Source: a virus
Strand: one strand, 5' to 3'
Length of the DNA stretch: 38,052 nt
Virus record (IMG/VR): IMGVR_UViG_3300048586_000277
Location: 1 to 38,052 of that record
Under the pieces are notes generated by a model. The model ran no database searches, was not told where the DNA came from, and worked only from the letters and a program-made list of their open reading frames with translations. The translations under genes were made by a program, and so were the position numbers. Every line of letters begins with the position of its first letter. Positions within the stretch are counted from its first letter, which is position 1. Shown piece by piece: positions 1 to 38,052 of this stretch.

Positions 1-159
1 AAGCCCGTCGTAGACCTGTTCCATGATCTGCTCGCGCGACCGGATGAAGCCGGGTCGCTCGGAGAGATAGGCCGCCAGGGCAAGCTCTTTCCGGGTCAGA
101 TTGACCCGGCAGCCGTCCAGCATAATGCAGCCCCTGTCTCGATCGACAATCGCCTCCAT
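1..159 (-). CDS. OmpR/PhoB-type winged-helix DNA-binding protein (C-terminal part missing at window edge)
   Basis: A 53-codon open frame runs off the left edge. Its start overlaps the stop of the preceding gene as TGATG, so it is translationally coupled. The visible residues include VNLTRKELALAAYLSERPG followed by SREQIMEQVYDGL. This is the characteristic helix pattern of the OmpR/PhoB winged-helix effector domain, closest in feel to ChvI-type sequences. No receiver domain precedes it: the frame starts about 10 residues before the domain. It is therefore a stand-alone DNA-binding domain expressed from the end of a tail operon. A regulatory role is inferred. The target is unknown, and the recognition helix lies partly outside the window. 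Confidence 0.65.
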   Translation of the reverse strand, partial: MEAIVDRDRGCIMLDGCRVNLTRKELALAAYLSERPGFIRSREQIMEQVYDGL

Positions 160-476
160 CAGCTCACATCCTCGCCGATCCGCACGGGGATGAAGCCGGC
201 GTTCGGGAAGGTTTCGACCGCGCCATCGGCATAGGTGACGCGGAACTCGGCTTCGAACAGGTCGGCCACATCCGTGTCTCCGGCCTGCCAGGCATATTTG
301 ACGAACGGGGTGCCGGTCGCCGTCAGCACCTCGGCCGGGGCATCCACCACCATTACCCCGGCGCGGCTGCGCATTTGAAAGCGCACGGTGGCCCCGGTCA
401 GGACCACCGTCACAGGCTCGAGATACAGGCCGATGTGCGGGCTGGTATCCCCCCGCTTGATGTGGAACGCGTCCAT
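159..476 (-). CDS. BppU-like phage baseplate/tail protein
   Basis: This 105-residue protein begins with a polypeptide pattern (FHIKRGDTSPHIGLYLEPV, then LTGATVRFQMRSR) typical of the N-terminal domain of BppU-type baseplate upper proteins, a small beta-rich domain found next to fibre genes in many siphophages. It ends in a beta-rich segment with FPNAGFIPVRI. It lies 12 bp downstream of the esterase-bearing tail protein and is coupled to the winged-helix gene after it. A structural role at the tail tip is inferred from family and position. No enzymatic motif is seen. Confidence 0.6.
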   Translation of the reverse strand: MDAFHIKRGDTSPHIGLYLEPVTVVLTGATVRFQMRSRAGVMVVDAPAEVLTATGTPFVKYAWQAGDTDVADLFEAEFRVTYADGAVETFPNAGFIPVRIGEDVS

Positions 477-488
477 GATCTCTCCGCG

Positions 489-2486
489 TCAGGGGGTTGG
501 GGGAACGGCGACAAGACCCAAGATCGAGCCCATCGACAGCGCATAGTTGATGCCGACCGCATGGCCTGTGACAGCCGAAGGGAACAGCTTGTCGCCTGCC
601 AGGTGGGCAGGGTTCGAACCGTCAACGGCAGTCGCGGGCAGGCGCACGTTGTCGATGCCGGTCCAGGTGCCTTCCGGCGGGTTGCCGAACTGGAAGCAGT
701 AGGCCAGCACCGCGCCGCGGGCGGGCGCATCGATCGTCTCCGAGATCGCCAGGGTTCCGATGTCGGCAAAGCCGTTGAACACAGCACCTGCAGCGTTCGC
801 ATCACCCAGGGACCAGACTGCGATTCCGGCCCGAAGCGAGGTTGCGTTCAGCGTGGCGACAATGGTCTTGCTGGTGCCGGTCTGACCAGAGATGCGCCAG
901 AAGCTGATCTTGCGATTTTCCTCGCCCGCCGACCCGTCGGCGTCCTCGTACCTTTGCTCGCCGATTTTCGTCATTGCGGACCCGCCGCAGGTCACCGATG
1001 TAGGTGCCGCATTGAGGCCGCCACCGGTGCCGCCGCTGGTGGCAAAAGCGACGATGATCGTACCAGGTGCCGTTGGCATGTTGCTGAAGGTATAGGACGC
1101 CGCATCCGCCGAGCTTTGCGAGGATGAGAACTGCAGGACCGTCACGGTGGGCGAGGCAACTGGCGTCGCCGAGGCTGTGGCCGAGGCCGCGCCTGTGCCA
1201 TTGGCACTTATCGCCGAGACGCGATAGCTGTGGCTCACCCCGTTGGTCCGCCCGGTATGCGTAAAGGACGTGCCGGTCCCGACACCATCGGCCACGGTCG
1301 TCCAGCCAGCGCCGCCGATGTTGACCTCGATCAGATAGTCGGTGATCGCGCTGTGCGACAGCGGCGCGGTCCAGCTCAGGGCCACCTGGCCATCGCCCGG
1401 CACCGCCGCCAGTCCCGTCACCTGGTTGGGCGCGCGCGGCACATTGCCCACGGCATCGTCCAGCTGCGCGAAGTAGCGCGACCCCAGCGTCCGCAGGCTT
1501 GCTGCATCGAAATGGGTGCCGTCGAACAGCGTCAGGTTGTTGCCGACCGCAAAGGCGGTGTAGGGGCGGCGATCCGGGGTCTGGGACAGGATGGTGTTGA
1601 TCACGCTGCGATCGGCCGTGCCGCTGGTCAGACCGCCACAGATGAAGGGCGTCGAGGCGCTGGCGGCCGTGACATTGGTCCGCAGCGCGTCGATCAGGGC
1701 ATCCAGGTTGGCCGCATAGGCCCCGGAGCCATTGGCCACATCGCCCTCGCCCTGGTGCCAGAGGAAGCCCTTGAGTTGAAAGGCGGGATACTGGGCAAAC
1801 AGATTGTTCAAGGAACTGACCGCCCAAGTGTAGTTCGGCCCGCTGGGCACGATCCAGTCACCCTGATAGAAACCGGTCCCGCCTTCTGCCATGGGCGCCA
1901 CAACGATCTGCACCCCGGGATTTGCGGCTGCATATTCGGTGATGAATTGCAGCGACAGCCCCATGGTGTCGGGCTGTTCGTTCCAGTGGTCGAGCGGGGA
2001 CACCGCAGGCGTGAGGGTCTCTGTCGACTGGCCCCACTGCAGCACACCGGCGGGATAGTCGCCCAGCCCATCGTAAGTGCCCCGGCCGACCATGTTCGAC
2101 TGCCCGATCAGCACGAAGACATGCGTCTCGACCAATTGACCTGTCGCAGAGCCGGTGACGGCAATCTCACCAGAGGCTGTTCCGGTGATGGCCGGCGGCA
2201 CAGCGGTGCCGGTCGCCGAACCGGTGACCACAATCTCGCTGCTGGCCGATCCGGTGACCGACCCGGGGGCGTCCACCGTGCCGGCGGCATCGCCAAGGAT
2301 GACAATCCCGCTCGACGCCACGCCTGTCACGGCCGGCGGCAGGGCGGTGCCCGTCGCACTGCCCTCGATCAGGATTGCACTGCTTGCCGATCCGGTGATG
2401 GTCGGGTCGGCATCGTCGTCATGCACGCGGATGCCGACCACCCGCCCCCCGTTCCGGCTGCTGCCGGCCGTTTCCACGCGCGCCAT
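489..2486 (-). CDS. Tail-associated SGNH/sialate O-acetylesterase-like protein with FN3 domain
   Basis: The 665-residue protein is modular. Residues about 29-117 hold four degenerate repeats of about 23 residues (core TGSAS.EI.VTGSATGT). Residues about 120-345 form an SGNH-hydrolase domain of the SASA/CE6 type: VLIGQSNMVGRG with the likely nucleophile Ser130, LWHQGEGD at 243-249, and FDGTHF with the likely catalytic Asp322/His325. A fibronectin type III domain spans about 351-442 and a C-terminal beta-rich domain follows. The family removes O-acetyl groups from sugars. On a phage tail this would deacetylate host capsule or O-antigen during adsorption (inference). The gene sits in the fibre region, 12 bp downstream of a small fibre-associated gene. 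Confidence 0.8.
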   Translation of the reverse strand: MARVETAGSSRNGGRVVGIRVHDDDADPTITGSASSAILIEGSATGTALPPAVTGVASSGIVILGDAAGTVDAPGSVTGSASSEIVVTGSATGTAVPPAITGTASGEIAVTGSATGQLVETHVFVLIGQSNMVGRGTYDGLGDYPAGVLQWGQSTETLTPAVSPLDHWNEQPDTMGLSLQFITEYAAANPGVQIVVAPMAEGGTGFYQGDWIVPSGPNYTWAVSSLNNLFAQYPAFQLKGFLWHQGEGDVANGSGAYAANLDALIDALRTNVTAASASTPFICGGLTSGTADRSVINTILSQTPDRRPYTAFAVGNNLTLFDGTHFDAASLRTLGSRYFAQLDDAVGNVPRAPNQVTGLAAVPGDGQVALSWTAPLSHSAITDYLIEVNIGGAGWTTVADGVGTGTSFTHTGRTNGVSHSYRVSAISANGTGAASATASATPVASPTVTVLQFSSSQSSADAASYTFSNMPTAPGTIIVAFATSGGTGGGLNAAPTSVTCGGSAMTKIGEQRYEDADGSAGEENRKISFWRISGQTGTSKTIVATLNATSLRAGIAVWSLGDANAAGAVFNGFADIGTLAISETIDAPARGAVLAYCFQFGNPPEGTWTGIDNVRLPATAVDGSNPAHLAGDKLFPSAVTGHAVGINYALSMGSILGLVAVPPTP

Positions 2487-2498
2487 CGTCCAGACCTC

Positions 2499-2894
2499 TC
2501 AGGCCGCGATCGACATCGTGAAGCCGGTGATGTTGACGGGCCCACCCGCCACAATACTCGTGGTGGACAGGTTCATGTCCGCGCCGGTGGTGCCGACCGT
2601 GCCCTGGATATGGCAGGTTGCGCCGACCTTGACCCGGAAGTGGCCGGCGGTCCCGGTGGCATCGGCTGCGGCATCCGCCCACGGGCCGTTGGCAATGGCC
2701 TTCGACCCGGCCGAGGCGGCGGCCAGCCAGTCGGACGGCAGCGTGATGGTGGCCAGCACCGTGCCGCTATCGGCCGCAGCGGCGTCTGCCGGTGCGGCGC
2801 CTGACCGGATTTCGAGGGTGACGCTGGTGCCGATGGTGGTTTCGATCGCATCGAGCATCGCGTTGCGAACAGCGGCAGAGAACTTGAATGCCAT
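2499..2894 (-). CDS. Small phage structural protein upstream of the tail esterase
   Basis: The start is placed at the second Met (MAFKFSAAVRNAM), because GGAGATC lies just upstream and the longer form begins inside this ribosome-binding site. The product is about 131 residues with no cysteine pair or signal peptide and is rich in Ala, Thr and Gly. The N-terminal AAVRNAMLDAIETTIGTS followed by LEIRSGAAP is a pattern I recognise from recurrent phage hypothetical proteins encoded beside tail-fibre genes. Function is unknown. A virion surface or fibre-associated role is an inference from position. Confidence 0.65.
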   Translation of the reverse strand: MAFKFSAAVRNAMLDAIETTIGTSVTLEIRSGAAPADAAAADSGTVLATITLPSDWLAAASAGSKAIANGPWADAAADATGTAGHFRVKVGATCHIQGTVGTTGADMNLSTTSIVAGGPVNITGFTMSIAA

Positions 2895-2933
2895 GATGAT
2901 CTCCATTGTGGGGTGCGCGGCGTGGCGCGGGGG

Positions 2934-3143
2934 TTACTGCCAGCAGTCGCGCTGCTGGCCGGTTTCGTGATGGCCGATCAGGCCCTTGAGCGCCGGCGCA
3001 TCGTGCGCGGCCAGGTAATCCACCGTTTGATCCGCCACGCGGATCGGGCGCCAGCCAGCGCAGGGGTCATTCACGACCCGGTCGCACGAGGCCAATGCGC
3101 CGAGCGCGATCAGCAAGATCGGTATCCGCAGCAATCTGATCAT
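2934..3143 (-). CDS. Outer-membrane spanin-like lipoprotein (Rz1-like)
   Basis: Starting at MIRLLRIPIL, the 69-residue product has a hydrophobic signal ending in the lipobox LASC with Cys20. A short mature part (DPCAGWRPIRV ... QQRDCWQ) has two further cysteines. Its 5' end lies inside the inner-membrane spanin-like gene in another reading frame, an overlap of 77 bp. This is the classic nested Rz/Rz1 arrangement. O-spanins pair with i-spanins to fuse inner and outer membranes at the last step of lysis. The longer frame beginning at 3200 was not used, because its first 19 residues are Arg/Pro-rich and precede the signal peptide. Confidence 0.7.
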   Translation of the reverse strand: MIRLLRIPILLIALGALASCDRVVNDPCAGWRPIRVADQTVDYLAAHDAPALKGLIGHHETGQQRDCWQ

Positions 3144-3306
3144 CGAGGTCTCTCCTTTTGCGCTCGGCCTCGATCGAGGCGCGGGCCGCCTCGACCTCAT
3201 TGCGCAGGTTCGCGTCCGACCGGCCCTTGGCGTAGAGGCCGAGCGCGGCCATGAGCTTGGCGAATGGCTTGGCCAGGGTGAGCAGCAGCTGCGCCCACCA
3301 GGTCAT
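3067..3306 (-). CDS. Inner-membrane spanin-like protein (Rz-like)
   Basis: The chosen start (MTWWAQLLLTLAKPF) overlaps the stop of the holin-like gene as ATGA. The 79-residue product has a hydrophobic N-terminal segment (about residues 2-24). A highly charged helical stretch follows, rich in Glu, Arg and Ala (ANLRNEVEAARASIEAERKRRD), as expected for the periplasmic coiled coil of an i-spanin. It ends in RIGLVRPGRE. The membrane segment is weaker than in lambda Rz, so the assignment rests largely on position: lysozyme, holin-like protein, this gene, then the overlapping lipoprotein. Confidence 0.6.
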   Translation of the reverse strand: MTWWAQLLLTLAKPFAKLMAALGLYAKGRSDANLRNEVEAARASIEAERKRRDLDDQIAADTDLADRARRIGLVRPGRE

Positions 3307-3512
3307 GCCGCCCGGCCCTTCCACCAACCGCGCAGCTTCGACATCAGCCAGCCGGTGTCGGCCAGCAAATAGCTGATGATCGCGGCCACCACGGCCACGG
3401 TCTCGGGATGCTCGAACCACGGCTGGATGCTCGCGGGCAGGCCCAGGGCAACCAGGTAGACGGCCAGCCAGCGCAGGCACTGGCGGATCAGCTCCATCGC
3501 AAAGGGGGACAT
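3303..3512 (-). CDS. Holin-like small membrane protein
   Basis: The 69-residue protein has two hydrophobic segments (about residues 10-28 and 37-54) and a basic C terminus (LRGWWKGRAA). A strong GGAGG lies five bases before the ATG. It follows the lysozyme gene by one base and overlaps the next gene as ATGA. Size, topology and location fit a class II holin, which forms membrane lesions that release the endolysin. No family signature is recognised, so the name is by context. Confidence 0.55.
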   Translation of the reverse strand: MSPFAMELIRQCLRWLAVYLVALGLPASIQPWFEHPETVAVVAAIISYLLADTGWLMSKLRGWWKGRAA

Positions 3513-3513
3513 G

Positions 3514-4173
3514 TCAGCCTCCGAATAGGGCGCGCCACAGGCGCATGAAAAAGCCGCCCGAAGGCGGCTCGGCTACGGGTTTTCCCGGGGTAGCCGGGGC
3601 GGCATCGAGGACGGGGATCGGCGCGCGCAGCCCCTTCACCAGCACCAGGAAGGTGTCGGCCTCGGTGAGCGACTTGTTCAGCCCGTCGCCGGCGTAATAT
3701 GACTGGCCCTTGCGGATCAGGGTTTCGGTGCCGTTCTTGTTCTTGCGCAGCACATCGGTCACCACCGGCAGCGATGCCCACTCCCGCGCCAGCGCGTTGC
3801 AGAAGGCTTCTGCAGTCATCCGGCCCGCAAGGTAATTGTGCAGCCCCCTGCCCTGCAGCAGGTGAAAGGCAAGGCGGTCCTGCGCGGCACGGTCGAAGAG
3901 GGTGCTCAACGTCAGGCCGGCCGGGCGGTAGATCGACCGGAGGGTATCCTCGAGGAACTGGTAGGCGCCCGCTGCCTCGCTTTGGTACTTGGCGTCGATG
4001 CTGTCCTGCCATGCCAGCACCTCGCCGATCGTCATGGCGGTCAGCGGCTTGCGGGGCCGGTCAGCCTTCTTGATCTTGGCCCAGATGGCGTCGAAATCAC
4101 CTTTCGCCTCATGGTCGCGGATGAAGGCCAGCAGCGGCTCGACCGCGGCGATCTGCTTGGGGGTCGCGGTCAT
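3514..4173 (-). CDS. Endolysin, lysozyme-like muramidase/transglycosylase
   Basis: The 219-residue protein has a lysozyme-superfamily domain in about residues 1-165. HEAKGDFDAIW near residue 22 carries the likely catalytic Glu. LTAMTIGEVLAWQ, AAGAYQFLEDTLR and AQDRLAFHLLQGRG follow, then LAREWASLP. The GAYQF/QDRLA/WASLP series resembles phage GH104 (lambda R-type) transglycosylases. The C-terminal 50 residues are Pro/Gly-rich and end in an amphipathic FFMRLWRALFGG. No signal peptide is seen, so release through a holin is expected. Its start overlaps the upstream gene as ATGA. Confidence 0.75.
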   Translation of the reverse strand: MTATPKQIAAVEPLLAFIRDHEAKGDFDAIWAKIKKADRPRKPLTAMTIGEVLAWQDSIDAKYQSEAAGAYQFLEDTLRSIYRPAGLTLSTLFDRAAQDRLAFHLLQGRGLHNYLAGRMTAEAFCNALAREWASLPVVTDVLRKNKNGTETLIRKGQSYYAGDGLNKSLTEADTFLVLVKGLRAPIPVLDAAPATPGKPVAEPPSGGFFMRLWRALFGG

Positions 4174-4523
4174 TTCTTAGCCCCTTCCAGCGAAATCTGC
4201 CGCAGCATCTCTGTCTGATCGCGCAGCGTGGCCTTCACCTCATCGAGTGACCGGGACAGGGCATCGAAACGTGCATCCGCCCGGGTGACGGTGTTTTCCA
4301 GCGCGCGCACCCGACCCTCGAAGGCGGTGTCTGCGCTTTCGCCGTCCCTGATCTGCGACTTGAGATCGGCGAGCGTCGAGGTCAGGGCACCCGTCGCGCC
4401 CTTCAACTCGGCAACCGTCGTGCCGACCCACAGCCCGCCCAGGAGCAGACCGCTCGCCAGGGTCCAAGCCAACCCCTTGTTCAGCGTGATCCCCCGATCA
4501 CTGTTCTCGATCATCTGCGCCAA
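4170..4523 (-). CDS. Membrane-anchored coiled-coil protein of the lysis cassette
   Basis: The 117-residue protein has a single transmembrane segment at about residues 18-38 (WTLASGLLLGGLWVGTT). A long heptad-rich helix runs from about 40 to 112 (ALTSTLADLKSQI, RVRALENTV, LSRSLDEVKATL). It precedes and overlaps the lysozyme gene and follows an intrinsic terminator. The architecture resembles i-spanins and other phage lysis accessory proteins, but the nested spanin pair downstream makes a second spanin less likely. Function is therefore left open. Confidence 0.6.
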   Translation of the reverse strand: MAQMIENSDRGITLNKGLAWTLASGLLLGGLWVGTTVAELKGATGALTSTLADLKSQIRDGESADTAFEGRVRALENTVTRADARFDALSRSLDEVKATLRDQTEMLRQISLEGAKK

Positions 4524-4540
4524 GTCACATCTCCTGCGGG

Positions 4541-4565
4541 CAAGAAAAAACCCGCCAGAGGCGGG
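4541..4565 (-). terminator. Intrinsic terminator between tail-fibre and lysis genes
   Basis: Read leftward, the stem CCCGCC/GGCGGG with a 3-base TCT loop is followed directly by six T residues. This is a textbook rho-independent terminator. It sits 25 bp past the stop of the gene ending at 4591 and before the lysis cassette, so lysis genes are expressed only by read-through/antitermination or from a separate promoter. Confidence 0.8.
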
Positions 4566-4590
4566 CGGGGTCGGGTCTTGGTGGCGGCCC

Positions 4591-5052
4591 TCAGGGCCAG
4601 TCGATCACCGGCAGTTCGGCAATCAGGTCTTCCAGATCGGGAATGGCGGTTTGCCCGGCCTGCACCTCGGCAAAAAGGCCCAGAACGTACTGCCAGACCG
4701 CATCCCGCCAGGCAACAAAGGCGGTGGCGTCGGTCGCCCAGGCCGCGACCGTGCTGACCACGTAGGACGCACAGGAGGTGGCGTCGCGATATCCCTTCTG
4801 GCCCGCAACTGCGTCGACATGGGCCTCGATTGCGGCCGTGTACTGCGCAAGCAAGACTTCAGGCGCAGGCGGAGGCGGATCGCTGATGTCGATTTCCCCG
4901 CCCACCAGGCTGACAACCTTGCCCGCTGCCTGCGCGGTTGAGACGATCGCCATCTCTTCCGTGGTCAGAAACCGCGCCCCCTCCGGCGCGAACTCTGCGG
5001 CCCCGCCCTGAAGCTGCAGGCCGCCACCGGTGACCACAAGCCAATATTCCAT
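4591..5052 (-). CDS. Tail fibre-associated/assembly-like protein
   Basis: The 153-residue protein has an N-terminal beta-rich section (MEYWLVVTGGGLQLQGG) and a Pro-rich linker (SDPPPPAPE). A helical C-terminal part follows, with AHVDAVAGQKGYRDATSC and AFVAWRDAVWQYV. That C-terminal pattern recurs in phage proteins encoded immediately after fibre genes and in fibre assembly chaperones. It lies 10 bp after the fibre gene and ends just before the terminator. A chaperone or fibre accessory role is inferred. Confidence 0.6.
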   Translation of the reverse strand: MEYWLVVTGGGLQLQGGAAEFAPEGARFLTTEEMAIVSTAQAAGKVVSLVGGEIDISDPPPPAPEVLLAQYTAAIEAHVDAVAGQKGYRDATSCASYVVSTVAAWATDATAFVAWRDAVWQYVLGLFAEVQAGQTAIPDLEDLIAELPVIDWP

Positions 5053-5062
5053 GATTTCTGCC

Positions 5063-5773
5063 TCAGATGTTGAACACGGAGCCGCGATACTGGATGACCG
5101 ACAATGGCCCCTCGGCGACCTGCTTCAGGGCCATGACATCCAGTCGATAAGTGTTGCCGATCGTCAGGCCTCCGAGCAGGCCGCTTGTATGGGCGGAATA
5201 CGCTGCCGTCACCGATCCGGCAGTTGGGCCTTGCCCGTGGATTCCATCAACTGTTGTCCCGTGAGCGGCCCCGGCGGTGACGTTCCATAGGCGACCGAGC
5301 ACCTGAATGATGTTTGCCTGCGTCGTCTTGCTGGCCACCAGGTCGACAGCGGCCATCACGATGCCCGAGGTCGCGACGAAGTTTGGGGTGGATCCCAGAA
5401 GAGCATAGTTGGATGCATTGATGTCGGACGCCGATCCGGAAATCACCGCTTGGCCGGGTGCCAGCATCGCCCGCACCTGCGCCGCCGTCATGGACTGGAG
5501 CTCTGCGGCCGAACCGGTCGGGTTGCCCCAGAAACTGTTTGCCGGCACCTGCTCCGGGCTCACCACCAGCCAGCCGGTATTGGCATTGTTTCGCACCCGC
5601 ATCACGGGCGGCGAGACGCCTGTGTCCAGCCAAAGCATCCCACCAACGGTCGGGCTGGGCGCTGAGGGCCCCGAGTTGCCCGAGAACAGGGCCGCCAGAA
5701 TGGTGTTCAGGTTGTTCCGGAAAGACAGACCGGAAAGCGCAGAGGCAAGGCTCTGCGATGCTGTTTGGGCCAT
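5063..5773 (-). CDS. Phage tail fibre/tip protein
   Basis: The 236-residue protein starts with a short helix (ASALSGLSFRNNLNTILAALF). Next is a segment typical of fibre N termini (PTVGGMLWLDTGVSPPVMRVRN ... WLVVSPEQVP), and then a Ser/Thr/Gly-rich beta domain. The WLDTG/MRVRNN motif recurs in collagen-like and fibre proteins of siphophages. It is coupled to the central tail protein by TAATG, consistent with attachment to the hub. The receptor-binding region is probably the C-terminal half (inference). Confidence 0.65.
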   Translation of the reverse strand: MAQTASQSLASALSGLSFRNNLNTILAALFSGNSGPSAPSPTVGGMLWLDTGVSPPVMRVRNNANTGWLVVSPEQVPANSFWGNPTGSAAELQSMTAAQVRAMLAPGQAVISGSASDINASNYALLGSTPNFVATSGIVMAAVDLVASKTTQANIIQVLGRLWNVTAGAAHGTTVDGIHGQGPTAGSVTAAYSAHTSGLLGGLTIGNTYRLDVMALKQVAEGPLSVIQYRGSVFNI

Positions 5774-8352
5774 TATGCCGCCTCTTCTGCTATCAGCCGC
5801 AGCTGGGAAACCGCCGGGGTGAACCCGGCATCATTGGAAACCAGGACAGCGCGCGCCTGCACGCCCCAGGCTTGGACTTCCGTGTTTTCCACCCGTCCCC
5901 AGTCGCTCCAGACGGGCGAGCCTGATGGGTTCGTCTGGGTCGTTCTGAACTCGACACGGCAATCGACCTCGCCGCCGCCGATCCCATCGAAGTTGATCCA
6001 GCTGTCCACATCGCCCGGGCGGGTATCGACATTGTCCAGAACCCCGATCACCGACAGGTCGATGACGCTGCGCAACCTTGCGCGCTTGACCGAACCGAAG
6101 TTCATTCCCGTGGCAAACGCGTAGAGACCTTCCGGGGCAATACCCCCAAGCGCATCCACGTTGGCGATGGCATCGAAGCTGGCTTCGGCGTCCACATTGC
6201 CGGTCGTGTTCAGGCGCAGCGTACCGCTGTCGAGGATCGTGTCGGTCTTTGTCCCCGTGAAGGTCGCATCTTCCTGCAGGGTGGTCAGCGGCGAGAACGG
6301 GATCACCTGCACCCCGGTCGCGCTGATCATGGCCACCGGGCCTTGCAGGCCGCTCGAATCCACGGCGCGCAGCAAGTAGGCGCCCGGCTTTAGCGGCAGC
6401 GCCGCCAGCGCCGTTCCCCCTGGCACCGCCTCCATGCTGACACTGTTCAGCCAGGTCGGCGTGACTGCGGCGGAATGGCGGATCACGATCTGGCCGCCCA
6501 GACGCACGTCCAGGTCTTCCGACAACTGCCATTTCAGGATGGCCAGCCCGCCGGCAGATTGCAGCGTCAGCCCCGTCAATGCAGCGGGCGCGGCCCCCAG
6601 CCCGAAAATCTCTCGCGATGTCTCCGCCCAGATCGACGGCACCCCAAGCCGTGTCAGCGCCCTTACCCGCCAGCTCCACATGCCCGTGGCGATGTCGAGC
6701 ATCTCGATCGTCAGATCAGGCGTCTTGCCCACGACCTGCCAGGCTCCGGTGCCCTGCCGAACCTGCACCTCATACTCTTCGGCATAGGGCGAGCTCGAGG
6801 CCGGCCAGGTGACTGTCACCTTGGCCCGCACGGCCGAGCGGGTCTCATACAGCTCTTCCGTGACCGTCGGCGTGCCGGGCGCCTCGATATCGAACGGGCT
6901 GGGCAGCGCCGTCCGGGGCGCCGCCGCATACACCTGAAACTCGCTGGCCGACCAGTCCCAGATCAGGGGCGAGGTTTCCCGCAGGGTCAGCGTCGGCTGG
7001 ATCGTGTCGCCGATCGCCATCGACATGCCCCTGACCTCGAACGCCTTGCCCGCGAACCCCCAGCGCGCATAGTCCAGCGCAACCGTGTCCATTGTGGCCA
7101 GGCGCCAGGTCGACAACTTGCCGGCCATGGTCACCGTGAACTGCCGCCGCTGGCGTTCCAGATGGATTTTCGCCAGCCGCTGCGCCATCGAGGCGCTGAT
7201 CGTGTAGGGCAGGACGATGTCGGTCCAGACCCGCTCGCCCTTGTCCTCGGCCAGATAGACCGATGAGGCATAAGCCGGGAAGTCGTCCACCGCCCAGTCG
7301 TTCTCCGGGCTGATGAAGGTGCCCCGCACCCCGTTGAAGTTCTGCGCCCGGCTGATCCGGGTCGACAGCGTCAGCCCCCCTTCCATCACATCATCGGCGG
7401 TCAGTGTCGTCGTCGGCGCGCGCCACGCTCCGGCATAAGTGCGCCACTGCCCCGCCTGGTAGACGACCTCGCCGGCCATGGCGGTCAGCAGGTCCTCTAT
7501 GATCGACTTCGGGTCCATCGCCAGATCGACGACGCCATTGCAGTTGTAGCGAGGTTCGGTCCCGCCGCCGACGCGCAACACCACTTCGTCGCAGACATTG
7601 GCCGCCGCCATCAGCTCCGCCGTGGCCAGGCCGTCCGCCGCGCCGATCGCAGCGTTCAAGCCATAGAGCGGGTGCGCCATGTAATGCGCGAGGCACAGCG
7701 CCGGATTCTCCGAATAGCCGGTCGAGCCCGTGCGCGGGTCGTAGATTTCGTCGCAGCCCTCGACATCGACGGCGACATTCGGGATGCCCGAGGGGTAGAT
7801 TTCCGTGTTGAAGTTGAAGGCGATGGCGATGGCGGCACAGCCGACCAGACGGTGGCTATCCGTCCATTGACCAGCCGAGATCGACCGCAGGTAAGGAAAC
7901 GGGGCATTCGTGCCCACCCCAAAGTGCTTTTCCAGGCTGATGTTTCCGGCAAACCGGGCGGTAGGGTTCCCCGCCGCGTCGAAAGCCAGCTCGCCGTTCA
8001 GATACACCGCCCCTATCGACCTGATCCGGTGCCCGGCCAGGGCGACCACCATGTGCAGCTCGTTGTTCGGCCGATCCGAATTCGGGGCCGTGCGCGTCGT
8101 CATGAACACGATGGTTCCGCCAACTCGCGCCCGCCCGAAGATCATGCGTCGCGGGGCTGCAGGCTCGCGCACGGACACCGCACGACCTTGGATCGTCGTC
8201 TCCGCCCCGCCCCCACGGTTCATCAGCGCCGAAGACGCGGCCGACAGCAGCAGTGAGCCGCCCAGCTGCAGTGCGAAGGAGCCGATGGCCGTCGCGCCAA
8301 TCGCCCCTATGGCCCCTGTGATCGCGCCCACCACGGGGGCAAGAAACGGCAT
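5773..8352 (-). CDS. Central tail/host specificity protein (J-like)
   Basis: The 859-residue protein begins with a Gly/Ala-rich hydrophobic region (residues about 5-45). The recurrent tail-tip segment REPAAPRRMIFGRARVGGT follows. The middle holds baseplate-hub domains (SRAQNFNGVRGTFISPENDW, then ASSVYLAEDKGERVW). Around residues 500-590 is a fibronectin III-like domain, and the C terminus is a further beta domain. This layout matches the lambda J/gp15-type central fibre that closes the tail tube and contacts the host. It lies between the NlpC/P60-like gene and the fibre gene, the usual place. Confidence 0.85.
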   Translation of the reverse strand: MPFLAPVVGAITGAIGAIGATAIGSFALQLGGSLLLSAASSALMNRGGGAETTIQGRAVSVREPAAPRRMIFGRARVGGTIVFMTTRTAPNSDRPNNELHMVVALAGHRIRSIGAVYLNGELAFDAAGNPTARFAGNISLEKHFGVGTNAPFPYLRSISAGQWTDSHRLVGCAAIAIAFNFNTEIYPSGIPNVAVDVEGCDEIYDPRTGSTGYSENPALCLAHYMAHPLYGLNAAIGAADGLATAELMAAANVCDEVVLRVGGGTEPRYNCNGVVDLAMDPKSIIEDLLTAMAGEVVYQAGQWRTYAGAWRAPTTTLTADDVMEGGLTLSTRISRAQNFNGVRGTFISPENDWAVDDFPAYASSVYLAEDKGERVWTDIVLPYTISASMAQRLAKIHLERQRRQFTVTMAGKLSTWRLATMDTVALDYARWGFAGKAFEVRGMSMAIGDTIQPTLTLRETSPLIWDWSASEFQVYAAAPRTALPSPFDIEAPGTPTVTEELYETRSAVRAKVTVTWPASSSPYAEEYEVQVRQGTGAWQVVGKTPDLTIEMLDIATGMWSWRVRALTRLGVPSIWAETSREIFGLGAAPAALTGLTLQSAGGLAILKWQLSEDLDVRLGGQIVIRHSAAVTPTWLNSVSMEAVPGGTALAALPLKPGAYLLRAVDSSGLQGPVAMISATGVQVIPFSPLTTLQEDATFTGTKTDTILDSGTLRLNTTGNVDAEASFDAIANVDALGGIAPEGLYAFATGMNFGSVKRARLRSVIDLSVIGVLDNVDTRPGDVDSWINFDGIGGGEVDCRVEFRTTQTNPSGSPVWSDWGRVENTEVQAWGVQARAVLVSNDAGFTPAVSQLRLIAEEAA

Positions 8353-8355
8353 GTC

Positions 8356-8751
8356 TCAGACCCTCCAGGCCAGTTCGGTTTCGGTGATGGGCCGGAAGGT
8401 CAGCCCCTCCGGTGCAAGAAAGGCGCAGTCCGCGCCCAGGCAGATGCCGACCGCCCCGGCCAGCAGAACGATGTCGCCCCGCTGCGCCAGACGCGGCGAG
8501 GCCAGCGGAGCACCCATGATCGACCGCGCCAGGTCTTCGGTCGTCTGACAACCCAGCCGCCGCAGCATCCGCACCGACCCTACAGCGGTCCGATACCGGC
8601 CGCGCCAGGCGGCGGCGGCATCCAGCCCTGTCAGGGCCTGTCGGACATCAAAGGCCCAGGTCGCGCAATCATGCACTCCCCAGGCAAAGGGGCGCGACTG
8701 CGCGGCCGCCACCGCCTCGGCCAGCCGCACCTCCCACCCCTCGATCCGCAT
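8356..8751 (-). CDS. DUF6950/NlpC-P60-like tail protein
   Basis: The start at MRIEGWEVRLAEAV overlaps the preceding stop as ATGA. The longer frame upstream is a shadow of that gene. The 131-residue product has FAWGVHDCATWAFDV, where the Cys in HDC matches the nucleophile of NlpC/P60-type hydrolases, and RLAQRGDIVLL further on, also typical. The DUF6950 family is encoded beside phage tail hubs and is thought to be a peptidase-like tail component, possibly cutting peptidoglycan during DNA entry. Catalysis is not proven by the sequence alone. Confidence 0.7.
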   Translation of the reverse strand: MRIEGWEVRLAEAVAAAQSRPFAWGVHDCATWAFDVRQALTGLDAAAAWRGRYRTAVGSVRMLRRLGCQTTEDLARSIMGAPLASPRLAQRGDIVLLAGAVGICLGADCAFLAPEGLTFRPITETELAWRV

Positions 8752-9518
8752 CACTTGCCCTGCGGGTTGTTGTGGTTCTTTATGGCGAGCTGCTGGAAGT
8801 AGGACTTTTTCTGCACGCCATGCGGATTGACCTTCACAGTCCCGAATCCACCGGAACCATCTGCATGCGGGTTTCTCCCGCCGCTGTTGTTGTTTGGCGC
8901 CTTGCTTGACGGTGCAGCGACAACCTTCGGTCTCGGGCTGATCGCCGCGCCCACCGGGCTCGCCTGCCCCCAGATGATTTCCTTGTCCTGCAGCGCAGCC
9001 ACATACTCGAAGCCCCGGTCGCCCGCGAAAATCTGCTGCTGGCTTTCGTGCGTGTAGCGCCATTCGCGCGGGCGGTTCAGGTCGATGAGCCGGCCCTCAT
9101 AGCTGACATCGATGATGCAGGTCTCCGCGTCATCGGTGATCGTCGGCACATCCATCCTGCCGCTGGCAGCCAGCACCGGATCGACGACCAACGCGCCCGC
9201 ACCGTCCAGCAACCCGATCCAGATGCGCCCCTGGTCGCCCTGCATCACATCGGCGATCACCGCTGACACCAGATCGGTCGGAATGCCCGACAGCGACACC
9301 GTGAACCCGGCAGCCACAATATCCGTCGGCTCATCGATCTCCGAAAGCGACAAGAGCGTACCCGCCCCGGTCCAGGTCTGCCCGCCCCAGACGATCGACC
9401 CTAGCCCTGACCAAAGCCGCAACGTGCCAGCGCCAAAGACGCCCTCGAAGAAGATCACCGGTCGGGTGACCTGCGACTGCAGCGCCGTCAGAAAGGCCGT
9501 CGATGCTCCCCGGCTCAT
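8751..9518 (-). CDS. Phage tail hub-region protein
   Basis: The 255-residue protein begins MSRGASTAFLTALQSQVTRP and has a beta-rich body (LRLWSGLGSIVWGGQTWTGAG, then LSEIDEPTDIVAAGFTVSL). A conserved stretch DLNRPREWRYTHESQQ follows. The C-terminal 60 residues are Asn/Gly/Ser-rich and probably disordered (SSKAPNNNSGGRN). It resembles baseplate hub proteins that precede the NlpC/P60 gene in gene-transfer-agent-like tail modules. It overlaps both neighbours by 4 bp, which indicates strict coupling. Confidence 0.7.
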   Translation of the reverse strand: MSRGASTAFLTALQSQVTRPVIFFEGVFGAGTLRLWSGLGSIVWGGQTWTGAGTLLSLSEIDEPTDIVAAGFTVSLSGIPTDLVSAVIADVMQGDQGRIWIGLLDGAGALVVDPVLAASGRMDVPTITDDAETCIIDVSYEGRLIDLNRPREWRYTHESQQQIFAGDRGFEYVAALQDKEIIWGQASPVGAAISPRPKVVAAPSSKAPNNNSGGRNPHADGSGGFGTVKVNPHGVQKKSYFQQLAIKNHNNPQGK

Positions 9519-10099
9519 ATCGCCTCACGCGCCGAGAGGCTGAAGCGATAGAGGTCCGCCAGCCCGATCTGCGCAGGAATCGGGCCGGTCGGGCGCAGCA
9601 GCACGCCTGGGTTGACCACGTTCAGCGCAGCATTGTCCGCCGGACTTGACCGCAGCGCGGGGACGAACTGCAACGTCGCATTGCCGCCGGAGGGGACTAC
9701 GTCGGCGGTCAGCTGGTAGAGGCGCAAGGATGATCCGGCTCCAAGGCTGAAGAAGTCCCCGGCCTGCATCCGTCGAGTGCCCCACCCATCGGTGACCAGG
9801 CTGTTGCCGGTCTGGTTTGCGCCGTTCACAAGTGGTGCGCCAAGGGCTGGCGGATTCTCTATGAACGGGTCACGGAACGTGAAGGTTCCTGCCATTCCCC
9901 GCAGGCCGGCGAAAAACGCCGACAAGCGCCGGCCATCGGCATCCTGCAAGGTTGCAAACTCGATCTCGTACTCCCACCAACTGCCACCCCAGTCCTGCAC
10001 CTGCTGGGTGCCCGTGAAGGGCGAGGTTTGCACGGCCACGGCCGACCGCAGAACCCGCGAAACACCCGTCACGCGGCTGATGGGAAGCTCTGCCGTCAT
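9515..10099 (-). CDS. Distal tail-like protein
   Basis: The 194-residue protein sits between the tape measure and the hub protein, the position of the distal tail (Dit/gp12-like) protein in GTA-type tails. It carries DWGGSWWEYEIEFATLQDA and GTFTFRDPFIENPP, motifs seen in phage proteins of this slot. It is mostly beta with no transmembrane segment. Its start is separated from the tape measure stop by TGATG-type coupling at 10099. The precise ring function is inferred from order and not from a recognised catalytic or binding motif. Confidence 0.65.
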   Translation of the reverse strand: MTAELPISRVTGVSRVLRSAVAVQTSPFTGTQQVQDWGGSWWEYEIEFATLQDADGRRLSAFFAGLRGMAGTFTFRDPFIENPPALGAPLVNGANQTGNSLVTDGWGTRRMQAGDFFSLGAGSSLRLYQLTADVVPSGGNATLQFVPALRSSPADNAALNVVNPGVLLRPTGPIPAQIGLADLYRFSLSAREAI

Positions 10100-12057
10100 C
10101 AGTACCCCCTCGCCGCTGCGCCGCGCGATGCCGCCACCGCCTGCCGCACAATGCCCGGGGCACTTTCCTGCAGTGCACGCACAATCATGTCGGCGGTGCC
10201 TTCGCTGGCATAGCGGGCGTCCACCTGGATTGTCAGCCCACCACCACCGGCGCCCTTGGCTAAGACGCCAAGCTTCCCGCCGATCCGGGTCAGCGGCATG
10301 ATGGCCTCGGGCCCCGCTTCACCCATAAGGCCAGCACCTTTGGCCATCGGGAACACGGTCGGTGACGATACGATGCCGCCGGTCGCAAAGGCCGTGACCC
10401 GTCCGCCAGAAAATGCCGCGCCATTGGCAAAGCCAAGCATCCCGGCCAAAGAACCGAAGATCTTGCCGTCCCCTATGAGGGATTTGAAGGCGCTGTTCGC
10501 CAACATCTTTGCCAGATCGCCCAACAGCGCCCCGATGGCCTCTTGCGCCGATCCGGCACCCGTCACGAGCGCGGAAAACGCTGTGCCGAAGCTGCTTTCC
10601 AAGGCCTTTGCCGCACTCGCAGTATCGTCGATCTCGCCCTTTAGCAAAGCAACGGCGCGGTTGAACGTGTCCGTGTCGATAGCCCCGGCACTGTGAAGGG
10701 TATTGATCTTCTCCATTTCGAGGGCATACCGCTCTGCCGCCGTGCGGGTCTCTTCGAACACCCGCGCAGCTTCGCGTTGCTGGTCGGACAGCCCACCACC
10801 TCCACCGCCACCGGACGCGGCTTTGGTCCGCTTGTTGTAAGCTTCCATCCACGTGTCGGTGCGATACTCGCTGACACTGCGCCGCTCGTCCCGCTGCTGG
10901 CCGCGCTCATCATCGCCGTTGCGCATGCTCGCCCCAGGCATGGTGGCCAGCCTGCGAGCCTGCCCCATTGCGCCAACCGCATCCCAGGCATTTCTGGCAG
11001 CGTCCGCGATGGAATTTGCCATGCCCGCCGCAGAGACACCCGCTGCATCGAAGTATCCGGCCATAGCAGAAGCGGCGTCGTTCAAAGCCAAGGCCACAGT
11101 GACTGCCGTTTCCAACGGCCCGGAAATGTGATTGACGCTTGCCGCCACTTCATCGACCCGGTTTTTCAGCTCGCGGGTTACGGCCTCGGCATCAATGATT
11201 GAGAAGGCAAAGTCGCGCTGCGCCGTCGTCATCTGCCCGATTGGCCCGACCATTTCGACAAATCGCGTCCTGATCGCCTCAAGAATGGCCAGTTGGTCGT
11301 CTAGCGATTGCGCCTGCCCGAGTGCCGTAAGGCTGTTTGCCAGCTCGCGCGAAGCTTTGGTGCCAAGGCCGAGACCATTTGCAAGGTCCTCGGCACGCGA
11401 CACATTTAGCCAGGCGTTGCCATTATAGAGCGCCGTCAGTTGCTCATTCAGCGCCTTTGCCGAATCCGCCAACTGGCGCAGCCCCACCTGCTTCTGCGCC
11501 TCCACTAGGGACAGCACCTGCGGCGTCAACGTACCGTAGCGCTCTTTCAGACCGTCGAGGTCACCCTGTGCGATCTTGGCAAGGTCGCTGGTCTTGGTCA
11601 GCGCATCATTGACCCCTTCCAGCGCCTTTTCCAAGGTCATGGCATTGTCGCCCAAACCGAGAACAGCCGTGGCGAGCGTCGGCACAATGGCGGCAGCGGT
11701 GCCAGCGAGAACCCCGAACAGACCGAATCCGCTGAGAAGCTGCGGCAGTTGCTGCGCTGCCGCGCGACTGACATCGGTGCCGGCCGCGATCTGCGCAAAG
11801 AAGTCCTGCGCCTGATAGGCCGCGTTCTGCAGCCCGCCGGCCGTGCCTTGAGAGGATCGCTGCAACCGCTGGAACACAGTCGCCATCCGGCCGCCTGCCG
11901 CATCGACGCGGGCGCCGGTGGTAGCCACGGTCTTGCTGACCGCACCCAGCTTTGCCTCCATGGCGGCCATGCTGCGCTGCGCTTGGGCAACACCGCGCTG
12001 GAACGCGGCTGCCTCAAGCTCCAGCACACCACGCAGGCCGCCGATCTCAAGATCCAT
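10099..12057 (-). CDS. Tail tape measure protein
   Basis: The 652-residue protein is rich in Ala and long helices. Coiled-coil-prone ends flank a hydrophobic stretch at about residues 110-150 (LSGFGLFGVLAGTAAAIVP, then LATAVLGLG). This is the normal structure of a tape measure that sets tail length and is ejected into the host membrane. The C-terminal part has FATGGIVSSPTVFPMAKG and GLMGEAGPEAIMPL, a signature of lambda-like tape measure C termini. At about 0.15 nm per residue it predicts a tail near 98 nm, so the virion is a long-tailed siphovirus. It follows the chaperone frameshift pair, as usual. Confidence 0.9.
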   Translation of the reverse strand: MDLEIGGLRGVLELEAAAFQRGVAQAQRSMAAMEAKLGAVSKTVATTGARVDAAGGRMATVFQRLQRSSQGTAGGLQNAAYQAQDFFAQIAAGTDVSRAAAQQLPQLLSGFGLFGVLAGTAAAIVPTLATAVLGLGDNAMTLEKALEGVNDALTKTSDLAKIAQGDLDGLKERYGTLTPQVLSLVEAQKQVGLRQLADSAKALNEQLTALYNGNAWLNVSRAEDLANGLGLGTKASRELANSLTALGQAQSLDDQLAILEAIRTRFVEMVGPIGQMTTAQRDFAFSIIDAEAVTRELKNRVDEVAASVNHISGPLETAVTVALALNDAASAMAGYFDAAGVSAAGMANSIADAARNAWDAVGAMGQARRLATMPGASMRNGDDERGQQRDERRSVSEYRTDTWMEAYNKRTKAASGGGGGGGLSDQQREAARVFEETRTAAERYALEMEKINTLHSAGAIDTDTFNRAVALLKGEIDDTASAAKALESSFGTAFSALVTGAGSAQEAIGALLGDLAKMLANSAFKSLIGDGKIFGSLAGMLGFANGAAFSGGRVTAFATGGIVSSPTVFPMAKGAGLMGEAGPEAIMPLTRIGGKLGVLAKGAGGGGLTIQVDARYASEGTADMIVRALQESAPGIVRQAVAASRGAAARGY

Positions 12058-12394
12058 CAGACTGCCCCTCTGCGAGCCGCATCGCGTCGGCCCATGCTGA
12101 CATTGCCGCCCAGATTTCGTCGTCGGACTTGGCTTTCTGCTTCCGGTCAGGGTCCGGAAAAACCTTGTCGAACTTCGGCATCTTGTTTGGATCGTTGACC
12201 GCGAACTTCATCAGTTCGGCCAGGCTGTAGACCAACCCCTGCTGGATGCGCAGTTGCCGCCGCTCTCGGTCGACGATCCCTTTCAGGATAACCCCGGCCT
12301 CGCGGGGCGTGACATCCCAGAACTCCGATGCCGGCAGACCTGCCGACACCCATGCTTGCAGAAAAGCGGCGAGGTCTAGCCCGCCGCTTCCCCG
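12047..12394 (-). CDS. Frameshift extension of the tail assembly chaperone (T domain)
   Basis: The frame from 12394 to the stop at 12047 encodes 115 residues (RGSGGLDLAAFLQAWVSAG ... EFWDVTPREAGVILKG). These resemble the Phage_TAC_6-type tail chaperone in gene transfer agents. It has no convincing start of its own. The open frame upstream of the slip site is an Arg-rich shadow, and the stretch joins the preceding gene exactly in the -1 frame at G GGA AAC. The fused product would have 215 residues. The last 11 bp overlap the tape measure start. By analogy with lambda G/GT, the extension recruits tail tube subunits to the tape measure. Confidence 0.75.
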   Translation of the reverse strand, partial: RGSGGLDLAAFLQAWVSAGLPASEFWDVTPREAGVILKGIVDRERRQLRIQQGLVYSLAELMKFAVNDPNKMPKFDKVFPDPDRKQKAKSDDEIWAAMSAWADAMRLAEGQSDGS

Positions 12395-12693
12395 TTTCCC
12401 CCGTCCGCCTCCTGGGGCGGAAAGGCCGCCACGATTGCCCTGTTGATCAGGGTCATGACTTCGGCGCCGCCGATTTCGTCGATCAGCGCACTGGCATCGT
12501 CCAGCGTGGGCAGGTCTGCCGCGGCCCACACAAGCGCCCGAAGATGCAGAGATTGGCGCTTTCGCGCCCCCATTTCGGAAACGATGTCATCGAGCGACAG
12601 GCCTGTCCGCTCTTCCAACGCGCAGAGCGCCTTGTTGCCGAACCGGAACCTGATGTCCCGGCCGCCAACAGAGTGAATGACTTCACCCCGCAT
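12376..12693 (-). CDS. Tail assembly chaperone, short (G-like) product
   Basis: The 105-residue protein begins MRGEVIHSVGGRDIRFRFG and has ALCALEERTGLSLDDIVSEM, the pattern of GTA-family tail chaperones (Phage_TAC_11 type). Its stop lies just after the slip site, so most ribosomes make this form and some make the 215-residue fusion. It starts adjacent to the tail tube gene, overlapping its stop. The family keeps tail tube subunits soluble during assembly. The product ends in an Asp/Gly/Asn linker (EADGGNGEAAG) encoded over the slip site. Confidence 0.8.
   Translation of the reverse strand: MRGEVIHSVGGRDIRFRFGNKALCALEERTGLSLDDIVSEMGARKRQSLHLRALVWAAADLPTLDDASALIDEIGGAEVMTLINRAIVAAFPPQEADGGNGEAAG
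12394..12400 (-). other. Programmed -1 ribosomal frameshift heptamer G GGA AAC
   Basis: The heptamer lies in the correct zero-frame register (X XXY YYZ) of the chaperone gene, six codons before its TAG stop at 12376. Slipping by -1 changes GGA-AAC to GGG-AAA and continues in the open frame that reaches 12047. A purine-rich stretch with GGAGGC lies a few bases before the heptamer and could act as an internal Shine-Dalgarno stimulator. Confidence 0.75.
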
Positions 12694-13115
12694 CAGGCAT
12701 ACACCGGCTGGCCGGTGACCTTCAACGTCACGGTTGCGGTCATCTTATCCGGCATGGGCACCTTGCGCTCATACCCCGTCAGGAAGGCCAGGAATGTGAT
12801 GGTCTTGGTCGGGGTGTATTGGGCGAAGGACACGCGCCAGGTACGAGGGTTGCGCTCGAGCGAAATGCCGCGCAGCAGCACATCGTTTGTATCCCCCAAG
12901 TCCCAGATGATGTCGAACGAGGCTTCGCCGTTGTCGACAAGACCTGCGATGAACTCCCGCTGCATGTTCGGGCTCGAGGAACTGGTGACATCGATGATGT
13001 CGCGCGTCGGGCTGGGCGGGGTGAAGTCAGTCACGTAGCCGATCGTGTTGTCAGGCGTCGTGTCCGGGTGGGCATCGCTGACGGCCAGCGAAACCCCATA
13101 ACCGATGTTGGCCAT
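12693..13115 (-). CDS. Major tail tube protein
   Basis: The 140-residue protein has the pattern of siphophage tail tube subunits. The N terminus is MANIGYGVSLAVSD, then DFTPPSPTRDIIDVTSSSSP in the middle, then ASFDIIWDLGDTNDVLLRG. The C-terminal strand is ATVTLKVTGQPVY. DVTS.SSP followed by a REFIAGLVDNGE helix is typical. AGGAG lies six bases before the ATG. It lies directly upstream of the chaperone frameshift pair, the conserved order of tail modules. It polymerises into hexameric rings around the tape measure. Confidence 0.85.
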   Translation of the reverse strand: MANIGYGVSLAVSDAHPDTTPDNTIGYVTDFTPPSPTRDIIDVTSSSSPNMQREFIAGLVDNGEASFDIIWDLGDTNDVLLRGISLERNPRTWRVSFAQYTPTKTITFLAFLTGYERKVPMPDKMTATVTLKVTGQPVYA

Positions 13116-13128
13116 CTGCGTTCTCCTA

Positions 13129-13479
13129 TCAGGTGGTTAGAAGGGTGGCGACAAGGCCGGTGCCAGACGTGATGTCCACCGTGCCCTTGAGGTATTGCGC
13201 AATGCTGTCGAGCGGGATCAGCACCTGCGAGCCCGCCGCGATCGAGCCGACGGCATAGCCCGAGGCCACGTTCACCGTGCCAAGGCCCATGATGTCAGCC
13301 GTGGTCGACCCGTCACCATCGATGACGGGCGAAAGCGCGCCACCGGTCGGGTTGTGAAGGATCAGCATGTCGCCAAGCCCGGCGCGATGCGTGAAGGTGT
13401 TACCACTCGAAGTGAGGGTCGTGCGCGTTGCCGCGCGAACCCCGACGCCCTGCATCGAGGTTGCGGTAATGGCGGGCAT
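13129..13479 (-). CDS. Small beta-rich phage structural protein
   Basis: The start at MPAITATSMQGVGVRAATR gives 116 residues. The long open frame further upstream is a shadow of the neighbouring gene. The product is rich in Thr, Gly, Ser and Val with no charged helix (DMLILHNPTGGALSPVIDGDG), like small decoration or tail-surface proteins. It sits between the tail completion protein and the tail tube gene, a slot that varies among phages. No family is recognised with confidence. It is probably a virion component. Confidence 0.6.
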   Translation of the reverse strand: MPAITATSMQGVGVRAATRTTLTSSGNTFTHRAGLGDMLILHNPTGGALSPVIDGDGSTTADIMGLGTVNVASGYAVGSIAAGSQVLIPLDSIAQYLKGTVDITSGTGLVATLLTT

Positions 13480-13481
13480 TG

Positions 13482-13850
13482 TCAGGCCTCCTGATGGTGA
13501 ACAAAGAAGTCGAGCGACACGCGCCCAACCGTGGTTGCGCCCTCGGTGTCGGGCGTGAGGTCTCTTTCCGTCGTAAGGAACACCCCGAGAATGGCCCCGG
13601 ATTTCCAGCCCGACAGGGCCGCCTTGACTTGACGGGCCAGCAGCTTTGCCGCCCCGACAGTTGCTGCGTAGCAGTCGACCTGAACGCGGGGCCGGCTGTA
13701 GCCAGACGGCCCGTCCATCGTGTAGTCCACGCCGCCACTCACACGATGCAGCACGATGCGCGGCAAGGTGCTGCCTTGAGCGGACAGGCCCCAATCCGAG
13801 GGCACTCCGACCACAGATGCCATCAATCTGGCGCGCAGCAGCTCCTCCAT
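13482..13850 (-). CDS. DUF3168/tail completion protein
   Basis: The 122-residue protein begins MEELLRARLMASVVGVPSDW and contains PRIVLHRVSGG, SRPRVQVDCYAATVGAAKL and a C-terminal RVSLDFFVHHQE. These are hallmarks of the gp17/DUF3168 tail terminator family, which caps the tail tube and joins it to the head. It overlaps the HK97-gp10-like gene as TGATG. Its place after gp10 and before the tube gene agrees with this family. Confidence 0.8.
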   Translation of the reverse strand: MEELLRARLMASVVGVPSDWGLSAQGSTLPRIVLHRVSGGVDYTMDGPSGYSRPRVQVDCYAATVGAAKLLARQVKAALSGWKSGAILGVFLTTERDLTPDTEGATTVGRVSLDFFVHHQEA

Positions 13851-14320
13851 CAGCGCACCGCCTTCATGGCGCGCTTGACGCGCCTGCCGACCGTCTTGGC
13901 GATCTCCGCGCGAATGGCATCGGCCAACCGCTCAAGCACCTGCGCCTTGTTCGCATCCCACGCGGGCCGCAAAAACGGGTCAGGAGGCATCGCGCCCACA
14001 TACCTTCCGCTCTTGTGAAAGCGTGGTCCCGTGCCGAATTCCACCAGATGGGCATGCGCCCCCTGCGGCCAGGTCGGGCCCACGTACATCACCCCCACCC
14101 CATCAGGGCGCGGCCTGGCACGATACGCCCGAGGAGCGATGCCGATACTGGCCTCAAGATCGCCACTGTCGATCGGTGCAAGCGCCCGGGCGGCACTTGC
14201 GACCGGCTCAAGGGCTTGCGCCATCCCGCGCCGCTGCACATTCTTGGCGGTAGTGCGGGCCAGCAGGGCCAAGGTCTCCTGGATTTCCTTGCCCCCTGTA
14301 ACCCGTAGCTTCATGCTCAT
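13850..14320 (-). CDS. HK97 gp10-like phage protein
   Basis: The 156-residue protein contains GGKEIQETLALLARTTAKN and ALAPIDSGDLEASI. AHLVEFGTGPRFHKSGRYVG and PFLRPAWDANKA follow. The SGDL, EFGT and PFLRPA series is diagnostic of the HK97-gp10 family of head-tail or tail-completion proteins. AAGGG precedes the ATG by about 8 bases. Between this gene and the upstream head closure gene lies an opposite-strand gene, an insertion in an otherwise gap-free operon. Confidence 0.85.
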   Translation of the reverse strand: MSMKLRVTGGKEIQETLALLARTTAKNVQRRGMAQALEPVASAARALAPIDSGDLEASIGIAPRAYRARPRPDGVGVMYVGPTWPQGAHAHLVEFGTGPRFHKSGRYVGAMPPDPFLRPAWDANKAQVLERLADAIRAEIAKTVGRRVKRAMKAVR

Positions 14321-14343
14321 TCGGCACCCTTGCGGAGACTGTG

Positions 14344-14655
14344 ATGAAACGCATCGCCATTGCCCTGACGATCCTCGCCAGCCCGGTCACTGCGCAGGAG
14401 GTCGAGAGCTTTAGAGACTGGCCAGGGTGCATTCGTGCCCTGAACCAAATTGTCGAAACCGGCGTGGCCCTTGAAAAGGCCATCACCATCACAACTGGAT
14501 CGGCCCGAAGTGTCAGCTCCCAGTTGCCGGATGGGCTGGCCGAGAACTACGCATCTGCTGGACAAGATGCCTTGCCGACGATCGGCCGTGTGGCTGTACT
14601 ACTGGCCGAGGTTTGCAAGGGGCTGCAGCCTAGTCTGCCCGCACCCGCGCCGTGA
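14344..14655 (+). CDS. Exported small protein, moron-like insertion in the head-tail operon
   Basis: The start ATG at 14344 has GGAG about eight bases upstream. The 103-residue product opens with a clear Sec signal (MKRIAIALTILASPVTAQ, cleavage after VTA). The mature domain of about 85 residues has two cysteines (DWPGCIRALN and AEVCKGLQ) that could form a disulfide, and a Pro-rich C terminus. It runs against the surrounding genes and its 3' end overlaps the convergent head closure gene by 26 bp. The position suggests a moron expressed in the lysogen, acting in the periplasm. No family is recognised. Confidence 0.7.
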   Translation: MKRIAIALTILASPVTAQEVESFRDWPGCIRALNQIVETGVALEKAITITTGSARSVSSQLPDGLAENYASAGQDALPTIGRVAVLLAEVCKGLQPSLPAPAP

Positions 14656-14956
14656 TCTCCAAGCCATCGTAACGGCCCACTTCCTTAATGCCGATGATGG
14701 CATAGGTCCGCCCCTCGCAGGTCAACCTGTCCTTCGGCGTCAGCCCGCGCGAGAACGCCGAAGAGCGCACCCTGAAGCGGCTCACCATCTCGGCATCAGA
14801 CATGCCGTTGCGGAACCGCTCGGCATCGCTGAGATCGCTCTTGGAGCCCCAAACCGGGTGCCCGTGATCCGCCCAAGTCTCGACCATACCGAACCCGTCA
14901 TCAGTCAACGTGGAGCGCTGAAACTGCAGCCACCGATCGAGGCGCCCAGCGTCCAT
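14630..14956 (-). CDS. Head closure protein
   Basis: The 108-residue protein begins MDAGRLDRWLQFQRSTLTDDGFG and ends with YAIIGIKEVGRYDGLEITARV. The pattern D.R...QR.....DGFG.....W with a final IIGI.E....LEI.AR is the signature of the Phage_H_T_join/head closure family, which seals the connector and docks the tail. It is coupled by TAATG to the connector gene. Its C terminus overlaps the opposite-strand exported protein gene. Confidence 0.85.
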   Translation of the reverse strand: MDAGRLDRWLQFQRSTLTDDGFGMVETWADHGHPVWGSKSDLSDAERFRNGMSDAEMVSRFRVRSSAFSRGLTPKDRLTCEGRTYAIIGIKEVGRYDGLEITARVRAD

Positions 14957-15501
14957 TAGACAGAACTCATGCGCAAAGGGGCAGCTAGACTGTCAATTGC
15001 CACTTGTCTATCGATGCGGTCAAACATCTGCTCGACCATCAGCTTGACGATCAGGCGGACGGCTTCGAGGTCGGCGTCCCGCATGGCATAGACCGCGTCG
15101 ACACGCACCGCATCAGGTCGATCGAACACCGCCGGCAAGGTCCACATCGGATCGAAACCGATGAACCCGCCTCCCGCATCGTTCAGGACCATGTAGGTCG
15201 AGCCTGGCAGCGTCTGCTCGATGTTGGCGGTGTCGAAGTATTTTACGGCCGCCGATTGCGCATCGCCAAACGGCAGTCGCAGGTCGGTCAGACTGGCCGA
15301 GTAGCTCCGCCAGGTCTGCGGCATGATGCACCGCCCCAACACTCCCGAACGCCCGTCCAGATGCCGCACCGATGCCCGGATCAGGCTGAGGATATGCGCG
15401 TCCTGCTCGCCATGAACGACGCGCAGGTGCTCCTTTACCTCCGTCAGGGTCACCGGCAGGGCAGCGGGCGGCGTGATAAGCGCCGGGGCGAGCTGGTTCA
15501 C
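14956..15501 (-). CDS. Head-tail connector protein (phiE125 gp8 family)
   Basis: The start is GTG, overlapping the previous stop as GTGA. The 181-residue product contains LPVTLTEVKEHLRVVHGEQD and ILSLIRASVRHLDGRSGVLGR. It also has PQTWRSYSASLTDLRLPFG and a final helix AVRLIVKLMVEQMFDR. These match the phiE125 gp8/gp6-like connectors that form the ring below the portal. The order portal, protease, capsid, this gene, then closure protein is normal for HK97-type heads. Confidence 0.85.
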   Translation of the reverse strand: MNQLAPALITPPAALPVTLTEVKEHLRVVHGEQDAHILSLIRASVRHLDGRSGVLGRCIMPQTWRSYSASLTDLRLPFGDAQSAAVKYFDTANIEQTLPGSTYMVLNDAGGGFIGFDPMWTLPAVFDRPDAVRVDAVYAMRDADLEAVRLIVKLMVEQMFDRIDRQVAIDSLAAPLRMSSV

Positions 15502-15728
15502 TTGGTCTCAGCCGGAGCTGCGGCCTTGTTCTCGGCCGGCACCTTCTGATCCTTGGCCGCATGCTCGGCCGCCTTGATGCGAGCATTCATCTCTTCCTCC
15601 GTTTCCAGCGCGCCGGCCTCGATGGCCGCCTCCTGAAGTTCATCCGGGCAGTCCTCGCCCGCGTCATAGATGCGGGGATAAACCTCTCCGTTTGCCGCGC
15701 CGAAGAGCGGCTTCGTCAACTTCGCCAT
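15498..15728 (-). CDS. Small phage protein between capsid and connector
   Basis: The start is placed at MAKLTKPLFGAANGEVYPRI because AAGGAG precedes it by 7 bases. The upstream extension from 15758 lacks support. The 76-residue product has FGAANGEVYPRIYDAGEDCPDEL and then a Lys/Glu/Ala-rich helical tail (EEEMNARIKAAEHAAKD). Similar short proteins occur after capsid genes in Rhodobacterales prophages. The function is unknown. It may be a head accessory protein. Confidence 0.65.
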   Translation of the reverse strand: MAKLTKPLFGAANGEVYPRIYDAGEDCPDELQEAAIEAGALETEEEMNARIKAAEHAAKDQKVPAENKAAAPAETK

Positions 15729-15763
15729 GGTGTTCTCCTTCTGGCGGTGGGTCAGCACAGCGA

Positions 15764-15787
15764 AGGGGGCGAGTTGCCTCGCCCCCT
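15764..15787 (-). other. Strong hairpin between capsid and downstream genes
   Basis: A perfect 10-bp stem (AGGGGGCGAG/CTCGCCCCCT) with a 4-base loop lies between the major capsid stop and the next gene. The leftward 3' flank is TTCGCTGTG, not a T run. It is therefore better read as an mRNA-stabilising or attenuating structure than as a full terminator. Confidence 0.55.
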
Positions 15788-15811
15788 CTGTCTGCCGAAC
15801 CGGTCACCGGA

Positions 15812-17203
15812 TCAGCTGGCTGCAACCTTCAGCAGCTTGATCGCCTGGGTGTTGCGCAACTTGCCGCCCACCCGGCGGCGCACATACCACTGCACGAAGC
15901 CAGGAACGGTGATATCGTCGCGGGTTACCCGAGTGCCGACGCGATCGACGATCAGGTAGCCTTCCTTGAAATCCCCGAAAGCCAGCGGGAAGGTGCCGGC
16001 AGCAACCGCCGGCATGTCCTCCGCTTCGCTGATCGGATAGCCCATGAAGGTCTCCGGCTGCGCCTGCGAGAGCGAGGCCTGCCACAGGTACTGGCCGGTG
16101 CTGTCCTTGTACTTGCGCAGCGCCGCGAGGATGGCTTTCGAGGTCAGCCAGCGGGCATTGGCCCGGTAGCGGGCGCGGAGCGAATACACCATGTCGATGA
16201 AGGTATCGGCCGACGTGGGCAGCGCGGAGGCCTGCCCCGACGCGATGTACTGCAGCGTGCCAAAGGCCCGCGATGCATCCACCGTGGCGACCGGCGTGGG
16301 ACCTGCCAGGATGCCAGTCGGGCGGTTGGTGCCGTTTCCGCCGATGAACGCAGCGCCCTCACCCACTGCCAGGGCTTCAGCGACCGACTGTTGCAGCCAC
16401 GACTCGACGTCGAAGAACAGGTCGTCCAGCGACTCCTCCGAAGCGCGCGGCCGGGCCGAAGCGGTCCCCATGGTGGGCACCACCTCTGCGAGGTTCGGCG
16501 TATCCGTCTGGCTACGGGCACCCGCCTCAGGGACCCATTCGAAGGCGGCGCCGTTTACGTCGAACAGCTCCTTGTAGTCGGTCGTCGACACCTGGCGCAC
16601 CGTCGCGATCTGACGGATCGGCGACAGGTCAAGTTGCAGCCGCGCAATGGTCCGTTCGATCTCTTCGGGCAGGGCAAAACCGCCAGCGGAGCCGGTGGAC
16701 GTAACCACCTGGGTGGCCCGCCGCTCCAGGGGGCTTGCATTGGCCCGGCTTTCCAGCGCCGAACGAGCCGCTTGCGCCTTCTGCTGGCGACCAAGATCGC
16801 TCGGAGCTCGAAGCCAATCCAGGAATGCTTCCTTGTAGTCCTGGGCTTCCTTCGTGGGCTGCTCGTGGCGGCCGCCTTCGCCGCCCGGCCGGGCACCCCG
16901 GGTCTCGACCGATTCCAGCCGGCGCTTCAGGTCGGTCAGGGCGTCGAGGTCCTTGTCCAGCTTAGCCAGCTTGGCCTCGGTCGTCGGATCGACGACACCC
17001 TTCTTGGCGATCTGGTCCAGACGCTCGTCATTGGTCTTCTTGTATTCCTCGAAGCCCAGGCCGATCTTCTCGATCGTCTTCGCGAGATCGCCGAGCGTCT
17101 GGTCCTCGCGGATCTCGATGATGAGATCGCCACCTTCGGCCATCCGGGCCGAGAATGCGGCGAAATGGGCCGACATGAGGCCCAACAGTGCAACCTTTTT
17201 CAT
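15812..17203 (-). CDS. HK97-family major capsid protein
   Basis: The 463-residue protein has the HK97 layout. An N-terminal delta/scaffold part of about 165 residues contains a coiled coil (about 40-105, DLAKTIEKIGLGFEEYKKT). A hinge and the capsid fold then begin near TSTGSAGGFALPEEIERTI. Later motifs include AFEWVPEAGARSQTD, LDDLFFDVESWLQQSV, AFIGGNGTNRPTGILAG and the P-domain/A-loop segment AFGDFKEGYLIVDRVG. The C-terminal half is typical (QWYVRRRVGGKLRNTQAI). The protease encoded upstream would remove the N-terminal part during maturation. Confidence 0.95.
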   Translation of the reverse strand: MKKVALLGLMSAHFAAFSARMAEGGDLIIEIREDQTLGDLAKTIEKIGLGFEEYKKTNDERLDQIAKKGVVDPTTEAKLAKLDKDLDALTDLKRRLESVETRGARPGGEGGRHEQPTKEAQDYKEAFLDWLRAPSDLGRQQKAQAARSALESRANASPLERRATQVVTSTGSAGGFALPEEIERTIARLQLDLSPIRQIATVRQVSTTDYKELFDVNGAAFEWVPEAGARSQTDTPNLAEVVPTMGTASARPRASEESLDDLFFDVESWLQQSVAEALAVGEGAAFIGGNGTNRPTGILAGPTPVATVDASRAFGTLQYIASGQASALPTSADTFIDMVYSLRARYRANARWLTSKAILAALRKYKDSTGQYLWQASLSQAQPETFMGYPISEAEDMPAVAAGTFPLAFGDFKEGYLIVDRVGTRVTRDDITVPGFVQWYVRRRVGGKLRNTQAIKLLKVAAS

Positions 17204-17207
17204 GGGT

Positions 17208-17900
17208 TCAACCTTTCGGTGAGAGAAGGGAAAGCAGCCTTGCAGCCGCCTGTTTCACTTCGGCGGCAGATTGTGCGGCCTCTCGCCGCTCCTCTCCCAT
17301 CCGCATGATGCGCGACACCACGGCCGTCGCATCGGCCTTGGAGAGACCGGCCTCACGCAGGGCTCTCTCGGCATCCTTGGGGCTCAGCCAACCGTCGATC
17401 GCCATCTTGACGCTGTCGACAGTCGCCTTGCCATTCGCCGGGAAGGTCACGAGGGACACCTCCCAGAGATCGATTTCCGTCAGGGTCCGGGTTTCGGAAT
17501 CCCGATCGTACTTCCATTCCTTCGATACGAAGCCGATCGACAGGCCGCGCAGCGCCCCTTTCATCAGCAGCGCATGAGCCGCCTTGCCACGTTCGGTTTC
17601 CATAACGATCTGGCCCTTCACACGCAGGCCCTTTTCGTCCTCGACCATCTCGGTCCAGACGCCGATCGGTTCGCTCGGGTTGTGCTGCCACAGCATGGCC
17701 GGCATCGTTCCTGCAGAACGGTGTTGCGCCAGAGAACCGGAAAAAGCGCCCGGAGCGACGATATCGTCATAGGTGTCCTTCACCCCGAAGACGCTGCCGT
17801 AGCCCTCGATCGCTCCGTTTTCGCCCGTCGCCCGAATTTCGAACGGAAAGGACAAGGTCGAATGACGCGGAGCTTCCTTCAGCTCAAGCTTTCGGGTCAT
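17208..17900 (-). CDS. Prohead protease (HK97 family, U35)
   Basis: The 230-residue protein has the conserved pieces of HK97 gp4-like proteases: IEGYGSVFGVKDTYDDIVAP, then MLWQHNPSEPIGVW with the likely catalytic His73. RGLSIGF with Ser121 and EIDLWEVSLVTFPANGKA follow. These serine proteases cut the capsid delta domain and themselves inside the prohead. Its start overlaps the portal gene by 17 bp and it ends 4 bp before the capsid gene, the canonical order. Confidence 0.95.
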   Translation of the reverse strand: MTRKLELKEAPRHSTLSFPFEIRATGENGAIEGYGSVFGVKDTYDDIVAPGAFSGSLAQHRSAGTMPAMLWQHNPSEPIGVWTEMVEDEKGLRVKGQIVMETERGKAAHALLMKGALRGLSIGFVSKEWKYDRDSETRTLTEIDLWEVSLVTFPANGKATVDSVKMAIDGWLSPKDAERALREAGLSKADATAVVSRIMRMGEERREAAQSAAEVKQAAARLLSLLSPKG

Positions 17901-19119
17901 CGTCGTCTCCTTCTGCGGGGGGTGTCTTGCCGCCCGTCATGTTCAGCGGTGTCAGCGGTTCATCGAGCCCGGGAAGCGGGTCCTTGCCTTCTTCGTCACG
18001 CAACTCGTTGCGGGTGTAGATGCCCAGCTCGGCCATGGAGCGCGCCCACATCGCGCGATCCTTCATCGAACCGGCACGCATGCGGCGGGTGTCGAACACA
18101 CAGAAGAGGGGCCCGTCGCCATCAAGCGCGAACTCATCCAGCCTCTGACGCCAGGCCTCGTGCCATGGCTCCAATGTCTGGGTGAGGTGGGCGGCAAAGA
18201 ACGCCTCCGATGAGGCAAACGTCGCGGTCTTGTCCGAATGGCCGATCATGATCGGGAACACGTCGAAGGCGCGGCAGATTTCCTCGACCTGAAAGCGCCG
18301 GGTCTCCAGGTGCTGTCCGTCCACCCCCGACATGGCCAGCTTTTCGAACTTCATCCCGTTGTCGAGGATCGCCGTGCCGTTGCGGTTCGTCCGCGTAAAC
18401 TCTCCCCAAGCCAACCGCAGCCGATCGACAGCTTCTGGCGACAGCTTCTGGTCAGTCGTCAGGATGCCAGCTGGTCTGCCCCCGTTTGTGTGCAGCGAAG
18501 CCTGATTGCTCTCCGCTGCCATCGAAAGGCCGATCGCATTCCGCGCAAGCCCGACTGAATCCAGCCCTTTGACCGCATCCCACTGCAGGCTTGGAAGGTG
18601 AAAGACGTCTTCCGGCGAAAGATCACCGATGAAACCGAATTCGTCCCAGATGCGATAGACAACCTTGTAGCGGCTGACCTGGTCGATCTGATAGTAGCCC
18701 GGCCGCACCGGGATCAGCTCACGCAGCTTTCCATCAACCTTCACTTTGACCGCGAGGCCGTTCCCGGTCAGCGCCGCATGGGCAGTCAGCGTGCGACGGA
18801 ACTCGAACGATGTCTGCCATTCGTTCGGGCGGCGGTTCAGGATTCGGTACTCCGGGACATCGGCGGCGATCTTCGACGCCCCATCCATGCCGCGTCGGTA
18901 AACATGCAGCGGTGGCGTGGCGCACCCGTTTGCGATTGCGCGGACGCAGGCCATCACGGTGACAACCTGCATTGCCACGGCCGGCGAAACGCCCGAGATC
19001 AGACCCGTTCCGGCCATGCCTCCATCGAGGCGCCGGATGACCTCCTCGAACGGCAGCGGCTTCGGGGCCTCACCAGACTTGAAGCCGAGAGCGCCCGCAA
19101 CCTTCGAGATCAGACCCAT
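17884..19119 (-). CDS. Portal protein (HK97 family)
   Basis: The ATG at 19119 overlaps the terminase stop as TGATG. A TTG one codon earlier is less likely. The roughly 411-residue product has VTVMACVRAIANGCATPPLHVYRR near the N terminus, then NEWQTSFEFRRTLTAHAALTGNG. FHLPSLQWDAVKGLDSVGLARNAI and EEICRAFDVFPIMIGHSDKTA follow. All are typical of HK97-type portals, which form the dodecameric DNA channel. The C terminus is acidic and Pro-rich and probably disordered. Confidence 0.95.
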   Translation of the reverse strand: MGLISKVAGALGFKSGEAPKPLPFEEVIRRLDGGMAGTGLISGVSPAVAMQVVTVMACVRAIANGCATPPLHVYRRGMDGASKIAADVPEYRILNRRPNEWQTSFEFRRTLTAHAALTGNGLAVKVKVDGKLRELIPVRPGYYQIDQVSRYKVVYRIWDEFGFIGDLSPEDVFHLPSLQWDAVKGLDSVGLARNAIGLSMAAESNQASLHTNGGRPAGILTTDQKLSPEAVDRLRLAWGEFTRTNRNGTAILDNGMKFEKLAMSGVDGQHLETRRFQVEEICRAFDVFPIMIGHSDKTATFASSEAFFAAHLTQTLEPWHEAWRQRLDEFALDGDGPLFCVFDTRRMRAGSMKDRAMWARSMAELGIYTRNELRDEEGKDPLPGLDEPLTPLNMTGGKTPPAEGDDDDPKA

Positions 19120-20873
19120 CAAACGACCACGAGGCTCGAGGTTTCGAGGTATGATTTAACAGAGGACGCTGCGACCGGGTTTTTCCGCATGAGCGCATAG
19201 GCGTTGAAAGTCGCGAACAGGGGGTCGATCTTCGAAACGCCCGCGGCCTGCTTGGTGACCATGTAGTTGTTCCCCCTAAGTTCCTGCTTGGCGTTGCCTG
19301 CAGCCCAGCTCATGATTTCCTGTCCCGCATGAAGGACCTTCTTGCTTTCCAGCAGAAGCGCGAGACCCTGGTGCGCGGGCTGCAACATCCAGTTCTGCGG
19401 GATGCCGACGACCAACGGTTCTACAATGCTCCGAAGCTGCAGTTCACGGATCAGCGGGTCCATCTGGGCCGGATCGAATCCGATTCCATGCTCCTCTGGC
19501 AAACGACCAGAAGCGGCAACAAACTCTATCAGATCAGCCGCATCGGCCGCTTGCTCCTCGGGCGTTTTTGCCATGCGCAGTTCGCCGATCCGCTCGAAAC
19601 CGCGCACGGTCTCGGCGATCGACTTACGCTCCTCGAGGACAGTCTCTCGTGCCCATGTCATCGACCAGTGCAGAAGGATCCGCTCTTGGGTTCGTCCCAA
19701 TACTACAAGCGACGCTAGGTCGTCTGCACCACCCCAGTCGCCGCCGATCGTGCAGACCTCCGACATGTCGAGCAGCTGCTCCAGCGTAAGACCGCCCGGG
19801 TAGGCGCAGGCATCCCAGTATTTCGTCCCGGACCAGGCGTTGCCCTTGTAGCCCATCCCGACCTGAATGTTCAGGTGCTGGCTGGCCCACTCAATTTCAT
19901 TGTGCTTGCCCTTGTCGCAGGCGCTCCTGAACTCCGAGACCATGCGCTCCAGATCAAGGCCGTGCCCGAGGCTGGGCGTTACCATGTACCAAGTGGCCGG
20001 ATCGCGCCAATTCTGGGCCTTGTCTGTCTGCACCTCTTCCGGAAACTCGTAGAGCACCGGCAGCATTCGGACGCCTTCGGTAATCTCCCCGTCGCGCACC
20101 TTCCTGGCGTATTCCAGTTCCACTTCGAACACGCCGCTCGGCCGGGTCTCGGACTGCGTCGTGATGAAGATCAGCAGGCTCGACGGGTTTGTAACCATCC
20201 CACCGCGGATTTGGCCGATGACCCGGCTCGCATAGTGCGCCTCTGCCATAACATGCAGTTCGTCCATGATGGCGAAGGCCGGGATTGAGCCGGTGACTAC
20301 CTTCGGGTCGAAGGACTTGACCTTGAGCTTCGCCATACGCGGCTTGCCGGTCTCTTCGTCCATATCAAGATCGATGATCGTCTTCTTGTGGTCCTTCACA
20401 TCAAAGCGTTTGCTCAGATATGGGTCGAGCGAGATCATCGCGGCGATCTGTGAGAAGCACTTGTCAGCGACTTCCTGCGTAGGGCCTATGATCACCCCGT
20501 CAACGTTCGGCGTTTTGTTTAGCAGCAGCCAGACCAGGCCGAGCGCACCGGCGTTTGTCGTCTTCCCATTCTTTTTCGGGACAAGGTTGAACAGTTCACC
20601 AACTTTGCGGACCAGCTTCGTTTTGCCCGGTCGCCGCTCGTCCTCGACGATATCGATGCATCCAAACACGGCGCGAACGATATCCCGGATCCAGTCTCCG
20701 GCCGCCTCCTCCATTGTCGGCGTCCCCGGGATATCGGGAATGCGCAGCCTGTTGAAAAGGTCTACGGCCACTGAAGCGTAGTCTTCGTTCAGCGGCAGGT
20801 CTGCTATTGGCGTTTCGCCTGCCCGCAACTTTTGCTTCCAGTCGGGACAGGCGAACGACAGCTGGCCATTCAT
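19119..20873 (-). CDS. Terminase large subunit
   Basis: The 584-residue protein has the packaging ATPase in the N-terminal half: Walker A VPKKNGKTT at about 98-106, Walker B AIMDEL at about 201-206, and ITTQSE as the coupling/motif III region. The C-terminal half carries the RNase H-like nuclease (CTIGGDWGGADDLASLVVL, with an early conserved Asp). The VPKKNGKT variant and length agree with HK97/Terminase_1 enzymes. It starts at the base after the small-subunit stop and is coupled to the portal gene. Confidence 0.95.
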   Translation of the reverse strand: MNGQLSFACPDWKQKLRAGETPIADLPLNEDYASVAVDLFNRLRIPDIPGTPTMEEAAGDWIRDIVRAVFGCIDIVEDERRPGKTKLVRKVGELFNLVPKKNGKTTNAGALGLVWLLLNKTPNVDGVIIGPTQEVADKCFSQIAAMISLDPYLSKRFDVKDHKKTIIDLDMDEETGKPRMAKLKVKSFDPKVVTGSIPAFAIMDELHVMAEAHYASRVIGQIRGGMVTNPSSLLIFITTQSETRPSGVFEVELEYARKVRDGEITEGVRMLPVLYEFPEEVQTDKAQNWRDPATWYMVTPSLGHGLDLERMVSEFRSACDKGKHNEIEWASQHLNIQVGMGYKGNAWSGTKYWDACAYPGGLTLEQLLDMSEVCTIGGDWGGADDLASLVVLGRTQERILLHWSMTWARETVLEERKSIAETVRGFERIGELRMAKTPEEQAADAADLIEFVAASGRLPEEHGIGFDPAQMDPLIRELQLRSIVEPLVVGIPQNWMLQPAHQGLALLLESKKVLHAGQEIMSWAAGNAKQELRGNNYMVTKQAAGVSKIDPLFATFNAYALMRKNPVAASSVKSYLETSSLVVV

Positions 20874-21353
20874 CTAGTTGGCCTTGTTCAGCCTGGCAAA
20901 AATCTCGCCATAGCCTTCAGGTGTCCGAGCGGCATCCCTGATCTTTGCTTCTTTTTTGCCAAGCGGACGCTCGGCTGGCGGTGCCTTCGGCGTTCGCCCA
21001 GGCTTGTCGATTACTCTATCCATGCGGTTCAGCAGCGCGTTTACCGAAGGCGTGTGCCCGCTTCGCGCTCTGGTTCGCAGAATGTCGAGCATCTCACCTT
21101 TGAGTTTCAATGCACCGTTCTGCAGCTCGACCGAAAAATGTTTGCGCAGCGTGTCGGGATGGATGCCCATATCGGCCGCTATCATTTCGGTAGTCCAACC
21201 ATCCGCGGCGCGCGTCTCCACAAACCTTTGATTCTCCGGCGTTTTCGCATAGCTCGGCCGACCCCGCCGCTCACGGAGAGGTTCGACTACATGGCCAAAC
21301 ATGTCGATTTCGACCTCAGCCGGTGAACCCACCGAAGTTTTCGCCTTTGCCAC
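20874..21353 (-). CDS. Terminase small subunit-like DNA-binding protein
   Basis: The 159-residue protein has a helix-turn-helix region at about residues 45-70 (ETRAADGWTTEMIAADMGI, then HPDTLRKHFSVEL). A helical oligomerisation part and a basic C terminus (PLGKKEAKIRDAARTPEG) follow. This matches the usual small-subunit architecture that binds the packaging start site. It directly precedes the large subunit, and the candidate cos hairpin lies immediately upstream. The N-terminal 30 residues are polar and probably flexible. Confidence 0.75.
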   Translation of the reverse strand: MAKAKTSVGSPAEVEIDMFGHVVEPLRERRGRPSYAKTPENQRFVETRAADGWTTEMIAADMGIHPDTLRKHFSVELQNGALKLKGEMLDILRTRARSGHTPSVNALLNRMDRVIDKPGRTPKAPPAERPLGKKEAKIRDAARTPEGYGEIFARLNKAN

Positions 21354-21429
21354 CGAAAAAAATCTCCGAATGGGAAACCCGCCGGTCTAGGTGACGGGGG
21401 GGTGCAGACTTTTGACGCCCCCCCCCCTC
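21354..21429. other. G7/C10 hairpin region between HNH and terminase, candidate cos site
   Basis: The 76-bp gap holds a run of seven G (21396-21402), a 15-base loop and a run of ten C (21418-21427), which can pair over seven bases. Such extreme homopolymers are rare in the window. In HK97-like phages that encode an HNH protein, cos lies next to HNH and terminase small genes, so this gap is a reasonable cos candidate. No cohesive-end sequence can be fixed by eye. Confidence 0.35.
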
Positions 21430-21783
21430 TCAGCGCCGCGCGGCTTCGATGCGCTGCTTCGCGCTGTCGTGGCAGGCCTTGCACAGGCACTGCAGGTTGT
21501 CCGGGTTCCAGAACAGCACCTCGTCACCCCGGTGCGGGGTCACATGGTCCGCGACCAGCTGCTTGCTGTCACCCTCGACCCGCTTGCACATCCGGCAGGT
21601 GAACAGGTCGCGCACGAGGATCGACCAGCGAAGCCGCTGCCAGCGCGCCGTCTTGTACCAGGACCGCCATGCATGCCGGGCGTCCCTCGCCCGCGACGCC
21701 TCGGCCGCCGTCGGGCGTTCGAGGAAGCCGACAGCAGGAGGCAACCGCTTGAGCGGCGAGCCCAGCATCTTCAGCTTGCCCAT
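21430..21783 (-). CDS. HNH endonuclease
   Basis: The 117-residue protein has a full HNH signature in its C-terminal half. FTCRMC (Cys63, Cys66) and LVADHVTPHRGDE (Asp79-His80) come first, then FWNPDNLQCLCKACHD (Asn96, Cys101, Cys104, His105). The four cysteines form the zinc site and the DH/N/H triad the nickase centre. HNH proteins beside terminase genes are required for specific cos cleavage in HK97-like phages. The N-terminal 40 residues are basic, with ARHAWRSWYKTARWQRLRW, a common lead-in of phage HNH proteins. Confidence 0.9.
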   Translation of the reverse strand: MGKLKMLGSPLKRLPPAVGFLERPTAAEASRARDARHAWRSWYKTARWQRLRWSILVRDLFTCRMCKRVEGDSKQLVADHVTPHRGDEVLFWNPDNLQCLCKACHDSAKQRIEAARR

Positions 21784-21799
21784 GGTCGGCCCTTTGGTT

Positions 21800-21875
21800 T
21801 GGTTGCGGCGGGCGGACTTGAACCGCCGACCTCCAGGTTATGAGCCTGGCGAGCTACCGACTGCTCCACGCCGAC
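21800..21875 (-). tRNA. tRNA-Met(CAT), initiator-like
   Basis: The 76-nt cloverleaf reads leftward with a D arm (GAGC...GCTC), an anticodon stem CCAGG/CCTGG around loop CTCATAA (anticodon CAT), a T arm GGCGG-TTCAAGT-CCGCC and an encoded ACCA 3' end. The D-arm, anticodon loop and the 3' CGCA-ACCA resemble initiator tRNA-fMet. The acceptor has G1-A72 and T2-C71 mismatches. The missing 1-72 pair is an initiator hallmark, but the second mismatch is unusual. The tRNA sits in the late operon between HNH and a conserved phage gene. Confidence 0.85.
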
Positions 21876-21882
21876 AAAGCAA

Positions 21883-21911
21883 AGCGCCCGCGCAGTTGCC
21901 TGCCGGGCGCT
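21883..21911 (-). terminator. Hairpin upstream of the tRNA, weak terminator or processing signal
   Basis: Stem AGCGCCCG/CGGGCGCT, 8 bp with a 13-base loop. Leftward it is followed by TTGCTTTG, only partly T-rich. It separates the conserved protein gene from the tRNA and could act as a leaky terminator or as a processing site for the tRNA 5' end. Confidence 0.5.
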
Positions 21912-21978
21912 ATTCTAGATGATGGCAAGAGTTATGCGCCCGGTGGGGATAAGCGTCAATACCCTATTTTGTGGTGAC

Positions 21979-22713
21979 CTACGACCTGTAGCCTTGCATG
22001 CGATCCAGAGCACCACCCAAGGCGGTGCGCAGCGCATCCCGGTGCTTGCCATCGTTCGACCAGCCGTGGGCCACCAGAACCTCGCTCAGCGTCTTGCCCG
22101 CCAGGCACACCATGTCCACCAGCCGCCGATCGGTGATCCCGGTCTTGGTGCCACGCTTGGAGGGGCGGATGCGCCGCACCACCATCGCCTCGCCCATGCC
22201 GATCCGCCGGTGCAGCGCCTCCAGCTTGCGCCCATCGGCGAGGTAAGCGTCCATGAACCCGCCGCCATCGACGCCTTCCCGGCCCGCCTCGAGTGAGGAA
22301 CACTTCACGCCGCCTGCCTCATACCGTTCGGTCAGATCGCGATAGTGGCGGGCCATATAGACCTGACCAGGCGTGAAGGGCGCAACGAAAGGCGCTTCGC
22401 TGTCGCCATGCCTGCGGCGCGCCTGCGCGATCATCACGTCGAACACATCGGCCTGTTCCATGCGCCGCCCTTGATTGCGCTTGGTCAGGCCGTTCACCGT
22501 CTCGCGCACCAGCTCGAGGCGCATCGCACCGCGCGCGGGCGCAACCGGCACCGGCCCCACGTCAGACGGGGGCGTGGCCGCCGAGAGGATCGCCGCAACC
22601 CGGTCAACCTCATCGACCTGCCGAAACACGGCCGCGCTTGCACTGGCAGGCTTCTGCATCGCGGTCGCAAACATCGCTTCGATCCGGCCCTTCGGGTCAC
22701 TGTTCGCCATCAT
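21979..22713 (-). CDS. Conserved phage protein, possible late-region regulator
   Basis: The start is set at the ATG pair at 22713/22710, because AAAAAGGGG lies 5-8 bases upstream. The 22773 start would include that site. The roughly 244-residue protein has a conserved block PGQVYMARHYRDLTERYEAGGV. The C-terminal part ITDRRLVDMVCLAGKTLSEVL with HGWSNDGKHRDALRTAL looks like a helix-turn-helix of the sigma-4/RinA sort. It sits between the replication region and terminase genes, where late activators are commonly found. I recall similar proteins in Rhodobacterales prophages. The regulatory role is inference. Confidence 0.6.
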   Translation of the reverse strand: MMANSDPKGRIEAMFATAMQKPASASAAVFRQVDEVDRVAAILSAATPPSDVGPVPVAPARGAMRLELVRETVNGLTKRNQGRRMEQADVFDVMIAQARRRHGDSEAPFVAPFTPGQVYMARHYRDLTERYEAGGVKCSSLEAGREGVDGGGFMDAYLADGRKLEALHRRIGMGEAMVVRRIRPSKRGTKTGITDRRLVDMVCLAGKTLSEVLVAHGWSNDGKHRDALRTALGGALDRMQGYRS

Positions 22714-22785
22714 CACTGCCCCTTTTTCTATATCTTGTGCCTGCAAGCCCTTCTTCCACATCCTGTTGTTCACCCGGGTTTTCCT

Positions 22786-23116
22786 CTGGGGTTTCTAGGG
22801 AAGGAGCCGATGTTTTCGGGGAGGGAAAAGAGGGAAGATGGCACAATGAAAAGAGGATAATATTCAATGACTTGCGTTGAATATGGGGATGCTAGGGCAG
22901 CTAGGGAGGGAGTTTTCAACCTACGCGCAAGAAATGGATTTTGCCCCCTGACCCCGGTTTTCGCGCGCGCACGCATTACCCTGCAAACTGCTTCCCTAGC
23001 GACCCCAGCAACCCCAAACACTTCATAACCCTTTGATTTGCATCGCTGGCCCCTGACCCCATTGAAGAGCGCCCTGCTTCCCCAGCCCGCCGTTTGCTGC
23101 CCCAGCAACCCCGAAG
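22786..23116. repeat. 9-bp CCCYAGCNN repeat clusters, candidate replication origin
   Basis: Four clusters share 9-bp units: CCCTAGCGA-CCCCAGCAA at 22994-23011 (+), CCCCAGCAA with a related upstream unit at 23080-23112 (+), CCCTAGCTG-CCCTAGCAT at 22890-22907 (-) and CCCTAGAAA-CCCCAG at 22786-22800 (-). CCCCTGACCCC also occurs at 22945-22955 and 23050-23060. The 427-bp gap around them lacks a convincing gene and lies directly next to the helicase gene, as expected of an iteron-type origin. Confidence 0.45.
22860..22884. repeat. AT-rich inverted repeat in the origin-like region
   Basis: ATATTCAA and TTGAATAT form a perfect 8-bp inverted repeat separated by nine bases. It lies in the only AT-rich part of the intergenic region. 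It may be a protein-binding site or a duplex-unwinding element. Confidence 0.5.
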
Positions 23117-23140
23117 TTTTCACCGATGGGGTGCGGGGCA

Positions 23141-24991
23141 TCACGCCTCATCCTCCCCATAGGACACGCCACGCAGCTTGCCGCGGTTGTCTCTGGGCGC
23201 ATCGGACAGGGCCCGCTGGAAGAAGTCGGTGAAGCGCAGGCCGGAGTAGACCGTCGACCCGTTCGACTTCACCTTGTCGAACATCAGGCCGGTCTGCGGG
23301 TGGCGCCACTTCCCCGCCTTGGCGGATATCTTCTTTGCCAGTCCTGCGCCGCCCCACTCCGGCAGACCATCGCTGGCGCGCCAGAAGTTGAAGGCCTCGA
23401 TCAAATCCTTGGAACTGATGCGATGCTCCGGACGGCCGGTCACGACCGTGCAGCGGCCAAGGAAGCCACCGAGAGGGTCGGATTCCTCGCGGAATTCCTC
23501 GGTCGCGATCATGACCTTGGTCGGTTCCTGAAGGCCGCCTTCCAGATAGTCGATGAGGCCGGCCACCATCCAGTTCAGGATTCCGGGCGCTTCTGCGAAG
23601 AGCAGCTCGTCCAGCTCATTCTTCGGGATGCGATCGGGTTTTGGAATGGTCTCTTCGAACGGCACCAGCTTCAGGCGCCGCCAGATGCCGTCATCCGTCC
23701 CGCGGATGTCGGGCTTGTGGTTGCCCGAGATCACCAGCTTGAACTGCGGTCGCACCGAGACGAAGTCGGAATGCAGCGCCCGCACGAGGATTGGCTCACC
23801 GCCCGTCAGGTCCTTAATCAGCCCTTCCTGCCAGCGGACACCCTCATCAGGCTCTGCTGCGCGCACGAAGCGCGATCCGATCAGCGGAACGAGGTCCGGA
23901 GTAGCATCGCCACCGCCGCGCCTGTTTGTTCCGGTCAGCGACTCGATCTTGGCTGTCGCGGCATAGTCCCCAAGGATCCGCGCGATGAGGTCGACCAGGA
24001 CCGACTTGCCATTCGCACCCGTGCCATAGAAGAAGCAGAGCATCTGGTCGCCGGTGATCCCGGTCATGGCCAGGCCGAAGACACGCTGCAGGAAGCGACG
24101 CATGTCCGCCTCCGGCTGTATCCGGGCAAGAAACTTGTCGAAGCCCGGACAGGTTGCCGACGGGTCATAGGCCACCGGCATGATCTTGGTCAGAAGCTGA
24201 TCGCGATGATGGGGCACCAGCTCCACCATGGCGGTGCGGCTGGCGCCGCCTTCCCGGCCGTCCATAACTGAGAAGCGCAGGACGCCCGACTGGGTGTTCA
24301 CATCAAGGGCCGAGGCATCAAGTATGTCGAGCGGCGTGTCGAGCATCACGGCCGCCTCTGCGATCATGTTCGTGATCGGACCGCTGTTTCCGGCATTCTT
24401 GGCGTGGCGAAGCCGCTGACCGATCCGGTCCTGCACCTTGCCGAGCAACTCGGTGATTTCGTCGCGTTTTAGCAGGAGGTCACTGTATTCGGCCTCTTGG
24501 TCTGAAGACCGATCCTTGATCTTCTTCAACACCTCGATACGGCCCGCGATGGTCTCGTGCTGTGCGACCAGGTCGGCCTTGGCCGGCGGCACTTGGATCA
24601 AGCTCGTCTCGGCCTCGATCAGCGCCGCCACCTTCTGCGCCTTGCCGCGCACCTGAATGCCGGCCTGGTCAAAGGCCCAGACCTTCCCGTTCCAAACGAA
24701 CCAGCCGAACTTCGCGACCGATCGCAGATCCTCCCCGAAATGGATGCGGAAGCGGTTGCCGTTGCCAAAGTCGTTCAGCGGCTGGTCGGCCGCATCCTTG
24801 ACACGGCGCCTCTTTTCTTCATCGCCATCTTCGACCGGCGGCGCGGGCGGCGGCGGCAGATCGCCCCCCTGCCCGGCGCGGCCCTGCAAATCCTCGGGCA
24901 GATCGATATCCTCGGGCTGGGCGAAGGTCTCGCGGATGCGGGCGAGATCGTCCTTTGGATCGGGCAGCCAGTCGTCGTTCGAGGGTGTCAT
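23141..24991 (-). CDS. Phage/plasmid primase-helicase, P4/D5 family
   Basis: The 616-residue protein has a D5_N-type middle region and a C-terminal superfamily 3 helicase: Walker A FYGTGANGKSVL at about 321-332 and an RFVRAAEPDEG Walker B-like segment at 374-384. The sensor LVISGNHKP is at 419-427, and GIWRRLKLVPFEE carries the arginine finger at about 435-447. The final part (LRFTDFFQRALSDAPRDNRG) resembles a DNA-binding tail. Such proteins unwind phage origins. A separate zinc-finger/Toprim primase is encoded nearby. The start overlaps the upstream gene by 4 bp. Confidence 0.9.
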   Translation of the reverse strand: MTPSNDDWLPDPKDDLARIRETFAQPEDIDLPEDLQGRAGQGGDLPPPPAPPVEDGDEEKRRRVKDAADQPLNDFGNGNRFRIHFGEDLRSVAKFGWFVWNGKVWAFDQAGIQVRGKAQKVAALIEAETSLIQVPPAKADLVAQHETIAGRIEVLKKIKDRSSDQEAEYSDLLLKRDEITELLGKVQDRIGQRLRHAKNAGNSGPITNMIAEAAVMLDTPLDILDASALDVNTQSGVLRFSVMDGREGGASRTAMVELVPHHRDQLLTKIMPVAYDPSATCPGFDKFLARIQPEADMRRFLQRVFGLAMTGITGDQMLCFFYGTGANGKSVLVDLIARILGDYAATAKIESLTGTNRRGGGDATPDLVPLIGSRFVRAAEPDEGVRWQEGLIKDLTGGEPILVRALHSDFVSVRPQFKLVISGNHKPDIRGTDDGIWRRLKLVPFEETIPKPDRIPKNELDELLFAEAPGILNWMVAGLIDYLEGGLQEPTKVMIATEEFREESDPLGGFLGRCTVVTGRPEHRISSKDLIEAFNFWRASDGLPEWGGAGLAKKISAKAGKWRHPQTGLMFDKVKSNGSTVYSGLRFTDFFQRALSDAPRDNRGKLRGVSYGEDEA

Positions 24992-25305
24992 GCATCCTCC
25001 CGGACGGGCTGCGGCAGATCGGCAATCAGGTTTTCAAGGATGGTCAGGCCGCGGGGCTTGCGGATGCGATAGCGCAGGATCGGGGCGTAGGAAGGATCAT
25101 CGCACACGCGGCGCTTCTCGCTGCTAAATAGCCCTGTTTTCACCCTGCGCCAGCGCCAGTAGAATCCGGGCCAGTCCGGGTAGACCGTTGAGAATGCCTG
25201 GGGCACAGTTCCAGGAGGCAGAACAGTCACCTGAATCTGTCTGGGACAGGGAATAAGTGGAACCGCCCCGTCATGCTCAATCCACGGGCCCCATTCTTCA
25301 GACAT
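24988..25305 (-). CDS. Phage hypothetical protein
   Basis: The 105-residue protein starts MSEEWGPWIEHDGAVPLIP and ends with ENLIADLPQPVRED. It is rich in aromatic residues (YPDWPGFYWRWRRVKTG) and basic residues. The N-terminal WGPWIEHDG-P pattern recurs in phage and prophage proteins of unknown function. It is coupled to the helicase by ATGA and overlaps the next gene by 8 bp. No catalytic motif is visible. A role in replication is suggested only by the operon. Confidence 0.6.
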   Translation of the reverse strand: MSEEWGPWIEHDGAVPLIPCPRQIQVTVLPPGTVPQAFSTVYPDWPGFYWRWRRVKTGLFSSEKRRVCDDPSYAPILRYRIRKPRGLTILENLIADLPQPVREDA

Positions 25306-25537
25306 AGCCGATCCCCTCGAACCAGCACTCGATCGCCCCGGTCAGGCCATCTGTCATCGCGTGGTTGTAGCCGGCCCTGAAATCCAGGCTTGTCCCGGGG
25401 AAGGTCTGCTCGTGATCCCTGTCGCTGGTGATCTGCCAGTGCTCGGCGCAGAACCGGGCAAACTCATCCATTTTGCGGCGAAGGAGGTCCTTCACCTCTT
25501 CTTCCAGGTCGATCTGGATCGGAGCGCTGTCACTCAT
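25298..25537 (-). CDS. Small acidic phage protein
   Basis: The ATG at 25537 overlaps the primase stop. A GTG two codons earlier is possible. The 79-residue product has an acidic helix (IQIDLEEEVKDLLRRKMDEF) followed by EHWQITSDRDHEQ and LDFRAGYNHAMTDGL. No family is recognised. Its tight overlap with both primase and hypothetical genes argues that it is translated, and the acidic start may indicate a protein-protein role. Confidence 0.55.
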   Translation of the reverse strand: MSDSAPIQIDLEEEVKDLLRRKMDEFARFCAEHWQITSDRDHEQTFPGTSLDFRAGYNHAMTDGLTGAIECWFEGIGYV

Positions 25538-26648
25538 CGTCACCCTCGCCGAGCAGCACGTCGTTCAAATCCCGCCCCTGGCCGGCATGCACGATCTGGC
25601 CGCGCAATCCCGGCCGCAGCACCATGGCGCGCCGCAGCCCCGCCTCGAGCTTGGCACGCGTATCCTTGGGGTCGCTGTCGCCATCCATGATGTAGACAAG
25701 GCGCTCGACCTGCGGCGGCGGCACAAAGGCCTCGTCATCGTCCAGGTCCGGACGCCCGGCGAACTTCAGGCCCTTGCCGGTCTCGCGGCGCCCGGCCATG
25801 TTGCCCAGGTCGATCCCGGCCCAATAGCCCGCATCCGGAAGCGCCCCTGCCACCAGCGCGGTAAGGGTCGTCTCGATCCCCTCGCCCATCACCAGCACCC
25901 GGCCCAGATGCGACAACCGGATGGCACAGCCCTTCTTGTGGCCCAGCACTTTCTTGGCGGGCAGAACATCGCCCGTCACCGGATGCACGATCCGGGCCTT
26001 GCCCTTGGGCCGGTCCAGATCGATCCAGGTGCGGTGCACCGCGCATAACCCGTGGTCAGGCCCTTGGATGCCCGCCACCATCGCGGGCCCCCGGTGAATC
26101 TCTCGCCACGCGCCATCGACCTGCTGCATGAACGGCAGGTCCGGGTGAAACCGCAGGCTGGCCGGGATTGAGGGCAGCCTGTCACGGCCAAAGCCGCGCA
26201 GCGCCAGATAGTCCCGCACGGGGCTGTCTTCTGGCGGCCGGCACTCGCGCCAGATGCGCTTTGCATCGGCGACGGCTTCGGCTCGTTTCTTTTCCGCGAT
26301 CCGCTGCTGGCGCAGGCGGTTTTCCTCGGCCAGGCGCGCGCGCCGCGCGCGTTCCTCGTCACTGATCTCCGACTTGGCGCCGCACAGCCAGTCCAGCGCC
26401 TGCGGAAAGGTCAGGTTCAGCGCGAACATCACCAGGTCGATCCCGCCGCCCTTGCCGTCGCAGCGGCGGCACTGGAACACGCCCTTGCGCAGGTTCACCC
26501 CGAACCGGTCGCGCCCACCACAGACCGGACAGGGCCCGACCATCTCGTGGCCCGTGCGCTGCAGACCCTGCAGGTCCAGCTTGGCCACGATGTCGCCAAT
26601 CGGCATCGCCTGCGCCTCGGCGCGCCGGGGATCGTCGGGGTAACTCAT
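25530..26648 (-). CDS. Zinc-finger/Toprim DNA primase
   Basis: The 372-residue protein has an N-terminal CHC2-type zinc ribbon (Cys40, Cys43, Cys60, Cys63 in GPCPVCGG and FQCRRCDG). A linker helix rich in Arg and Glu follows. The Toprim core has VLVMGEGIETTLTAL with Glu257 and LVYIMDGDSDPKDT with Asp322/Asp324/Asp326. The pattern matches DUF7146/Toprim_3 phage primases that synthesise RNA primers. It stands two genes from the D5-type helicase, together forming the replication pair. Confidence 0.9.
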   Translation of the reverse strand: MSYPDDPRRAEAQAMPIGDIVAKLDLQGLQRTGHEMVGPCPVCGGRDRFGVNLRKGVFQCRRCDGKGGGIDLVMFALNLTFPQALDWLCGAKSEISDEERARRARLAEENRLRQQRIAEKKRAEAVADAKRIWRECRPPEDSPVRDYLALRGFGRDRLPSIPASLRFHPDLPFMQQVDGAWREIHRGPAMVAGIQGPDHGLCAVHRTWIDLDRPKGKARIVHPVTGDVLPAKKVLGHKKGCAIRLSHLGRVLVMGEGIETTLTALVAGALPDAGYWAGIDLGNMAGRRETGKGLKFAGRPDLDDDEAFVPPPQVERLVYIMDGDSDPKDTRAKLEAGLRRAMVLRPGLRGQIVHAGQGRDLNDVLLGEGDDE

Positions 26649-26651
26649 GGG

Positions 26652-27716
26652 TCAGGCCTCGACGCCGGCGCGGCGGCGCCGCTCGGTCAACAGACGTTGC
26701 TGCGCCTCATAACCGGTCACCGGCAGCATCGCGATCACCCGGTTGCGCAACCGCACCACATCGATGCCAAGGTCGAGCGCGATCTCATGCGCCTTCTCTC
26801 CTTCGGTCTGCCGCCGCAGAATCTCGTAGTCGATCTGGGGCGTGAAGGGGCCCGGGTTGCCCAGGTGGTCAAGCAGGGCACGCAGGTCGCGCAGACAGCC
26901 TGGAACGGGGCCAGCGACTATTTCGGCAGGCACCGCAACAGGTGCAGGGCGGCCTTCCGGTTGCGGTGCCGGCTTGATCGAGGTCACGCCGTGGCCAAAG
27001 GCCCCGGCATCCCGGCGCGCCGCCATTTCGGCCACCTTCGCTTCGATCCGGGCCACAAGCGGGGGCGTGTAGGATTTGGTCTTGATTGCCTCGACCTTGC
27101 GCCCAGACATCTGGGCGACTTCTGCATAGGCAGCCTGCGCGGGGCGGCCATAGACCCGGGCCGAGGCCACACGCTCAACCAGCATCTCGGCCTCTTCCTC
27201 CGTCCAGGGCGATCCGCCAGATATCTGCGCCCGGCCGGCCGCTTGCTCGCCGGCCGGGCGCTCCACCCGCGCCGCCTCGGAGGGGGGCTCACACTGCGGC
27301 GCTGGGGTTTCAAAGGGTGCAGCCGCGCCCGCCACCGCGGCTGCGGAACCGTCATCAGGCAGGGTTGCGCCCTCGGGTTCCTCGGGGCCTTCACCTTCCC
27401 CTGCGCCAGCTGACACACGCGGTTCAGCACTTTCTGCAGGTTGGGCGGGCGGGCCCGCAGGTATGTCGTCTTCCATGTCGTCGGAACAGGCGGTCGCATA
27501 GGCCTCGCGGATCGCCGATCGCGCCGCACCCGTCAGGCCCGGGTCCGCCACATCCGGCAGATCGGCAAAGGCGACCCGGATCGTCGCGTGTTCCAGCCCG
27601 ATCAGGAATTCGGGCGAAAGCCCGTTCTCATGCAGAACCTGCCCCGCATCGAAGACCGCGTTGATCCGCGTGGCCAGAGAGGCCATGCCGTGGATATCCG
27701 TGCGCATCATTTCCAT
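26652..27716 (-). CDS. Multi-domain DNA-binding phage protein (SANT/HTH-like)
   Basis: The 354-residue protein has an N-terminal helical domain (about 1-75), an acidic and Pro/Ala-rich linker (about 80-165), then GGSPWTEEEAEMLVERV, a start typical of Myb/SANT-like helices. A helix-turn-helix at the C terminus follows (YEILRRQTEGEKAHEIALDL, then GIDVVRLRNRVIAML). The start could also be Met3 or Met4. It probably binds DNA for replication or regulation. The linker explains its very biased composition. Gene order places it between the primase and small unknown genes. Confidence 0.65.
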   Translation of the reverse strand: MEMMRTDIHGMASLATRINAVFDAGQVLHENGLSPEFLIGLEHATIRVAFADLPDVADPGLTGAARSAIREAYATACSDDMEDDIPAGPPAQPAESAEPRVSAGAGEGEGPEEPEGATLPDDGSAAAVAGAAAPFETPAPQCEPPSEAARVERPAGEQAAGRAQISGGSPWTEEEAEMLVERVASARVYGRPAQAAYAEVAQMSGRKVEAIKTKSYTPPLVARIEAKVAEMAARRDAGAFGHGVTSIKPAPQPEGRPAPVAVPAEIVAGPVPGCLRDLRALLDHLGNPGPFTPQIDYEILRRQTEGEKAHEIALDLGIDVVRLRNRVIAMLPVTGYEAQQRLLTERRRRAGVEA

Positions 27717-27931
27717 TCCAGCCCCCGCAGATGTTCGGCCAGCGCCGCCAGTTCCCCGGCGGTCTCAGGCCCCGCAAACAGATTGGCCACGCGCCGCGCG
27801 CCATCCGGAAATCCGTCAACCACCAGCACCAGCTGCACCGCACCTTCGGCCCGCAGAACCTCGATCCGGTGCGAGGCGAGCGGGAAACTCGCCCGCCCCT
27901 CGACCTTCACGGCCCGGGCCGCGCCACTCAC
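27707..27931 (-). CDS. Small phage protein
   Basis: The 74-residue protein begins MSGAARAVKVEGRASFPL and has a central beta-strand pair (IEVLRAEGAVQLVLVVDGF). A helix (AELAALAEHLRGLEWK) follows. No family is recognised. It overlaps the downstream gene by 10 bp and the upstream gene by 4 bp. It is likely translated, since such strict overlaps are the rule in this operon. Confidence 0.55.
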   Translation of the reverse strand: MSGAARAVKVEGRASFPLASHRIEVLRAEGAVQLVLVVDGFPDGARRVANLFAGPETAGELAALAEHLRGLEWK

Positions 27932-28161
27932 TTCCGGCCCCAGGGGTAGTGCTGCATCACCAGCTCGGCAGGCTCGCCGCTTTCGGCCAGGTCCGCATCG
28001 CGCACCCGGTTCGTGGCGATCCGCACGCCCTCGGGCGCGATGTTCATCCGCTCGGCAATGGCACCCGAGCTCAGGCCGCCGGCCCGCAGCTGCAACATCC
28101 GCAGCAGATGCTCATCCGCCACCCGCCCGCGCGGCTTTCGCATGGCCCCGGCGAAGCCCAT
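27928..28161 (-). CDS. Small helix-turn-helix protein
   Basis: The start at MGFAGAMRKPRGR overlaps the preceding stop as ATGA, and a further Met (MRKPRG) is possible. The 77-residue product is basic at the N terminus. A helix-turn-helix follows (RMLQLRAGGLSSGAIAERMN, then IAPEGVRIATNRVRDAD). That pattern resembles GcrA-like and phage wHTH proteins that read a short DNA site. A regulatory or replication role is inferred. The longer frame from 28263 adds a shadow-like N terminus. Confidence 0.6.
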   Translation of the reverse strand: MGFAGAMRKPRGRVADEHLLRMLQLRAGGLSSGAIAERMNIAPEGVRIATNRVRDADLAESGEPAELVMQHYPWGRK

Positions 28162-28451
28162 CACGCCGCCTCGGCCGCGCGCATCTTTTCGATCAGCTTG
28201 CCAAGCGCGGATCGCTGCACCGTGGCCAGTGCCCGTGTCGCCTTGTTGACCGAGGCAGCCCATTCGACCGGCCCCTCGGCCGTCAACAGGGCATGGCCAG
28301 CCTCGACCAGCGGCGTCATGCCGGGCCCTTGGCTGGCCTTGGGCAGATGCTGGCGCAGCATCCCGAAATACACCTGCTTTTCCTGCGGCCAGTGCCAGTC
28401 GATCACCAGCTGGTTGATCACCAGCACCACCACCCGATCATGATCCGTCAT
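28161..28451 (-). CDS. Phage hypothetical protein
   Basis: The 96-residue protein begins MTDHDRVVVLVINQLVIDWHW and is largely helical. The C-terminal stretch ALATVQRSALGKLIEKMRAAE is amphipathic. No domain is recognised. It sits between the HTH protein and the DUF6378-like gene, with ATGA overlaps on both sides. A soluble cytoplasmic protein is expected. Confidence 0.5.
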   Translation of the reverse strand: MTDHDRVVVLVINQLVIDWHWPQEKQVYFGMLRQHLPKASQGPGMTPLVEAGHALLTAEGPVEWAASVNKATRALATVQRSALGKLIEKMRAAEAA

Positions 28452-28720
28452 GTGTCGCCCCCCGTTGCGATTTCGCCGCCGCAGGCCGCATAGCCCGCGA
28501 TGTCGATCCAGTTGTCGTCGTGCTGCGGGTTGCCCCAGGCGCGCACCGTCTTCAGGTCGATCAGCAGGATCGCCACCTGGTCAGGCCGGATCGGCACACC
28601 CAGCCGGGCCGACCACAGATCGGCGATCATCCCGAAACCGCGCTCCAGGTTCCCATGCGTCGCCGCCCGATCGACCATCACGCAATCGATCGCCGTCGAC
28701 AGGATGCCGTCGCGCGTCAT
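28448..28720 (-). CDS. DUF6378-like phage protein
   Basis: The 90-residue protein carries RAATHGNLERGFGMIADLWSA, then IRPDQVAILLIDLKTVRAWGN and DDNWIDIAGYAACGGE. The HGNLE, LKTVRA and DNWIDIAGYAA blocks are the signature of the DUF6378 family, common in phage replication regions and weakly reminiscent of nucleotide-pyrophosphohydrolase helices. A nucleotide metabolism role is possible but not shown. It is coupled to both neighbours. Confidence 0.75.
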   Translation of the reverse strand: MTRDGILSTAIDCVMVDRAATHGNLERGFGMIADLWSARLGVPIRPDQVAILLIDLKTVRAWGNPQHDDNWIDIAGYAACGGEIATGGDT

Positions 28721-28947
28721 GCCACACCCCCGGAAAATCGCCCCGGGCCGAAACCCGGGGCAGGTTCAACAGGGAGGTTGGCCGGGGTCGCGGACCCTGC
28801 CCGGCCGGTCAGGGCGTCAAAGCGCGGGTCACTCGCGCCCTCCGCAATTGCGATGAAATCGGCCCGGGCGGCGAGCAGCACGCCCGGGCCAGTCTTCCGC
28901 GCCGGGGCGGCGTCGTCATACCCCGCGCGGGAAAATCCGGGGCACAT
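28717..28947 (-). CDS. Small phage protein of unknown function
   Basis: The start at MCPGFSRAGYDDAAPA overlaps the upstream stop as ATGA, which is preferred to the longer frame from 29013. The 76-residue product is Ala/Gly/Pro-rich with one possible helix (LLAARADFIAIAEGASDP) and a disordered C terminus. There is no recognised family. Confidence rests on the coupling pattern and not on composition. Confidence 0.4.
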   Translation of the reverse strand: MCPGFSRAGYDDAAPARKTGPGVLLAARADFIAIAEGASDPRFDALTGRAGSATPANLPVEPAPGFGPGRFSGGVA

Positions 28948-29234
28948 CACAGCCGCGCCCCCAGCACGAAGGCGAGGCTCACCAGCACCACGAAGCACCC
29001 GCCCAACACCCACAGGGTCAGCACGGGCGACGGGCCGGTATCGTCCTCGCCAGAAATGTCGCCCCCGGCTTGCGCCGTCTCGGCCGGGCCAGCCGCACGT
29101 TCACCCGCTTGCCCCGGACGCTCCTTGACCCCACGGCCCTCGGGGCGCGGCAGCGGGTGCTGGTTCGCGGGCAGGCGATGCGACCCACCCGAAGAAACAG
29201 AGCCGGGGGTGTTCCGTGTGTTGTGGGCGCTCAT
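28947..29234 (-). CDS. Tail-anchored small membrane protein
   Basis: The 95-residue protein has a polar N-terminal 65 residues, rich in Gly, Pro, Ser and Glu. A C-terminal transmembrane segment follows (VLTLWVLGGCFVVLVSLAFV) with three residues after it. This makes it a tail-anchored protein with the N-terminal part in the cytoplasm. The function is unknown. It is coupled by ATGA to genes on both sides, in the early leftward operon. Confidence 0.5.
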   Translation of the reverse strand: MSAHNTRNTPGSVSSGGSHRLPANQHPLPRPEGRGVKERPGQAGERAAGPAETAQAGGDISGEDDTGPSPVLTLWVLGGCFVVLVSLAFVLGARL

Positions 29235-29362
29235 GGCCGTCCCCCATTGATACGGAAGAAAAATTCTTCCGCGCGCCGCTTGAGCGCCAGATACCGGCCA
29301 TGGGCGCGGCTTGCCCGCGCCTCATAGAACCGCCCGCACAGATGCCAGAACACCCGCCTCAT
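29231..29362 (-). CDS. Short basic phage protein (43 residues)
   Basis: A frame between the membrane protein and the regulator encodes 43 residues: MRRVFWHLCGRFYEARAS, then RAHGRYLALKRRAEEFFFR and INGGRP. Its ATG overlaps the preceding stop and its stop overlaps the next ATG, so it fills the gap between two coupled genes exactly. The composition is basic and aromatic, fitting a small nucleic-acid- or protein-binding peptide. It is too short for most gene callers. No family is recognised. Confidence 0.6.
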   Translation of the reverse strand: MRRVFWHLCGRFYEARASRAHGRYLALKRRAEEFFFRINGGRP

Positions 29363-29694
29363 GACCGGCCCTCGATCCGCCCGAAGATCACTTCACCCCC
29401 GGCAATGGCCAGAACGGCCGTCACATAGCGGAGCGAGGCGTCATGCTCGCAGCGCAACCAGTTCTTCACCTGGCGGGGAGAGACATCCAGCACACGCGCC
29501 GCCTTGAGCGCCAGATCGGCCTCGGACGGGGCAGGAAATGCGCGCCACAAAAGCGCGGCAAACCACCGGCGCGATGCGCAGGCATGGTCACGATCAGAAT
29601 AGGCAGGATTTTTCACAGGCAAGGCTCCATATTCGCTTTGTGATCGGCGAACAGGATCAGCAGAAGAAAGGCGAAGGGGCGTCGCATCAGTCAT
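29359..29694 (-). CDS. Phage DNA-binding regulator, HTH-like
   Basis: The 111-residue protein carries a helix-turn-helix at about residues 60-95 (ALKAARVLDVSPRQVKNWLR, then CEHDASLRYVTAVLAIAGGE). The core resembles CII/Cro-like regulators with a RQVKNWL recognition helix. The N-terminal 50 residues are polar and flexible. It is the second gene after the Cro-like regulator and coupled to it by ATGA, the position of lambda CII. An activator role is therefore possible but inferred from position only. Confidence 0.65.
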   Translation of the reverse strand: MTDATPLRLSSADPVRRSQSEYGALPVKNPAYSDRDHACASRRWFAALLWRAFPAPSEADLALKAARVLDVSPRQVKNWLRCEHDASLRYVTAVLAIAGGEVIFGRIEGRS

Positions 29695-29951
29695 GCGGCG
29701 CCCCTTTCGGTCACGGGAAGGACGTCATCCGACGAATGAACTACGCTCCGCTCAAGCTCGGGCGCCTCGACCCAGCTCGAGGCCGGCACAGCACCCTCCG
29801 TGGCGCGCTGGATGGCAAACGCCAGTTCAAGGCTGGGCTTCTTTGTTCCGCCAACCAGCTCGGACAGATAGCCACGCGACACGCCGAGTGCTTCGGCGAG
29901 AGCCGACTGTTTTGTGCCAGAGGCGGCGATATAGGCTTGAAGGAGCGACAT
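29691..29951 (-). CDS. Cro-like XRE-family regulator, leaderless
   Basis: The 86-residue protein has an N-terminal HTH (residues about 11-40, GTKQSALAEALGVSRGYLSE, then LVGGTKKPSLELA). The start at MSLLQAYIAAS is chosen because a leftward promoter (TTGCCA-N18-AACAAT) would initiate at the A of this ATG, and there is no Shine-Dalgarno sequence. The open frame could extend to 29978 (MFAVCKQCR), but that part is operator DNA. It is the first gene of the replication operon, diverging from the CI-like gene. It probably binds the same operators. Confidence 0.8.
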   Translation of the reverse strand: MSLLQAYIAASGTKQSALAEALGVSRGYLSELVGGTKKPSLELAFAIQRATEGAVPASSWVEAPELERSVVHSSDDVLPVTERGAA

Positions 29952-29956
29952 GCGGC

Positions 29957-29986
29957 ATTGTTTGCACACCGCAAACATTTTGGCAA
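29957..29986 (-). promoter_or_regulatory. Leftward early promoter (Cro-like operon)
   Basis: TTGCCA (29986-29981) and AACAAT (29962-29957) with an 18-bp spacer match five and four of six consensus bases. Operator O1 lies inside the spacer and -10. The predicted start is at about 29951-29950, on the ATG, giving a leaderless message. Confidence 0.6.
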
Positions 29987-30045
29987 GCCGTATGTTTGCT
30001 TACAGCAATTGGATTGACGGGGCGGAAAGTGGCACCCTGCAAACA
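29959..30045. promoter_or_regulatory. Triple operator O1-O3 between Cro-like and CI-like genes
   Basis: Three 19-bp sites fit TGTTTGC-N5-GCAAACA: O1 29959-29977 (perfect), O2 29993-30011 (right half GCAATTG) and O3 30027-30045 (left half AAGTGGC). The centres at 29968, 30002 and 30036 are exactly 34 bp apart. O3 ends on the first base of the repressor ATG. The arrangement is like lambda OR. Confidence 0.8.
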
Positions 30046-30392
30046 TGGAATATTTGTTCAAATTTCATCGGAAGAAGCGCGGCTGGACCATCGATCAGCT
30101 TGCCGACGTTTCGGGTCTTTCGAGAGGCTTTATCTCTCAACTAGAAACTGGGCAGCGCCAACCGAGCGCAGAGACGATCACCACACTCGCCGAGATCTAC
30201 AATGTCACGCCCGTCGAACTCATCGACGCCGGCGACATGAACGCCGACCTGCTGCAACTGTACGAGATCATGCGCGATCTGTCGGCCGAAGATCGGCGGG
30301 CACTTGTCCGGTCGGCTGTCGGGCTGCGGAACGCGCCGAAAGAAGAAGATCAGCCAGCGCGGCCCGACGCTGTCGCTCCGCCAAAGCCATGA
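30045..30392 (+). CDS. CI-like phage repressor (XRE family, no peptidase domain)
   Basis: The 115-residue protein has an HTH at about residues 13-40 (WTIDQLADVSGLSRGFISQL, then ETGQRQPSAETI). A short C-terminal helical part (LLQLYEIMRDLSAEDRRALV) and a Pro-rich end follow. It lacks the S24 peptidase domain of lambda CI, so RecA-driven self-cleavage is not expected. Induction would need an antirepressor or another signal. The start codon overlaps operator O3 and no Shine-Dalgarno sequence is seen, so the message may be leaderless, as from lambda PRM. It faces the Cro-like gene. Confidence 0.8.
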   Translation: MEYLFKFHRKKRGWTIDQLADVSGLSRGFISQLETGQRQPSAETITTLAEIYNVTPVELIDAGDMNADLLQLYEIMRDLSAEDRRALVRSAVGLRNAPKEEDQPARPDAVAPPKP

Positions 30393-30512
30393 CCAAAACC
30401 AAAACCATAGCAAAGTCGGATTCCGCCTGACGCATACCACAGACCCCCAACACGACGGCTGGCAGCGCCGTCACCATGAACAGACTATGAACATATGACA
30501 CTTGTCTATCAG

Positions 30513-30555
30513 GTTGCGCAGTTATCAACAGGGTTATCCCCTGAAATCGCGCAAC
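30513..30555. repeat. Nested inverted repeat after the repressor gene
   Basis: The outer arms GTTGCGC (30513-30519) and GCGCAAC (30549-30555) enclose an inner CAGGG-TTATC-CCCTG (30529-30543). The site is in the 222-bp gap 30393-30614 before the lipoprotein gene, which otherwise shows no gene. It may be a regulatory site or an mRNA structure. No T run follows, so it is not a clear terminator. Confidence 0.55.
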
Positions 30556-30614
30556 ATCTTGTTTGGCAGGATCACCGAAACAAAATGTAGTAGCCACACA
30601 ACTGGGAGTAACGA

Positions 30615-30953
30615 ATGAAACGCCTTGCCTTTGCTGTTCCGCTTGTCCTGCTGGCGGCCTGCGCCGTCGAACCGCCCAAGTCGCCCATGGAGCGGCACGC
30701 GCGCCTGGCCGCAGCCGCCGAGCTGGCGGCGAAGAACTGCGGCGGTTACATCGGCGGCTACTCCGCAGCCCAGGACCTGCGCAACGACGCGAACCAGAAC
30801 ATCGTCACCGCCAGAAAACTGGGTGCCACCGATGCCGATCTGCAAAAGGCCCGCACCGACGTTCAGGCGGCCTTCAACACCGCCGCCGCCTTCGGCACCC
30901 CGCAATCAGCCTGCAACGAATTGGTCAGCATGATCGCCTGGCACAGCAGCTGA
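30615..30953 (+). CDS. Small lipoprotein in the immunity region
   Basis: GGGAG lies about seven bases before the ATG. The 112-residue product has a signal peptide with lipobox LLAAC (Cys17). The mature helical domain of about 95 residues contains LAAAAELAAKNCGGYIGGYS and FGTPQSACNELVSMIAWH, with two cysteines that could pair. It sits between the repressor gene and the right operator cluster, the place of lysogenic-conversion genes such as lambda rexAB. A surface role, for example exclusion of related phages, is possible but only inferred. Confidence 0.7.
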   Translation: MKRLAFAVPLVLLAACAVEPPKSPMERHARLAAAAELAAKNCGGYIGGYSAAQDLRNDANQNIVTARKLGATDADLQKARTDVQAAFNTAAAFGTPQSACNELVSMIAWHSS

Positions 30954-30985
30954 TCCTGCAACACAGACAGCACGGGTCACTTCGC

Positions 30986-31696
30986 ATGCGGTCACTCCCA
31001 ATAACCGAGTCACTCCGGACGGGGCCCTATCTGGTGTTCGTGCGGTCGAAGTTTGCCTTCTCCGACCATCATGATTTCGACGAATGGCCAGCCTTGGGTA
31101 AGTCCATTCGGAACAAGGTCATCTGTTCCAACTCTCTCCTCGCCTACTACGGCGATCAAGTTGCGATCCACGGCATGAAAGACATCCCTGACTGGGTGGA
31201 CTTCATCGAGGTTCTGTCGGTCGGGACCGATTTCCAAGGTTACAGGCCGCCGCCAAAGAAGCCCTACTTCTTCAACTTTGGCGATGGCTCCAAACCTGCG
31301 CTGACGGAAGACGACGATTTCTTCAGCATTGACCATTTGACGTCCTATGCCGGGCTCCGGACCGAAGAGGTGGCGCCATACTTTGACCAGCGCCTGATCG
31401 TCTTCTGGATGACAGATGAAGCCACGCCGGAAGACGCGCGCAGGGCGATGGATCAGATCAGGAAGGCGCTCGGCAAGACGGCCCGGCCATGCTGGCACAG
31501 CGAGGAAATCTTCGGCCTTGTGTTTCAGGGCCAGGCCAGCCCCAAGGATATCATGCACAAGCTGGACAGCTTGCTTGACCGACTGGAGGTCTACGAGGCA
31601 GGCGTCTTCAAGGTGGCCGGCTTTGCCAGCGAGGCGGGCGTGCCATCGGCCATTGCAGACGCCTTTCCCCGGCTCGTCACCTCCCCCAGAAAATGA
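30986..31696 (+). CDS. Protein of unknown function in the rex-like position
   Basis: Starting at MRSLPITESLRTGPYLVFVR, the 236-residue product has balanced composition, no signal peptide and no transmembrane segment. Notable parts are FAFSDHHDFDEWPALGKSI, FIEVLSVGTDFQGYRPPPKK and EDDDFFSIDHLTSYAGLR. A C-terminal helical domain (ATPEDARRAMDQIRKAL, then DIMHKLDSLLDRLEVYE) follows. I recognise no family. There is no good Shine-Dalgarno sequence, so translation may depend on the lipoprotein gene 32 bp upstream. Its end overlaps the convergent gene by 20 bp. Confidence 0.65.
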   Translation: MRSLPITESLRTGPYLVFVRSKFAFSDHHDFDEWPALGKSIRNKVICSNSLLAYYGDQVAIHGMKDIPDWVDFIEVLSVGTDFQGYRPPPKKPYFFNFGDGSKPALTEDDDFFSIDHLTSYAGLRTEEVAPYFDQRLIVFWMTDEATPEDARRAMDQIRKALGKTARPCWHSEEIFGLVFQGQASPKDIMHKLDSLLDRLEVYEAGVFKVAGFASEAGVPSAIADAFPRLVTSPRK

Positions 31697-31988
31697 CGCA
31701 GTAGCAGTTGCTCAGGTCTTCGTCAGGGGCGGCATATTCCATTTGCACGACGTCGAAGATCGCTTCGCCGCCGTAGATCATCACGAACGTCATCGCCAAC
31801 TTGATGAGCCCAAGCTGGGTGTGCAAGACAGCCGTGAAGTCCGACATCATTTCATACTTGGGCGGAAATCCGGCAAAGGGATCGAACCCGATCCGCATGA
31901 TGGTCTCTGGCCCATCGCGCCTCTTGTCCAACCGCACCGATGTCGCCGTGATTGTCCTGTAGGCCGGACGGTCTTCGTCATCAACCAT
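31677..31988 (-). CDS. Unknown small protein under the right operator cluster
   Basis: The 103-residue protein has GGGGAG eight bases before its ATG. The N-terminal half is charged (DEDRPAYRTITATSVRLDKR). The C-terminal half is hydrophobic, with LGLIKLAMTFVMIYGGEAIF and ending NCYCVIFWGR, which may be membrane-associated or a tight globular core. It runs leftward from a promoter that overlaps operator O4. It is convergent with the unknown 236-residue gene. No family is recognised. Confidence 0.6.
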   Translation of the reverse strand: MVDDEDRPAYRTITATSVRLDKRRDGPETIMRIGFDPFAGFPPKYEMMSDFTAVLHTQLGLIKLAMTFVMIYGGEAIFDVVQMEYAAPDEDLSNCYCVIFWGR

Positions 31989-32000
31989 ATGTCACTCCCC

Positions 32001-32018
32001 GGCCCGCTGCGGCGGGCC
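32001..32018. other. Hairpin in the leader of the 31677-31988 gene
   Basis: GGCCCGC-TGCG-GCGGGCC is a perfect 7-bp stem with a 4-base loop. In the leftward message it lies just before the Shine-Dalgarno sequence. In the rightward direction it could act as a weak terminator, although the downstream T run is absent. Confidence 0.5.
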
Positions 32019-32051
32019 TTCTGCTGCGCCGCACCCATCGGCGGCAGGGTG

Positions 32052-32080
32052 ATTCTCGCACAGAGCAAACAGGCTTCCAA
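32052..32080 (-). promoter_or_regulatory. Leftward promoter at operator O4
   Basis: TTGGAA (32080-32075), a 17-bp spacer and GAGAAT (32057-32052) match the -35 and -10 at four of six bases each. Operator O4 covers the spacer and -10. It would drive the 31677-31988 gene. Confidence 0.5.
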
Positions 32081-32137
32081 TGGATATTTGCTCTGTGCAA
32101 ACTTTTGGCTTGCTGATTTGTTTGCTGTGTGCAAATA
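32053..32137. promoter_or_regulatory. Second triple operator cluster O4-O6
   Basis: Three 19-bp sites of the O1-O3 type: O4 32053-32071 (left half TTCTCGC), O5 32085-32103 (TATTTGC-N5-GCAAACT) and O6 32119-32137 (TGTTTGC-N5-GCAAATA). The centres at 32062, 32094 and 32128 are 32 and 34 bp apart. The cluster lies about 2.1 kb from the first and sits between divergent genes, like lambda OL relative to OR. Confidence 0.8.
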
Positions 32138-32139
32138 CT
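32110..32139 (+). promoter_or_regulatory. Rightward early promoter at operator O6
   Basis: TTGCTG (32110-32115), an 18-bp spacer and AATACT (32134-32139) form a plausible promoter covered by operator O6. It would start the methylase/integrase operon about 25 bp before the 32168 gene. Confidence 0.5.
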
Positions 32140-32167
32140 GGCCCACATCCTCATCGGAGTGAGCCTC

Positions 32168-32611
32168 ATGGACCCCGACCTCGCCTATGCCCTGCGCGGC
32201 CCGCGCGTCATCCCCTTCCCGGGCCGCCGGCCCGCTAATGTCGTTCCTCTGTGGACCGAGGGCGAGGCCCGCCTCATGGCGGCCCGCGCCGTCCTGCGCA
32301 CCGCAGATCACCAGACAGATGATGCCCTGCGCCTGGCTTGCCGCGAGCTGCTGACCTTCGGCGATGGCAGGGATGCCGAGGTCGCCCGCCTGATGCTGCA
32401 GGCGATCGACCGCCGCACCCCCGCCCCGCGCCCGGCCCTGTTCACGGCCACGCCCGCCCAGGCCGCCCACATCCGCCGCGCCCGCCGCCACACCCGGTTT
32501 CAGATCGTCTGCCTCACCCTCACCGCGCTGATCCTCGCCGCCATCATCCTCGGCGACGCCCCCGCCCGCATCGCCCAAACCGTGATCGCGGCGCAGGCCG
32601 AACAGCGCTGA
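32168..32611 (+). CDS. Membrane-anchored phage protein, first gene of rightward operon
   Basis: The start is at MDPDLAYALRGPRVIPF, with CGGAGTGAG eight bases upstream. The frame from 32129 would run through the operator. The 147-residue product has a helical N-terminal domain (GEARLMAARAVLRTADHQTD, then DALRLACRELLTFGDG). A C-terminal transmembrane segment (FQIVCLTLTALILAAIILG) follows a basic stretch, giving an N-in topology. No family is recognised. It is the first product made when the second operator cluster is free, so a role in the early infection or induction decision is possible. Confidence 0.65.
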   Translation: MDPDLAYALRGPRVIPFPGRRPANVVPLWTEGEARLMAARAVLRTADHQTDDALRLACRELLTFGDGRDAEVARLMLQAIDRRTPAPRPALFTATPAQAAHIRRARRHTRFQIVCLTLTALILAAIILGDAPARIAQTVIAAQAEQR

Positions 32612-32710
32612 CCCCACCCCGCGCGCGCCCCCTCCCTCAAGCGCGCGGTCAGCCCCCGGCCGCATACCTCCTCCCATGCCGCCGGGGGCGATCTGAACCC
32701 CGAGGTCGCA

Positions 32711-32878
32711 ATGCCCGCCACCTTCTACCTGCACGGCAACCACGACAGGTGCGAGGCCTGCGAGCTGCGGAGAGAGGCGGCGGCGAGACATCTGGCAGAG
32801 GGCGGCTGGCCTGCAAAGAGATTGTCAGGCGAACGGTCGCAGAGGCCCGCCGAACCTACTGGCCCCGAAAGGCACTGA
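32711..32878 (+). CDS. Short CxxC protein (55 residues)
   Basis: GAGG lies seven bases before the ATG and the stop is six bases before the next gene. The product begins MPATFYLHGNHDRCEACELR and has one CxxC pair at residues 14-17, like the start of thioredoxin/glutaredoxin folds. It is much too short for a full fold and ends in a charged, Pro-rich tail. It could be a small metal- or redox-active peptide. The context is a gene-dense early operon. Confidence 0.5.
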   Translation: MPATFYLHGNHDRCEACELRREAAARHLAEGGWPAKRLSGERSQRPAEPTGPERH

Positions 32879-32884
32879 CCAACC

Positions 32885-33844
32885 ATGGCTGAGAACACCA
32901 AGATCGAATGGGCCGACCACACCTTCAACCCTTGGACGGGGTGCCAGAAGGTCAGCCCCGGCTGCGATCACTGCTACGCCGAGGGCTGGTCGAAACGGTC
33001 GGGAGTTGTCGAATGGGGGCCACATGCCCCGCGCCGCCGAACCAGCCCGGCGAATTGGGCGCAACCGCTGAAATGGAACCGGCAGGCCAAGGCCGAAGGG
33101 CGCCGCGCCCGGGTGTTCTGCGCCAGCTTGGCCGATGTCTTCGACAACCATCCCTCGATCACCTCGGGCTGGCATGGCGATCTCTGGCACCTGATCGCGG
33201 CAACCCCGCATTTGGACTGGCTTTTGCTGACCAAGCGGCCGCAGAACATCATCAAGATGATGCCAGAAAGCTACGGGGCGCCCGCATGGGGCTACGGCTG
33301 GCCGAACGTCTGGCTTGGCACCACCGTCGAGAACCAGACCGAGGCCGACCGCCGCATTCCGGTCCTTCTGTCGATCCCCGCGAAGGTGCGGTTCCTTTCC
33401 TGCGAACCGCTTCTGGGGCCGCTAGATTTGACGCGCTGCGGGCGCAACGACCTTGGCTTGCGGGGCGACGCCTTACGTTGGCCTGGCTTCAGTGGCCCAT
33501 CTCGCAGCTTTGGCCACCGCATCGACTGGGTAATCTGCGGCGGCGAGAGCGGCCCGGGGGCGCGCCCGATGCATCCGGATTGGGCGCGGTCCCTGCGCGA
33601 TCAGTGCCAGGCCGCCGGGGTGCCGTTCCTGTTCAAGCAATGGGGGGAATGGGCGCCAGCGATTCACGATCCTGAGCATGGCGGGCACGTTCTTCGGCAG
33701 ACAGAGCCGGTCGGCAGCTTCGATAGCTGGAAGGCAAACGCCTTTGACCCGAACAGACTTGAAGGGATCAACTGGCGCCGCCTCGGCAAGAAAGCCGCCG
33801 GTCGCCATCTGGACGGCCGCACCTGGGACGAGGTGCCACGATGA
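32885..33844 (+). CDS. DUF5131 (phage Gp37/Gp68 family) protein
   Basis: The 319-residue protein opens IEWADHTFNPWTGCQKVSPG and CDHCYAEGWSKR. The motif C-x6-C-x2-CYA (Cys20, Cys27, Cys30) recalls radical-SAM-type iron-sulfur sites. LDWLLLTKRPQNI, VWLGTTVENQTEADRRI, RFLSCEPLLGPLDL and the final HLDGRTWDEVP are the standard blocks of the family, which is frequent in phages next to DNA-modification genes. Its biochemical activity is not established. The neighbouring methyltransferase suggests a link to modification or host evasion. Confidence 0.85.
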   Translation: MAENTKIEWADHTFNPWTGCQKVSPGCDHCYAEGWSKRSGVVEWGPHAPRRRTSPANWAQPLKWNRQAKAEGRRARVFCASLADVFDNHPSITSGWHGDLWHLIAATPHLDWLLLTKRPQNIIKMMPESYGAPAWGYGWPNVWLGTTVENQTEADRRIPVLLSIPAKVRFLSCEPLLGPLDLTRCGRNDLGLRGDALRWPGFSGPSRSFGHRIDWVICGGESGPGARPMHPDWARSLRDQCQAAGVPFLFKQWGEWAPAIHDPEHGGHVLRQTEPVGSFDSWKANAFDPNRLEGINWRRLGKKAAGRHLDGRTWDEVPR

Positions 33845-34035
33845 AGCGCGGCCAGCAAATGCCCCACGGCCCGGCGAAGGGCGTGCTTCTCGAGAACGGT
33901 CAGCGACAGGTCGTCATCAAGATGGATGCGGACCAGTTCGAAGAGGTTCGCGCCTTGGCGATCCGGGAGCGCACCAGCGTCGCCGAACAGCTGCGCAACC
34001 TGATCGAATGGGGCTTGGAGGCGACCAATGCCTGA
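33841..34035 (+). CDS. Small ribbon-helix-helix-like protein
   Basis: The 64-residue protein has QVVIKMDADQFEEVRALAI and ERTSVAEQLRNLIEWGLEA. The strand-helix-helix pattern is typical of ribbon-helix-helix DNA-binding proteins, with the V-I-K strand followed by two helices. It overlaps the DUF5131 gene by 4 bp and the next gene by 8 bp. It could autoregulate the operon. There is no toxin-like partner with a known fold beside it, so an antitoxin label is not justified. Confidence 0.65.
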   Translation: MKRGQQMPHGPAKGVLLENGQRQVVIKMDADQFEEVRALAIRERTSVAEQLRNLIEWGLEATNA

Positions 34036-34279
34036 GCGCCTCGACCTGATCCTCTACACGGTGAACAGCCTGCACTCCGCAGCGATCACGCTGACCGAAT
34101 ACGCGAGAGAACTGCCGGCCGACCCAGAGGCCCGCCTCACCGACTTCGAGGATGTGCCAGAGCTGCTGGCCGAGAGCCTGGTCACTGCGCTCGAGGCGCT
34201 GCCCGATGATCGCCTCACCGAAGACCGCAGCCAACTGCTGGGTGCCCTGCGCCGGTATCTGGACGGGTGGACGGCATGA
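34028..34279 (+). CDS. Small phage protein upstream of the methyltransferase
   Basis: The 83-residue protein is acidic and helical: LDLILYTVNSLHSAAITLTEY, then DFEDVPELLAESLVTALEAL and a final LLGALRRYLDGWT. No family is recognised. It overlaps the RHH-like gene by 8 bp and the methyltransferase by 4 bp (ATGA), so it belongs to the same transcript. It may bind a neighbouring product. Nothing in the sequence indicates an activity. Confidence 0.55.
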   Translation: MPERLDLILYTVNSLHSAAITLTEYARELPADPEARLTDFEDVPELLAESLVTALEALPDDRLTEDRSQLLGALRRYLDGWTA

Positions 34280-35838
34280 CAGCCCCCATCCGATACCTCT
34301 CAGTCTGTTCCGGCATCGAGGCGGCAACGCAAGCGTGGCACCCGCTCGGCTGGCTGCCCGTCGCGTTCAGCGAGATCGAGCCGTTCCCGTCCTCCGTCCT
34401 CGCCCATCACTATCCGCATGTCCCGAATTGGGGCGACATGACCCGTTTCGAGGAGTGGCCCGATGCAGCAGTTGACCTTCTTTGCGGAGGAACCCCCTGC
34501 CAGGACTACTCTGTCGCCGGCCTCGGAGCTGGACTGGATGGCGCGCGTGGCGGCCTCATGCTCACCTATGGCGCTATTGCTCGCCGATATCGGCCCCGCT
34601 GGCTGGTCTGGGAGAACGTCCCCGGCGTCCTTTCGAACGATCGAGGACGAGCATTTGCAAGCCTTCTGGGCCTGCTCTCCGGGCGGCGCGTCGAAGTCCC
34701 CGCCGGAGGCTGGCAATCTGCGGGAGTTGTCGAGGGCATCCCGGGCGCATACGGCCTCGCATGGCGGGTGCTTGACGCTCAGTATGTGCGAACACGCCGC
34801 TTCCCATATGCTGTCCCCCAGCGACGGCGTCGTGTGTGGCTTGTCGGATATCTTGGAGACTGGCGACGTGCCGCGGCGGTTCTTTTTGACCGCGACGGCC
34901 TGTCGGGGAATCCTCCGCCGCGCCGGGAATCGGGGAAAGTCTCTCCCACCATCCCTGCTCGCAGCCTTGGAGGCGGTGGCCTCGGGACGGACTTCGATCT
35001 CGACGGCGGCTTGATCGCGAGTGAGACCGCCGCGACGATCGACGCTTCTTTCGGGCGGCTCCAAGGCGCTTCCGGGCAGGACGCAAATCATGGGCATTCG
35101 CACCTGGTCGCCTTCGACTGCAAGGGATCGCAGGTTCAGCATGACGAGTCTGGAGCTACGCCTACCCTTCGCGCCATGGGCCATGCCAACAGCCACGCGA
35201 ACGCGGGCGGCCAGCTAGCGGTGGCCCATGCGCTGCGCGCAGAGGGGTTCGACGCATCCGAGGACGGCACCGGGCGCGGGACGCCAATCACTCCTGTGCG
35301 GCACCCTATCGCCATCCAGGAGAGGGCTGTCAGCGAAAACCCCAATGCGGGGCCGGATGGAGCGGGTTTCCGGTCGGATGGTGCGGCCTACACGCTCGAG
35401 TCGCGGACTGTCTCCCAAGCGGTTGCCTTCGCCCAGAACCAGCGCGACGAGGTTCGGACGATGGAGGTGTCGGGTGCGCTCGCGGCAGAGCCTGGCATGA
35501 AGCAGCAAACCTATTTGGCGCTGCCTGATGTTGGGCTTGGCCACAATGGCGGGCCGCCGCTCTGGGAGGTTCGGCGCCTGACTCCGCGCGAGTGCGAGCG
35601 CCTGCAGGGATTCCCCGACGACTTCACCCGGATCCCGTGGGGCGCTCGCAAGCGCCTCGAGGCGCAGGAGCTGCTCTACATCCGGCTCACCAATCCCGAG
35701 CTGACCATGGACGAAGCGCGTCGCCTGGCCGCAGACGGCCCTCGCTACAAGGCACTCGGCAACTCCTGGGCGGTCAACTGCGCTGAATGGATCGGGGAAC
35801 GGATTGCAGCCCTTGAAGCAATGGAGATTGCGGCATGA
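34276..35838 (+). CDS. C5-cytosine DNA methyltransferase
   Basis: The start at MTAPIRYLSVCSGIEAAT overlaps the previous stop. The 520-residue protein has motif I (SVCSGIEAATQAWH), motif IV with the catalytic Cys75 (GGTPCQDYSVAG), motif VI (VWENVPGVL, 111-119) and motif VIII (PQRRRRVWLVGYLG, about 181-194). A long variable target-recognition insert follows, then motif IX (RLTPRECERLQGFPDDF) and motif X (YKALGNSWAV). No restriction enzyme is seen, so it is an orphan phage methylase, probably protecting DNA or imitating host modification. A second gene is embedded in its N-terminal half in another frame. Confidence 0.92.
   Translation: MTAPIRYLSVCSGIEAATQAWHPLGWLPVAFSEIEPFPSSVLAHHYPHVPNWGDMTRFEEWPDAAVDLLCGGTPCQDYSVAGLGAGLDGARGGLMLTYGAIARRYRPRWLVWENVPGVLSNDRGRAFASLLGLLSGRRVEVPAGGWQSAGVVEGIPGAYGLAWRVLDAQYVRTRRFPYAVPQRRRRVWLVGYLGDWRRAAAVLFDRDGLSGNPPPRRESGKVSPTIPARSLGGGGLGTDFDLDGGLIASETAATIDASFGRLQGASGQDANHGHSHLVAFDCKGSQVQHDESGATPTLRAMGHANSHANAGGQLAVAHALRAEGFDASEDGTGRGTPITPVRHPIAIQERAVSENPNAGPDGAGFRSDGAAYTLESRTVSQAVAFAQNQRDEVRTMEVSGALAAEPGMKQQTYLALPDVGLGHNGGPPLWEVRRLTPRECERLQGFPDDFTRIPWGARKRLEAQELLYIRLTNPELTMDEARRLAADGPRYKALGNSWAVNCAEWIGERIAALEAMEIAA
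34463..35014 (+). CDS. Overlapping gene embedded in the methyltransferase gene
   Basis: In the +1 frame relative to the methyltransferase, a 183-codon frame starts with ATG preceded by AGGAG at seven bases, a perfect ribosome-binding site inside coding DNA. The product begins MQQLTFFAEEPPARTTLSP. Its C-terminal part (VVCGLSDILETGDVPRRFFL, then ACRGILRRAGNRGKSLPPSL) is a pattern I recall from recurrent phage proteins encoded at methylase loci. The same DNA encodes catalytic motifs IV, VI and VIII of the methylase. Function is unknown. Both frames appear constrained. Confidence 0.7.
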   Translation: MQQLTFFAEEPPARTTLSPASELDWMARVAASCSPMALLLADIGPAGWSGRTSPASFRTIEDEHLQAFWACSPGGASKSPPEAGNLRELSRASRAHTASHGGCLTLSMCEHAASHMLSPSDGVVCGLSDILETGDVPRRFFLTATACRGILRRAGNRGKSLPPSLLAALEAVASGRTSISTAA

Positions 35839-36012
35839 GCGAGGTCAGCAACGATGGCATCAACGGCCCGATCGGCAAAGCGCCAGCAGAATGCAGATGG
35901 GCTGCGGCATTGCAGCCGCCGGCCCGCCCCGTTAACGTTTCATTCGCGGTACACGTGCAGCCTCTGCAGACGGTTACGCCGCACTCCCAAAATCGTTGTG
36001 GTGGAAGGTCAC
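35835..36012 (+). other. Stretch after the methyltransferase without a convincing gene
   Basis: An ATGA start coupled to the methyltransferase stop opens a 148-codon frame (MSEVSNDGINGPIGKAPAE). Its later part overlaps the membrane-protein gene in another frame and becomes His/Arg-rich. I see no domain. The first about 60 codons could be a short peptide or the remnant of a gene, otherwise this is a leader. Confidence 0.25.
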
Positions 36013-36222
36013 ATGGTTCCGATGCTGTCTCGTTCTGTCACCGAAGCCCACTACAGCATCTATGGAATGGGCGAGGAGATCGGGCGGCAGAACGACACCG
36101 GCATTGTATTGATCATCAGTGCCATCTTCCTGGCCTGCGTCGCAATCCTGTGGGGCCTCTACGGCCTGTCCCTGCTGCGCAGCCGGCGTCAGCCTGGGAA
36201 GAAGGACGAGGACGGGAGCTGA
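36013..36222 (+). CDS. Small single-span membrane protein
   Basis: The start at MVPMLSRSVTEAHYSIYG is preferred because GGAAGG lies just upstream. The frame open from 35854 adds a Cys/Arg-rich part of unlikely composition. The 69-residue product has a transmembrane segment (GIVLIISAIFLACVAILWGL) and a basic, charged C terminus (RSRRQPGKKDEDG). The N-terminal part would be periplasmic. No family is recognised. Confidence 0.55.
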   Translation: MVPMLSRSVTEAHYSIYGMGEEIGRQNDTGIVLIISAIFLACVAILWGLYGLSLLRSRRQPGKKDEDGS

Positions 36223-36280
36223 TCGCGACCGAGTGTCGCGACCTTGAGCAACGCACGCTGCGTTCGAAGGGAGGCCAGTG

Positions 36281-36559
36281 ATGGCCGTTTATGTCGATGA
36301 AGCCCGCCATCCCTTCGGCCGCATGCTGATGTGTCACATGATGGCCGATACGACAGAAGAGCTGCTGGCAATGGCCGACCGGATCGGCGTTGCCAGAAAG
36401 TGGATTCAGAAATCTGGCACTACCTACGAACATTTCGACATCAGCAAGGGGAAGCGCGCGGAAGCGATCGCCGCAGGCGCTCTTGAGGTGACTTCACGCG
36501 ATCTCGGGCTGCTGATGCAGCGCAAGCGAGCCACCCCCAAGGAGCCGACCAATGGCTGA
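36281..36559 (+). CDS. DUF4031-like protein
   Basis: The ATG after a GTG is chosen, with AAGGGAGG about six bases upstream. The 92-residue product has MAVYVDEARHPFGRMLMCHM, then DTTEELLAMADRIGVARKWI, YEHFDISKGKRAEAIAAGA and EVTSRDLGLLMQ. This is the DUF4031 pattern, a small protein frequent in phages and their hosts, with conserved Tyr/Asp/His/Lys residues that suggest ligand binding. Its activity is not known. It overlaps the next gene by 8 bp. Confidence 0.8.
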   Translation: MAVYVDEARHPFGRMLMCHMMADTTEELLAMADRIGVARKWIQKSGTTYEHFDISKGKRAEAIAAGALEVTSRDLGLLMQRKRATPKEPTNG

Positions 36560-36737
36560 CGGTCGCAAGCGCCCCAAGATGGCCCCGCCACCGGCCCGCG
36601 GCGAGCGGCCCATCCAGGTGATCCTCTCGCCCGACGATTATCGCGCCCTCTTCGACCTGACCCTGCGCGCCGGCACCAGCATGGCGGAGACGGTGCGCCA
36701 GCTGATCAGGGCGGCGGCGAAGGAGGAAGGGAAGTGA
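36552..36737 (+). CDS. Small RHH-like DNA-binding protein
   Basis: The 61-residue protein has a basic N terminus (MADGRKRPKMAPPPARG). A strand (PIQVILSPDDYRALFDLTL) and helices (AGTSMAETVRQLIRAAA) follow, like a ribbon-helix-helix fold. It is a second such protein in this operon, similar in pattern but not in detail to the one at 33841. It is coupled by ATGA to the excisionase-like gene and may regulate the integration genes. Confidence 0.6.
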   Translation: MADGRKRPKMAPPPARGERPIQVILSPDDYRALFDLTLRAGTSMAETVRQLIRAAAKEEGK

Positions 36738-37039
36738 CCAAGCCATGGCACATCGTTCCGATCGACGTCAAAACGGCTGCCGAGGCCCTCGGGATATCCC
36801 GCAGGACGCTTGACGACGTGCTCAAGCGGTGGCCGCATTACGAGAGGCGCGGGAATCGGCGTGTTTTCTATCCCGAGCATATCGAAGCACTTCGGCTGGA
36901 AATGAACCGATGCGGATCAAGATTGTCTGGCGCGAAGGATGGGCCCACGCTCACGGAACTGCCCCCGGCGGCGCTCGCGTCCGACGCGCTCTCAAAACTC
37001 GTGATCCTGTCCGCGCGGAGGAAGCGCGAGCGCAGCTAG
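36734..37039 (+). CDS. Excisionase-like helix-turn-helix protein
   Basis: The 101-residue protein has a MerR/excisionase-type winged helix: DVKTAAEALGISRRTLDDVL, then KRWPHYERRGNRRVFYPEHI. The C-terminal 45 residues are a tail that overlaps the integrase start by 130 bp in another frame. Excisionases bind next to att and direct excision. The neighbour is the integrase, as in lambda xis-int, but with a much longer overlap than in lambda. Confidence 0.75.
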   Translation: MTKPWHIVPIDVKTAAEALGISRRTLDDVLKRWPHYERRGNRRVFYPEHIEALRLEMNRCGSRLSGAKDGPTLTELPPAALASDALSKLVILSARRKRERS

Positions 37040-37902
37040 AGGCGCGAATCTGGAAGGCGGGTCTTTACGGGTCAGATGCCGTCATCACCTTCGAGGAATG
37101 CGCGCTGGCCTATGTCGAGGACGGGGGAGACGCGCGGTTCATCGTGCCGATCTCGAAGAAGCTGGCCGGAAAGCGGCTTCGCGACATCACCCCCAAGGAT
37201 ATCCGCGACGCCGCAAAAGCCGCCTATCCAAACGGCTCGACCGCGACATTGAACCGCCAGGGCATCACACCCGCGCGCGCGGTCATCAACTACGGCCATG
37301 CCCAAGGCTGGTGCGGCCTGATCAAGGTCCGTGCATTCCCGGTCGAGAAACCGAAACGCAGAGCGGTCGATCGATCCTATCTGGACCAGCTGCGGCCCGA
37401 GCTACCGGCGCACCTTTTTGCCTTGTTGCTGTTCCTGCACACCACTGGCCGACGGATCGGTGACGCCTTGAGCCTCGAGGTGAAGGACGTCGATCTCAAA
37501 CGCATGCGCGCCAGGATCGGCAGGACGAAGAACGGCGATCCGGCCTTTGCCGTCCTGACCAGCGAGGTTGCTCAGTTGCTGACGGCCGTCATGCCGGAAG
37601 AGGGGCAGGTCTTCCCCTATGCCGCGCGCAGCAGCGTCTATTCCACGCTCAGGCGGGCCTGCAAGAAGGCAGGCTTGCCCTATCTCGGGACGCACCAGGT
37701 CGGCCGCCACAGCTATGCCACGACGCTGCACAATGCAGGCTGGAGCTCCAAGGCAATTGCCGATGCCGGCGGCTGGAAAAGCGTCCGCCTGGTCGCCGAG
37801 ACCTATGAGCATCCGGAGGAAGCAGCAGAGCGGGCGGCGGCGCTGTTTGGCACAAAACTGACACGCCCTTCTCGCGCAACCAAGAAACGCTCAACAAAAT
37901 AA
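36910..37902 (+). CDS. int: Tyrosine integrase
   Basis: The start at MRIKIVWREGWAHAHG gives 330 residues. The open frame from 36829 is a shadow of the excisionase-like gene. The N-terminal arm-binding and core-binding parts (about 1-150) are followed by the catalytic domain. Box I is TTGRRIGDALSL with Arg181/Arg182, and Lys207 lies in RTKNGDPAF. HQVGRHSYATTLH has His262/Arg266, GGWKS has Trp289, and Tyr299 is in AETYEH. The gene ends 21 bp before the tRNA-derived attachment sequence. Confidence 0.93.
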   Translation: MRIKIVWREGWAHAHGTAPGGARVRRALKTRDPVRAEEARAQLEARIWKAGLYGSDAVITFEECALAYVEDGGDARFIVPISKKLAGKRLRDITPKDIRDAAKAAYPNGSTATLNRQGITPARAVINYGHAQGWCGLIKVRAFPVEKPKRRAVDRSYLDQLRPELPAHLFALLLFLHTTGRRIGDALSLEVKDVDLKRMRARIGRTKNGDPAFAVLTSEVAQLLTAVMPEEGQVFPYAARSSVYSTLRRACKKAGLPYLGTHQVGRHSYATTLHNAGWSSKAIADAGGWKSVRLVAETYEHPEEAAERAAALFGTKLTRPSRATKKRSTK

Positions 37903-37923
37903 GGCGATTCTGGCCATCGCCGA

Positions 37924-37973
37924 CGCCCTTGGTAAGGGAGAGGTCGAGAGTTCAATCCTCTCTTGCAGCACCA
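37924..37973 (+). other. Attachment site: 3' part of tRNA-Thr(GGT)
   Basis: The stretch holds the anticodon loop TTGGTAA with GGT, the T arm GAGAG-TTCAATC-CTCTC, the acceptor 3' strand TTGCAGC and ACCA. There is no matching 5' half upstream; the sequence before it is unrelated. This is the 3' remnant made when a phage integrates in a tRNA gene, so it is the attachment core (attL or attR). A G-A mismatch in the anticodon stem suggests that identity starts near the loop. The last 79 bases of the window (37974-38052) hold no gene and are probably host DNA. Confidence 0.85.
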
Positions 37974-38052
37974 TCGATCCCCTTGAAACGGCACCAGAAG
38001 TCACCGCTAGCCCGGTTTCACTGGCTTTTCGCCACACTGGCAGCCACATCCC

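Follow-up and report, generated by a model that had tools for sequence, protein, structure and literature searches.

A widespread gene nested in the +1 reading frame of phage C5-cytosine DNA methyltransferase genes

Overprinting of the phiX174 type is the classical case of overlapping genes in phages. Among C5-cytosine DNA methyltransferases (C5-MTases), M.AquI is a natural two-polypeptide enzyme, and the gene for the small subunit of M.EcoHK31I shares its DNA with another reading frame. M.EcoHK31I is also a two-polypeptide C5-MTase, in which the small subunit supplies catalytic motif IX (PMC3404938). The methylase genes of some mycobacteriophages are known to carry ShiLan-type insertions, i.e., a hidden, out-of-frame HNH endonuclease (PMC11855218). 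The viral MTase gene analyzed here bears some likeness to each of these. As in M.EcoHK31I, one C5-MTase locus gives rise to two proteins, although this is a loose precedent only; as in ShiLan, a protein is hidden out of frame within a phage methylase gene; and as in the phiX174 type, a same-strand, fully nested gene is under dual constraint. ShiLan is a mobile HNH insertion, whereas the gene described here is widespread and, rather than being inserted, shares the DNA of the native catalytic core. Unlike the phiX174 type, it is shared by phages infecting at least five bacterial phyla and lies within the catalytic domain of an enzyme. Overlapping genes are a known kind, but neither this nested family nor its location in phage MTases seems to have been described previously.

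The window, i.e., the whole 38,052-nt stretch of DNA that was analyzed, is a 38 kb virus record encoding tail, head, and portal proteins, a terminase, a primase, and an integrase. Its MTase gene begins at an ATG sharing bases with the stop codon of the upstream gene (ATGA), and the product scores 113.8 bits against PF00145 (cut-off 22), placing it among the C5-cytosine MTases. The MTase frame carries the PCQ, ENV, and QRRRRV motifs as well as motif IX (RRLTPRECERLQGFP), and the first three all fall within the DNA shared with the nested ORF, just as the first-pass annotation had stated. The 183-codon frame, AGGAG, and 7-base spacing given in that annotation were likewise confirmed in the sequence (Table 1). 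Because the MTase frame contains the catalytic motifs, including motif IX, such MTases are expected, on their sequence, to be catalytically complete alone. A two-subunit MTase of the M.EcoHK31I kind was rejected because motif IX lies in the MTase frame here, and the nested protein shows no C5-MTase match and no MTase motifs. A ShiLan-type HNH insertion was also rejected as the identity of the nested gene: no HNH match (Pfam) was found in 103 members of the family, and the overlap spans native MTase motifs.

Table 1. Features of the MTase locus and of the gene nested within it (positions in the window).
Feature	Position	Strand	Evidence
C5-cytosine DNA methyltransferase (MTase), host gene of the overlap	34276..35838	+	PF00145 E=1.4e-32; TIGR00675 dcm E=2.5e-32; phrog_116 E=3.6e-75
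Nested gene, +1 frame of MTase, 183 aa, ATG start	34463..35014	+	Same frame and product in all relatives checked; synonymous-resampling z=18.7
Predicted Shine-Dalgarno (SD) AGGAG of nested gene, within MTase codons for E-E-W	34451..34455	+	7 bases before ATG; SD-like match common among relatives
+1-frame TGA stop just upstream of nested start, from MTase ATG ACC	34439..34441	+	Sequence; +1 frame open from 34442
Nested protein, N-terminal two thirds, over MTase motifs PCQ and ENV	34463..34838	+	pLDDT 39-72; codon-identity ratio about 1.35-1.5
Nested protein, C-terminal core, residues 127-175, LSDILETGDVPRRFFLTATACRGILRRAGNRGKSLPPSLLAALEAVAS; predicted compact three-helix domain, basic RRAxxRGK	34841..34987	+	Invariant residues; pLDDT 92-97 in best blocks; codon ratio 2.31 and flipped codon-position pattern (34825-34970)

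Long open frames were expected to arise commonly by chance at such a GC content, and this proved to be so: the +1 frame stays open in 15.5% of synonymous-codon resamples of the window MTase, with codons drawn from the non-overlapping part of the same gene. Because about 15% of resamples leave the frame open, its length alone is no evidence, and the case rests on relatives. Multiplied over genes, the probabilities of an open frame give 1e-121, but the genes are related, so this product was not taken as a probability. A spurious frame, arising only because the MTase protein is conserved and its codon use is GC-rich, is compatible with the proportion of open resamples and with the nested N-terminal GRTSPAS, which is the +1 reading of the MTase ENVPG motif. 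However, when each MTase protein was kept intact and the nested-profile score was recomputed after synonymous resampling of 66 non-redundant genes, the nested product was destroyed in every one; the mean score fell from 217 to 56 bits, and 66/66 real genes exceeded all of their own resamples. The window product scores 268 bits against the family profile, compared to a resample mean of 64 and maximum of 86 (z=18.7), with further z values of 8.3 in P1, 15.8 in Dove, 12.4 in Javan191, and 15.2 in NatCom_11578, and the lowest in pST (3.8) and CcrSC (3.5). The nested gene is also present in Streptococcus phages and P1, which are not GC-rich. Together with the codon-position pattern, which flips in the core, and generic C5-MTases, which lack the nested product (both below), resampling refutes a spurious frame for the proteobacterial-type family, and we consider this explanation scarcely credible.

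We then relied on an independent set of viral MTases, fetched solely by the C-terminal 84 residues and therefore free of selection by the nested frame, although a few loci (same contigs) are shared with the first set. The profile built from the first set found the product in the +1 frame of 75/75 independent MTases (E<1e-39) and in no other frame, and in all 74 that have a continuous MTase frame, an open +1 stretch of 119 codons or more lies at the same position. The stops inside profile matches were mainly due to alignments overrunning ORF ends, with the main stretch open in each continuous gene; stops in this frame among close methylase homologues, named beforehand as a finding that would count against the gene, were thus absent. 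The nested profile gave no match to ~16 ordinary chromosomal alphaproteobacterial C5-MTases (L275-L286, L290-L295), and the nested product is thus not forced by being a C5-MTase. The impression that both proteins look real held up at the level of sequence: the MTase matches PF00145, and the nested product beats its synonymous resamples and is present in all 75 independent MTases.

Selection on the two frames was assessed by codon identity, using the 66 non-redundant genes of the independent set, the first ratios having come from loci chosen by their nested frame. Relative to expectation, codon identity at conserved MTase residues was 1.16 upstream of the overlap and 1.17 downstream of it; within the overlap, it went from 1.35 and then 1.52 in the first parts to 2.31 in 34825-34970. 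In this segment, 36% of pairs differ at the MTase wobble base and 48% at the first base, compared to 61-63% and 35-40%, respectively, outside the overlap; since the +1 wobble base is the MTase first base, this pattern is a +1-frame signature. Identity across 34870-34970 is highest in the +1 frame (0.57), ahead of the MTase frame (0.36) and the +2, or third, frame (0.32). Between P1 and a Salmonella P1-like plasmid dmt, MTase-synonymous changes occur in 4/52 core codons vs 197/575 outside the overlap (p=3e-5). The synonymous-variation check proposed for the methylase therefore returned a strong fall precisely over the overlap. When the window is compared with distant phages, identity is 39-61% for the nested core, 31-50% for whole MTases, and 29-42% for the MTase residues read from the same DNA.

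Codon constraint alone cannot tell a constraint on DNA or RNA (structure or a regulatory site) from one on protein. However, the +1-frame wobble base is the most variable core position, as protein coding predicts, the start, SD, and stop of the nested gene are conserved, and the core residues persist between MTases of such low overall identity, making a nucleic-acid constraint exceedingly improbable. At the level of sequence, these comparisons demonstrate selection on the nested amino-acid sequence across phages of several bacterial phyla. The sequence marks of an overlapping gene are found here, i.e., a conserved open frame, lowered host synonymous variation with a second-frame pattern, and a start signal of its own, and 34463-35014 is almost certainly a genuine protein-coding gene nested in the MTase +1 frame. 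It offers a clean case of dual coding, in that the conserved nested core coincides with a poorly conserved part of the MTase that separates motif VIII from the target-recognition region.

An SD-like match occurs 4-12 nt before the nested start in 78/130 relatives vs 8.8% at control positions. The nested ATG is kept in two registers, three bases apart, corresponding to MTase D-A (GATGCA) or D-[YH]-A (TATGCA/CATGCA), and the lysine, glutamine, or glutamate codon preceding the SD ends in G in 18/19 cases. The start signal at 34463, which had been put forward as a point on which the gene could fail, is thus predicted by an SD and ATG conserved among relatives. Ribosomes would start the nested gene independently at the embedded AGGAG-ATG on the MTase mRNA, and every MTase transcript would therefore also yield the nested protein (150-190 aa). 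Alternatively, programmed frameshifting or slippage out of the MTase frame might be the main route into the +1 frame and would supply a different C-terminus, as could be read from the Faecalibacterium phage FP_Toutatis, where the core shares its frame with the N-terminal half of the MTase, beside a G run of another length in phage Lelie. This is very unlikely, given the conserved independent ATG and SD, the stop codon that most loci have in the +1 frame shortly before the start, and the exceptional nature of Toutatis, with its circularly permuted MTase.

By tblastn, the nested product was found in 106 phage records, and a consensus query raised this number to 213. We checked that it lies in the +1 frame of the annotated MTase gene in P1 (dmt), Pan4, DMCA, CRP-821, Dove, Chantilly, VpaJT_1, CobraSix, Javan191, NatCom phages, Rctr41k, NV1.1.1, Lucky2013, BL94, MM1, pST, zjk6, CcrSC, and vB_BhaS-171. 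The arrangement is identical in all IMG/VR loci compared (L011-L090), with overlaps of 450-760 bases. Hosts of phages with the nested gene include Proteobacteria, Actinobacteria, Firmicutes, Cyanobacteria, and Akkermansia. In bacterial genomes, the copy lies inside an MTase in 80/80 loci (alpha-, beta-, gamma-, and deltaproteobacteria, Acidobacteria, Verrucomicrobia, Planctomycetes, Kiritimatiellae, and others), with no stand-alone or differently fused copy among these 80 and no stand-alone copy among the phage copies examined. The product is also encoded on a Bifidobacterium longum plasmid, and a P1-like dmt matching the nested segment is present in 493/5,426 complete E. coli genomes (9%).

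Several loci depart from the usual arrangement. In the Mycobacterium phage Dove (L005, 2248-3366), the MTase is split between two annotated ORFs, the first of which contains the nested gene. In the Mycobacterium phages Schatzie and KashFlow (L182, L183), the MTase is interrupted by an insertion resembling the published ShiLan HNH, and the core persists in an ORF of 82 codons that seems to resemble the 81-aa protein of Mycobacterium phage Thibault met in the fold search below; as this ORF retains the core despite the MTase interruption, the core may have a value of its own. In FP_Toutatis (L006, 2114-3534) and the Faecalibacterium phage Lelie (L175, 1740-3034), the MTase appears circularly permuted, with motif I after the C-terminal motifs. 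The G-run length differs between the two, the N-terminal MTase half being in frame with the nested core only in Toutatis; phase variation or slippage, or a sequencing difference, are candidate explanations.

The host gene is a phage orphan C5-MTase gene, and the nested family is broad, old, and practically unannotated. A recurring phage family at methylase loci, put forward in the first-pass annotation, was borne out by the phage relatives found by tblastn and by PHROG_16143, which matches 78/103 relatives (best 2.6e-13; the window protein alone gives E=0.045, over its C-terminal part only). PHROG_16143 groups related proteins as DNA methyltransferase, a misnomer. No separate nested gene was annotated among the matches listed for the 493 E. 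coli genomes with a P1-like dmt. The annotated exceptions found are ORF14 of the Streptococcus pneumoniae phage MM1 (MM1p15, NP_150146.1) and a 'methyltransferase' of the S. thermophilus phage pST, each a second, nested CDS. Both are homologous and located at the same place in the +1 frame of a C5-MTase, but are not DNA methyltransferases by sequence, despite their name, and lack the last two core helices; we found no description of their place in a conserved family in the open-access papers searched. Nor did we find a description of the nested gene in the open-access literature, though one may exist in subscription papers. Gene finders retain one of two overlapping frames, which is why a conserved protein family was overlooked in hundreds of phages, including P1.

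The nested proteins are mostly 120-200 residues long. In the structure model of the window protein, the N-terminal two thirds are mostly of low confidence or disordered, and residues 127-175 form a predicted three-helix unit, most of which is modelled with confidence (block pLDDT up to 97), with invariant residues L127, L131, E132, L142, A146, C147, R153, L161, P162, and L165. The small, basic C-terminal domain would be the working part and the N-terminal part mostly flexible. Pfam, NCBIfam, and PADLOC scans of the protein and 103 relatives assigned no family; a HTH_psq match was rejected (E=0.022, below cut-off, one member only). Profile searches of PDB sequences and Foldseek of the full model gave no PDB match, the best viral Foldseek match being the Thibault protein (E=0.014), and Foldseek and VIA-align of the core alone gave no significant match.

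As for function, it is plausible, if a little short of probable, that the nested protein cooperates with the MTase or targets it, as a partner or inhibitor affecting activity, specificity, or timing, or as a regulator binding its DNA or mRNA; coding and MTase-linked action taken jointly stand at about an even chance. The 80/80 bacterial and all examined phage copies are nested in MTases, and ordinary chromosomal C5-MTases lack the product, but this linkage is weak evidence of joint function because nesting itself holds both genes together. In KashFlow, Schatzie, and Dove, the MTase frame is interrupted or split and the nested core persists, which could mean independence. A product acting independently of the MTase, in counter-defence against type IV (McrBC-like, 5mC-dependent) restriction or another host-takeover function, would fit with the persistence of the core where the MTase frame is rearranged, its basic and compact nature, and the confinement of the gene to 5mC MTase genes of phages and prophages, given that a 5mC-methylating phage would expose itself to type IV restriction. 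This is rather unlikely, however: there is no similarity to a known anti-restriction or defence family, with only isolated weak PADLOC matches among 103 members and none for the window protein, in a resource that covers defence rather than counter-defence. We favour MTase-linked action as the first choice, with the independent role second.

Tentatively, orphan phage C5-MTases may be two-protein systems in one DNA stretch, in which the nested protein controls the MTase or shields 5mC-marked DNA from type IV restriction. If true, a co-cloned, unrecognized protein would account for part of the phenotypes attributed to MTase genes of this kind, P1 dmt among them. Cloned or deleted MTases of this type carried or lost the second protein, and the methylation and anti-restriction phenotypes therefore need re-reading.

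We also noted some features of these loci apart from the nested gene. Two P1-like plasmid dmt genes, L302 (NZ_CP027223.1) and L303 (NZ_JBTRIA010000004.1), have an in-frame insertion at the MTase catalytic PC(Q) motif, with an intein-like N-terminal block (FTAGHMVLCKNGYKPIENVCPGDYVVSHLGRL) and, later, TNDHPFL; the upstream dmt part in L302 is annotated as an incomplete MTase pseudogene. The window MTase also matches phrog_864, named DNA primase, over positions 653-955 of 1064 (E=2e-78), which suggests primase-MTase fusions or a mixed family. Upstream of the MTase lies a DUF5131 (Gp37/Gp68-like) protein (32885-33844; PF07505, E=2.5e-93), which also weakly matches radical SAM mobile pair protein A.
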